A stretch of DNA of 64,000 nt from Allacma fusca. Lineage: Eukaryota; Arthropoda; Collembola; Symphypleona; Sminthuridae. Location: assembly GCA_947179485.1 (NCBI GenBank), contig OX359245.1, forward strand, positions 37,807,067-37,871,066, written 5' to 3'. The notes below the pieces were generated by a model. The model saw only the letters and a list, made by a program, of their open reading frames with translations. It was not told the DNA's origin and did not search any database. Shown one piece after another: positions 1-64,000 of the stretch (position 1 is the first letter of the stretch; each line of letters begins with the position of its first letter). Made by a program: the position numbers and the translations under genes.

Positions 1-780
1 GGGCTGCATATGTACGCCAGTGCATTCAAATGAGCTGGGTAAAAAGAGTCATGCATTTAAATGCGCCCATTTAAAAGCATGCTAGTACATATGCATATGA
101 ACACACACACATATACATACATGCTTGTTTACATTACGACTGTATATTCCATACAGGGATTGATAGCCGTAAGAACAAGAGTGAGGTTTCTCCCATAAGC
201 CAGCATGGGCGTACATACGGATAAAAAGGCAGACAGGGAAAGAAGAGGGGCTGAGGAGGACATTAAAAGCAAATAGATTTTGAGAGTTGAAGAGCTGACG
301 TAATTCCTCACCTTTACAACTCCTTTGAATGCAGGGAGGGCTGGATCCGACAATTATTTTCCCCATGTAATTTCCTATATGTGAGTGTGTTTGACTCTCC
401 TGAAGGAAAAAGAAGACACACAAGGAATAACTCCAACACTGTCATTACCACAAAATTCCCATAGCGTTCCCAGGCCTGTCTAGCTCCCTCCTCTACCATT
501 AGAAAAAACTCCTTTTAATTCCCTTTTAATCAGCAGTCCCCACAAAATACGAAAGAATCTCCGCCCCTAATTCCATTCATATTTTTATGTATGCATGCGT
601 TCGCCAAAAAAAAATTCTCCCCAGACTAATTTTTTTTTGCTCTTAAAATTCGCTGCTTGCTTTGAATTTTCATTTCAATTGCTTATTTTGGAGATTTTCA
701 AAATTAATTTAATGCGCCAGCTACAAAATTTTGAAGGCAAATGGGTCGTTATTTGTCTGGTGAAGGTCTTTGGGGATATT
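1..780. other. Intergenic DNA, no gene seen
   Basis: AT-rich sequence with a short AC/AT microsatellite near 97-125. Open frames here (up to 113 codons, minus strand) have no recognisable domain and no coding look. Nothing else supported. Confidence 0.5.
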
Positions 781-1740
781 ACAAGAAAACACTAAATTTT
801 TTAAAAATTTGAATCGAAAGACATTTAATAAAAATTTCCCCGGTAAAAATTTTGGAAAATGTTGCCCGCAAATTTTTAATACTTTCTCTGGTAAATTTTT
901 GTGTCCACAAATGACCCAAATTTTGCCGGCTAGTTCTGGACGATTTCTTTGGATTTCTATGCATCAGATAGTGCAAGATTTTGCCAGCAAATTTTAGATG
1001 CTGTCTTCGGCCAGATTTTGCCTAAACAATTGTTAAAATTTGTCCTGCAAAATTTGTTAAAATTTTTCCAGTTAAATTCGTTCAAATTATACCCGCAAAA
1101 TTTGGTAAATTTTGCCAGCCAAGTTTAGATGCTTGCTATAACCAGATTTTGCCCCAGAAATCGTTAAATTTCACCCGCAAAGTTGAAATACCTGCTTCTG
1201 ACAAATTTTGCCTAAAATGTCGTTAAAATTTTGACAGAGATTTTATGTCCTTGGTTTGACCAGATTTTGCTAAACAATGTAAAACCTTTCCACGCAAAAT
1301 TCGTTATAGTTTTGCCCTCAAATTTTGAATGCTTGCTTTTGCCATATTTTGCCTCAAATTTTACCCCAAAAATGCTACAATTTTGTGTGCACATTTTGGA
1401 ATCTTTTTCTTGGCCATATTTTCCCTCAAAATTCTTTAAAAATTTTTCTTAAAAATTCGTTCAAATTTTCCGCACCAAAAATGTTACAGTTTTTTCTCAA
1501 ATTGTAGATGCCTGCTTACGTCATATTTTGCCTCATTAATAGTTTAACGCTTTCCCGTAAAAATCCTCAAAAATTTTCCCACAAAAATGACTTGAACCCT
1601 GCCCGTAAAAATCTTCAAAACATTGGGCTAAAATATTCAGAAAATAATGCATGTATTGCCCGGTAAATATTTTAAACAATTTTCTCCCGAATATTTTTGA
1701 AAATTTTGCCCGAATTTTTTTTTTGAATCTTTGTCCTTAG
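780..1740. repeat. Degenerate AT-rich repeat field, about 60-bp base unit
   Basis: A phrase resembling GATGCTTGCTTTTGCC followed by AGATTTTGCC recurs in diverged form near 997, 1126, 1190, 1246, 1327 and 1507, at about 60 bp or multiples. Between these lie many variants of CCCGCAAAATTT. Drift is high, so this looks like an old tandem array. Small open frames here are by-products of the repeat. Confidence 0.5.
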
Positions 1741-3000
1741 AAATTAAAAGCTACAATGCCTATTGCAAGAAATATTGTCAAAAATTATTTTCTGTAAATA
1801 ATGAATGCTGAATATGTAGGTTGCCCGGAAAATCATTTAAAAATTCAAACCGAAATGACTTTTTCGAGTAAAATCTTTGATGGAATGTTTTGTTATTTGT
1901 CTAGAATGTAAAATGAAATTCCTCTCATGAAAAGTTGATTAGGGCATTTATAAAAATTTTACTTTACAATTTATGAAAATTCCCCATTTGGGAAAGGAAT
2001 TGGAAGGACAATGGAAGAATTATTGACGTAAGTGATTGAGGACAGAGAACTAAAACGTTTTCATTATTTAAGTCCAATGAATTAATTAGAGTGGAGTAAT
2101 TGACCGCGGAATGGGATTTCGTCTTGCATAATTGAGGGCTGACAATGAGACAAGCATGAAATTGCGCATCTATGCTTTCAGCCCGTATAATTCCATGTGA
2201 ATACATACAATGAGTAAATAGGAGCTGCCAGGATTCTGTCTCTCTCCTTTGGGTTTGTAATGGAGAGGCGTGTTGACTTTGTCACTTGATTCAGTCATTA
2301 AACGGACTTTCCTCCAAAAAATTGCCCAATTTCCCCAAATCAATTCTAACGTTTCCCTCCCGCCCTTCCCAATCAACGGCTCTCTCTCTGGTTACGCAAT
2401 CAATGACTGAAACCCACAATTTAGATATAAGAGGTTCGCTCGTTTTTTCTAAACCGCCTGTTTTATGTAAGGCTGTTTGTATACCCTTTGGAAATTTACC
2501 AGTAATTAGCCCTGATTTAGGTAATAGGTTTTAGCTAATTAAAATTTGAAGGGATAATACATACTTGAATAGTGAGACACTAAATTTTAGGATTTTTTCC
2601 GAAAATTAATTACAGAATTGTGGTAACATTTTATGGAAAAAGGTTTCCCAATATTTTGTTAACAATTAATTTTTTTAAGATTTGATGCCAAAATTCGGTT
2701 CAGAAACTTGGGCAATTTTTTAATTACACTTTGTCTGCGCAACTTTATTTTAGTCAAAAATTCATAACTATTGGCATCCTAAATTTTATGGAGAAAGTTA
2801 CACGAAATTGCGAGCATTTGATGAGAAATATTTACTAAAAATTTTATGGGGAAATTATTTTAAAAACTATATTGGAATTTATGGTCAAAATTGTATGCAG
2901 CATCTTGAGCAACTTTATATGGAGAATTTTCGAAATTTTGTAAGACGCATTTTTCCCGCAATCTTTTGGGAAAACTTAAGTAAAACACTGCATAATTTTG
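1741..3000. other. Intergenic DNA, no gene seen
   Basis: Unique-looking AT-rich sequence. From about 2590 it grades into the AT-rich phrases that precede the 45-bp array. No open frame with a recognisable product. Confidence 0.45.
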
Positions 3001-3445
3001 CACAAATTTCTACAGAATTGAGCTCCAAATTTTGAAATAATTTTGTACAAATTTCTGCAGAGTTGAACTCCAAACTTTGAAAGAATTTTGTACAAATTTT
3101 TACAGAACTCACCTCCAAATTTTGAAAGAATTTTATACCCATTTCTACAGAAATCACCTCCAAATTTCGAAAGAATTTTGTACAAATTTTTACAGAACTC
3201 ACCTCCAAATTTTGAAAGAATTTTATACCCATTTCTACAGAAATCACCTCCAAATTTCGAAAGAATTTTGTACAAATTTTTACAGAAATCACCTCCAAAT
3301 TTTGAAAGAATTTTGTACCCATTTCTACACAATTGATCTCCAAATTTTGAAAGAATTTTGTATAAATTTTTACAGAAATCACCTCCAAATTTTGAAAGAA
3401 TTTCGTACAAATCTCGACAGACATGAAATCCAAATGTTTTAAGAA
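3001..3445. repeat. 45-bp minisatellite, about nine to ten copies
   Basis: GAAAGAATTTTGTAC or its variant recurs exactly every 45 bp, at 3079, 3124, 3169, 3214, 3259, 3304, 3349 and 3394. Units alternate between a TACAAA and a TACCC version over part of the array, giving a 90-bp higher-order unit. Because 45 is a multiple of three, long open frames appear on both strands (up to 209 codons on the minus strand). I read these as repeat artefacts, not proteins. Confidence 0.9.
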
Positions 3446-3905
3446 TTTTTTCAAAATTTGTGCCTATTTTTGCTCTGAATTTTTGCTCACCATTTGTGTA
3501 GAATTCTGCGCAAAGCTTGTGCTGTTGTTTGCCAAATTGTTTTGCAATATTTTGCTCAAATCTTTTGCAGAAATTACCTCCAAATTTCGCAAAACGTTCC
3601 CGCATAATTTGTTCTTAGTTTTTTTCAAAATTATTGCAGAATTTGACTCAAAATTCAATGGAATTACGCGCAAAATTTGTGCTTATTTTATTCAAAATTG
3701 TTGCAGAATTTTGCTTAGAAGTTGTGCAGAATTTTGCTTACAATTTGTGCAGAATTTTGCTTAAAATTTGTGCAGAATCTGGCTTAAAATTTGGGCAGAA
3801 TTTGGCTTAAAATTTGTGCTGCATTTGGCTTAAATTTTGTGCAGAATTTGGCTTAAAATTTGTGCAGAATTTTGCTCAACATTTTAGCAAAAATTTTCTC
3901 TACAG
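3446..3905. repeat. 23-bp minisatellite and its degenerate flank
   Basis: From about 3720 to 3880, GTGCAGAATTTTGCTTA plus an AT-rich tail repeats every 23 bp (starts at 3724, 3747 and 3770 checked). Variants carry GGCTTA for TGCTTA. The stretch 3446-3720 holds looser versions of the same words (TTTGCTCA, TTTGTGC). Confidence 0.8.
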
Positions 3906-4440
3906 CTGTCCCCAATTTTTGTTTTATTTCCTCTAAATTTGTGATAATTTAACCTCCAAATGTTGGTAGAAATTTGCTCAAAACTTTTCTCGGGTATTTT
4001 ATCCAACTTGTAAAATATTCCTTGAGGAAGATTAGATCGACGGATTCGATTCCACTGCGGCATACTGAACCTGTTACAAATTCCGATGTAATTATTCCTC
4101 CTAATTTTCTGGTGGGTGTAAAATTCCAAATTTTATTGGCAATGTCGTTGTCAAAATGGATGTTCACTCGTAAGTACAACTTGTTTCTTGTCGAATGTTC
4201 CTCTCGCCTTTTTCAAACACCTTTGCTCAAAACGTGTGCTCAGTCCGTATTTGCTCAATAAACGGTCTTTGAATTAACAGAACTATCTTCTATCTACGCA
4301 CGTTCCCTCATAAGGGTAAAATGAGTTTACAAGCTTTTAAGGAATTTTGTAAGGAACAAACCATTATAGCCGTTTGATTGAAAGAAAACGTTTCAAAATT
4401 GCCGCGCCACTTTTTTTTCTTCCGCCCTTAATTTTTATTC
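3906..4440. other. Intergenic DNA, no gene seen
   Basis: Less repetitive than its neighbours. It contains a B-box-like GGATTCGATTCC near 4032 but no A box or tRNA fold around it. No supported gene. Confidence 0.4.
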
Positions 4441-4446
4441 TTGCAG

Positions 4447-4650
4447 TTACATTTTCTCGCCTTGTTCCTTTTAGTGGTAATGGGATTCTTTGGAACAGGT
4501 TCTGCTGGTGCATATGGGACATCAGCCGTATCAACCTTGTATATTGCTGCTTTCAGCCTTGTTTTCCAATCCATTAGGATCAATTGCATCGGAAAATACT
4601 GCACAAAACTTGGAATTCCAAGGGAAAAATGGGTCACGTGCCAGAACTAA
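4447..4650 (+). CDS. Possible terminal coding exon, weak
   Basis: A pyrimidine-rich tract ending TTCTTGCAG immediately precedes position 4447, a good acceptor. The frame that opens there runs about 67 codons to a stop at 4648-4650 and encodes a hydrophobic segment containing FFGTG. FFGTG also occurs in the membrane part of GPI ethanolamine phosphate transferase 1 (PIGN), but the residues around it do not clearly match, so the resemblance may be chance. A good donor-like AA|GTAAGT lies at 4684, yet no frame is open across the whole 4447-4683 interval. Base composition is richer in GC than its surroundings. No upstream exon was found. This may be a fossil exon or noise. Confidence 0.15.
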   Translation, partial: LHFLALFLLVVMGFFGTGSAGAYGTSAVSTLYIAAFSLVFQSIRINCIGKYCTKLGIPREKWVTCQN

Positions 4651-4734
4651 ACTTGTCGAAATTACTGATATTTTCCACTCACAAGTAAGTCACTTGTGCT
4701 GTAAAAGTTTCAAATACGTTTACTTGCTAAATTG

Positions 4735-5760
4735 ATGGTCCAACCGATGCATCGTCATTGATTTACATTGACAGGCACTTACCAGGAACTGCTTATACCT
4801 AAACTCTACACAGTTCGAGTGTCTTTTCTCCAGTAGCTCTGTCACATCAAAGCACATTCTTAAATCCCTAATTTAATATTCGAATCGATGCACCGTCAAT
4901 GATAGAATTGCGAGCGATGCTTTCTTCCAAAAGTCAAACTGTAAATAGTCCTTTTACATGTCAGTCTCCCCTAATTGTAGTTCTTCTGCCCCGACTCGGA
5001 GCAAGTCGGCTCCAAGAACCTCTCGTAAGTTAATGTTTGGACCGATGCACCCGATGTAATTGACTAACAACGACAGCCATTTACTAGCAACTGCTTAGCC
5101 CCAAACTCCACACAATTCCCATCGCCTTTCTCCACAAACACTTTCCAACATCGATGAGTACGTCAAGTGAACCACTGGTAAATTAATGTCTAAACCGATG
5201 CATCGTCATTGCTTGACTCTAACGGACTCTCCTCCAAATGCTCCAACAGTTAGTAGTCTCATTGAATGACACCTCTGCTCAGCTACTATGCCACACATCA
5301 AAGCCCACATCGGCTCCTCTCTAAATTAGTACCCGAACCGATGCAACATGAGCTGCATCCAACTACTCCAAATCCTATCCTCTAACCAACTATCCATTAA
5401 ACTCCTTAGTCATTAAACCTTAAAAACTACAATTCCATGACCCTCCTCTCCAGTTTCTCTCCAACACATCGAAGACCACAAACTTTTAAAACTTTACATC
5501 GGTCTATATCCCCAATACTTAAATCTTCGAACCTCTCGTAGTAAATTCTTCAAATGACTTAAAAATCCTAACTTAACTCTTCGGTAGCATCGTAGTAATC
5601 TTAAGAAGAGATTTTATGCCAACTTGCATCGGAAATCCAGCTCTTCCCTCTCTCACTCCAACACAAACCAATGCGTTTGGTCCCGTAACTATAATTTAAC
5701 TTGGAAATGAACCCGCATCGAACACTACATCGCTACCCAGGGAATCCTTGTAATTTCAAA
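4735..5760. repeat. Degenerate satellite of about 150 bp with a conserved ACCGATGCATCG box
   Basis: The box ACCGATGCATCGTCATTG, or a close variant, starts at 4743, 4883, 5041, 5194 and 5337, which is 140-158 bp apart. More decayed copies may lie near 5494, 5625 and 5700. Spacers are recognisably related: phrases like TTTCTCCAGTAGCTCTGTCACATC, shown here as TTTCTCCAG then TCACATC, recur ahead of each box. Boxes are far better kept than spacers. Read on the minus strand the box begins GCATCGGT, the first eight bases of many tRNA-Gly genes, but the match stops there. Confidence 0.8.
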
Positions 5761-5818
5761 TATAGAAAGATAATTTCACTTGATCCTCTGGATCCTTCAG
5801 ATCATCGTAGGAGATAGA

Positions 5819-5861
5819 GCTATCCTTGCCACTAGATCACAGGGGAAAAATAATTCTTTCC
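5819..5861 (-). repeat. Single tRNA-Glu 5'-half-like box
   Basis: On the minus strand 5846-5819 reads TCCCCTGTGATCTAGTGG then CAAGGATAGC, the first 28 bases of tRNA-Glu with a few changes. The AT-rich upstream block AAATAATT is present on its 5' side (plus 5847-5861), as in the other copies. No tRNA 3' half follows. It sits about 60 bp beyond the end of the 150-bp satellite. Confidence 0.75.
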
Positions 5862-6760
5862 GAGGCTAAATGCTCTATAAGGAGACATTATTGGACAAGT
5901 TTCAAAGGGCCAAAAGTACCTTACTTGCGAGACTTGTGAGGGAAAGTCGTTGTCGGAATTGTATACAAGGAGTCCCGTTATAGAAGTTTGGAGGGAATGT
6001 GTGGCTTTTACAGAGATCGCTCCTTGTCCTATTAAACGTACATTATGGGTCTGGTCGCACTGCCTTTGCTCCAGCATGGGTCGTACATACATATGTACAT
6101 ATATACTAATGCAATTGTATATTTACACATGCAGTGCTGTTAGCATGTACTTCCCTGTAATGGACTTAATACATTACTTCCTCCCAGACTCTATCACCTT
6201 AAAGTAATGCAATTTCCCAGGGATGTACCTCCCATGCATTTTAAAGGGGGAGACAGTGCCCATGTAAATAAATGACCGGCGATGGGGAAAGGAGGAAAAA
6301 TGAGACAGGAATGGGTTTTAAATGCAAAGGAGGTGCAAGACCTCCCGAGAAAATAAACGCCTCGCTTTGCATAAAAGTCTTGCTCCAATTTCCCCTTTTT
6401 ATTTTCATTTTCCCAAGATTGTTTTTTTTTCTTTTGGAAAGGGGGAAAGGGTGCGGCGGGAAATTTCAAAGCGGAAAAAAATATGAGCGTGGAGAAGACG
6501 AAGAAAGGAACGTTTCATGTTTCTGTACCAGAAATCCGCCCTTTGAGAGGATTGCACTTTTAGAGTATACCTGGAAATAGAGCGGTTAATAGTTCGAGGC
6601 TAATTTATATTTCCGATGCAGGGTTTCGGTCGGAGGATTGAAAATCTTCGAGTAGGAACTCAAAGTTGACTTGAATTTTCGAGTGACACTTCAGTAATGG
6701 GAAATTAGGGGATCTTTTTGACATATGTGAATTTTTGTGTTTACAGATAAGATTTTAAAT
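5862..6760. other. Intergenic DNA, no gene seen
   Basis: Contains short AT/AC microsatellites near 6080-6130 and a purine-rich stretch around 6270-6500. The open frames of up to 102 codons are low complexity. No supported gene. Confidence 0.45.
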
Positions 6761-7640
6761 TGTAATTGAGCATGACCTTTACTTGAACTTGGTTTGACCT
6801 TGATATTACGACCGTTGTTGATTGACCGGATTCTATTACAAGTCGGTCAAGGCTTAAGAAACTTGTGAAGCCTTGGTACATAAAAATGACCGGAATTGAC
6901 CTTTCAAATAACATTGGCCCTGTTCGGGTCGAAATATTTAAATCGAGCTGGATACGACCATTATTTTTAAAGATGACGGGTTATTAATTTAAACTTTAGG
7001 TGGCATATTGACATTTTTGAAATCAGCTTTCAGTTTGGCAACTTGAAGGTGAACTTTGTTTGACCGACCTGTAATTGACCTTAGTTTCACCCCAAATGAT
7101 ACTGACCTGGATTTGAACCGCTTTAAATGGACTTTAATTTGGGTCACTTGAAATTGACCTAAGTTTGACTAACTTGATATTGACCTTATTTTGGCTCACG
7201 TGATATTGACCTTATTTTGGTTCACGTGATATTGACCTTATTTTGGCTCACTTGATATTGACCTTATTTTGACCAATCGAATACTTGATATTGACCTCAT
7301 TTTGACTAATCGAATACTTGATATTGACCTTATTTTGACCAATCGAATACTTGATATTGACCTTATTTTGACCAATCGAATACTTGATTTTGACCTTAGT
7401 GTGACCAACTTGGAATTTACTTGAGTTTGAACCAATTAAAATTACACTTGTTTGCCCCACTTGAAATTGACCGTAGTTAGACCGTGTTTAAACTGATTTT
7501 TGTTTGGTCAATTTAAAATTCACGCTCATTTGACCCACTAAAAATTCACCTTAGTTTGACCTATTTGAAAATGACCTTTGTTCGACCTAAATTAATACTG
7601 ACCTTAATTCGACCTGCTGGAAATTGAGTATGACCCTTAG
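6761..7640. repeat. TTGACC-rich tandem arrays (27-bp and 33-bp units)
   Basis: TTGACC recurs throughout. Between about 7165 and 7260 the unit is 27 bp (CACGTGATATTGACC core). Between about 7250 and 7400 it is 33 bp (TTGACCAATCGAATACTTG core). Flanking copies are degenerate. The word contains TGACC, close to the nuclear-receptor half site AGGTCA (TGACCT). One full TGACCTTGA, the extended monomer site, lies near 6790. Binding is not shown by sequence alone. Confidence 0.85.
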
Positions 7641-8480
7641 TTTAAAATTAAATTGTAAAAATTCCCGAATTCAACTTCATAACCAACCTGCCCATCCGTT
7701 AAAACATGAAACATAGATTTAGACCTAACTTAACCCACATTTGACCTGCACTTTATCAAAGCTCCAAGAATCTCTCATTATCGAGGTTGACCGAAGCTCC
7801 AAAAGCGTCTCAAAAGGGTTTCTGTAAGAGATGTCCGCTTCAGATGTCCGGGTTTTTTCTGAGTCAAAGCGAGTGTTGGAAGGGACATTACGTCCATGTC
7901 TTCATAAATGACGGTACACTGGGCGGACATTTTCCTTTGGGCTTTTCCTTTTTATTTTTTTCACTCTCTCTCTCTCTTCTCTCTCTGTCATCTCTTTTCC
8001 TATTTTTTCTCAACCTCTGTCTTTGATAAAAGTATTGACTTTGACTTTGAAACTATAGAGCTTCCATGGATTTGTATGTACGCTATGTTAAACGATAGGG
8101 GAGAAAAAGTCGCTTGTCACTTTCTGCTTCCTACCATTCATTTGAATGCTAACGTCTTGTTTCTTTTATATAAACTTTCAAAGGACACTTGTCTCTTGCG
8201 GGAATCAAAAGGACTCTCAGCCCTTCAGCAATTTTATCTCACTCAGCCCGACATATAAAACCCATATCAATTTTACTATATCTTCCCTTTCAACGCTCTT
8301 TAAACAATAAATTCAATGCTTTTAACAATTTTTGACCACACAAAAATTTTGTCCTTTGCTCTGTGAATTCCTTCAATTACGTAACTTTCGTGCTTTGATT
8401 ATTCATTTGTTCCAAAGTTCCCTAAAAAGTGCCATTTAAATTTCGTAACAAGCTTTTCAACGTTACGTGAACAAATTTAA
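7641..8480. other. Intergenic DNA with a CT-rich tract
   Basis: A (CT)n-rich tract spans about 7962-8020. Open frames running through it encode low-complexity Ser/Leu. No supported gene. Confidence 0.45.
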
Positions 8481-8985
8481 ACCTGGCGCCAAAAAATAGC
8501 GAAAATATGTATTTAAAAAACAGCGTCTTAGAATAATTATTTACCGACATGAAACATTGAGAATTTTAGATTTGGCGCCAAATTTATATTTCGAGGAAAC
8601 TAAGAATATATTTCGCAAATCGGAATTTTTGTGAAATTTTGACTTGTTTCGCGGCTCAAATTCGTCGTCAAATTTAAATCTATCTGCGAAAACAATTTTC
8701 ACCAAAAAAAAAAATTTGCATCGGAAATACTAGCACTAAAATCCAACTAGATGAAAAATTTAAATTTGAATCGGAAATACAGTTTTTTACTAAAATCAAA
8801 TATGAAAGGAAATTTAATGTTGCATCGGAAATAGTTTGTTTGCTAAAATGAAATATGAAAATAAATTTAATGTTGCTTTGGATATAATATTTGTTTTCAC
8901 AAGCAAAATTTGCTGCGGAGGGAATAAACAGCGCTAAATCAAAGTTATCGGAATTCTTCTGCATCGGAAATATTTAGAAACGGGA
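8481..8985. repeat. Degenerate repeats with a GCATCGGAAATA core
   Basis: TGCATCGGAAATA or a close variant occurs near 8718, 8770, 8822 and 8962, with intervals of about 52 bp in the first three. Shared trailing words are ACTAAAATC, AAATATGAAA and AAATTTAATG. Two GGCGCCAAA words occur at about 8485 and 8574. The core shares GCATCGG with the 4.7-5.8 kb satellite box. Confidence 0.6.
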
Positions 8986-9804
8986 CACATCGGGTATTTG
9001 GGTCGAGATTAAAATTGCAAATGGTTTAAATCAACGGAGCAAGATATTATTACAAGGTTGGAAATTATGTGGGATCCTTGGGAAATGACAATTCTAATTA
9101 AATAAGACACCTGAATGGATCCGATTCATCCGATGCATTGTAATGCTTGGTGTTTGTATTTGAATATTGGGCCGGGCTGAATCCTACGGAAATTGGATAG
9201 TGTGAATGGCGGGGCTAATTAGGACTATTGCGAGGGTAAATGAGACGGAAAGTAATTGTGTTATTTGTGTGGAGGGAAGAGAAGCTTGTTATTGCTCGCT
9301 CATTTGTTTCTTGTGATTTGGAGAAGTGACAGGTCTCCTTGCGTTTGTGTGTTTTCTTCCTTTGTCCACATTGTTGGCCCAGAGAACACGACTCTCGGAC
9401 CAAATGGACATGGGGACAAAGCGGACGTCCATATACTATAGTTTTCAATGCATTATTATATTTGGGAGTTGAAAGAACGAGGAGTAGGCAACGCTCCTCA
9501 CGAACATCCATTCTTCATTAATTACACAATTATCAAAGAGTCCTTTCATCCCTTTCAATTCCACTGGCTCCTGCGTTCCCTCATCCCTTATCAATACAGG
9601 TGCATATGGGGCTCAAATATTTGAATCTCCCTCCATTATTGATTCAAAATAAAAACCATTTAGTTACCATGAGGTTTCACTTTTACTATTTTTTACGTTT
9701 ATTATTGTTTATTCATATTAGTCTGTAATGTGTGTTTTATACGCATGTACATATTTGGTTGTATTTTGTACGGACGTCAATTGGAAGACATTGTAAAGGA
9801 TAGA
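8986..9804. other. Intergenic DNA, no gene seen
   Basis: Open frames of up to 98 codons on either strand have no recognisable domain. Nothing else seen. Confidence 0.4.
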
Positions 9805-10085
9805 GTGTGGCTTCAAGTGTACTTGACCTGGAATTGAAGTGTATTTGACCTGGGATTGAAGTGTACTTGACCTGGGATTGAAGTGTACTTGAACTGGGAT
9901 TTAAATGTACTTGACCTGAGATTCGGTGTACTTGACCCGAGATTCACATGTACTTGACCTGAGATTCATTGTACTTGACCTGAGATTCATTGTACTTGAC
10001 CTGAGATTCAAGTGTACTTAACCTGAGATTCAAGTGTACTTAACCTGAGATTCAAGTGTACTTGACCTGAGATTCAAGAGTACAG
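9805..10085. repeat. 22-bp minisatellite, CTTGACCTGAGATTC unit
   Basis: GTACTTGACCTGAGATTCAA (20 of the 22 bases) repeats about a dozen times with point changes (GGGATTG, TTCATT, TAACC). The core contains TTGACC and TGACCT. Confidence 0.9.
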
Positions 10086-11160
10086 GGTGATCAGCACAAC
10101 CAATTGAAATATATTTACCCCAAAAAAATCTTGACCTGTAACCAAAGCGTCCAAATTTAAATTTTGTACAATTATTTCCGAAAATTCGAGAAACTTCAAT
10201 GTAAGCTGTTTAACTAAAACTGTCATAGACTTTATACTCAATTATTTACCAGTAAATCTACGTTGTTTACATGTAACAAAACTTGTTTAGAATTATCGAG
10301 AAAATAGTTCAGATCGCTGGATGAGAATTCACCAGGGATGGTGGAAGAAAACATTAAAAACATCTTAGCATGAATGTACGTACGCACAAGTCAAGACGCG
10401 AAAAAAGAAGAAAAAAATACAATTTGGTAAAAAGCCTCTGAAATGTTGAAAGTAAGGAGTAGAAGGCTTGTCTTTGTTTTTTTATGTATTTCCTTCCCAT
10501 TTGCACACAATAGGTGTACATACACGTGGGTATATAAAATCCTATGGACGTACATATCTAAAATGCTAACCCCGTTAATCCCCTTTTAGTAATTGAGTTG
10601 ATGACTTTGAATGGGACTCTGGTCCATCTCTGCTCTCACGCATATTTTTTTCTCTGTGTGACTCTGTTTCAAAGGCCCAGAAAGTTCTGGTTCTTTGCCT
10701 CCCTGGTATTTTTTGAAACAATTGGAAACAATTGTCATAGTTTAGGGGTGTGAGGTTCGCTGGCTGGGAATAATTGTCAGGAGCCCCCACTGACTCTTCA
10801 AATACGTTCGAGTTCCTTGGGCTGAATAAATAGCCTCGAGATCCATCCTCATGGCACTCCAATTAATTAAAATTAGATCTGGTCCTTTCCTCACTCCATC
10901 CATACTATATATACCTTCCCTTTTATCCACAGAGCCCCAATTCCCAGTCTTTTTCACATTAACACAACAACGGAGCCCGCACACAAACTCCGTCCTCCCA
11001 AAGATGTATGCTCAACATGTTACATTAAAAATTTTCCCACTTCCCTCGCTCACTCAAGTGCGGAGCTTTTAGTGTGAGGGCCTTTGAGAATGTCACTTGG
11101 AACATGTGTTTGAGGTTTCTGAAAATTATTTTGCAACATAAGATTACCTCCCGTTACATA
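10086..11160. other. Intergenic DNA, no gene seen
   Basis: Mixed AT-rich sequence. Open frames of up to 95 codons show no domain. Nothing else seen. Confidence 0.4.
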
Positions 11161-12050
11161 TACTTTGGATAATTAGCTATCCTTGCCACTAGATCACATG
11201 GGGAAAATAATTCTTGCAAACATTTCCAAGCCATTGGCTAATCCTTGTACTCAGGTGTTCCAGTTACAACCTGCATTCTAAAACCACCTGATTTCTCATT
11301 TCAGATTACCCCGAGTTATGTACTGTAACGAATATTTTATTTCAGCTGTTTTGTATCCAGCTTTTGTTAATGGAACTGAAAGAGCAGCTATCCTTGCCAC
11401 TAGATCACATGGGAAAACATTTAAATAATTATTTCAACATGTTAAGCTCCTTGGTTGTACTCGAAAGTCTTATTTTAAAAAACAAAAGCAGCTAAAGCAC
11501 AGGCTTATTTTCAGCAGGTATTAGCTTGTGCTGAAAAATCCTTCAAATCAAGGATACTCCGTTAACTTGATTGGTCGATTTGGTCCTGGCCTTCAAAACC
11601 TGTATCATTTCAATACATAATAGTTTCAAAAAGTACAACAGAACTGGAATTCGTTTTAACGTTTTGCTAATGCCAGGTACTAGCTCAAAATAGAAATCAA
11701 CAACCAAGATTTTTGAATCGTTTTCAAAGTAATTACATTAAACCTGAATCATTAATTTGCTCATCCGAACATTTTGACAAAGAATGAGCGCGGGTATCCT
11801 CGCCACTAGATCACACGGGAAAAATAATTATTTAAGAATCTTGAGCTATTCTGTAAACTTGCTCCAACTTAATACTTAATCAAATCTTTATCAGGAACGA
11901 ATCCATTCCAAGTTTTGGCGCCTGTGAAACAAAGTACTGGAAACCTAAATCATTAATTTGTACATACATTCAAACCGCAGTTCAAAGATTAAGGAGCTAT
12001 CCTTGCCACTAGATCACATGGGAAAAATATTCATCTAAGAAAGTTGAGCT
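11161..12050 (-). repeat. Array of tRNA-Glu 5'-half-like boxes in a register of about 203 bp
   Basis: Four boxes on the minus strand at 11176-11204, 11387-11414, 11793-11820 and 11996-12023. Their starts are 211, 406 and 203 bp apart, so one box near 11590 seems lost or decayed. Each reads TCCCATGTGATCTAGTGG then CAAGGATAGC, or one to three changes from it. That is tRNA-Glu bases 1-28 as I recall them, 24 of 28 identical. The block AATAATTATT or a variant lies just upstream on the minus strand. Spacers are mostly diverged, but AAATTAATGATT follows the last two boxes at a similar distance. Those two also have a B-box-like word where tRNA would have it: GTTCGGAT near 11763-11770 and GGTTTGAATG at 11968-11977. 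No acceptor 3' strand closes the fold, so these are not intact tRNA genes. Confidence 0.85.
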
Positions 12051-15000
12051 CTCCATTGGATAGTTATGACTACTGAGGAACCAAAGGTCTTTGGGAATCA
12101 ACCCTACAGAATACATATACTCCTGACTAGTTGTTACCAACCCAGGTGCTCTCAAGGTAGCACCCAGACAACAAAGGGGAAATGGAGAACTTGGTTACAT
12201 TTCAGATCCGTTACATTTCATGCTTGCAGACATGAAGATTTCTTTATACAACTCTTTGTATATGGATATGTCAATGAGTTTATTTGTTTGAAGGGACTGG
12301 GCTGTTCGCGCGGGTTGTAAATACATGTAGTGAAAGGGACGACGAGGAGAGAATGCTCCATGCCATAGAGTGAAAAAGAGTTGAGTTTGTGAAGCAGAAC
12401 AACTCGGAGCGGTCGTCATGGTGGCGGAGGGAAATGAATTGCGATGGAGTTGGCTGAGATAATAGTTGTTGTACTTAGCCCCCTGTGGAGTCCCAAGACT
12501 CGAGACTCCGAGGCAAAGACCCATTAAAACAGGCTCTTATTCATTTCTTGGATTTCATATGAGGAATTCCACATGGTCTTCCCTCACCAGAGAACAACAC
12601 ACAGGGCTCCCAATGCGTCTTACAGCACTAGACTGGGCGGAAGTGCAAGGCAAACTGAGGATGATTTATCGTCTGCTCCTTTTCTGCCAACCACTATCAC
12701 ATTTCTTTGTTGATCCCATTCTGATTAATCGAGTTGGCACCGGAGCCTTGCGAAATTCCCCTGTAGTGCCCTTTTATTCAGTACAGTCGACTGTATTACA
12801 CCAGCCCTCCTCAAATCCCCACTAATTTTAATTATCCTCCGTCCTCCATCAAATAAAACAATTCTGCATTACTAGAATACACAAAAATCTCAGAGTGCCC
12901 CATTTTGGAAAATTCGCTTCAGAAGAGGAATGTTACACAGTGTATTGTGTATATACACTGTTTACAGCAAAACATTACTACAACCGTTTATGTAGGCACA
13001 CTGTACAGTACACTCTATGAATAAAGACACCCTGGGAAACATTAAAAAATTCTGTATTTTAAGAAATTATTTTAAAGTCGAGAACGTAACATGGTGCACG
13101 CCGCAATTCTTTGAATCTCACTTTGCCCCAATTCTAGATGACATTTTCTAATAATAGCAGTTCTTAGAGGGAGAGCTCACTGTCTGAATATTTGCTCATA
13201 TTTGGAGACCAGGTACATATGGGCCGAGACTTTATGCATGGGGAGGACTAAATTATATGTCGACAGGAAAGGGAAGCCCAAGTAATGTCCCGTATTAATA
13301 TTTGCGATCATAAGTTTAGGACACACACGTACACATACACACACACATACACAAACTTTTAGCTCCTCATTCATTTCATTCATGTTATTTTGCTTACCCG
13401 AAAATTATCATTATTAAATTATTCCCCTGCCATCATTTATTTTCGGAGGACGTTTCCCGCCTTGGATTTCTATATATTTATATATATGTATACAGGGGTT
13501 GCGTGTGGGAGGCAAATTGGGATATTTCTATTGGCTTGGAAAGGCAGGGTTTCGTGTGGATGTCGTACTTGAGCTCTGCTTTCAGTCCGTTTGTTCTCTA
13601 TGGGTAATTAAAACCGGGAAGGAACACGGACAATCCGTGTAGTCTTAAATGTTTTATGGGCACTTATTATTTTTCCATGTGTTGAGCCCTCATAACGTCC
13701 AACGTTTACACACTGTTCAATTGTGTACTATCCAGGGGAATTTGAGCTTGTCACATTTATGTGGAGCACGTGGAGGAGGAATTCGGGCTGGCGGAGAGAA
13801 ATATGCCCCTTTTGTTTTACTTGTTATTCCTTGGGAATCACACTGAATTTTAACCCCGTTCGCTCAAATACGGGGGTTATGCGGGAAAAAATTCGGATTC
13901 ATTCAAAGAAATTTGTATAGTTTCGAGCAAATATTTTAAAACGTTTTGGGGGAAAATGGTCAAAATTAAAAAAAAATGCTACCTAAAAATTTTACCAAAA
14001 TTTAAGGGCATTTTTTGAAAAAATACGAACGAATTAAATAAGAATCAATTTTTAAATTTGAAGCACCTTGAACAAATTTCACGGGAAAATTTGATTCAAA
14101 TTGCGTAAAATATCCTGAAATTTAGCCATAATTTTGAAAGATTTCTGTGCAGATTTGACGGACGATTTTGAGTAAAACAGAGAAAATTTTAAGATTTTGT
14201 AAAAATGTTTGTGCATTTAGGGTAAATATTTTCATTAATTTTGAAGAGAAAGGCAAAAACATTTTTAGAATTTGAATAACAATGTTTTGCAAATTTTCTC
14301 TAAAATTTGAGTAAAATTTTGAAAAATTGAGGGTTGCGTTGGAAATCGCTCGGGACAATTTTACTCGTGCTGTCCCTATTCGGGCGGAAGTGGATCCATG
14401 GAAGGTGTATTGATTTAATTATAACAAGTTTTGTGTGAGACGTGGGATTTTTATCGCTTCCACGTTTTGTAACCGTTCCTGGAAGGAGGGAGTCAATTCC
14501 CCAAAACTTTCCCTCATTTCCATCAATCTCCTTGGACCAACTCTTATCACTACCAGGTCCGCCAGTCCTCTAAATTTGAATCAGGAAATCAACATAAAAC
14601 TGCCTGGGCGGAAAACACATCATATTTCCACAAAATTTCTTACTTCCCATTAATTTAACTTTCCAAAACATTTCCCCACAATGTATCAAAATGATGAAAC
14701 AAAACTTCCAAACTTTTCCTTGTAAATGATTTTCCTGAACAAAAATTTTTTTTAACGTCAAAAATTCTCAAAAAAAATTTGTGAAGATATTTTTCGCAAG
14801 AGCTAAAATAAATTTTGGTACAATTAAGGGTGGAAATGTTTATGTCAAAATAATTGGCAAAAATTAACCTGATTACGCAAAATTAACCCAATTGCGAAAA
14901 AATAAAAAGTATGCGTGCCACAAATTGAAGCCTTTATTTTATAAGGGATTTTTGAACACGTGAAAACGGAAAGTAGGGAAAAAATTGCCAACGGAGTGAT

Positions 15001-15480
15001 TAATGAGCATTTCTCTGATTGCGTAATGAAAGGGGCGGAGAGGTAAAAATTTCTGAGTGGTGCATTTCATAAGGTGTGCGGATTGTAATGGAATGTTGAA
15101 GAATGGGATGCTGCTGGGTCCGAGATGCTATCTTTGAGGAACGTTTTTCGGCCATTCCATAGCTCGGAGTCATAGCTCTAATCTAATCTATGTATATTTG
15201 AATGATGCCATGTGAATGCTGTAGAAGGATAATTTATGGATCATAAAGTGATTCTCACATCAACCTCTCAAACAAAATTCACTTTCTACCGCACTCCAAG
15301 GTTTCACAAAGATCACATCTCAAGAGGGAGAGAGAGAGGGAGAGAGAAAATGTTAAATGGCACTTGTGGTCTATTACAAGAGTGAGAAGTGCCCAGGTGA
15401 TCACTCATTTTTTATATCAAAACATATATGGGCAAGAGGTACCTGCAAAAATTTACCTCCCCAGTGGATACATTCCGAGG
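12051..15480. other. Intergenic DNA, no gene seen
   Basis: Holds an AC-rich microsatellite at about 13321-13355, an AT microsatellite near 13470-13495, AT-rich stretches at 13920-14360 and 14650-14930, and a GA tract near 15330-15347. Open frames of up to 119 codons (plus strand, 12466-12825) have no recognisable domain. No supported gene. Confidence 0.4.
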
Positions 15481-16015
15481 CATAATTTATTTCATTTTTT
15501 AATACCTTATGGTTTGCTCAGAATTTGCTCGATTTTGTGTCCTAAAATTTTACGACACTTTTTGCCAAAATCGTGGTCATTTATACATCTGAAAAAATTT
15601 GTTTCCCTTAAATTTAACCCTAATATTTACCACATTTTGTTGCTAAATTAAATCTTGTCCTCAAAATTTGATACACTTTTGCCTCAAAGCTGGTTTCAAT
15701 TTTTAAAATCCAAAATTTTGATCATATTTTTCTTCAAAATGTGAAAAATGTTTTCCTCCAAATGTGTTCAAATGCTTTAGTCCAAAAATTAGGAAAACGT
15801 TTATCCATATTTTTACGAAAGTTGTCCTCAGATTTGGGACAAATGTTTCCCCAAATTTTGCGGTAACATTTTTATACAATTTTAACGAAATGGTTTTCAC
15901 AACATTTGACCGAAATGTTTTCATAAAATTATATTTGAATGTTTCCATACACCTCTACTGAAATGTTTTCCTAAAATTTTACCCAAAATGTTTCCCTAAA
16001 TTTCCTCCCATATTT
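15481..16015. repeat. Degenerate AT-rich repeat field leading into the 57-bp array
   Basis: Loose repeats of AAATGTTTTC, AAATTTT and ACATTTTT words. No fixed period is visible by eye. Confidence 0.4.
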
Positions 16016-16220
16016 GCAGAAAAGTTTTAGAACATTTTGTCGAAATGTTTCCATAAATTTCCGCCCATATTTGCAGAACAGTTTTACAAAATTTTGTCGA
16101 AATGTTTCCCTAAGTTTCCGCCCATATTTTCAGGACAGTTTTACAAAATTTTGTCGAAATGTTTCCCTAAATTTTCACCCATATTTGCAGAACAGTTTTA
16201 AAAAATTTTGTATTTTCATC
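16016..16220. repeat. 57-bp tandem repeat, about three and a half copies
   Basis: CGAAATGTTTCC starts at 16041, 16098 and 16155, each preceded by ATTTTGT and followed by a CATATTTGCAGAACAG phrase. The 57-bp period is a multiple of three, which explains the 73-codon open frame over it. Confidence 0.85.
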
Positions 16221-19200
16221 TTTTTTTCGTTATAGTAAATAAATGGGGAGACTTCTGGGGGGTACATGATACTTTTGATTCACCATTTCCCTTTTGCTAC
16301 ATTTACCCATTGAAGACCCATTATGTTGTAAACTCCTTGTAAAATAAAGGTTATAGGACTCACGAATTGCTCTAGTGACACTTGCACTGACCAGATTTCC
16401 ACACTCACCATTGAGCTTTTTGATATTTGGATAGGTCCCATCTCCCCATCGTTTAACTTATGATTAATGCGGGGTGACCACTTAGGACTTATTTATTTAT
16501 TCACCTTCTCCACCGCCACCCCCATGGTCCCAAACATACGCCTAATGTATCTGAAAGGTGATTCATAAAACTAGAGCCAGTCACGAAACACGTCCATTTT
16601 CCTCTCCCGCCCCATTCATTGTGTCTCGTTTGGAAAGTGAGGGATCCATCTCTTACTATTTGCATATACGCTCAAGTCCATTTATTCGCCCGTATTTTAC
16701 AGACCAGGTAAAATTTTCAGAGACTCCTTCTAAACATTTCCTTTTCCCTCTTTTATCTCAAACACACAGTCCTAAATACCTTCTCCCAAGGAAATTTTTC
16801 CTCAAATGATAACATTAACCATAACCATTAAAAGGCACGACGTTTTGACCAGGTATCCCCCAAATTTACTTCCCCATAGTACATTTTCACATTTGAGTCC
16901 CAATAGTGTCGCTCATAAAAAATTAGTGTTATTCCCTCAAGAAATTTTCCTCGGCGCTGCGTCTACGGACGAAGTAAATTTTCACGGAAGACTATTTTCA
17001 TTACGTAAAAAGCCTGCGTTTTACACCCGTCTTTGATGTTTTCTGAAAGGAAGGGTTTATGCCCGTATTTTACGCATTTTGCCCCCATTATCCACATGTT
17101 AGTTTCCCTTGTCCCATTATGCGTCTCATAAATACGCACTTCTACGCGCAAAATTTTACCTTGGCCAGGTACCTGTCCCCATAGTCTTACAAAATGATTT
17201 CCCTCATCCATCTAAACCAAACCCCAAGATTTTAGCTTTAATTGCGCCAAAGGGACTTGACCCAATTTGATTGCAAGACTTTTTACTTCCCATAAAAAAT
17301 TTTTACCAATGTTTTGGCCCAACTCGCCCCTAAATTTTTAAACATTATGGGCAAGAAAATGCTGGGATTGGAATTCCAAAACAACACCAGGTATATTCCC
17401 TTAAAATGTATTCCTTCAAAATTTGCGCACCCATAAATATCCCTGGTAGAGTTATTTTTGACGGACTTTTAAGCATGGGATTTATGTGACGCCAAGGAAA
17501 AAATGGGGGAAAATTGCGCTATATCATAACTCACCCGGATTATTGTAACGTATTGTAATAATGTATTTAGGGGATTTTAATGCGAAGGAATGGGGCGGGT
17601 GGGAAGTGGATTAAAATTGGGCTTCAGGTTCCTTAACAAATGGCGCAAAAATATGTCTTTGAAATGTCCGCATGTGAATATAAAATTTCCATTAGAATCA
17701 AATTGAATTCCGAATGAGTTTTTTCCTTTTTCTCCCGCATTTTTTTCTCACCCGGATAAAAATGTAGGTAAAATTTATTGCTTAGGAGAGAAATTGCGTC
17801 AGGCAGTAAATATGATGTTCATTATTTTTCCAGGAGTCCTCTCTCTATATATATCCCTGTATGTAAAATGTAAGCTGAGGAGGAGAATTGAGGAGGCGGG
17901 TGAAGAAGCGTATTTTAACCTGGCCCCAAAAAAAAAGTATATTTTTTTCTCAAGACTGTATACAAGTATAGCCGAAGCCCACATTTATTTCTCTCCCCGG
18001 AAAAAAATGCATTTACGAGTCGCTCATTCATTCAACACGCACTCTGCGGAGTCCATGCAATTTTTCTGAGAAATCATAAATCCTCTGGAAAATAATCCCT
18101 GCTATTGTCCTTGCCCCACCGGGGAAAAGAAACTTGAGAGGAGGGAAAAGAAGGTGTGAATTATGAAAAGCCCATTAAAGATTAATGAATCCAAAGGCGC
18201 GTGTTTTCTGTCAGTGACAGGAGAAAATGTAATCACGCGAAAAAATTGTCTCCTTTTATGTCCAGCCCCAAATTTTTCCATGGATTTTTAAAGTGGCAGC
18301 AAAAAAATCCATAATTTTTTTCACAGAAATTTTACCTGAATTTTTCACTGAGATTTTACAAAAATAATATTTTTAGTCCAAAACAATTTTTTTAAATCTG
18401 GCGTCATATTGGGAAAAATATTTCCCAGGTTTTTTTGCTTAAAATAATTGGAGGGATGCAATTTCTGTGAGTAATTTTAATAGTTGCAAATTTGCCCGTT
18501 TTAAACTAAGATGCGTGAATTTTTTATGAAAAGCCCGATGTGTTTTTTAGCATAATGTTTTCCGGATGAAAAAATAGAAAACATTTTTGAAATGCATGGA
18601 ATAAATTGTGGGCAAAATATTTGTAAAATTTTCAGGTTGATACAAAAATTTTCCTTTATTTCCGCCGAACGTTGTAAGTACAGTAGAGACATTTTCTCGT
18701 TATAAAAACACTCTGGGCTTAAAATCTAGTCTTAATTTAAGAGTAGAAAACGACTTGATATACATACATTGAGAAACAGGGTAAAAATTTGACGCGACTT
18801 TATATTTCGTATAAATATTTGCAAACTCTTGGATGTACATTTATTCTCTTACTCCATTAACTAATGTTATGTCAGAGACCTTGAAAATTTTATGGGTTGT
18901 GGAAAGCCAAAGTTACTGGGAAAAGAGAGGAAATTCCAAGGAGTGGTGAAATTTCTTTGAAGAAAACTCCTTGAAGCGCGTAATTTGAATAAAGCGTCAT
19001 AAATCACCGTAGAATTTCAAAAGTGACGTGATGAGAAAACAGAGAGTGGAAAATAACAAAGGCTTAAAATATTTGGAAGGGAGACGTCCCCAAAGACAGA
19101 CTTGAGAGGTGATGAGAAAATGTGAAAGTTTTGCCACATTATTAAATATCCTTGGAATACCACGCAATGTCAAAGTATTGGCGGATCCTTCCTATTCATA

Positions 19201-19318
19201 ATAAACAAGGAGCGTCTGGGCTTGAATTTCAAAGAGGCTCGAGTCGAGTGTCAAAAGGCTGGTTAAGATTTTACATGTGGAATCAGCTATACAGTGGGAG
19301 CTAGTTATTGCAGAGCTC
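16221..19318. other. Intergenic DNA, no gene seen
   Basis: AT-rich sequence with short open frames (up to 91 codons) of no recognisable type. Nothing else supported. Confidence 0.4.
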
Positions 19319-19780
19319 ATTACAAATTTTAGTGCAAATTTCTTAAACGAAATTTAGTGTAATTTTCTAGGGTAAATTTTAGGCAAATTTTGGATAAATT
19401 TCTGGAGCAAATTTTGGGGTCAATTTCTGGAGCAAATTTTGGGTCAATTTCTGGAGCAAATTTTGGGGTAAATTTCTGGAGCAAATTTTGGGTCAATTTC
19501 TGGAGCAAATTTTGGGGTAAATTTCTGGAGCAAATTTTGGGGTAAATTTCTGGAGCAAATTTAGGGTAAATTTCTGGAGCAAATTTAGGGTAAATTTCTG
19601 AAGCAAATTTAGGGTCAATTTTCTGCGGATTGTGGATACATTTCTGGGCAGATTTTCAATAAGTTTCTGGACCAAATTCTAGTTCTTGCACAAATGTCTG
19701 AAGTAAATTTTAAGAAAATTTCTGAATAAAATTTAAGGGCGAAATCCCACATTAAATTTTGGAAAACATTTGCTGCAAAT
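19319..19780. repeat. 24-25-bp minisatellite, TTTCTGGAGCAAATTTTGGG unit
   Basis: TTTCTGGAGCAAATTT repeats about ten times between 19400 and 19610 with 24- and 25-bp spacing. Decayed copies lie on both sides. Confidence 0.9.
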
Positions 19781-21290
19781 TTCTGAACCAATACTATTTG
19801 ATCAAATTTTACAATAATTAGTGGAGACACTGTTGAATCCAAATTTAACTAAAATCCTTCAATAAAAATGAATATCATTTCAGGGGTTAAAATGAATGAG
19901 AACGCACTGTACCGAAAAATTCCTTTGAAGAGGAGCTAAATGTCAATGAATGATTGCCGGAATAATAGAAATTTGCCAAATTACAATCAGATTTTAAGGT
20001 TCAATTACTTTCTCAAACTGTACACATGCGTATAGATTCATGAGTCGTATATATAATCGCAAATGAATGTATATTGTGTTTGTAAATCCTAGATTGAAAT
20101 CGTGTTCCTTTATGTCATTGCCCATAGTCAAGCTGTATTTAAGGACAGAGGAAATTCGAGGCACTGCGTGAATTGACATCAATGAAAAAGACCCCCAAGG
20201 GTTTCTTATTTCCTAATTCAATTCTCATAGCTTTGCAAGAGTGGATGATCTGAAGCTCATAAATTGGAAAACTTTGGGAATACTATTGAACCATAATCGA
20301 TTAGTTTTATATTTTCAAAAATACGCACTTATTCAATGGCAGGTCTAATGGGTTCAAATGTTTCATTCTGCGTTATTTTACCAATGGAATTTTAAAGGTA
20401 TTTTTTTCAGTAAATTTTTCAGCCACAATTGTCAGAATTTTGCAGAGAAATTTGCCCCCCAAAAAAACGCAATATTTACATGCAAATTACTTCTAAACAA
20501 TTACCCTTAATTTTGCCCCAAACAAAACTTGATCCAGATATTTTTTGAAAAATTACCTGAAAGTTAGCCTAAAAATTTGTTCAAAAGTTTCTTCAAAATT
20601 TGCAGAAAAAATTTATCAAAATTTGGAGAAAAAGTTTCTCAAAGTTTGCAGAAAAATTGTTTTAAAATTTGCAGAAAAGTTGTCTCAAAATTTGTGTGTA
20701 GAATTTGAGAAAAATTGCCCCCAAAACAGCTCCAAGTGAGAAATTATACAAGGACAGCGGGGTTGCTCAAATTATGTGGAGGCTCACTGGGCAAATATAA
20801 ATTTAGAGATGAAGATCGAGACATATTAGGATAGCATTTGAAGGGTTTTATTTGAACTCCCAGAGCTGAATGCGACGATGATTGGTTCTGACGGGCAGAG
20901 TAAAGAATTTAAGTGTTGAAGAGGCACTAATGGCTCTGACAACCGAGGAAGATAAGGTTGATGGGCAGGAGTAATAAATGGGAGAATGGATTGGACACGG
21001 TGTAAAATTTATAATCGACCCTTAATAGATAAATTATTCGGGGCTATATTCTAATCCCACTCCGTGCGGTTTTCCAGTTATCACTAAATGGAGCTCAAGG
21101 GTCATCAACATTTATTACTCCCTCCCAAATTTTCCTATCCTTACGCTACTTCTGCGTCTTAATTTATGGGGAACCTTAAAATTGGTGTAAAAAGGCAAAT
21201 ATTCATCTCATAATTTAACTTAATTATTACCATTATGTTCTCAAGGGGATATTTTTATACCAGGGGGTAAACAGGACTGTGAGGTTCAAT
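19781..21290. other. Intergenic DNA with a short degenerate repeat
   Basis: At about 20560-20720 the words TTTGCAGAAAAA and CAAAATTTG recur without a strict period. The rest is unique-looking AT-rich DNA. The first canonical AATAAA on the minus strand downstream of the Toll stop is at 21111-21116 (TTTATT on plus), about 850 bp past the stop. Confidence 0.4.
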
Positions 21291-21299
21291 TTGGCAGTT

Positions 21300-21640
21300 T
21301 GGGGTCGTTTTGGGCAAAAATACCGTTTGGGTCAAAAATGGTTTTTCGGGGAAAGTGACCATTTGGGTCAAAAATGGTTTTTTCGGGGAAAGTGACCATT
21401 TGGTTCAAAAATGGTCATTTCATGTAAAGTTACCATTCGGGTCAAAAATGGTCATTTCGGGTAAAGTTACCATTTGGGTCAAAAATGGTCATTTCGGGGA
21501 AAGTTACCATTTGGGTCAAAAATGACAATTTTAGGTGAAATTACCATTTGGGTCAAAAATGACAATTTTGGATTAAATTACCATCTGGGTCAAACAAGCA
21601 TTTAGGTAAAATTTAGCCATTTGGATTACCATGGTAATTA
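21300..21640. repeat. 37-bp minisatellite with a GGGTCAAAAATGG core
   Basis: GGGTCAAAAATGGTCATTTC followed by a GGGAAAGTTACCATTT-type tail repeats about seven times; starts at 21441 and 21478 are 37 bp apart. It lies 330-670 bp past the Toll stop codon and could fall in its 3' UTR. The core word is GGTCAA. Confidence 0.85.
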
Positions 21641-21967
21641 TACCAAATTAGACCCCACAGTCTCATTTCTCCCCCGTACCTTGTCACTATATCCTCACTC
21701 AATAAATACTATTAGTTCTGAGCTGGTTGCTAAATCTACCCGAAATAATGCTATAAAACGAGCTAAATAATACATACAATATTATATAAAACAATAGAAT
21801 AAAATACAATGTAATACTCTGATTCCGCAAGGGGACACTCCCGGAGTACAAAAAAAATTAAATTTAAAATGGTCACCAGGGTCTCCCACTCCTCGGGACC
21901 CAAGGGACCGGAAGGGGTCAAACAGTCTTTTTTTCAAGAAAATAACATGGTGTTGGCGCCATCACGG
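21641..21967. other. 3' flank or 3' UTR of the Toll gene
   Basis: AT-rich DNA between the Toll stop codon (minus strand) and the 37-bp array. No canonical AATAAA is seen on the minus strand here, so the 3' end of the transcript is not placed. Confidence 0.3.
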
Positions 21968-24900
21968 CTAAATATGGATGGCCAAATGTCGATTGGGGTT
22001 CCCACTGCTACTGCTCCCACTATTCCCCCCCACGTTCGGATGTCTCTGAGGTCTTCGTCCACTCCCCCCTCCGCCGCCATTGTTATTGCCATGCACAGCA
22101 TTGAGGTTATTGAGGGGGGTGGTCATGGTCGTTCCATTACTCAAGGGGTGGTAGTGGGAGTTTGGGGGGTGGGAGGGGGCGGGGGGTGGGGGTGAGTGGT
22201 TATGATGGTGGATGATTGTAGTGGGGGGTGGAGGGGGTGGGGGACCTTGACTACTGCTCCGCATCGTCATAACTCCTCCATGGTGGGGGGAATTACTCAT
22301 CCGGACATGGACCCCCCTAGATAGGGGTAATTTAGTCTTGACATCTGGCAGGGCAAACCGGAGCTTGGGCCAGAAGCGCTTATCCTCACAATTGAGGTAA
22401 GTGTGGTTTTTGAGGTAAAGCCGGATATCAGGGTCCAAATCCTTGCTAGGGAGGTCCCCAAGAAGAATTATTATCACTTTGCGGTTCCGGTCCTTGAGCA
22501 CCGAATGATGAGCGGATTTTACGTCCGTCCGGCTCCATTCGCCTTCAAAAATAAAAAGTTTGTTTTTACAAAAACATATGTACAAAGTAGAATTTCATGT
22601 TGCCCCAAAAAATTAAACTTGTCGCATAAAAAATTTCCGGACCAAATTCAAGTAAAATTTTTGCGCCTGAATTTGCTAAAATTTGGGTTAACAATTGATG
22701 CAACACTTGGGCAAACACTTTTGTATACAAATTTATGTAAAATTCGGGCAAACATTTGTATACAAATTTATGTAAAATTTGGGCAAACATTTGTATACAA
22801 ATTTATGTAAAATTTGGGCAAACATTTGTATACAAATTTATGTAAAATTTGGGCAAACATTTGTATACAAATTTATGTAAAATTTGGGCAAACACTTTTG
22901 TCTAAACATTTCTGTAAAATTTGGGCAAACACTTTTGTCTAAACATTTCTGTAAAATTTGGGCAAACAATTTTGTATAAACATTTCTGTAAAATTTGGGC
23001 AAACAATTTTGTATAAACATTTCTGTAAAATTTGGGCAAACAATTTTGTATAAACATTTCTGTAAAATTTGGGCAAACACTTTTGTATAAAAATTTATGT
23101 AAAATTCGGGACAAAATTTCTGCAAATATTGGTCAAAAATGTCGATCTAAATATGTAAAATTTGGGCAAAAATGTCGATCTAAAAATGTCTGCAAGATTT
23201 GGTCTCAGAATTGGGTCAAAATTGTTCAAATTCTCAGATTGAGGAAAATTGTTGGGAAATAATTAAAAATGGCTTACCTTTGAGGAAATGATGAGACAAC
23301 ACGAGCACGGTCCTTTTTGAGGCCTCACTGGCTTGGACAATTGTGTCCGCCAAATAAGTTCCTCCAGTAGGGAGATCCCTGTATCTTAAGCACAATCTGT
23401 AGGGAGGATCATGTCGTTCCAACTCTGCAGCCAAAACTTGTCTAACCCAAGCCTCATCCTTAGAACTGTAGGAGACGAAAGCATCAAAAAGTTTGTCCCT
23501 CTCGGTCGGAGCTTCACTACAAGTTCCCAGACGGAGTCCACAATGGGCATGAACCCACACCTTCAGACTCTGCCTCCAGAAATAACCAATAACGGAGAAA
23601 ATGGTAAGGAGGGTCAAGACACCCAAAGCGGTCACTATGACCCATAAATAGTCCTCATGACCCTTCTGGGTCTCACGCACACTCAAGTCCGTGCTTTGCG
23701 AACACCGGGGATTCCTCTCATCGAAGATTTTGACGACCACCAACTCCGAACTATTTTTCTGGTCGATGCACTTGATTTGACCCAGGTCAAAAATTTTGGC
23801 CCGATTTGAATCCAACCACTCCTTGAACGCAATGGTGAACAAGCACTCACAAGTAAACTCATTCCCATGTAAACTGACTTCCTGTAAATTCGGAGCAGCT
23901 TGGAACACTTGCCAGATCTTGAAATTAACAAAATTGTTCCCATGGAGAAAGATGACCCGAAGTTGGGTCAATCCTTCGAAGGTGGAATTATTGACCCAGG
24001 AAATACTATTTTGTTGTAAATACAGCTCTTGTAAATCCTCCAGCTCTTGGAACTCAAAGCCTTCCAAACGCTCCAAAAAATTGTTCTCCAAGTGTAATAC
24101 CCGTAGTTGACCCAGGCCATGGAAGGTCCGATTTTGAATGACCTCGATGTGTGACCCGTTCAAAAATAGTGAGCGTAAATTTTTTCGGCCGATGAAAGCA
24201 TGGGAGTCTAAACTCGGGAAAACATTCCCGTCCAAGTAGAGCTCCGTAACGTCCATGGGGATCTTCGGGATGATCGTTTGACCGTGACCGGAGCAATCCA
24301 CCAAATTATTCGACCAACCTTGGTCATGGTAACAGGAGCAATTTTGAGGGCAGGTCATTTCACAGTCACAAGCATCAAAGTCACAGCATGAGCACGCGGA
24401 GAAACAATGGGATTCATATTTGCACAAAAACTGGGTCGAAGATATGGTCAAGTATGACGTCGGGGCCAAATTACGGTCAAAGGTCAGGGAGCATTTGACC
24501 TCTTCCGAGTCCTGAATTATTGGATAATGACCGATCTCCATATTCATATTTTGGAGCCACTGCATCGTGCAATCGCAGGTCAGGGGGTTTTGACCCAAGA
24601 ATATTTCCGTAGGAGGGGTTTTATCCGGCGATAACCGCAGGGCATTTGGATCGATTTTGGTCAAATGATTAAAACTAAGGTCAACTCGGGTCAAATTCGG
24701 CTTCCGAAAGAAAGTATATGGTAAAATCGTATGGATTTGATTCTCACTCAAAATTAAATTCTCGATCGAATCCGGCAAATTCGAACTTCCGATCTCGAGG
24801 AGGGAGTTCTGGGACAAGTCTAAATTTCGGAGTCGCAATTGCTTTTCCAGATCTAAACAACTCCCTAAAGAGCGGATCTGATTGGAGCGCAAGTCCAGCC

Positions 24901-26692
24901 ATTGGAGCCGAGGCGGGAAATTTGAGTACTCCAGATGTTCCAAATTGTTCCCCGAGATATTGAGCCACAGCAAATTCGGGATGTTTTTAAACAGACCCTT
25001 GATATCCATTAATTTGTTAGTGTCCAAACGAATGGCTTGCAAATTCGGAGAATTGTCAAAAGCCCCCGGTTCCACCGATGTGATATTATTCTTCGCCAGG
25101 TTGATAATCTTCAACGAAGGGAGATCGCTAAAAGCCGATGCAGGCACATTTTTGATCAGATTATCGGTCAATCGGAGGCCGTACAAGCTCCCCAAGTGTT
25201 GATAGGAAGCGTTTCGAATATCCTGGATTTTGTTCTCCCCGAGGTCCAAAGTCTTTAACAAACTGAGTGTGGTCAGGGCTTCAGGAATCCGGTCAAGTTT
25301 GTTCCCGCTCAAATTCAGGTCAATCAAGTTCGAACAATTTTGGAAACTATTCGGAGCCACACTCGTGATCCCATTATTGTCCAAGGCCAGGAAACTTAGA
25401 ACAAAGAGCCCATTGCAAATAAACGGGTCAATGATTTTCAGGTCATTGTGGCTCACCAGAAGTGTATGTAAATTATACATCCCGCCAAAAGCGCCTTCAG
25501 CGATCACCGATATCTGGTTACTTTCCAGGTTCAAGACCTGAAGAGAGCTCAAGTCCCGGAACAGTATCGTGTCAACCTTGGTCAGGTCATTGTGAGCTAA
25601 ATTCAGGACAATCAGGCGGACCAATCCCCGGAATGTTTCGCCATTGACCCACTCCGTCGTCAGTTCATTATGGGCCAGGTCCAGCACCACCAGATGTTCC
25701 AAACCAGAGAACAATCCTGGAGCAATCACGCTCAAAGAATTATTCCCCAAATGGATTTCCTTCAAGGCCCGATTATCCTTAAAAAATTCGGGCGGGAGCG
25801 AGGTCAATTGGTTCCCGGCCAATCGGATGACCTTCAATTGGGTCAAACCCAGCAAGGCTCTTTCTGCAGCAATCGTTATAGAATTCAGGTCCAGGGTCAA
25901 TTCTTCAAGTTCCGTAACCGAAGCGAACGTTGCAGGAGGTAAAAGGCTAAAATGGTTTGAGCTCAAATCCAACACTCGAATATGGTTCGGGCAATTTTGA
26001 GGGTTAGTTGGGTCAAGGGGTAAAATCCCGATTGACCGGAAATCTCGAAGAAAACAAGAACTCAGGTTCAAATGGACCAGGGAAGGGAGGCAGAGGAAAT
26101 CATTTGGCAGGGAATTCAGACTAGTGCTAGAGAGGTCCAAAAAACGAAGATCACGTAATCCCCCGAAAACCCCGGATTTGATGTCCAGAGAAAATGCGCC
26201 AGGCCAGGTGAGACTAGTTCGGGCGTGAATGGTCAGATTTTGCAAGTATGGTAAATAACTTAAGGCGCCGGGTGTGATGCCCGTTATCCGGCAATTTTCC
26301 AGGCTGAGGGCACGCAGATTTGCTACGGCCATGAAAACCCCGTGGGATAGGACGTGACCACTTTTCGAATTTCCCGGGTCTTCTTCGGAAGTGGGAGCCC
26401 CAGAAATACATTGAACTGAGAGGGCTTTTGCATGCTCTGGACCTATCCCATACACTTCGTCCTCCACTATTAAACTATTGCCGGGCTCCGAGACACAATT
26501 TAAGCGCTCAATGTCCTGGTAGACACTCCACTGACACTGGGGCGGGTGAAGACCTTCGGTTCTAACTAAAAGCGCGGGAAATATTAAATCAAGGGTGAGC
26601 ACTTTCAACAGGGGAATTAGTATTGCTAAGGATTTGTAACGACTCCGGGTCTTAGTCTGCCTTTTCGGGCTGGAAGAATTATGGGAGGTCAT
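21968..26692 (-). CDS. Toll-family receptor, Toll-6/Toll-7/18-wheeler/Tollo class, two coding exons
   Basis: Coding exons are 26692-23278 and 22542-21968 (minus strand). Joined they give 3990 nt, a 1329-residue type I membrane receptor. The junction is AAAG|GTAAGC to GAAG|GC, phase 1, and keeps TIR homology running (HHFLK-G-EWSR). Start: the ATG has an in-frame stop 12 nt upstream (26704-26702). Layout: basic N-terminus and hydrophobic signal segment about 21-47; roughly twenty leucine-rich repeats to about 700; a cysteine-rich LRRCT/LRRNT pair about 704-803; a second LRR block; a second LRRCT about 944-997; transmembrane segment about 1015-1039; TIR domain about 1066-1205 with DAFVSYSSKDEAWV, RDLPTGG (BB loop) and the FW of box 3 at 1195-1196; then a 124-residue Pro/His/Gly/Ser-rich tail. 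Two LRR blocks around a central Cys cluster plus a long tail mark the long Toll class. In Drosophila those members act mostly in epithelial patterning. I cannot choose among the paralogues. Confidence 0.95.
22150..22245 (+). other. G-rich tract opposite the Toll C-terminal tail
   Basis: The plus strand, which is the template strand of the Toll gene, has many runs of three to six G (for example TGGGGGGTGGGAGGGGGCGG near 22162). This could form G-quadruplexes. It encodes the Pro/His-rich tail on the minus strand. Confidence 0.5.
22543..23277 (-). other. Toll intron, 735 bp
   Basis: GT-AG intron between the two coding exons: donor GTAAGC at 23277, acceptor ending TTTTTGAAG at 22543. The continuous frame on each side reads a few residues into the intron and then stops, which is how the ends were fixed. 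Most of it is minisatellite. Confidence 0.9.
22690..23115. repeat. 35/37-bp minisatellite inside the Toll intron
   Basis: About eleven units. The first half is a 35-bp unit GGGCAAACATTTGTATACAA plus ATTTATGTAAAATTT. The second half is a 37-bp unit with TTTTGTCTAAACATT or TTTTGTATAAACATT in the middle. The 35-bp unit contains ATTTGTATACAAAT, a perfect 14-bp palindrome. Confidence 0.9.
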
Positions 26693-28100
26693 TTTTTTAT
26701 TTCACGCCTTTTGCAAATTACTGCAATTCTGGCGGGGGAAATTCTCACTTCATTTTGTTTTCAGAGTTTTGCAGATTTAGGGAAGTTTTTCCGTTTTCAC
26801 AATTTGACCGGAAAAAAATTTGGGGCACTTTATAGGAAGGAAAATTTACACGTTTTTAATCACCTTGGGAATTTTCACAATCATTTTAGACAGCGCAGGG
26901 ATTCTCCAGAAAATTTCAAGGTTTTTTTGGGCTGGTTTGATAGATTTATGAAAAATTTGATTTTTGTAGAAAATTCTCGGGAAATTCCTGTCGTTTTGAT
27001 TATTTTTGTTAAATTTCGATAATTTTTCCTTCCTTGGTTGATTTCTGGGTTTTTTTCTGGATTTTTAGGGGCACTGTGAGAAATTTTGTTGAAATCTCTG
27101 GTATTTCTTGAAAATTTTGTCAAATTTGGGGGTATTGTGAGAAATTTCGGGAATTTGTCAAAGTTTTGTGAAAATTTGAGAAAAGCGGGGTGTCTTGAGA
27201 ATTTTAGGGAAATTCAAAGCTTCTGGATGAAATTTTCTTAAATTTTGTGATATTTTGAGTAATTTCCGTATCTTTCGCCCGTTTTTGAATTTTCGTCACT
27301 GTTTGTATCAGATTTTTGAAAATGTTCACAAAATTTCTTAATGCTTGGAAAATCTTGTTGGTTTTCGTATAATTCTCACAAAAACTTAGGTTTTGTTGTA
27401 ATTTCTTGTTTTGGAAAGATTTTGACAATTTTTAGCGAAACTTTGATCTTTTCGTATTTTAAGCTCAAATTTTGTCAATCTAATCAAATTCAAGAAAATT
27501 AAGTAAATTTTCCCCGAAAATTAATAACGTTTGACGAGTTTTGACACTCACGATCGATTTTTATTGTTGAATTTCGAAAAAACAAATTTTTTCATAAAAT
27601 CGTTAAATTTTCAAATTTTTCACCGCTAAGATTAATCAAAGTCGATTTTCAAGCACTGGTTCAAATTTTACACTGAAAACTAATTTGACTTCTGATTCTT
27701 GAATTTTGGTTTATGATACCTCAAAATGTGTATATTTTATTTTTGAGAAAATGTTTGTCCTGCACGTTTTCCCGTCAAACTTAGTTCTTTTTAGGCACGT
27801 TCACACAAAATTTTGAGGTTTTTTCGAAGAAAATGTGGAGGAACTTTCCAGTAGGAAGAGCGGAAACTTTTGCCGCATTTCCCGGCTCATTTGCCCACTT
27901 TCCGGTGTGAGTGTCTGAAGCAGTGGAAAATCCAGATTTTCACACCTCACTGTCCAGAAGTAATTCTCACATTAAAACCTCCGGCCAATTTTCGACAAAC
28001 TTGAGGGAAACGGAAAGGTCTCGGAAGTTCCATATTTGTTTGGAAACTTGGATTTCACCACATTTCCCCCCGAGAAGTTAGCGGCCTCAAAAAAATAAAC
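26693..28100. other. 5' flank of the Toll gene
   Basis: AT-rich, with G/T-rich phrases such as GAAATTT and GGGAATTT. It probably contains the Toll promoter and 5' UTR, but I could not fix a TATA box or initiator. Open frames are short and look random. Confidence 0.35.
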
Positions 28101-31100
28101 AAACTTTTGTCTTTACAAAAACAAACAAATTCAGTGTGTAGTCGCTTTGGGATAATAGTAATGGGCTCGAAAATTTTCTCCCTTTTCCAAGCACAGGCGT
28201 TCCCACACAAATACACTCAAAACTGTTACAATGTGCTTCAAAAGTTCATAAGGTACGGAAAAAAACTGAAGGAAATGCTGATTTCTGGCCTTCCACTTCA
28301 AAAGTCGAGAAAATCGAAAATTCCTCGTTTTCACAGTTGATTTGGTTTTCCAAGTTTTTCTTTTTGTTTATTATTACGAGCCCGCATATTTCCTAGTTCT
28401 TTGTTTTTTCTGTCCCTCTGTGCTTCTCTGGTGTCGTTTTTTGAGGGCTGATGATTTATTCCGCACGCGAGCAACTTTGGAAGCTATTGTTACTTTTCTG
28501 TGGAATTTTTGAGAAGCAAACCGAAAAGAAAATTGGCATAAAGTTTCAGAAAATTTTAAACTGTAAAGTAGTTTCCGAAAATTTTCGTGAAACAAATTTG
28601 AGTGTTTGTTAAAATCCGAAACTTCAAATTTTGAAGATATTTGGCACAATTATATTTTACAGGGAAATCACAAGATATTTTCCTGAAAATAGTGTCCAGT
28701 ACACTGATGACAATCAGGGTATGAAGTTGTGGAGAAAATTTTAGGGGGTTAAAATTTTCTCACAGTGTTACGTAAACTTTCACTGAAAACTGAATTCGAA
28801 ACAATTTTCGTCTCAAAATCTGCACTGAAAATTGTTTATTGATTTTAATCAAGTTGGCTCCAAAACGAAGGGAAAATTTCTTGCGGGAAAATTTTCCAGA
28901 ATAGTTTTTTATGCTCCGAATTTTTTACGAATCCCCAATTATGGTAGCTTAATAAAGTTCCATATGAAATCCTCCAGGTTGTTGTCTAGTGTCAACTGGG
29001 AAGTCAAAATTTTGGAATTCCGGCTTTTTGAAGAAAATCACAATTTTATGGGAAACGTTTAAGAAACCAGGGTTGAGTTCATTGGAGCACAAAATCTTGA
29101 ATTTTCCAGGTAAAGTTGTCTTTCTCCAATTCCAAATAAAATTTCGGTCGAATTTACCGTAATTTGTTTTCAGTTAAGTTCAAATCAAGTAGCTTTGAAA
29201 ATGTTGAACGAAATCAGCTAAAACTGTTTTGTCTTTGATTTTTAACAAAAGCTGCCCGAAATGTTCTCCAGCTTTTTGATTTTCTTCTCAAAATTGGGGT
29301 TAAAAGTTGATTCCGGAAAAAGTGGCGTAAATTTTCCCTTTATAGTAGCTTCTGCACAGGAACTTATTTGAGGGCGGAAAATTGTTTAAAATGTTGCACA
29401 CCCCAAATTCATGAAAACGTTTTCACAAAATATTTCTTAAAGTCTTGCACAAGAGTTTTCCAAAAAACGTTTCTTATGGGAAATGCGTCTGTGAAATTTG
29501 AAGCGGAAATTTTAGGTTTGGGGATATGACGTTGAAATTTTAATAAAATTTTCCCAGGTAACTTCCACAAAAACACAACACGATCAATCAATGTGTTTCT
29601 AAGGGGACTGAGCACGTTCTGTCTTATGGCTGTGAAAATGTGTAGAACGAAGACAGGCGTAGATTTCCCACCGTCGGAAGAATTTCCAACGTGCCAGCTT
29701 TGAAGGAAAAATAAATGTGGGCTCCACTGGAGGAGATACGTGTGAGGAAAATTATTTTTGAGGAGCGACGTGTACAACCTGCCCCTCGGACGAGTTCTAC
29801 GTGAATGCTGCTCTCTCCCAAATTTTTCCCAGAGTTGTGCAGAGTTCAGTGTGTTTGGGGACGGTTAAGGAGAGGAATGGTTTTGGTCCCTTGCGAGGAG
29901 GATTTTCTCTCTCTCTCTCTCTCTCTCAATTATTTTCAGGACATGTGTCTATGTACATGAGTGTGAATTTTACGTATTAATGCATACATGTGGGGCTTGT
30001 AGTTGTACAACCTGTGCACACCTTCGACTCCGTATATTTGAACCACGGCTGGAGTTCTTGTAGCTCTTCTGGAAGGGGGAATGCTCAGCTGCCAGACTGT
30101 ACCCAGTCGTTCTCACATCATCCTTTAATCAGCTCCGGACCTGACTTGGCCTGTCTCAATGGGAAAAATTGAGAGAAAATTTTTACGCCCATGTATTTTT
30201 TCCCCAATGCAATTTCCAGGTTCCTCAAATATGCGGGCGGATTTTATTTACTGCAAAGAAATTGTTTCTGAGAAAATTTTCACCCAAAGTTTCATGGGAT
30301 TTAAAACGAATTCTTCCAACGTTTTAACAAATTTGAACAAAACTTCTGCAACTGTAGTTTCAAAATTTTGATAAAATTTGCACTAAAAATTTAGGCAAAA
30401 CCTCTTTTCCAGTTTGTTGCTCCCTGAAAAATTGCATGCAACCGTTAAAATTTACGGGTTCGGGTTTCGAAAATTTTACTTAAATTTCACTTAAAAGGTG
30501 TCAAAACACTTTTTCTCTCTTTCAAAATAATTTCTTCAAATTTTGGAATTTTTTTGTCCTGTCCGAGTTTAAGCCCAAGTAGTGAAAAATTTGAGTCCAA
30601 AATTCTAGAAAAATTTGATATTTGATGTGCTTTTGGGGCTCTGTATTTGTCTTGGATTAAATTTTCCCCTTTGGCCTATGAAGAATTTAAGGGTTGCCAG
30701 CGCCACCTATGATCCGGATTTCTCACTGATTTTCAATGGAAGAGCCGAACCTCCTTGAAAATAATTTTCTCCTTGATTTTCTTCGTAGGATCTTTGTTTC
30801 AAGGGAAGTTTACTTCAGAATTTAAACACTTCTGGCTGGTAATTTTTGTGCTCTTGCACACTCAAAAATTTCCTGCTGATGTTTTAATTTTTTGTAAGAA
30901 AATGTGTAGAATGTTTTGCAAAATTTTCCCAACTTGTTTTCTTTAGAAGGTTTCAGATTTTGAAGGAGATTTTTTTTGTAGTAGAATGTTCACTCCCCGG
31001 ATTAGTTTAGATGAGAAAATGCTGTTGAATTTTATCCAAGGCTGAAGAAGGAGACGGTAGGAATTGAAAAAGTGTGGTTTGGAAGCTCACTGAACGCTTC

Positions 31101-32130
31101 TCCCGTAATTGTATGGGTTTTTCTCGTGCTCTGGAATAATTCAGAAAGAAAAGGTATCGTGAGATTAGGAGTTGGGAAATGCTTAAGATGAATTATTGAG
31201 CTAAAGTCTATGGGGGAATTTGGAGGTAGAGGAAAGTGGAAGTGAGGGTGATCCTTTCGTATTATGAATTCCCAGAGAGTTCATATATATAAATTTACTG
31301 TAATCCATCCGAGAAGGAAAAGGAGCAAAAGTTACAGAGAAAAGCCCTGAGGGGGAATAGTCCTAGGAAAATATTTCTTTTACTAATTAAACACTTTGGA
31401 GAGCTCATGTATCCTTCACTGTCATCAATTCCCTAAATTTTTTCAGGAATAACCCCCTCCCCTATCTTTAAAAAAAACTTATATATATGAAAAGATTATA
31501 CACAGAAAGATTCTATACTCTTAAACCCCCCTACCCACCTCTCCATACATTACACACTCTGTCAAGTTAAACGTCAAAACTTCGTGTGTCATTTGTAATT
31601 ATTAATGCGCACACAGTTTTTCATGCGTGCATTCAAGCCCGCAATGTACACAAAATTCCCCATCCATTTACTTAAGCTCTGTCCTCCCCGAAATTAAATA
31701 ACATTCCTTGATGTTTAGCCCATGAATTTTTAATTTTTCCGCAAAGAACCTTTCAATTATTAATTTGAAACTTGGCAAAAATTGAAAAAACTTGAAATAC
31801 TCCATCCATGGTGAAAAGTACAAAACAATTAGGGTTAAAAATTGTGTAGTCGGATTTGTAGAGCAGAGGCTCAAAATTTTGAAGTTTGTCATATTTTTTA
31901 GATGCGAGTGACAACAGGTATTTTGAATTGTATTGATTGTAATGTAAAGGCATGTGGGAGTGCTTCATACATAATTGAGATCAGCGTAGATTCAACAATG
32001 GCTACACTCCAGCCATCTGTGGAGTTAAAATCACACTGTTTTTCAACAATCGGATTTGTATTCTGTCTCTTAGCTCTTTCTGTTATTGACTTACACAGTC
32101 AATTGTAAATTTTTTTTTCGGGTGCAATTA
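28101..32130. other. Intergenic DNA, no gene seen
   Basis: A perfect (CT)n tract lies near 29906-29928. Other parts are AT-rich. Open frames of up to 122 codons (minus strand, 29409-29777) have no domain. A 68-codon frame at 31902-32108 ends in a hydrophobic stretch but has nothing else to support it. Confidence 0.4.
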
Positions 32131-33230
32131 CTGCATTTAAATATCTATCCTTGCCACTAGATCACATGGGAAACATCCTTTTTATAATACGTACTGTTAA
32201 TCAATTATTTCAAAATGAAACTTCCTGAGAACACTGGATTGTTGAAGGCAGTAAGCTATCCTTGCCACTAGATCACATGGGAAATATAATTATTTCAGAT
32301 GAAGGAATTCAAAACTCTTTAAAATTGTAAATAGATTTATCTTATGCAAATGTAACGAAACTAAGCAACGGTTCAAACTTAGGCATAATCAGAAAATAAC
32401 ACGTTTGAGAACATGGAAGATATCCTCGCCACTAGATCACATGGGAAAAATAATAATTTCAAAGTTTGCAGTATCAAAACCTACAAGGTAACTCATTGAA
32501 CAACCAATGCTTACTGAAGTAGTTTTCAATCAAAATTAAAATAGTGCTCTTACAAATAGATCACATTAAAAATTCGATTCTTTTGGATTGAGCAAACCTC
32601 AGAAGATAGCTTTGTTGCTTCAGTAACTTGTAATTTGTTTCGAAGATTGTTTTGAAGACTAAGTTTCAGAAGGAATTGAGTTATCCTCGCCACTAGATCA
32701 CACGGGAAAAATAATTACTTCAAATTTCAAATGACTGAAATAGCAACTTGACTGGTCACATAGTCAAAAGAAATTAAGTTAGAATTTGTAATTCACAGAA
32801 TCCTATAGGAGTCATATGCCCTGGCCACTGAATCACATGGAAAAAATAATTACTTCAAATTTTCAAAGTCTGGACTAAACTCTTGAGTTATCACAGAGTC
32901 AATGCAAAGTGAACTTGAGTATTTTGCGTTCAGAAATTTACGGCAAGAGGAATAAGCTATCTTCGCCACTAGATCACATGGGAAAAATAATTATTTCACG
33001 GAAGCCATTGCTTTTATAGCTAACTGTTCTAAGATCACTGTAAATTGAATTAATAAATGTTAAGAGGAAATGAGCAAGGATTGCCACTAAGATACAACTC
33101 GCAAAGCTGGATATCACTGAATTAATGCAATTGTACTTGCTTTATTTTGAAATCAGGGAGTTTTAGAGGTAAGAATCTATCCTTGCCACTAGATCACATG
33201 GGACAAATAATTATTTTAGAGTTCTTGAAT
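32131..33230 (-). repeat. Array of nine tRNA-Glu 5'-half-like boxes separated by diverged spacers
   Basis: Clear boxes on the minus strand: 32144-32171, 32255-32282, 32419-32446, 32680-32707, 32814-32841, 32956-32983 and 33176-33203. Decayed boxes: about 32544-32571 and 33074-33100. Start-to-start distances run 111, 164, 125, 136, 134, 142, 118 and 102 bp. The full conserved block is about 44 bp. On the minus strand it reads TGAAATAATTATTTT, then TCCCATGTGATCTAGTGG, then CAAGGATAGC. The second and third parts match tRNA-Glu bases 1-28. No 3' half or closing acceptor strand follows. Spacers share little obvious sequence. This looks like an old tandem array under constraint at the box, or one repeatedly re-copied. 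Confidence 0.9.
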
Positions 33231-34080
33231 ATATCCAGCTTTGCGTAGGTACACAAACGTCATCCCGATTAAAGACAATTTTTTCCTGGACTACGCTCCA
33301 CGTTTTCCCCTCAGGATGAAGCTTATTATGTTAAGATAATTTTTATTGAAAATAATCATGTGAAATGATAAATGCTGTGATACTGTGAATATTACGTAAT
33401 ATGAAATGCTATTTCGGCTCTTAAGTTTATGCACTGATAATAAGGACTGTAATTTTCTGTTTAATTTCCTGAGATTTACATTGTACATAGGTTATTCAAG
33501 AGCCTGGAAACCACATTTTTGTGCTTGAAAGGAGACGACATTTGTGCTTGAGGAAAGAATGACTCAGGGCCAGACATGAAACAAGTCATATTTTTCTTGC
33601 TCTTTTCACACATTGTAAACCTGTCAGAAATGTGAAAGCTAAACAATGGCTTTGCCTCCCATCAACTCCTTCCTTCTCTCCTGGACTTCTCTGCAACAGA
33701 GATCTCTCGAGAGACTCTGAGGATATGGGGATGGAAACCATGGATTATTTACACAACGAGTTAAAAATTACAAATGTGGGCTATTTAATTACCTCACGAG
33801 GGAACTCTGCCTTTCGTTTGTATACATTTTGTAACATATTACCAGGGCACGTTAGAATACATACGGACGATTGTCTGTAAGCACTTCATACACAATTGTT
33901 ACAAACGGAAATACATATACGACAGAGCTCTGCTTGGGAACGGAGATTTGAGGGACCTGAACTCCCACTTGGAATGCACTTGAATTTTGAGCTGCTTTGG
34001 GACTCTTTAGTTTACCTGTTCATAATTGCTAAATTGAAGTGTCAAGGCTACTTGAAGATACATATTTTTATGCTCCTGGT
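33231..34080. other. Intergenic DNA, no gene seen
   Basis: Unique-looking sequence. Frames at 33632-33880 and 33896-34105 (82 and 69 codons) have no recognisable domain. Confidence 0.4.
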
Positions 34081-34440
34081 TAGGTCCAACTTGACCGTAA
34101 CTTGAACTTGACTATAACTTCAACTCGAACTTGATCTTTATGTATGCATGTCCTGAATTTTACAGTAAACTTGAACATAACTTACACTTGACCTTAACTT
34201 ACAATTGACCTCAACTTACACTTGACCTTAACTTACACTTTACCTTAAACTACACTTGACCTTAACTTACACTTGACCTTAACTTATACTTGACCTTAAC
34301 TTAAACTTGACCTTAACTTACACTTTACCTTAAACTACACTTGAGAGTAACTTACACTTGACCTTAACCTACACTTGATCCCAAATTAAACTTGACCTTA
34401 AATTTAACTTGGCGATTTAAAGTTAAGCCAAACTTAAACT
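34081..34440. repeat. 17-bp minisatellite, ACTTGACCTTAACTTAC unit
   Basis: The 17-mer ACTTGACCTTAACTTAC and variants (ACTTTACCTTAAACTAC, ACTTGAGAGTAACTTAC) are repeated about fifteen times. The core is TTGACC. Confidence 0.9.
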
Positions 34441-35770
34441 TAGACTTTCAGTAGCTCGACACAAGCCCTAAGAATTCTGTACGATCTAAACAAAAAAATC
34501 CAACTCTCAATATTCTCCTTATCTCATAACATTATCATCACGACAATTACGTTCAGAGGAAATAACTGAGTTGAAGCAGAAGTTCAATAATAATTCCCCA
34601 ATCATGACTTTATTGGAGGAGAAACTCCTGCTTCTCACGACCCTAAATCCTCAGTGATTATATGTGAAATGTTACATGAACAAATCCCCTGTCAATACCC
34701 AAAGTAAACTGTAAACAATTTCATAATAAGTCAATAGGGAAAATTTAAGGAGCAAAACCATACAATTTCACGTCAATCACCCAAATAAACTCTGGGCTCT
34801 AAGCTATCATTCCATATTTTAACACAAAATAAATAAGCCCTTTTATCCAAGTCAGTTTTTTCCAAACCCTTAATTTAAAATGCACAAGTACACTTCCAAA
34901 GGTCCTATTAGAATTCCCTCTCCTCACATTTCTGCCAAACGAAAACATATTTATATCAAAAGACAATAAAAGAATCCTCAAAAATTCAGCCCCATTCGAA
35001 TGAATAAAAAATGACTCCGAATGCTTCAAAACCACTAGTAAAAATGCCAAAAAAATACTAAAAATAGCTCGAAACCCCATGAATTTTAAAGCTCTGCCCG
35101 GATATTTTAACCTCACGGGAAAATATGGGGGTGGAAAAATTTTTCCTTAAAATTTTCCCAAAATTTTTAATTTTTTTCATTTAAACAGATTTTTAAAATA
35201 TGCAAACAAATGGATTTGTTTTAAATTTCAGGGGAAAAATATTCTTCGTAAAATCTTGCATGATTGTTTTTTCAAGGGAAAGTTTTTACATACCAGAAAA
35301 ATAGTATTGTTGAAATAAAAGAATGGATATTTGACGCGCTTTTGAACCAGTTGTGTTTTTACCTTGTTGTTGTGTGGAGTAATTACTATAGAGGTGTGTT
35401 CATATGGATTATGTGTATTTGACTGGTTTGGGGCACCAGGCCTTTTGAATGTATTAGGAAAGGAGGGGAGAAAAAGTAATACACAAGTTTGACAAGTCAT
35501 CATTTTGTTTGCGTGTAAAAGTCTCTGTTTAGCATTATAGGATTATGATTGGGCTGTGAGTTGGGCTGATGGCATGCTAATTCCAGTATTAGGTTTCAGG
35601 CCCATAATGACAACAGCATATGCTCCCATGGGAACCAATGCACCTGGTTAAAGGTCTCGCTTCGCAGGAGCTTTCCAATGCCTTTCGTATTGGTTACAAT
35701 TGCACGTACATCCTTATGCATGGTAATTCAGTCATTTCTCCGAACGAGGTACTCTCAAATAACGCTTACG
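34441..35770. other. Intergenic DNA, no gene seen
   Basis: AT-rich. The 105-codon minus frame at 34799-35116 and the 91-codon frame at 35228-35503 have no recognisable domain. Confidence 0.4.
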
Positions 35771-36930
35771 AATAGGGGTCAGACCGGGTCAGGTTTTTAA
35801 ACGGATCGGAGATTGACCAGGGTTTGACCGTGACTCGACCTATAATTTAGCCTGAGCATGACCATTAAATTGACCTAGACCCTATTTGTTACATGAGCTT
35901 GACCTCAGCTTGACCCAAGTCATAACTGTTACATCAGCATGACATGCGCTTGACTTAGACCGTAAATGTTACATGAGTTTGGCCCGAGTTTGAGTTAGAC
36001 CGTAACTGTACATGAGTTTGACCCTATTTTGACCTTGACCGTATCTGTTACAGGATATTGACCTCTGCTTAAGCTAGACCGTAACTTTACATGTGTTTGA
36101 CCGAAGTGTTAGCTAGACCGTAAATAATACATGTGTTTGACCCCAGTTTGACCTAGACCGTAACTGTTGCATGAGGTTGACCTCCACTTGACCCCATAAT
36201 ACCATCTAAACATGTGTAATTAGCAGGCGTGTGTGATTTCAAGGGTTTCAAGTACAGGTCAAGGTAAAGATGACAATTAAAGTAGTAATAATAAACTTTA
36301 AACGCAAATGGTTGACCCGGTTTGACCCCGAACGTGACCCGAAATTCAGCTTAACTTAACCTTAAAACTTTTAAAGAGATAGAAAATCAAGTATGGCAGT
36401 ATCCCTAAGTCTCAATATAAAATCCTGCTCATTTAAATTCCCAGAAACTACCTGAATTTATGTAACTGACCCAAACTGACCCCACTGAACTCAAAACATG
36501 ACCCATAAATGACCTCAAGTGGAATCCAACTTCACTCAAAACATGACCCATAAATGACCTCAAGTGGAATCCAACTTCACTCAAGACACCATAAGAAGAA
36601 TCCACTTGAACTCAAATTCGAACCAAAATTCACTTAAATTTCACTCAAAATTTACTTAAACCTTACCCACAAGTCATACGAAATTGACCCTACAGGGTAT
36701 AAGTTGAAACTCACACTTGACCTGGATTAACCCAAGCTTGACCTGACCTTGACCCTTAAAAACTTTCAAAAATCCCCTTGACTCCACTAAAACCACCCCA
36801 GGTTCAAAATTTTGCCCTACACTCGCATTCAAAAATTGCAAAATTTACAACCTAAGTTTGACCCATTTTGACCTCACAACCCCTAAAGTGACCTAAATTT
36901 GACCTCAGCTTGTAACCCCTCCAAATTGAC
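35771..36930. repeat. Degenerate TTGACC/GACCGTAAC array and a 45-bp duplication
   Basis: Between 35771 and 36200, phrases such as TAGACCGTAACTGTTACATG plus AGTTTGACC recur at roughly 40-45 bp with much drift. Near 36490-36585 a 45-bp unit containing ATGACCCATAAATGACC is duplicated almost exactly. The remainder is rich in TTGACC, TGACCC and their variants. Confidence 0.75.
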
Positions 36931-37940
36931 ACCACACTCACCCAAGAACGTCAAATAGCCTTGAACCTGGCTTCTGTCAAACATTTCAACTCAACTTGAC
37001 CTTTGACCCGATCTCGAAATTTTTTCCGGTCATTGTCCCCGTAAAAATATTCCAGGACTTGACCGAATCCCTGCGTACCCCTCGCTTTGCAATTAGTTTG
37101 GAATTTGGTGCGAGTGAGAGCGTGTGTGCTCTCGTTTCCTTGTAAAGTTTCCGCTATCAATAGCAATTTGTGTCTGACTTGAGGAATGCTCCATTTGACT
37201 GTGAGTTAAAGCTGAAAGTAGAGAAAATAGTTTGGGGCCACTTCCAGGTCACTCCTTTGCTAATGTCCATTTGATATGGTCTGCAATGGAATTCCCGACG
37301 TGGCCTTGTATAGAGCGAGTGAATTAAAATGAAATTAAATTTGTGGTGTGTAATTACGGGGGGAGAGATAGGGCTTGGGACAAAGTGAGAATGAGAGCTT
37401 GAGGTTCTGTCGGGTCTTCACTTGCAGTCAATGCTGAGGATTCCAACTCATCAGGGAAATTACCAAGTCCACCTACGCAGGCCAAGATGAAAGGAATTGC
37501 AGACATGAGACGAGCAATGAGACCGACTCCACCTCAAACTAACTACAAACGGGCTACCACAAAGTCATCCTAGATTAAATAGCAGTTCTGGTCCAGCAAA
37601 ACTATCCTTATAAGCAACCTCACTCAATCTGTCTGTCATCACAGATTCCTTCTATCCGAACTCTTCCTTTTGTACGGAGTGCTCCCACCTATTTCACCAA
37701 CCATAACAGTTTGTAACTCTTGTGCTACATGTAATTAGATTTACGGCAGAAAAATGACAGTTTTATATAAATTGCATCGCCTGCATCGCAAAAAATTATC
37801 TTTAATTTTTAAGAGTAAACAAGACAATTTAATTTCTAATAGATTAGAAAGGCTCGTAGGTACATATGTATTTGCTCGTTGTTATTTGCACTTTTGACCA
37901 TATTTTTAATAATGGTCAATTTTTGTGAACCTGGGAATTT
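36931..37940. other. Intergenic DNA, no gene seen
   Basis: Somewhat richer in GC, with no convincing coding frame. The 71-codon minus frame at 36951-37166 has no recognisable domain. Confidence 0.4.
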
Positions 37941-38470
37941 GACCGATTACGGGCTTTCACTAATGGGGTTCTTCATTGGGTTTACTATTTAGGCCGATTC
38001 GGTATTTAGATCTATTCTGACCGATTAGGGATTTAGAACGATTTTGACCGATTAGGTATTTAGATCGATTCTGACCGATTAGGGATTTAGATCGATTCTG
38101 ACCGATTAGGGATTTAGATCGATTCTGACCGATTAGAGATCTTGACCGATTCTGTCCGATTAGGGATCTTGACCTTGACATTGACGCCCCGTTAGGTATA
38201 TTGATCCATTAGGGATTGACCGATTAGGAATCAAAATCGCTTGCAGATTTTGACTAAATCGGGATGTACACCGATAACGGATTTTGACTGATTAGGGACT
38301 GACCGATTAGGAATCCCAATCGCATATACATTTTGTCTAAATCGGGATTTACACCGACTACAGATTTTTACCGATTAGGGATTGACCGATTAGGACTCCA
38401 AATCGCTTGCAGATTTTGACTAAATCGGGATTTACACCGATTACAGATTTTGACCGATTCAGGATATAAA
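37941..38470. repeat. 27-bp GACCGATTAGGGATTTAGAT array and a longer derived repeat of about 85 bp
   Basis: At 38000-38160 GACCGATTAGGGATTTAGAT plus CGATTCT repeats every 27 bp. At 38200-38460 a longer unit recurs about three times at about 85 bp: TTGACCGATTAGGAATC, AATCGCTTGCAGATTTTGAC, TAAATCGGGATTTACACCGA. The longer unit seems built from the shorter word. The both-strand open frames reflect the period of three. Confidence 0.85.
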
Positions 38471-39590
38471 CGGGGTACAGATTTTTCCAGATTTTCTGAG
38501 TTTTGACCGTACCCGAAAATCAGACGCTTCGCCCCTTCCCAATTCTGACGTGATCGGGCCAACAAAATCGATCGTTATTTATGGGACACCCTATATGTAT
38601 ATAGGGAGACAGTCAAGAGAGACAAGAAATATGTACATATTCGGAAGGAAGGGAAGTCTGAGACGGAATGTTTCTTTCGGAGGAAAAATTTTTGTACAGT
38701 TGAGTTACGCACGGCGGAGCTTTTGCCTTTGCCCTTTCAATAGCACTCACACTCTCACTCCGGACTCTCTCTCTCTCCGGTCCTTTTAAAACTCCTACAT
38801 TTTTGCTGTAAGGCCTTGGTGGTTGGAGTGGATCCGGGAAGAAGATTAAGAGAGGATAATGTAGACAGCGTTTTTATTTATTCCGCTACATCTCCAGCCT
38901 AATTTCCTTGATGTCTCTAGGAAATGATGCTCTCGCGGAGATCATCTTACGCTTGGATATGTCCGCATTAACTTTTATAATTCATAAATCAGGAGATAGG
39001 GAAATGTTTCAAAAATCCACTATTTTTTCCCACATGGACGCACATGCCGGGGAGATGATCACCAAGGAAAATGTCTCCCTTCAGTTTAATATCCCCCTCC
39101 TCAACGCTCCAAATTCAATTTGGCTAATGGGCCTGGAGTGAATATAATTGTCAATTTATTCCCAAGGAGAGGAGAGTCTCCAATGATGCTTTTCGCCGTT
39201 TCTTCGGGTAACGTACATAAGAAAGTTTATCGTAATTTTTCATTGAGATTAGGGCTCTTACATTCCCCCCTGGTTAATAGCATTGTAATAAGTGGGTTTA
39301 TTACGGGGATGGTAATCGTGGTTTGTCTAACATGGGGAAATTGCGGGTTGTTATTTTGGATGGGACATTTGTTATGTAGGCATTTTTGCAAGGTATGGTC
39401 TTCGGAGCTTTTTGATTGGTGGACGGAATTAGCCAATTGGGGGCTTCGCGGTGATGGGTTAATAGCATTTCGTGAGTGGGAAAATATTAATGTTAGGACG
39501 TTTAGTATGAGATTGTTTGGAAGGAGGGTCAACTTGAGGTCAAGTTTAGGTCAAGTGCGAAATTCATGAACAGAAATTATTATTACAGCT
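38471..39590. other. Unique DNA with a 149-codon open frame, no recognised gene
   Basis: The plus frame 39120-39569 (first ATG near 39183) is the longest non-repeat frame outside Toll. It encodes a Trp- and Leu-rich sequence I do not recognise. No splice signals or codon bias support it, so I treat it as a chance frame. (CT) motifs lie at about 38766-38780. Confidence 0.3.
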
Positions 39591-40360
39591 CAAGGCTTAA
39601 TTCGAGTTGGAGTTGAAGTTTAAATTCGAGTTGGGGTTGAAGTTTAAATTTGAGTTGGAGTTGTGATTGAAGTTTAAATTGGAGTTGGAGTTCGGGTTGA
39701 AGTTTAAATTGGAGTTGGAGTTCGGGTTGAAGTTTAAATTATAGTTGGAGTTCAAGTTCAAGTTCGAATTGGAATTCAAGTTTAAACTAGAGTTGGAGTT
39801 CAAGTTTACATTTGAGTTGGAGTTGACGTTTAAATTTGAATTGGAGCTGAAGTTAAAATTTAAGTTGGAGTTCAAGTTTATATTTAAGTTGGAGTTCAAG
39901 TCTAATTTGAGTTGGAATTCAAGTTTAAATTCAAGTTGGAATTCAAGTTTAAATTCAAGTTGGAATTCAAGTTTAAATTCAAGTTGGAATTCAAGTTTAA
40001 ATTCAAGTTGGAATTCAAGTTTAAATTCAAGTTTAAATTCAAGTTGGAATTCAAGTTTAAATTCAAGTTGGAATTCAAGTTGGAATTCAAGTTTAAATTC
40101 AAGTTGGAATTCAAGTTGGAATTCAAGTTGGAATTCAAGTTTAAATTCAAGTTTAAATTCTAGTTGGAATTCAAGTTTAAATTTAAGTTGGAATTCAAGT
40201 TGGAATTCAAGTTTAAATTCTAGTTGGAATTCAAGTTGGAATTCAAGTTTAAATTCTAGTTGGAATTCAAGTTTAAATTCAAGTTGGAATTCAAGTTTAA
40301 ATTCAAGTTTAAATTCAAGTTGGTGTTCATTTTATATTTGAATTAACTTCAATTTTTTCA
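39591..40360. repeat. 12-bp array built from two words
   Basis: From about 39909 to 40332 the DNA is almost entirely two 12-mers, AAGTTGGAATTC (W) and AAGTTTAAATTC (L), about 36 units in all. The order is WLWLWLWLWLLWLWWLWWWLLWLWWLWWLWLWLLW, not strict alternation. The region 39591-39908 holds looser relatives (GAGTTGGAGTTCGGGTTGA). Twelve is a multiple of three, so long frames open on both strands (Ser-Trp-Asn/Ser-Leu-Asn on plus, Asn-Leu on minus). These are not genes. Confidence 0.95.
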
Positions 40361-40780
40361 TTTTATGCTTGAAATAAATTTCAAGTGAAGTTTGGTTTCA
40401 AGTTTGAATTACATTAAAATTTCGGTTTGTTCTCAAATTGAAATCACATTTTGAGTTCCGTTTAAAATTCAAATTTGACCCAAACTTGAAGTTTCGCATT
40501 TTAAGGCATAAGTTCACGTCCGGGTATTTCTAAGTTGAAGTTTGAGATTCCAAATTAATTTCAAGTCTGGGCTCAAGTTTAAGTATCAATATTGAGCAGT
40601 TTCAAATTTAAACTTGATTATAAGTTTGAATTCAATAGGAATATCAAGTATGAGCTCTAGTTTCAAGTTTTGAATTTTTTTTAGTTAATTTTTTAATTTT
40701 GAATTTAAATTAAGCTGAAGTTTATGTGCAAGTGTAATTTTAAAATGAATTTCAAGTTTGAGTAGAATTGCTGTACCAGT
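40361..40780. repeat. Degenerate flank of the 12-bp array
   Basis: Loose AAGTTTGAATT and TTTCAAGTTT words with no fixed period. Probably decayed units. Confidence 0.5.
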
Positions 40781-41490
40781 TGGAATTTTATTGTAGATTT
40801 GAATCTATCAGAGTTTTTAACAATTATTCGGGGCTAAGTACCGTAGTCTCATAGAGGGTGGAATTAACGAGAATATTTTGAATGGGAAGTAGTCCAGATG
40901 TGATGAGAATTGTTGGGAGGCTGCGTGTACTCTCAAGTGACTGATTTAAATGTGGATTTGAGAGGCTAAAAAGGCTGTCAAGTGTAAAGTGACAAGTGCA
41001 CATCTCTTACTTCGCATTACATTTATATCGGAGTTTTGTTTATGAATGAAATGCTTGGATTTGACTCACAATTGACTCCTTGGATTTAATAGAAGCACGA
41101 TCGTGCCTTACCACCCTCCGTCCCTATTCTTCCTCATCTCCACATCAATTCCTGAGTCTTTGTAATCCTCAGACCTATCATCACATGGGAAGTCAATGGA
41201 TTTCAAAGGGCAAGAGTGGGCATAATAAAAGCCTACAAGAATATCATCATCTTCTTACAAACACAATATCATTCACACGTCATGCCTCAGCTCCTTCCCA
41301 AACTCCAATCCACCGTTCCTTTTCAGGGCAACTCAAGTGCGGAGTCTTTCCTAAAACTCAGACGCTCCTTCACTTCAAGAGTTTCCCAATTACAGTGGAC
41401 CATCCATATAGTAGACTGGGCTGAGAGTCGACTCACTCCAGAGAATTTCTTATGGAATGCTTTAAAGCTACCGTTTGAATTCAGGGGAAT
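40781..41490. other. Intergenic DNA, no gene seen
   Basis: The plus frame 41080-41424 (114 codons) is Ser/His/Pro-rich without a recognisable domain. Confidence 0.35.
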
Positions 41491-42290
41491 ATTATAAGAC
41501 GCCTGAAGTGAGAGGTCAAGTGGAGGTCAAGTAGGACGTACCTTACTGGAATTTCATAGAAATTTCAATGTAAATTCGGAGGCAAAGAGGTCAAGTGTGG
41601 GTAATGTAAAAGGGAATTATGTATCCACTGGGTACATGCTTAAGGTCAAGTGGGAGTGAATGTGAGGTCAAGTAAAAGTAAAACGAAGGTCAAGTGCATT
41701 TAACGTAAGGTCAAGTTTGGTCAAGTGGAATATTGGAATGCCAAGCCATAGAAAGCCTAAAAAATCAAGTATAGGTCAAGTAAAGGCATACTCGAGGTCA
41801 AATTTAAGTAACTATATGGTCAAGTGAGGCTAAATTCAAGGTCAAGTGGCGGTCAAGACGATGTCCAATGTCAGGGCATAAATCTCATAATATGTAAACT
41901 AGGATCAAATTTCAATCAACTACGAAGCAACACTTGAGGCCGAAAGTTCTTGAAATTCAAGTCAAAGAAGGTCAAGTCTAATACGGACATACGCTATTCG
42001 AGTGAACTTCAAGTAAGATCAGACTTCATTTGCGGATGCATTGAATCTAAAGCTGACTTCACGTTCGAAATAAATTGTATGGGGAAATTTCAAGAAACTT
42101 CAATACTTCCATTTGAGGTCAAGTGAAGGTCAAGTGTTAATTTAATTTTCAACTCAAATTACACTTCAATTTAAGTATTCAAGACTATCTTTTCAACTTA
42201 AGACTTTAATTTAAGACTAACTTAAACCACAATTTACTTCTGAATCAAATTGAAGGTCAAGTAAGAGTACCCCTACGGTCAAGTAAGACA
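41491..42290. repeat. Dispersed GGTCAAGT words without a fixed period
   Basis: AGGTCAAGTG or a variant occurs more than fifteen times in about 800 bp, at irregular 15-60 bp spacing. It may be a very old tandem array. Confidence 0.7.
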
Positions 42291-43866
42291 ACTCAAACGT
42301 TTTCAATATAGCAAAGTTATATCCAACGGAGTTGCTCCATCATCCCTAAATGACTGTAAGAATTATTTACATTCCAATTGAAGCCTTGTCTCCTCAAAGC
42401 TCCCAAGAACCCATGTTAACATAAGGGTATCGTATATGCTAACAATAGTAATTTTTCCATCTCATAGCTCTCTCAAGTTGATAATCACCCTCTGCTGAGG
42501 ACTCACACACAGCAGTCCCTCCTAGCTCCAGAACAGCTCTTATTTACACTTGAAACAGGGGGAAAAAACTCGTACAATACATTAACACTTGTCTCTTGAC
42601 ACTGTACAAATTCTAATGAAATCCTCAAATATTCCATTGTTAGAATTATTCCCACTGTAGATTTAATCCCTTGGAGTTACACCTTTTGCCTTGTTAACCC
42701 TTGCAAAAAAAAACAACAAAAATAAAACATTTCTTCTCAACTTTAGAAAATTATCCTAAAATATGCTTCTGAAAAAAAACAGCCCAATTGCAGAAAATTA
42801 TCGAAAAAATTCCCAATTCCAGAAAATCTCTGCATTTTAGCCCTGAACATCTGGTAAATTTTAGGATATTTTTCTGAGAAACACATGAAATTTTCAATTG
42901 AAAATATCCCAAGGAAATGGAAGAGTGAAGTTGGGCCTGAATACATTGAAAACACTTGCTGCTCCTGAGCAAAGGAACAATAACGATTTCTCCCAGGCTC
43001 TACACGTACTACGTACATACATAGTGCATACGTGCCAATGGCTCTGACCCTACCCGGCTCCTGATTTTGGATTCAAGTGACGGGAACTATTAGGGAAGGA
43101 ATGTTCGGGGCTTATTCCTCGGAAGGAGACAAATCTCACGTAACTCTTTCCCAATCCCTTGACTCCTGCTCATGCCCAAATTTTTATTGATAATGCTCCT
43201 CTCTGGTCTCTTCCCAGGGCTTTGTACTCCTCAGGACCTATTGTGTTTGTCCCATGGGCTCATGTGGCGCGGGAACTTAAATATCTCAAGAGTCGAATAT
43301 AGCTCTGGTGCTGACTGAGTTGACCCAAAAAAAAGAAACTCTCTCCGAAAACTCTGGTCAATAAAAGAACCAAAGGGGAGAAGTACAATGGAACAGCCTC
43401 CTATAGAGCGTCCATTAATAACTTCCTATAGGAATGATAGCGTATCACATTCTATACGAAACATATTCTAAGGACACTCTAAATGTCACAGGCATCCTTG
43501 GAGCTCAGAGTTGGAGGAAAAAAAATTGAAAAAATTGTTTCTTCCTGGAAAGCTCAACCTCTGCACAAGAACAACATTGAGCTTGTGATCTCTTTATAAA
43601 ACAAGGGATCTTATCCAAACTAATCTCCAAAGATGAATTTTTTAGAATTTCATTAGTACTAAGCTATAGTCACATGAAATAGCTGGCTAATGAATCAATT
43701 AAATTGTATAAATCTATTATCAAAGTATTTTTTGAGATTTGTCCTGGGATGATGTATAAACCCAAGGAACTTGTTCCCAGAGAACATGACACACTTGATT
43801 AGCACGCAAGAGTTTCCAGTAGCAAAATAACTTCACACTTTGAGAACCAGTTTAAGAATTAGCATT
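42291..43866. other. Intergenic DNA, no gene seen
   Basis: AT-rich and unique-looking. The frames of 91 and 73 codons at 42743-43018 overlap each other and have no domain. Confidence 0.4.
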
Positions 43867-44310
43867 TGAGATACTGGTCATTGGGATTGCGAGATTACTT
43901 CGGACTTGATAGTGTGACTGATAGTAATTACGCAAAATATTTAACGCTTGAAGATTTAAGTTGCAACTTGTCTTTTATTGAGGATTGATTTTATTTGCCG
44001 TGATCATCTAGTGGTTAGAACATTACTTGGAGATGGGTATTTTACACAAGCTGTAACTTGTGAATTTCTGAATTCAAAACGTAAGAGAAGAATTGGCAGC
44101 TGAGATACTGGTCATTGGGATTGGGAGATTACTTCGGACTTGATAGTGTGACTGATAATAATTACGCAAAGTATTTAACGCTTGAAGATTTAATTTGCAA
44201 CTTGTCTTTTTCAGGATTGATTGTATTTGCCGTGATCATCTAGTGGTTAGAACATTACTTTGAGATTGGTTTTTTATACAAGCTGCAACTTGTGAATTTC
44301 GGTGGTTAAA
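43867..44310 (+). repeat. Tandem duplication of about 233 bp, each copy with a tRNA-His 5'-half-like box
   Basis: TGAGATACTGGTCATTGGGA starts at 43867 and 44101, and the two copies stay highly similar for about 200 bp. Each holds a box, at 43997-44024 and 44229-44256, reading GCCGTGATCATCTAGTGG then TTAGAACATT. The first 25 bases match tRNA-His at 23 positions as I recall the gene. No anticodon arm, TΨC arm or 3' acceptor strand follows. The AT-rich upstream is TTTTATTT or TGTATTT. Confidence 0.9.
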
Positions 44311-45240
44311 ATGTGGAGTTCAGATGAGCCTGCCATATTTGTTGGTTGTGGAGAGGATTTCCAAGGTTGAGCGCCGAAGTTATGAAACTGAAGTTAAGCA
44401 AATTGTAAACATGTCATTTCACATGTGCATTGACGTTTTACTAAAATAAGGATTTCAGATAAAAGTTATTTGTTTTAACTGCTGTGAATACTATGCTTTA
44501 GCTAATGCTTACTGTACTAAACGTGATCTATCCTAAAAGGAGATAATTGTTAGGCATCACTCTAAACTTAGCTTCTGAAGAAGTTTGGTGCTAGTCTGGC
44601 TTTGTCTACGTTTACGTTCTCCGACGTTATATTCCCTTTGAATAAATTTTAAGTACAGTTGTGCTATTGAAACCAAATATGTATCTGTAGATGGAGTTTA
44701 TCGCGTTGCGCTGAGTTATTTGACAAAAAACAGTTTCATTAAATAACGGTCAATAGGGATTTGTAGCAAAATCAATTTCAGAGAGTTCTGGTTTCCTTGA
44801 AATGCGATATAGTCAATAAGAAACTGTTAACAATTATTATTGTGTATATATTTAATGGCATGCTGGATCATTCAGTGTTGTTTTTAGTGGGGTTGATGTA
44901 ACTTAGTGGCGAAATTAGGATATTAGAAGGGACTTTTGTTGATATTTTTTAAGTTTTTTACACTGTGTATAGTAAAGTGCTTTTTGAGGGGTAATCCTTT
45001 GGAGGCGATGGAATCCCAAATATTTTCGGAAGAATGGGCTCAGAATTCAAAGTATTTTCACGAAATGTTCCACTCTTGGAATTCTAAGTGGATTCTATAA
45101 GGCATGTGTATGGAATCTATGGTGTATTGTAGGAGGTATCATTTTTTTCCTTTCTTGCTTTTTTCCTGTCAACTTGGGTATAAATTTGCAGGGTACAAAA
45201 ATTAATGTTTTTATAAAATTTCAAAATCTGCTTTATTTGG
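44311..45240. other. Intergenic DNA, possible decayed box copies
   Basis: ACGTGATCTATCC near 44521 and GATGTAACTTAGTGGCGAAA near 44894 resemble the upstream boxes weakly and may be decayed copies. Otherwise nothing seen. Confidence 0.3.
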
Positions 45241-45680
45241 TACTATTTTCAGGGAAATTCAAAGCGTGCTATTTTTACGTGAATTGCAAAACTCGGTATT
45301 CAAATATGAAAAGCAAAACACGCTATTTTTAGGTGAAATGCAAAACATGCTATTTTTACGTGAAAAACAAAACACGCTATTTTTAGGTGAAATGCAAAAC
45401 ATGCTATTTTTACGTGAAAAACAAAACACGCTATTTTTAGGTGAAATGCAAAACACACTATTTTTACGTGAAATACAAAACACGTTATTTTTACGTGAAA
45501 TGCAAAACACGCTATTTTTAGATGAAATGCCAAACGTGATATTTTTAGGCGAAATGCAAAACACACTATTTTAAGGTGAAATGCAAAACACGCTATTTTT
45601 AGGTGAAATGCCAATAGCGATATTTTTAAGGCGAAATGCAAAAAGTACTAATTTTAGAGATCATGCAAAAGCTGATAAAA
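45241..45680. repeat. 27-bp minisatellite, CGCTATTTTTAGGTGAAATG unit
   Basis: About fourteen units of AAACACGCTATTTTTAGGTG plus AAATGCA, with TTTTTAGG and TTTTTACG variants. The 27-bp period explains the frames of about 100 codons open on both strands. Confidence 0.92.
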
Positions 45681-47569
45681 TAGGGTAAACGCAAATCGAT
45701 TTTTATGATTTATAACACTCAAACTGATTATTGCAAAATGTAAGATGCAAAATGCTCCATAAAAATCTCTACAATCCGTTTGAGAGTTTTTTTACCCCAT
45801 TTTGCCTTTTCTATCTTAAAATATTAAGGTTCTATAATATTTTTGTTTTGAAACTTGAGATTGAGACTAGCCCGGAAATACAGAGAATTCGAAAGGGATT
45901 TTAACAATGGGAAAAACTTTACATGGTAAAGAATAGCCCGAGAAAAGACGAGAGTGCTAGAAATAGAATTGCAAGTTTTCTTTAGGGGATATTTTTTCCC
46001 GAGTGTTGTTATGGAGGAGGATTTGGTGTGTGAAATAAATTCTGATAACGATGACAGGATAATGCTTGGGAGGGGAGAAGAAAAAAATGTAAAAATTGGA
46101 TGTCGGTCAGTATCGCTCCTGAAAACTTTTCTAACTTCCCAACGTCAATTGTGAAGCTCTCAACTTGTTATTATTATTGGATGAAGCAGCGCCCTTATGT
46201 GCTCCGTAGGAATGTGTAGCGCCGGAGATGAAGAGGGATGCCGAGGAAATAATGGGGAATCATGTGAATAAAATTTGTGGAAATGCCGGTGAATTGACCA
46301 TTGTTGCAGAACTGGGCCGCTGCACAAGAGTCTCATAAAATCCTATCCCAGCCAATTGTTAACGCACACTAAAACATTCCTATGTGTGTAGACCTTGCGT
46401 ATGTACATGTCAATATTTGCAGGATTTTACTGGTACAGGGCACGAGGGAAATGTTCTCAAGCTTTTGATTTTTTTACCAGAAATATTTTCAAAAATCCGC
46501 CCGAAATTTGTTTAAATCTCCCGGATATTTTTCCATCATTTTACTAAACCTTCCGTAAAATTTGCCCAAAATGACTTCAAATTTGCCCAAAAAATTTACG
46601 GCTTTTGCTCCAATAGTTACGACAAATTTTGCTCAAATCGTTTACCAAATTTTGGGCAAATAATTTTGAAATTTTGTTCTAAGTTTTGCCCAAAATAAGG
46701 GATTTAATGTTAGACCCATTTTTGCTACAAATTTTATACAAAATTTTGTTCCAAATTTTCCTCTATATTTTAAATCAACGTGTTTTGACCAAAAATTTTG
46801 ACCAAAAAATTCTGGCCAAATTTTGACAAAAATTTTGAAATAAAAAAAAATTAAAAGCGCAAATAGGATCTGATGAAAAAAAATTATTTTAGGGATAAAA
46901 ATAATAAGTATAATTTCTTACGTCATATTTTGGTAAAAGTAAGTTTAGTATTTGAAGAAAAAAAACAGTAAGGAAATATTACATGGGACTCTGTATACTT
47001 GTACTGGGAGAGAAGGTCGGTGAAGATAAGAAGCGTCGGAGAGTTTGCCGTTTTCTGTAGAGAACGAGAGCAAGGGCCTGTACTGGTTTAGAGGAAAATG
47101 ATATTTTTTATTTATGACACATGTTGTGGGAATTTACAATGGAATTCTACATATTATCGACAAGATGTTTGGACTTGCCCTGCCCTCCTCAAAGCAACGC
47201 CACACATACAAATCAACCCAAATCCCTAACTGTATCTTCATATACCCAATCCATAGCACTGCTATAGCTCATATACCTCGCATTCCATTCTTAGTAGTTT
47301 TTTCATCCTTGTCCAACGCCAACTTTATGGCACTTTCTGTAGTGATCAACATGATCTGTGTCTTTTTCCAATCTAGGCCCTACAGTACCAATTTCATAAC
47401 AAAGATATGCAGGATAAGATACGTAGCAGCGCTTCGGTCAAGCTCAAGTCAGATTTAAGTTTTACAAATTCAAGCTACTATTGTATAATTTTTCCGAGGT
47501 CGATAACGGGTGGAGAACATTTTAGGGGAGTAAATTTATAGTGAAATTATAATTTTTATGGATTGGTTT
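45681..47569. other. Intergenic DNA, no gene seen
   Basis: At 46490-46830 there is a degenerate AT-rich field of AAATTTTGCCCAAAAT words. The 114-codon plus frame at 47114-47458 has no recognisable domain. Confidence 0.4.
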
Positions 47570-48390
47570 GGTTGGGGCAACTAGTTGCATGTGTTGGTCA
47601 AGTTTTGTTCAAGTGCAGGTCAAATTTTGCTATAGTGTGGGTCAAGTTTTGCTCAAGTGCGGGTCAAGTTTTGTTCAATTGCAGATCAAATTTTGCTAAA
47701 GTTTGCGTCAAGCGTAGTTCAAGTGTTGTTTGAGTTTTGCACAGGTGTAGGTCTAGTGTGCTTGAAAATTGCTTCAAGTGTAGTTTAATTTGATTCAAGT
47801 AAAGGTAAAGTGTAAATCAAGTTTTGGACAGGTTTAGTTCCAGTATGGTTAAAGTTTGATTCAAGTTTAGGCCAAGTTTGGTTGAAGTGAACGTCTAGGT
47901 CGGTTCAAGTTTGGTTCAAGTGTATTTCTAGTTTGATTCAAGTTTCGGTCTAGTTTGGTTCAAGTGTCGGTCTCGGTTGGTTCAAGTTTGGTTCAAGTGT
48001 AGGTCTAGTTTGGTTCAAGTTTCTGTCTAGATTGGTTCAAGTGTAGGTCTAGTTTGGTTCAAGTTTCTGTCTAGATTGGTTCAGGTGTAGGTCTGGTTTC
48101 GTTCAAGTGTAGGTCTAGTTTGGTTCAAGTTTCTGTCTAGATTGGTTCAAGTGCAGGTCTAGTTTGGTTCAAGTTTCTGTCTAGATTGGTTCAAGTTTCT
48201 GTCTAGATTGGTTCAAGTTTCTGTCTAGATTGGTTCAAGTTTCTGTATAGATTGGTTCAAGTGTAGGTCTAGTTTGGTTCAAGTTTCTGTCTAGATTGGT
48301 TCAAGTGTAGGTCTAGTTTGGATCAAGTTTCTGTCTAGATTGGTTCAAGTTTAGGTCTAGTTTTTTTCAAGTGTATTTCAAGTTTGATTC
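47570..48390. repeat. 22-bp array built from two words
   Basis: From about 47990 the array uses two 22-mers that share TTCAAGT and a TCTAG centre. A begins TTCAAGTTTCTGTCTAGATT and B begins TTCAAGTGTAGGTCTAGTTT; both end GG. The order is about B A B A B B A B A A A A B A B A. The region 47590-47990 holds older relatives with GGTCAAGTTTTG and GGTTCAAGT. Confidence 0.92.
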
Positions 48391-49240
48391 AAATTATATC
48401 AGCTGATTTTAGAAAACTAAACTAATATTCCTACTTTGCAAATATTTGAAGTCAAGTTCAAGTGACTTTGGCTCCTTAAATTTTAAAACCAGGCTGAACT
48501 CTGGTATCAAAGTTCAAATGTGAATTTTTTCAAGGAAATGTACGCAAGGCACAACTCACCTAATAACAATACATATGCACCCGCAAATATTTCCAGGAAC
48601 AAAAATGTGCATATATTTTAACATTATGGTTTATTGGTATATAAGAAAATTTAACTTAGCTTGAAATGTCAATGTCAATCCATACCATTGTAAGTTCAGG
48701 ATTGAAATGACTCGTAAAACCAGAGCTTGGTTGATTGTGTCTGATTTTTTTGCGCAAGGAATGTCTCTACTTTTCCGCTCTCTCGGCCAAGTTATCAAGC
48801 TAGAATTTATGGTAGGTCGCCATGGCAGCGGATCCCTCCTCATAAATTACGCATTAACTATAGGCGATGACCATCAATTCTTTTCTCTCTCCATTATCTC
48901 CTTTACTTTGGGAAAGTTCTGTATATATGTGGTTGCACGACTAGGAGAAAATATTTTCGCTCTCATATTAGCACGTGCCCAATATTTTTCCTCCGTGATT
49001 TACTCAACGGAGAACCAACGAGGCCGTTAGGTGCGGAAAGAGACCTCAAGAAAACTCTCCTGTCATCCAAAAGCATTTTCTTTTTCCTTACTTCCTCTTC
49101 ACATCTAACACAATGGTTTTCAATGGCAAAGACCCCTTTAACCTAAAATACAGTTTTCCTCTATTTTGGCAAATTCCCTGTGAAAACATTTGGGAAATTT
49201 CACCTCGCCCAATTTTTACTTCTCTGTTTCAGTCTCAACC
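48391..49240. other. Intergenic DNA, no gene seen
   Basis: The plus frame 48707-49030 (107 codons) has no recognisable domain. Nothing else seen. Confidence 0.35.
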
Positions 49241-49880
49241 ACTCTGGCGCCAAAGTGTGCAACATATTTTTGGCCAGGAAAATCAGAATTTATGAGCAAA
49301 TATGTGAAACCAACTCGCAAAAACGCATTTGATGTCGAAACATCTGCGATGCCAAAGTACGTTTTAATGTTTTCGGCCAGAAAATTTCAAATTCAAAGGA
49401 AATTTTGAAACCCCATATACTAATAGCTATTTAGCGCCCTAATGATTGTGGCGCCAATGTACGTTTTAATGGTTTTGAAAACCTAAGTGCTGAAATAACG
49501 TAAAATCTTATTCTTGACATTTTCTACGGTAAAATTTTAATACTAAACAGGTCTGAAGTAAAATTGACAGTAGCTTTTTAAACAGAAAAATAAAAACCAG
49601 TGTAAAATTTTAAGACCTATAATTTCTAATGAGGTGTGACGCCAAGTTACGTTCTAATGGTTTCCTCAAAGTAAAAGGTAAAACTACACGAAATTTTACT
49701 TCCCCCAATTTTACAACAAAGTTTTGGGGGAAAATGCCCCGAGCGCCAAAAGACGTTTTAATGGATTTGACTAATTGAGGGCAAAACTTGTTGAAAAATT
49801 TTACTTACAATGGAAAACGTTCCTTTGCTGATGAAATTCGGTAGTTTTCAATTAGGGCGCCAAACCTTCAGATTTTCATG
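49241..49880 (+). repeat. Degenerate array of about 103 bp with a GCGCCAA..ACGTTTTAATGG box
   Basis: Boxes like GCGCCAATGTACGTTTTAAT start at about 49246, 49348, 49450, 49638, 49742 and 49857, with intervals of 102, 102, 188, 104 and 115 bp. Outer copies keep only GGCGCCAAA. The AT-rich spacers have drifted. Same architecture as the tRNA-like arrays, different box. Confidence 0.75.
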
Positions 49881-51190
49881 TGGCAGTGTGTCTTGTCCAA
49901 ATTCTGAAATTTAATAGAACCATTTAAAAATCAATGTTTTTTATCAAATGTTTCGTGTAATATTTGCGAAAAATTTTGATGCTAGACCAATTTAAAAACA
50001 TAAAAAATATGCTCAATTAAACAAAGATTTTTGTAAATTTTCTATAATTTTTTTAAAAAATGCCCACAATTTAACCCAAATATTCGGGAAATTGTCCACA
50101 CCCCATTTATCAGGAACTTTGAAAGTCAATTTTTTAACGAGGGTGCGAGCAAAGCCCAATAAATCTTTAAAGGGAAAGTGCGGAAGAAAGTGATTAAGTT
50201 AATTGGGGCTGGTTGAGAGAACGTCCATAAAATACGCGCTCAGTTATTATTATCTCAAAGCCCAAGTTGTGACTACAAGTAAGCTAATTCCCCATTCCCA
50301 ATTTGCGCCTGCCCATTTAAGAATTAAAGCTCAAGTTCTCTGCCAAGTGTTGGAAGATTGCTCTTTAGAATTCCAATCAGGTTTTTGGCAGCTTTGAGGG
50401 AAAATTTATTCTTACAGGAAAAAATTGAGGGCTCATGATTTGTGGCTATTTAAATTTGTTCAGGGAAAAATTGGGCCCGTGCAGAAAAAATTTTACAATT
50501 GGGGCTCAAGCAATTAAATTTTCTTTTGCAAATTCCCTTTAAATGTATTTGTTCAAAGAGACAAAATAATTATTGAGGATTATTATTTGTGTAGCGAATA
50601 ATTTTTAAGAGCACTTCCATGTGCAAATATTGAGGGAGGAAAAAATTCATTTTATTTTAAATTTAGGGGCAGAGTGAGACACATCCATAAGCAAAAAAAG
50701 GGGTCGAGTAAAATTTTTGCTCCTCTTGCTCATTAACACTCACTGGGAATATTTTAAAGCTCAACCCTTTGGATACATTGAGTCTGTTGTAAGACGAAAA
50801 TTTTTTTATAGTCTTTGGGGTCGTTAAGTGAGGCGTATTTTCAAATTGGTATTGTTTACAGCCAGCGGATGATTATCCTAAATTACCATACAATAATGAA
50901 TTACAAACCATCTCTTTACAACAACAACTTGAAGAAGAAGCAATTGCATTTTTTTAACATCACTTCCAATCCAGAACCATCCGTAGCAACACTTTTACAA
51001 CACAAGCTAATCAACCCACCAAACAGGGTTAGGCTCGCTCAAATTGACCAATTTACTTTAAATTTGAAACCCCCGCCAAAATTCGAACTCTTCTTATTTG
51101 GTCAAATTTCTGAAAAATTCCCGTAAGATTTCATTATAATTAATGTACTTCAAATTTACGGGTAAAAATCAGTAAAATTTTTAATTCTTA
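49881..51190. other. Intergenic DNA, no gene seen
   Basis: AT-rich. The plus frame 50815-51126 (103 codons) has no recognisable domain. Confidence 0.4.
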
Positions 51191-51540
51191 ATTTTTGACC
51201 CCGAACTTGACCTGAAGCTTGACCTGAAACTTGACCTGAAACTTATTCCTGGAGTTGGATTTTATTGTAATTAAAATGTATTTAATTAGACTGTAATTTT
51301 AAATTAAAATTCGTACGTAGTCTTGAAAATATTTTTTGGCCCCAAATTTGACCTTGTTTTGTGATGGAAGTCAATTTTGAGGTCACGACATTTTAAGGCT
51401 TTGAAACTTTTGGAGTTTATTTAATTGTAAAAAATTTTGCAAGGGTTTTGTAAACGAAATGTTTTCGGAAAATTTGAGTGAAATTTTAAAATTTGAAGAT
51501 GTTTGACCTTGAGTTGACCTTAATTTGACCTTGCAAAATG
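51191..51540. repeat. Short TTGACCT cluster
   Basis: ACTTGACCTGAA occurs in near-tandem at 51206-51245. More TTGACC words (TTGACCTTG, TTGACCTTAA) lie near 51345 and 51505-51535. Confidence 0.65.
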
Positions 51541-52214
51541 AAACTGTTGCAAATTTTATTGAGCAGTGCTTTTTTGATATTATTGCAAATTTTGTCGGAT
51601 TCGGGTGTCATATTTGACGATACTAGCCCTAAATGAAGAAGGCACTGCAGACTCACTAATGGCAGAGATATTGACTTTGCAGATGCTTGCAAAGGACTGG
51701 GGAGATAAAGCATATGGTCTTGGGCAGTTGATGGAGGTTGACTTGGGAGCTCGTTAGTCGTCATACAACTTGTTCCAATGGACAATCAATCAGAATTTAT
51801 TGAGCTTAAGGACTGGATTCACATCTCTAACTCCTCCATTATTCATCCAAGCATTGTCCGTATAAGCCAATGCTTTCGCACCTACTCCCAATTCCACATG
51901 CATTTCCCCTCTGCGTCTCACAATCCGCGTACATATGTACATTTCTCGATGGTGCAAAACGTATCAAATTTTTCCCATATGCCGGACGGAGAATAATTTT
52001 ACTCGGAAAACCCAGTATGTATTAAAATTTCAGAGGAAAAGTTATTTCCAGATGTGACCATTACAATTTTAATCCGAAGCCCGAAATGTAGTAACATTTT
52101 ATCGAGGATTTCCCAGGAAATCATATTTTCCCTAAATTTGTACTCTTTGTTGTAAATTTTAACCAGAAAATTCCAAAATTCAGTTAAAAATTTTCCGTAC
52201 AATTTCACCCACAA
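51541..52214. other. Intergenic DNA, no gene seen
   Basis: Frames of up to 99 codons without a domain. Nothing else seen. Confidence 0.4.
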
Positions 52215-52875
52215 ATTTTGCCCAAATTCTTTTACAAGCGTTGCTCAAAGTTCTTGTAAAAAGTTTCCCCAAAATTCTTTAAAAAGTTTATCCAAAATTC
52301 TTTAAAAATTTTATCCAAAATTCTTTAAAAATTTTATCCAAAATTCTTTAAAAATTTTATCCAAAATTCTTTTAAAAATTTATCCAAAATTCTTTAAAAA
52401 TTTTATCCAAAATTCTTTTAAAATTTTATCCAAAATTCTTTTAAAATTTTATCCAAAATTCTTTTCAAATTTTACCCAAAATTCTTTTAAAATTTTACCC
52501 AAAATTCTTTTAAAATTTTACCCACAATTCTTTTAAATTTTACCCCAAATTCTTTTAAAATTTTACCCAAAATGGTTTTAAAATCCTACAAATCAATTCT
52601 TTCAAAATTTTACAAATAAACTCTTTCAAAATTTTACCCGAAATTCTTTTCAAATTTTACCCCAAATTCTTTTAAAATTTTACCCAAAATTCTTTTCAAA
52701 TTTTACCCAAAATTCTTTTCAAATTTTACCCAAAATTCTTTTCAAATTTTACCCAAAATTCTTTTCAAATTTTACCCAAAATTCTTTTCAAATTTTACCC
52801 CAAATTCTTTTAAAATTTTACCCAAAATTCTTTTAAAATTTTACACAAAATTCTTTTAAAATTTGTTCCAAAAAT
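52215..52875. repeat. 23-bp minisatellite, AAATTCTTTTAAAATTTTAC unit
   Basis: About 27 units of AAATTCTTTAAAAATTTTAT plus CCA, or CAAATTTTACCC variants. Subfamilies are clustered: TTAAAAATTTTATCC early, TTCAAATTTTACCC late. Confidence 0.92.
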
Positions 52876-54270
52876 ATTGCAACATTTTGTACCAAAACTT
52901 TTACTCGCAATGTTGTTCTCCAAATAATTTTCCCAAATTCCACCAAATAGTTTTCAAAATTTGAACAAATTTTTAGCAGATAATCACCAGTAAAAATAGT
53001 CCTGACAAAACCAAAGGACGCTTGCAAAAATCTCTCCCAAATATCTCTCAAATAATTATACAGCTGGGAATAGAAAGGATAATTATTTTTCCCATTAAAT
53101 TTGTCCATTGGACACCTCACGAAGGCGAAAAGCAAAGGGAATAAATTCCTTGGGAAAATAGCATTTAATCAGGAGCATCAAATTTGTAGGGATTTGAAGC
53201 CTCCCACAAGTCACTCTGAGATCATGTCAGGAGCAGTTTCTGATTTAAAGAAAATTGCACACGGACACAAAAGGGCGATTAATTTTTTTCTCTCGCTCAG
53301 CCCACAATTTTAAAGTCACGGACTCCACTTCTCCTGCATTCCTCAGCCTTTCAATCATCTCCCGTTTTAACCCTCAATTTTTTCCCTGTCTTTAAATGCT
53401 GGGTTTAAAATGTAGGAAAAATTTTTTTGACATTCTAAAAATAATTGGGGGTTAAATTTAGGAATGTTTTTGACCTGGAAAAAGTTTAAATTTTTGGGGT
53501 AAATTTTTAAAGGGCATTAAGAGCCGGGTCAGTTTTGCTTAAAGGTCCCGATATTTTTTAACGGGAAATCTTCTAACCCTAATTTTTAAAGGATGAGAAA
53601 TTATTTTGAAGTATTGTGACAGCTGACATTTTCATGTGAAATTTGACAGGTAATTTTCCGGTAGCCCAAAATTTCCGCCCATAATTTTTTTTTCGTGGGA
53701 TTAAATTGCTGCATTTTTTTCCTTACGTTTGCATGAATTTAATTACATATGACCGTTGTCCTGTGTGTTGTTAAATGGGAGATTTTCAAGCCAGTTTGAA
53801 TTTGCATGATGTGATTGGAGTGGCAGTAAATGGGTGATTAGACTTGTGATTGTATATGGACGCACGCTCGTACAAATTTAAGAAACTGCTCCTCAACTGG
53901 CATGACTGGCTTGACCCCAATTTCCCTTCCTATTGTACATAAATGCCTTGCATAAATTTTAGACGTGTATTTATTTATACAAGGGAATTGGCTTCCTAAT
54001 CCTCTGTGCGTGAAATATTTGTGTGCAAATCCGCCTCGCAACCTGTCACACGCTCAAATGCTAATCCCCTTGTTATGAGTCAAACGGACGTTACTTTTGA
54101 CATTTGGCTCAATCCGGGTGTGGGATTTGGAATGGATTTGAGAGTAAAGTGGGCTTTAAATTTGGCGGGGAAATTTGATTTAAATTATTTGGAATTTACA
54201 TTTGGGAATTGGGTCGGAAATTTTTGTAATTGCAATTTCTTTTAGAATTAAGTATTAGGGGCTGATGTGT
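52876..54270. other. Intergenic DNA, no gene seen
   Basis: AT-rich with scattered AAATTTT words. Frames of up to 100 codons without a domain. Confidence 0.4.
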
Positions 54271-54375
54271 GTAAAAATGATGGCGCAAAATTTATAATTT
54301 TTGCGTAATATTGGTTTTTTTAGCTTCAAAATTTGTAATTTTTGCGTAATATTGGTTTTTTAGTTTGAAAATTTT
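54271..54375. repeat. Two-copy repeat of about 42 bp
   Basis: AATTTTTGCGTAATATTGGT followed by a T run occurs twice in a row (near 54296 and 54338). The rest of this AT-rich stretch to 54660 has loose AAATTTT words. Confidence 0.7.
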
Positions 54376-55310
54376 GCCCGAATATTGTTTTTAATTTGGC
54401 AAAAGTTATCTTCTAAAATTTTCATTTTTTTTAGAAATTTTAGACCTTTTTGTGAAAACTGCCAGAAAATATTTTGGGATATTTTCTAAAATTTTGGGCG
54501 AGCTCTATTCAAAATTTAGACAAATTTACTTCAAATTTTAGGGGATTTTTGTTAAAGTCGTTAGCAACATTTATTCAAAATTTTGGAAATTTTTCTTTAA
54601 TTGTTGGGGAAATTTTGGTAAAAGTTTTAATATTTTAAAAAATTGCAGAATTTTTTGTAGAAATTTTAGGGCACATTTCCGAAAAAATATGACGGAATGC
54701 TTTCCGTTTGCTGTAGACGTTATGTGTGTTTGAAGCTTGTTTTGGAGCGTCGCCAAAATTTTGTCACATATGTTTGATCAGGTTTCCTGAAGATATGGTG
54801 AAATTGAATGGGTCTCATGACAATGAAAATTGCTCGTGAAATTTTGGAGTGGTGAAAAAGGGATTTTTGAGGGTGAACTGGGTGACGTATTGAAAATGCT
54901 TATCGTAGATGATGAGATGGTTGGGTCGGATGAAAAGGCCGTCTGAGACCGTGGGATAATTTGGGGCAGATGGGATTTTCGAGATAAAATATGCATGAGA
55001 TCATAATGACGGTTAATTGGCTTATAATGGAAAAGCAAGGTCTGCATGGGAGCACTGTAATTGATGGGATCGATGGGATGGGAGAAAGACGCTCACAGAG
55101 AAAATATTGGCAAAGGAAAATTCAAGGGTCAGAGATATCATCAAGTCCTGGTAATGCTTAGTTTCTATTGGGACGATCTTCTGAAGTTAAAATCAATCAG
55201 ATCTTTACAAGTACTTAAAAATGAACTTGACCTTTGACCTGCTGCGTAAGGTCACCTGTACTTTACCTTGGTGAATTACTTTTGTAATGCTGCAATTCAA
55301 ATTTAAATTG
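54376..55310. other. Intergenic DNA, no gene seen
   Basis: The minus frame 54778-55047 (89 codons) is Ser/Pro/Thr-rich with no domain. Nothing else seen. Confidence 0.4.
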
Positions 55311-55810
55311 AAGTATTGAATACATGTCCAGTTCAACTTCGAGTTCAGATCAAATTTTATTTTTAGTGTCGGTTAATTTCAAGTACAGGTCAAGTTTTAT
55401 TTCGAGTGCCTGTTAATTTCAAGTACAAGTCAAGTTTTATTTTGAGTGCGGATTAATTTCAAGTACAGGTCAAGTTTTATTTTGAGTGCCGGTTAATTTC
55501 AAGTACAGGTCAAGTTTTATTTTGAGTGCCGGTTAATTTCAAGTACAGGTCAAGTTTTATTTTAAGCAGACCAAGTTCAAATAACAAGTAAAGTAGGGGT
55601 CAAGTACAGGTCAATTTTAGGCACATATTAAGTTCAAGTACATGTCAAGTTCAAGTACAGGTCGAATTCAAGTCAAGTTTAAGTACAGGTCAAATTCAAG
55701 TACAGGTCAAGTTTAGGTCAAGTTCAAGTACGAGTAAATTTTTAGTACATACCAAGTTCAAGTACAGGTCAAATACCGATTAAATTCAAATTCGAGAGCA
55801 GGTCAAGTTC
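55311..55810. repeat. 40-bp minisatellite with a CAGGTCAAGTTTTATTTTGA core
   Basis: Five near-identical 40-bp units at about 55370-55570: CAAGTTTTATTTTGAGTGCC plus GGTTAATTTCAAGTACAGGT. They are followed by a looser field of AAGTACAGGTCAAGTTC words to 55810. The core word is GGTCAA. Confidence 0.9.
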
Positions 55811-56880
55811 AAATTCGGCTACAAAAATAACTCAACACGTACTGATTCCTGCAAGAGAAGCTGCTCGGAAGGACAGGACATTGAAAATCAAACAGGCAAT
55901 GCGTATGAGTCAGAATCTGAAAGTTACCGTTACTTTGTGCGCTTTTGCTAAAAGAAGCTTGAAAGGGTAGTTGATAAGACGAAGCGTGAGGAAGTTTTCC
56001 TCGGACTTGTTGCTCCAACAACAATAATAATCTCGACGGTGGCTCAGAGTGAGCTCCGAGTCTCTCAATCTGACATGAAGCAACTCATCAAGTCTTGTTC
56101 AAGGAGTCAGTTCACAATTTAAATCAACATCTCTCATCCTAATTCCTCGCTTGAGTCACTCCCATTATGCATACGTTCGCGTCCAAAATCTACGAGCATC
56201 CATACAAATGCAGTGCACAGAGTTGGAGCTAATTATTCCACTATGGGATCCAACACAACACCAAAAATCCAATCTTTCCTCCACACTCAATCAACCAATG
56301 GCCAAATCCTTCTTTTTTATCAGTCACTCATATCTGCACTGGAATCCGAGCTTAATAACTTGCCCTTAATAATTTTCCCTTGATTTAAAATTTGGGCTGG
56401 TATCTAGATATGGTGCATGTTGGGAACGTTTTTACAGGAAAAGGGGGCAAGTCCATATCGTCCCATCACACTCGAGTCATTTTCCGGCATTTTTACAGTT
56501 TCCTAGTTACACCCTCAAAATTCCCAAATTTCAAAGGAGGAAATTTCCACCCCTAAATTTTACAAATTACCGTGTGTTTTTCTTACTTCAAATTCTTTTA
56601 AAAATTTGGAGGCAATTTTTACCAACATTTTTCAAAATCATAAAAGGGAACCCCTTCCTGCCTATTGTTTCAAAAATTTACGGGCAATGGATTTGCATTA
56701 ACATTTTACTACGAAATCTTCGAATATTTTTTTACAATGATCTATTTTTTGCATCATATACTCAAAATTAGTTAGCAGGCAAATTTGTTTATCTAAATTT
56801 AGCGTTTTAAAAATTAATTCTAGAAAATTTACGCTCCAGTAAAAGTTTTGCTCACATTTATACTGTTTTTATAAATTTCG
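55811..56880. other. Intergenic DNA, no gene seen
   Basis: Frames of up to 72 codons without a domain. Nothing else seen. Confidence 0.4.
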
Positions 56881-57540
56881 CTTGAATTCTTGCTGGTTTT
56901 ACATATTTTCTTCAAGTTTTTTATGTTTTATAAGATTCGGTTAAATGTTTACTGTTTTAATAAATTTCTATCAAATGTTTACTGTTTTAATAAATTTCTA
57001 TCAAATGTTTACTGTTTTTATAAATTTGGATCAAATGTTTGCTGTTTTCATAAATTTTACCCACATGTTTGCTGTTTTCATAAATTTTTATCAAATGGTT
57101 GCTGTTTTTAGAAATTTTGTCTACATTTTTGCTCTTTTATAAATTTTGTCTGTATTTTTGTTCTTTTATAAATTTTGTCTACATTTTTGCTCTTTTATAA
57201 ATTATGTCTGCATTTTTGCTCTTTTATAAATTTTGTCTACATTTTTGATATTTTATGAATTTTGTCTGCATTTTTGATATTTTATAAATTTTGTCTGCAT
57301 GTTTGCTCTTTATAAATTTTGTCTACATTTTTGCTCTTTATAAATTTTGTATACATTTTTGATATTTTATAAATTTTGTTTGCTTGTTTGCTCTTTTATA
57401 AATTTTGTTTGCTTGTTTGCTCTTTTATAAATTTGGTCTACATTTTTTCTCTTTTATAAATGTTGTCTACATTTTTGATATTTTATAAATTTTGTCTACA
57501 TTTTTGCTCTTTTATAAATTTTACTCCAAGGTTTTTTTGT
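56881..57540. repeat. 29/30-bp minisatellite
   Basis: At 56940-57110 the unit is 30 bp: GTTTACTGTTTTAATAAATT plus TCTATCAAAT. At 57115-57520 it is mostly 29 bp: TTTTTGCTCTTTTATAAATT plus TTGTCTACA, with TTGATATTTTA variants. The second unit appears to derive from the first. Confidence 0.92.
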
Positions 57541-58900
57541 TTTATGAATTCGGACCAAATCTTTCCCGTTTTTGAACCAATTTCCGAAATTTTTAAAGTA
57601 AAACGCCCTTTTCAAGTTTTAAAATGGAATCTTACCCAACGAATAATATTTTCCTGCATTTTCAAACAAAAATTATAATTCTGCCTTGTCGACCCAAAGT
57701 GCCCCCAACTATTTCAGCTTTCAGGGTAATTTAAAGAGTGTCATGCATTAGATCCGAAATAGCATTTAATAACACCCGTGTTCACAACTCAGAAGCAAAC
57801 CATACATACGAAAATGTAATGTATGTAAGTATAATGCCCTACACCGAGAGCAAAGGCCTTTTGACTACTCCCAGAGATGACATTAGTCCTTCCTCAGACC
57901 TGCGGGCAAAATCCGCCGCTGTTGTTATTTAGACTTAATAAAATGAGACTCTCCCCAGTCCCATCAAAAACTTTCCCACTTAATTCCAGTTTAGGAGACA
58001 AAATCCACTGTCACTCGGAGCAGGGACCAATATTCAATTTCCAGCGGATTAGTGCTCATGAAACCACACGATTACGAATGGATTTCTAGGCTTGAGAAAT
58101 GAAATCCGGAATTTTGTCAGCACTTCTGAATCCCCCTCCTCCCCTCAAAAAAAAGATTTATAATTGCCCCTTAACAAATGCTGACTTCAGGCTTATGATC
58201 CTTCCCAGAAAAGAGAATTGTGAGGACGATTAAGTATTTACGCGAGCGAGTCATTCCAAAGGACAGAGTCACATTATAGAGGCTAGTTAATAAATGCATG
58301 GTTTAAAAAAGTAAGGATGTACGTCCATGGTGTCCTACGAGGCTGTCAGGCTGGACGTGCTCGTACAGTCTGATTGAGTGGAATGAGAGAGAGAGAGGAG
58401 CGCCCGAGGGAGAGGAGCTAAGGAGCTTGTTGGGAAGTTAAAGGGATTAGAGCTAATCTCTCATTTTCCTATCAAGCCACACTTCGTACTCCGTCTTCCC
58501 ATTTACATGCTCAACTTCGTATGTAACATCCAGTCACTGGAAGCCACTCCACTCCTCACCCACTCTTTAGCACTCTTCTCCTCAATCTCCCAAACTTTTC
58601 CCATTTCCTTTCTCATAAGCTACTGGGATGTGGCTATTTCCAAAAGCTTACAGCCTGTCATAACGTTTCATGCGATATATGCACCAGGCAAGAAGAAGCT
58701 CAGGTGGGGAATTCTCCTTGAGCATGGTCATCGTTGGGACTCTCAAATAATGGCGCGGGAGGATTCAAACCGTTCAATCCAAGACGTTTCCAGGATTTGA
58801 ATCCCACTTTCAATGCTCATTCCCACTTGAATGTGAGGGGCTCAGTAGCTCAGAAAGCACAACGACTCTACTTAACTTTTATTCTTGGGAATGACTGTAA
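57541..58900. other. Intergenic DNA, no gene seen
   Basis: A GA tract lies near 58386-58400. The plus frame 58507-58800 (97 codons) has no recognisable domain. Confidence 0.4.
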
Positions 58901-59445
58901 TTTATTTTTTATGCCGTGATCATCTAGTGGTTAGAACATTCCTGGATTTTCAATCCTGATTATTTATTAGGAGCTCTTAGAAAATACTTGCTCATTGGAC
59001 GTTACGCACACTTCCGAGCTTTAAGATTGGATTCAAAGCTGATGCTCACAATTCTATTTCAGCTGAATTTGGGTGTACCAGTTTGCCGCACAATTCAGAT
59101 AAATAACTCATAAGCTGCTCAAACCGTACGAATTTTTGCCGTGATCATCTAGTGGTTAGAACAATTATCAGAAACAACATGTGGTCTAGACTGTAAACGC
59201 TGCGTAAGCATTCGGATCTCCAGGAACTGTTGTTATACGTTCTAAGGAAAGAATTCCTGAGAAGGAAATTTATTTCGGGGGATCACCCCGTGTTTCGGAT
59301 ATCTAAGAAATAGGGGATCCTAAACGATACAAACGTTGATTACCCATGTCGATCTCCTGTAAGTATTTGAAATTCTTTGGGAGGACAATGAGTGGTTCTG
59401 GTGAATTGTGTTTGCTGGGATCATCTAGTGGTTATAGAACTTAAA
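58901..59445 (+). repeat. Three tRNA-His 5'-half-like boxes, 225-276 bp apart
   Basis: Boxes at 58913-58940, 59138-59165 and 59414-59442. The first two read GCCGTGATCATCTAGTGG then TTAGAAC. The third is GCTGGGATCATCTAGTGG then TTATAGAAC, with a two-base insertion. A T-rich run precedes each one. Spacers look unrelated. No tRNA 3' half is present after any box. Confidence 0.88.
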
Positions 59446-60740
59446 CTTAAAGAGGACGAGGACTGATTGTGGAGGAATTTATAGGGACCGTTGGGATAAT
59501 TCAGATTGATATAATTTCTTGATTTGTTTGCATAATGAAGGTTTATGGGATTAAATGAGAGGAGATAGGTGACGTGAATGGGCACAGCATGTGGTGGAGG
59601 AGAGACCCCTCATGTGCGGATTTACATTAATTTAAAATTATGGGACAGGGAATGGTCCAATAGCCAGGGTGCTCTTCTTTCCTCAGCTCTTTCCTCCTCG
59701 GAGATTTCATCTTGTGCCAAAATCAGCAGCTCCAATAATTCCCTTCCATCTGACACTTGAGCAGAGCTCCCTTGTGTTCCTTGCACAAATTTATTATCGA
59801 AATGTGGGATAATTTAGGGATTATTATTAGGGAATTATTTCTTCAATAAATGCAAAAAAAACCTTCCTGTGTACGTTGATATTACATGGGTTCTTTTTTT
59901 AATGCGAGGTTCGTTCATAAAATTTTAAAGACTGGGTCTGTAATTGGTCAGTGACAGAATGAAGGTTGACGTTGAATATATACAATTTGGAAACTTTGTG
60001 ACAAGGAAATGTAAAATTGGAATTTTTAAATTGACACCGTTTGTTTATTTTTAATAAATGGGCCGCATAGCAAGACTGAAATTGTTCTGTAATGTCATTT
60101 TTGTGTTTACACCTTCCCCGGCGCCTGGTCTGGACTTGGCCGTTGTAATGCGGCGTAATGAGGGATTTTTGGAATAATTGGCATTCGAAGAACATTTATC
60201 CACTTCCAGGCGCATTTTTGGGATTTTTTATATCTCCTTTTACAAAGCATTCCTTTTCATCGCTGTAGAGCTCCATTGGAATTGCACGGAGGTTTGAAGT
60301 CTATACAATTACAATGCAACGTGTTTGTACAGGGACTGGGCCCATAGTGCCTGTACAAATGGAGAGGACGGAGTGAGTGGGTAAAATTTATGCATGGTTT
60401 ACATTAAAGGCATGGAAGAGCTCTGGCAGACAGAAAATTTTAAGTAGAAAATGTTTTGCTGCCGTTTTGTTGTCGATGTAGTTGTTGTTGTTGTTGAAGA
60501 TTGTGAGACTCCATTCCTCTCCGCAACTTCTCCTCTCTCAACTCGTTCACTTAATTATAATGATGGGAATCTCGTTTCCAATCCACTCCAACCCATGCAC
60601 ATGCACTTGTTTATAGAGTCAGGATACAGAGGCCATATCAATTGCATTTGCTTATATGCAACATGCGTCTCATATCCATGAGCTGGGTTCGTATCAATGT
60701 GACGGCTGGCCTTATGTTGAAAGACTGTTCAGAGCTACGT
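59446..60740. other. Intergenic DNA, no gene seen
   Basis: A GTT-type run lies near 60478-60496. Frames of up to 98 codons have no domain. Confidence 0.4.
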
Positions 60741-61270
60741 TCAAGTTCAAGTTATACTCAAATTTCAAGGTCGGGTCAAGTTCGGGTCACATTTTTGGGG
60801 TCAAAGGGAATTAAGGGGGATGAGCTACTAATGGTTTTTTTATAGCTGAATGAAATTTAAGCTACGGTTGAAGTCAAGTTGAGTCTAAAATAATGAAGGG
60901 TGGAAGTTCAAGTTCAGGTCAAAGGTCATGTTTGCATTTTCGATATAAGTTCAAGTTTACGCTAAAGTTCATGTTTGGAGTTTTATAGTTAAAGCTTAAG
61001 TTCAGGTCACATTTATAAATTCGACAAAGTATTAGTTCAAGTTTGAGTTTTTCAGTTTAAGTGAATAAGTTATACTGAGGTCAAGATGAGGTCAAGTTCA
61101 AGTCAAGGGTACATCACAAAAGCTCTTTTTCGACGACATGCATGTTAATTTGGACTTTGGCAAATATCAAGTATTGGTCAAACCAAATTGATGAGTCAAG
61201 TTCAAGTACAGTTCCAGCAAAGGTCAAGTTTGAGGAAAACTTGACCTTAGTGCGATTTCAAGTTTGGTGA
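60741..61270. repeat. Degenerate AAGTTCAGGTCA field
   Basis: GTTCAAGTTCAGGTCA, GGTCAAGTT and their variants recur about a dozen times without a clear period. The core word is GGTCA or GGTCAA. Confidence 0.65.
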
Positions 61271-62728
61271 TACTGCTTACTTTTATATAATTTTGATCCA
61301 GAGTTAAATAACTTTGCGTGGAGCTTGAAATCTGAAATAAGGGCAAGTTCCATTTTTTTTACACTCAGGATTGAACTTAGCTCTACCCCTGAATTGACTA
61401 AGGGAAGGTGGTAGCTCCGATGCGGAGGCAGTGCTCGGCCGATGCGTGCAGTAAATCATGTTGGAAATGCAAAACGGAGGGAAAAACGCAGCTTGATCAA
61501 GTCAAGACGGGAGGAAAAAAGTTGAGTAAAATGAGCAGAGATTTTTTTCCCATGCACAAGTCATGAACACAAGGCTCGTGTACATTTCCTCAGCACCCCT
61601 TCCCTCAGACTGTTATTACTTTTAACATAGGACCAAGGCATGGGAGATATATGGGCAACAGGAGCAAATGGGAATCATCCATACCTTCAGATTAAATCCG
61701 TCGCAAGTTCTCGCAGGATATTTTTTCTCTCTCTCCCTTTCTCTCTCTCTCCCTCTCCATATATATTCAATTACGGAGTAAGTCAAGCTCTTTTCGAGTA
61801 AATTGAATCTGAATTTGTGGACATGGGAATTTATTTTTTATCCCAATTTTTTTTCGCTCCCTTTTAGCCCCATTTGCTCCTTGGCAGTCTCTTGAGGCAA
61901 AACAAGATACACCGAGTAATTTTGCATCAGCGGAAATGCTTATTTACCTTTCCAAATGGACCACAAATTTTACAAAATATTTGTACAACAATTTTCCATC
62001 TCTATTTTATATTTTTTTCTCTTCGTGAAAATTCTGCACATTACTTTTATACAAAATCCAGAGTAGTTAGGAGTAAATTTCAGGCGGAATAAAATTTCCA
62101 TGGAAAATATTGCCCAGTTTTTAAATTCCAAATTTCCCAGCCCCAATTCTTGAGTCCGGGTTGTAGGAAATCAAAGGAATTGAGTGCTTACATCAACATG
62201 CCTATTAATCCTGAGGAAAATTGGAGTCTTTGTTTTTTCCTCCCATAATGACCCCCCTTATAGATTTTACGTGTGCGGTTTCAGTTACATTCCAACATTT
62301 GTACATAAAATGTGCCTTGGAAGAAAAAAACAACAGCCGCCTATAAATGCCTCACAAATCCAGAAAAAACAGTGCCAGATTGCATCAGATATTCGATTGC
62401 TCATGACAATGAGCCAGAAGAAGAACAAGGGGAGGAAAAAATGTTAGTGTTAAAGGAGGAAGTGAGAAAATGATACGTCAGGATCTAAAAAACCAATAAA
62501 GCTGGCAGATGATAGGGATAATGCACGGTCAGAGCCAGGAGCTAGATAAAATAATGCTCAGATACATATATATTGATATAAGAATGTGCTTGAATGCTAC
62601 AGTCAGCCCTTACTATAACAATGCTCATTTATAAAAGCATTTTATCTCCAAGCTCAAACATATTTTCACATTTTTCATTTAACACAACGTCAAGCATTTT
62701 AAATTTAACAATAATGTTTTTCCTTCAG
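61271..62728. other. Intergenic DNA with CT tracts
   Basis: A CT-rich tract spans about 61723-61758. GCTCCGATGC and GGCCGATGC words occur near 61415-61445. The 87-codon frame at 62184-62447 has no domain. Confidence 0.4.
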
Positions 62729-62770
62729 AGTTTTCTACCCACTAGATGATCACAGCGAAAATAAATGTTA
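62729..62770 (-). repeat. Single tRNA-His 5'-half-like box, inverted
   Basis: On the minus strand 62756-62729 reads GCTGTGATCATCTAGTGG then GTAGAAAA, preceded by the AT-rich TTTATTTTC. It is the only His-like copy on the minus strand. Confidence 0.75.
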
Positions 62771-62996
62771 CTACCACAGAGCTTCTTCATAACAATTTTT
62801 AAATTATCACAATATTTCCAAGCGACTCTCATGAGCTCGGCGTACTGTATGTAAATTGAGCTTGAGCAAAGTCAATGAGTTGCTGATGCATATGTAAAAC
62901 ATTACAGGTGTAAAATGATAGGGCAGGAAAGGAGCAGAGACGTGAGCAAGAGAGCAGAGGCACATTGAGCCATTTCCTTGGCTCAGTAGACACTGC

Positions 62997-63233
62997 ATGG
63001 CAATGGAGCCGGAGAGGATACAGAGAGAGAGAGCAAAGCTACATACAGTACATTGTCATAATAAGAGACTGCTTTCTAAAAGTACGTCCACTATTATGGA
63101 GCTTATAAAGAAAGTGCCTGCACTAATTGAACGAGATCTTAAACTATATAACGTACACATTGACATTGTGATCAAAGCAGAAGAACCACTACTGACAATT
63201 CAATTTGGAGTCTTTAAAAAGTGTTTCTTTTGA
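62997..63233 (+). CDS. Uncharacterised 78-codon open frame
   Basis: An ATG at 62997 opens a 78-residue frame with a charged, helix-like composition (for example MELIKKVPALIERDLKLYNV), which looks more protein-like than most frames here. It spans a GA microsatellite near 63019-63032. A pyrimidine/T-rich stretch ending AATCAG at about 63291 could be an acceptor for a following exon, but no matching donor was found. I do not recognise a family. It may be chance. Confidence 0.15.
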   Translation: MAMEPERIQRERAKLHTVHCHNKRLLSKSTSTIMELIKKVPALIERDLKLYNVHIDIVIKAEEPLLTIQFGVFKKCFF

Positions 63234-64000
63234 CATGAATTATTATGTAGGTGTAAATTGTTAACTATAATTTTTTTCAAATTTGAAATCAGTTAGACGA
63301 GATAAAAGATGCTCTTCCAGAGATGCTGTTATAAAAAGAGCTTACTACAACCAAGAGAGAGAGAGAGGGAGCAAAGGAAACGGAGCATTGGATGGAAGGA
63401 GAAGAGACAAGGCAGAACGAAGCATTTGACAAAGCACTGACTTGGAAACATTTCGGAAATCACAAAAACTCACAAACTCTCCGAGATTCTCGCCTTATAC
63501 TCATTGCCAAAGGGAATCATGGGCTTGTAATCCTTCGAAAATGACGGAGTAAAAGAGAGAGAGAGAGCGAAATAGGCAAACTCATTCAACTGAAGCAAAT
63601 GGATTCTGGGAGGTTTTTCACTGTCTCAGTCTTGTTCCAAGGAGATCGGACAGGAAGCCGGAATGATGTAGCACTTTTATAGACCTCAAATTATACCTCA
63701 CACTGCCCAATTCCAACCAACCCGCTTCCTTCCCTTCCTCATCAATTAAACCAGCAAACACACACTCATACACTCACACACACAAAACACTATCAACAAC
63801 CCACTCCGCTCCGTTTACATTCCCTTAATTCCACATTTGCATAGGAATTTTATTTTTTAACATATACCCTCACCAGAGCTGCAGCGGTGAAGAGGTATTG
63901 TTAAGTGCTTGTAGTAGTAGGAGACTGGTACAGTCTATTTATTGCTCATTGTCAGCTTTCGATTCTTAAAACCAAGACGCTTTCCTTCAGCTCTCGAAAC
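63234..64000. other. Intergenic DNA with GA and CA tracts
   Basis: GA tracts lie near 63354-63370 and 63553-63570, and a CA-rich stretch near 63757-63787. No gene seen. Confidence 0.45.

Follow-up and report, generated by a model that had tools for sequence, protein, structure and literature searches.

Boxes resembling the 5' parts of tRNA-Glu and tRNA-His recur in drifting arrays of Allacma fusca and may act as recognition modules

The stretch of Allacma fusca DNA analysed here (64,000 nucleotides, in the following the window) carries two families of boxes that resemble the 5' part of a tRNA, one of Glu type and one of His type. These boxes are real and non-random, and the phenomenon, with its two families, is wider than the array first described. 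A protein-binding or copying role fits the data better than a normal tRNA or a mobile element. Our preferred reading, held tentatively, is that tRNA-derived modules have persisted in old arrays subject to drift, where they most likely serve as putative protein-binding sites.

Results

An initial annotation had placed nine copies of a tRNA-Glu-like box on the minus strand at 32144-33203, spaced by 102-164 bp. Our recount agrees with this: seven copies, one of which (32842) is partly decayed, and two strongly decayed ones are found in the main array at 32144-33220. The Glu-type box, TCCCATGTGATCTAGTGGCAAGGATAGC, is not confined to this array at 32.1-33.2 kb. Five further copies that the annotation had missed, four at 11.2-12.0 kb (12023, 11820, 11414, 11203) and one at 5.8 kb (5846), match the consensus at 25-28/28 positions, and all Glu copies lie on the minus strand. 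Hereby, copies were scored as matches to a 28-base consensus, with the first base of the box as coordinate; 11/12 Glu copies reach 25-28/28.

Glu-type units and copies:
33176..33220 (-), AT block and box, first base 33203, 27/28
33069..33096 (-), strongly decayed copy, start about 33096, only ATCTTAGTGGCAA recognisable, one-base shift
32956..33000 (-), unit, first base 32983, 26/28
32815..32859 (-), unit, first base 32842, box partly decayed (20/28), AT block intact
32680..32724 (-), unit, first base 32707, 25/28, variant with G5 and G20
32543..32570 (-), strongly decayed copy, first base 32570, 17/28
32419..32463 (-), unit, first base 32446, 26/28
32255..32299 (-), unit, first base 32282, 28/28
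32144..32188 (-), unit, first base 32171, 27/28, AT block altered
11996..12040 (-), unit, first base 12023, 28/28
11793..11837 (-), unit, first base 11820, variant with G5 and G20
11387..11436 (-), unit, first base 11414, 28/28, AT block lying about 7 bases farther upstream
11176..11220 (-), unit, first base 11203
5819..5863 (-), single unit, first base 5846

When 10-base words occurring at least four times, mostly at least 70 bp apart, were counted, words of the Glu box came out on top of the best 60, mixed with minisatellite words and words of the His family. A profile search with filters switched off recovered the 12 Glu copies and no further copy (next match at E 0.08); since the profile was built from these same 12 copies, the search is informative only for the absence of others. 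The Glu box has no match in the viral_contigs and genome_contigs collections, which contain no animal genomes, so that this result carries little weight.

Also missed by the annotation was the second family, which was found via 13-base words. Its box, GCCGTGATCATCTAGTGGTTAGAACATT, occurs in six copies at 44.0-62.8 kb and has no match in the viral_contigs collection, again of little weight as that collection is without animal genomes.

His-type units:
43980..44024 (+), first base 43997
44212..44256 (+), first base 44229, tandem duplicate of 43997, flanks also alike
58896..58940 (+), first base 58913
59121..59165 (+), first base 59138
59397..59441 (+), first base 59414, more diverged (22/28)
62729..62773 (-), first base 62756, more diverged (24/28)

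We take the Glu box to be the 5' part of tRNA-Glu and GCCGTGATCATCTAGTGGTTAGAACATT to be that of tRNA-His, the references being a Drosophila sequence, not this organism's own, and an animal sequence, respectively. The equation of the Glu box with bases 1-28 of tRNA-Glu, as made in the annotation, stands: four of the 12 copies agree with the fly tRNA at 24-25 of these positions and seven at 23, and over bases 1-26 the agreement amounts to 22-23/26 in 11/12 copies and 18/26 in the twelfth. Four His copies match tRNA-His bases 1-26 at 23/26 positions, the other two at 20 and 18. By chance, the window would be expected to hold about 3e-6 places with at least 24/28 matches to tRNA-Glu and about 5e-7 with 23/26 to tRNA-His, each figure referring to one named tRNA only. 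In a screen of 24 tRNA sequences (Leu incomplete), each represented by three 26-base parts on both strands, more than 20/26 was reached for Glu and His only; beyond their 5' parts and the cross-matches to human Glu and Gly-TCC, the best values were 18-19/26.

The 3' half of the tRNA is absent, as the annotation had stated. In the whole window ARAGORN detects no tRNA gene and Rfam yields no match of any kind at the gathering threshold; in a relaxed Rfam search, five weak matches, none of them a tRNA, appear at 31600-33800 and none at 43800-44500. A functional full or split tRNA was rejected, no cloverleaf being recognised by either program. On neither strand of the window do the 3' parts of the 24 tRNAs reach 20/26 (at most 19/26), and for tRNA-His even 18/26 is not attained.

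SINEs commonly carry heads derived from tRNAs, and the boxes might be what is left of a tRNA-headed retroelement (SINE or Helenus-type TRIM) whose head alone can still be recognised. Like in tRNA-derived SINEs, the 5' end corresponds to a tRNA 5' part; unlike in these, the units lack a convincing B box, a 3' tRNA half and a common body past the head, and they lie in head-to-tail clusters. Moreover, heads that mostly score 25-28/28 stand beside bodies at or just above chance. Helenus LTRs with tRNA-like sequence, present in some wasps, provide a precedent for such a sequence within a repeat (PMC10886601); Helenus LTRs are reported to keep boxes A and B, whereas here base 10 of the A box is changed. 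In 13/14 Glu units no B box lies within 200 bases, and the remaining unit has one match with two mismatches. The class of tRNA-derived SINEs was rejected for want of a common body and that of Helenus TRIMs for want of a convincing LTR box B in the Glu units; remnants of either, which would also have to account for the lack of target-site duplications above chance, appear unlikely.

In both families the similarity sets in at tRNA base 1 and fades past base 26-28 or so. Directly upstream lies a T-rich run, the T fraction at -8..-1 being 0.67 in the Glu and 0.77 in the His family as compared to 0.32 at random; neither value was reached in 5000 random sets. Behind this run the families have a core in common, ATCTAGTGG. 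The 12 Glu boxes are followed by a pyrimidine-rich stretch at +29 to +38 (fraction 0.77; 0/5000 random sets as high). The Glu box may continue into the anticodon arm, where the signal is weak: bases 29-40 agree with fly tRNA-Glu at 47/144 positions vs 34.4 expected (p 0.012; gapped p 0.02), and the comparison with human tRNA-Glu yields p 0.24 and 0.19; for bases 29-70, p is 0.31.

Animal tRNAs typically carry a G at position 10, and all 18 copies of the two families (18/18) have an A. In addition, base 7 is G and base 20 is not T in 12/12 Glu copies, which sets them apart from fly tRNA-Glu. The presence of the same changes in every Glu copy suggests that a changed master was amplified, not fresh tRNA. 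Should A10 also occur in the tRNA-Glu and tRNA-His genes of the organism itself, the change common to the two families would carry no meaning.

Independent retroposition of truncated tRNAs would likewise leave tRNA 5' parts only, and such retrocopies ending in loops, the tailless tRNA retropseudogenes, are known in mammals (PMC5322556). Compared to these, the present copies differ by their common changed master, their AT lead and the lack of target-site duplications above chance; the shared non-tRNA master would count for less only if the organism's own tRNAs carry the changes. The longest direct repeats around the 18 copies measure 4-8 bases (mean 5.7 vs 6.1 at random places), and 18/18 copies fall inside the random range, itself widened by minisatellites. 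With no target-site duplication above chance around the truncated tRNA this class was rejected, and an origin by independent retroposition is most improbable.

As one possibility, the annotation had further named an A-box-based Pol III element. The segment from -17 to +28 is approximately where TFIIIB contacts and an A box would lie, and an upstream AT block plus A box might drive short, unlike transcripts, making the units Pol III-related promoters or TFIIIC sites. In a Pol III type 2 promoter, an A box bearing G10 is combined with a B box. Here, G10 is replaced throughout, a convincing B box is missing in the Glu units, and the first T4 run lies at no common distance, namely 51-282 bases from the Glu box start (12 copies) and 35, 42, 44 and 121 bases in 4/6 His copies, with none within 400 bases in the other two. 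The proposal was consequently not upheld; a type 2 promoter was rejected, and Pol III-related promoters or TFIIIC sites more generally are distinctly unlikely.

tRNA-Glu and tRNA-His frequently give rise to abundant 5' halves, the box covers just the tRNA 5' part, and base 10 is changed in both families. These points would suit a role at the RNA level, in which plus-strand transcripts of the Glu arrays are antisense decoys of 5' tRNA halves, or sense copies yield RNAs resembling tRNA halves; a G-U wobble at the guide cleavage site would then follow from the change at base 10. However, base 5, inside the seed, varies in 3/12 Glu copies while bases 10-18 hardly vary, and no RNA fold signal emerged when the tRNA-sense strand of 14 Glu units was folded at four lengths each (lowest z among the 56 foldings, -1.15). 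In the D stem, A10 of the Glu consensus can pair with T25, and the changes at 10 and 23 in the His family break the stem, which favours a linear signal and, together with the absent fold signal in the Glu units, argues against a kept RNA fold. We consider a role at the RNA level very unlikely.

To compare the box with its surroundings, pairwise identities were determined. Within the Glu box, the ungapped mean (66 pairs) is 0.91 for bases 1-9, 0.96 for bases 10-18 and 0.79 for bases 19-28. The upstream AT block, correctly described in the annotation as common to the copies, shows 0.80 at -8..-1 and 0.57 at -17..-9 (12 copies; random 0.26-0.27). Outside, identity drops to 0.35 at +28..+39 and 0.28-0.30 beyond -17 and +40 (0.30 at +40..+89), so that the edges are sharp at about -17 and +28. 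In the His family (15 pairs), the three box segments stand at 0.90, 1.00 and 0.77 and the two segments upstream of it at 0.64 and 0.33, with 0.27-0.34 elsewhere; in both families tRNA positions 10-18 are thus the best-kept stretch. Gapped alignment of the 66 Glu pairs gives 0.887 for the box and 0.638 and 0.626 for the downstream and upstream flanks (random DNA 0.62 and 0.61), which bears out the claim that boxes are far more alike than spacers. The claim that the spacers themselves show almost no similarity holds for most pairs, which are at or just above chance, but not for a few neighbours with alignable flanks.

Among the 190 pairs of 20 copies, flank homology with p<0.01 is seen in 5 downstream and 6 upstream comparisons, where 1.9 are expected. 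It is clearest for 43997/44229, a duplication of 232 bp in which the copies resemble each other on either side, followed by 33203/32983, 12023/11820, 32983/32842 and 32842/32707. This similarity among some neighbouring units indicates that the arrays arose at least in part by tandem duplication. The notion of an old tandem array is therefore retained as a partly tandem origin, with flank homology limited to some pairs.

Box and spacer divergence once aligned, which the annotation had expected to differ, gives a mixed picture. In two alignable Glu pairs the box tends to be better kept (25/28 v 49/66, p 0.08; 25/28 v 47/65, p 0.06), whereas two pairs including the partly decayed 32842 show no difference (19/28 v 44/66; 19/28 v 64/88); flank values are inflated by the alignment, and the 64/88 flank includes the AT block. 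Furthermore, 3/9 units of the main array show partial or strong decay of the box, in one case beside an intact AT block, so that the constraint is not strict. On balance, the data favour a kept box over drifting spacers, though copying of the box alone may account for this as well, and selection on the Glu box appears plausible.

Two units separated by 20 kb, 32707 and 11820, share the variant combination G5 and G20, suggesting exchange or block duplication between clusters. The box could itself be a copying junction, with units spreading by recombination or short-tract copying that is initiated or terminated within the box and AT tract; it would then be alike since every new unit is seeded by it, and would have no cellular role. 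In line with this, similarity ends sharply at the box edges in most pairs, AT tract and box occur together in units, and variants are common to distant clusters. A precedent is found at the monomer junctions of Meloidogyne satellites, where Box 1 and an A/T/C-tract Box 2 are located (PMC3694981). Yet a copying junction gives no reason why the 5' parts of two different tRNAs, with identical ends, should have been chosen, and the alignment continues past the box in the few pairs with homologous flanks. We regard it as the main rival, possible though somewhat unlikely.

Further classes were considered. The CTCF consensus, CCASYAGRKGGCRS, includes GGC and was taken into account since A10 yields its MYCTRSTGG part. 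Eleven of the 12 Glu boxes and one His box score 11-12/14; a CTCF site was nevertheless rejected, given the lack of GGC and a score of 11 at 28 further places of the window. By eye, splice acceptors and spliced leaders were set aside as well. A tandem satellite with a conserved box agrees with the observations, as head-to-tail units, a conserved segment and a divergent remainder are all found. Among the matches listed for the open literature there is no element of such a tRNA-5'-part form, which is weak evidence of novelty.

The window has a GC content of 36.7% and is rich in minisatellites (80 rows, some overlapping), several of which have TTGACC/GGTCAA or AAATTT cores; their density is high. 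One clear coding stretch, at 23234-26701 on the minus strand, encodes a long LRR protein and the first part of a TIR domain. The open reading frame at 21968-22594 (minus strand) by eye resembles the remaining Toll TIR domain, and a Pfam search with it returned no match. Together, the two would form a Toll-type LRR-TIR gene with an apparently intron-split TIR domain; the top sequence match among solved chains is 8suf, named TIR domain-containing protein. Besides, a short box GCATCGGT(T), behind which an AATTTA-like stretch lies at about 8-14 bases, repeats with a spacing of 143-298 bp and mostly unlike spacers; GCATCGG occurs 14 times in the window on both strands vs about 2.5 expected from base shuffles. 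Another sequence, GCATCGGAAA, has six copies across 4.4 kb, partly inside a degenerate tandem repeat. A perfect 15-bp inverted repeat, CGCAAAGCTGGATAT, at 33100-33114 and 33231-33245 (116 bp apart) flanks the first Glu-type box, and AAAGCTGGATA is also found 50 bp downstream of box start 11414.

Positions of the two short sequences:
4750, 5048, 5201, 5344 (-), GCATCGGT(T) box, first base of GCATCGG
4586, 5626, 8718, 8822, 8961 (+) and 6619 (-), copies of GCATCGGAAA

Discussion

In our preferred reading, the module would comprise about 45 bp, made up of a T-rich stretch and a descendant of the first 26-28 or so bases of a tRNA gene. A single module of either type, Glu and His, would have been amplified once position 10 of the tRNA had changed, through tandem duplication inside clusters and, more rarely, moves between them; the spacers would have drifted afterwards. 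The module would have stayed nearly unchanged most likely because a putative DNA-binding protein recognises it by way of the common core and the T-rich run. Each array would then act as a cluster of like putative binding sites and might have a boundary or regulatory role.

This binding-module reading draws on a box identity far above that of the flanks with sharp edges, on two tRNA origins that have the same ends, T-rich lead and base 10, and on the particular conservation of positions 10-18. The amplified changed master, the lacking Glu fold signal, the broken D stem of the His box and the homologous flanks of some neighbours point in the same direction. Against it speaks that no box-vs-flank test reaches 0.05 in the four alignable pairs, that the core is mostly common to tRNA-Glu and tRNA-His anyway, leaving one parallel change only, and that a third of the main-array units are decayed. 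Moreover, the sharing of G5 and G20 suggests copying between clusters, which alone could keep the boxes alike.

A broader version is conceivable, in which elements of tRNA bases 1-26/28, so far of Glu and His type, with a T-rich tract ahead and base 10 changed, would serve as linear signals in arrays, either as putative protein sites or as decoys of 5' tRNA halves with the wobble at the cleavage site. We judge this version rather doubtful.

Among known systems, the boxes of Meloidogyne satellites are the nearest published pattern found. These satellites combine a conserved, CENP-B box-like Box 1 with an A/T/C-tract Box 2 in otherwise dissimilar monomers, and a role in rearrangement is proposed by its authors (PMC3694981). 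The arrays described here likewise join a short conserved box to an A/T-containing motif in otherwise nearly unrelated repeats; unlike in those satellites, the present box is tRNA-derived, comes in two families with irregular spacing and lies in small clusters scattered near a gene. How short arrays can be scattered is illustrated by Helentron-borne satellite-like arrays in oyster (PMC7492417). Helenus TRIMs and tailless retropseudogenes have a tRNA origin in common with the boxes, and those of their features that were tested did not hold here. As in homotypic binding-site clusters and insulator arrays, many copies of one long motif are found among free spacers, with the difference that the binding protein is putative here.

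Selection on the boxes, if real, would make 5' tRNA parts a source of compact DNA signals, regulatory or structural, that is distinct from SINEs and complete tRNA genes. Agreeing in their ends and in base 10, the two families would then constitute a natural test of what is recognised. If, instead, the boxes are copying junctions, they would represent a satellite box of known origin.
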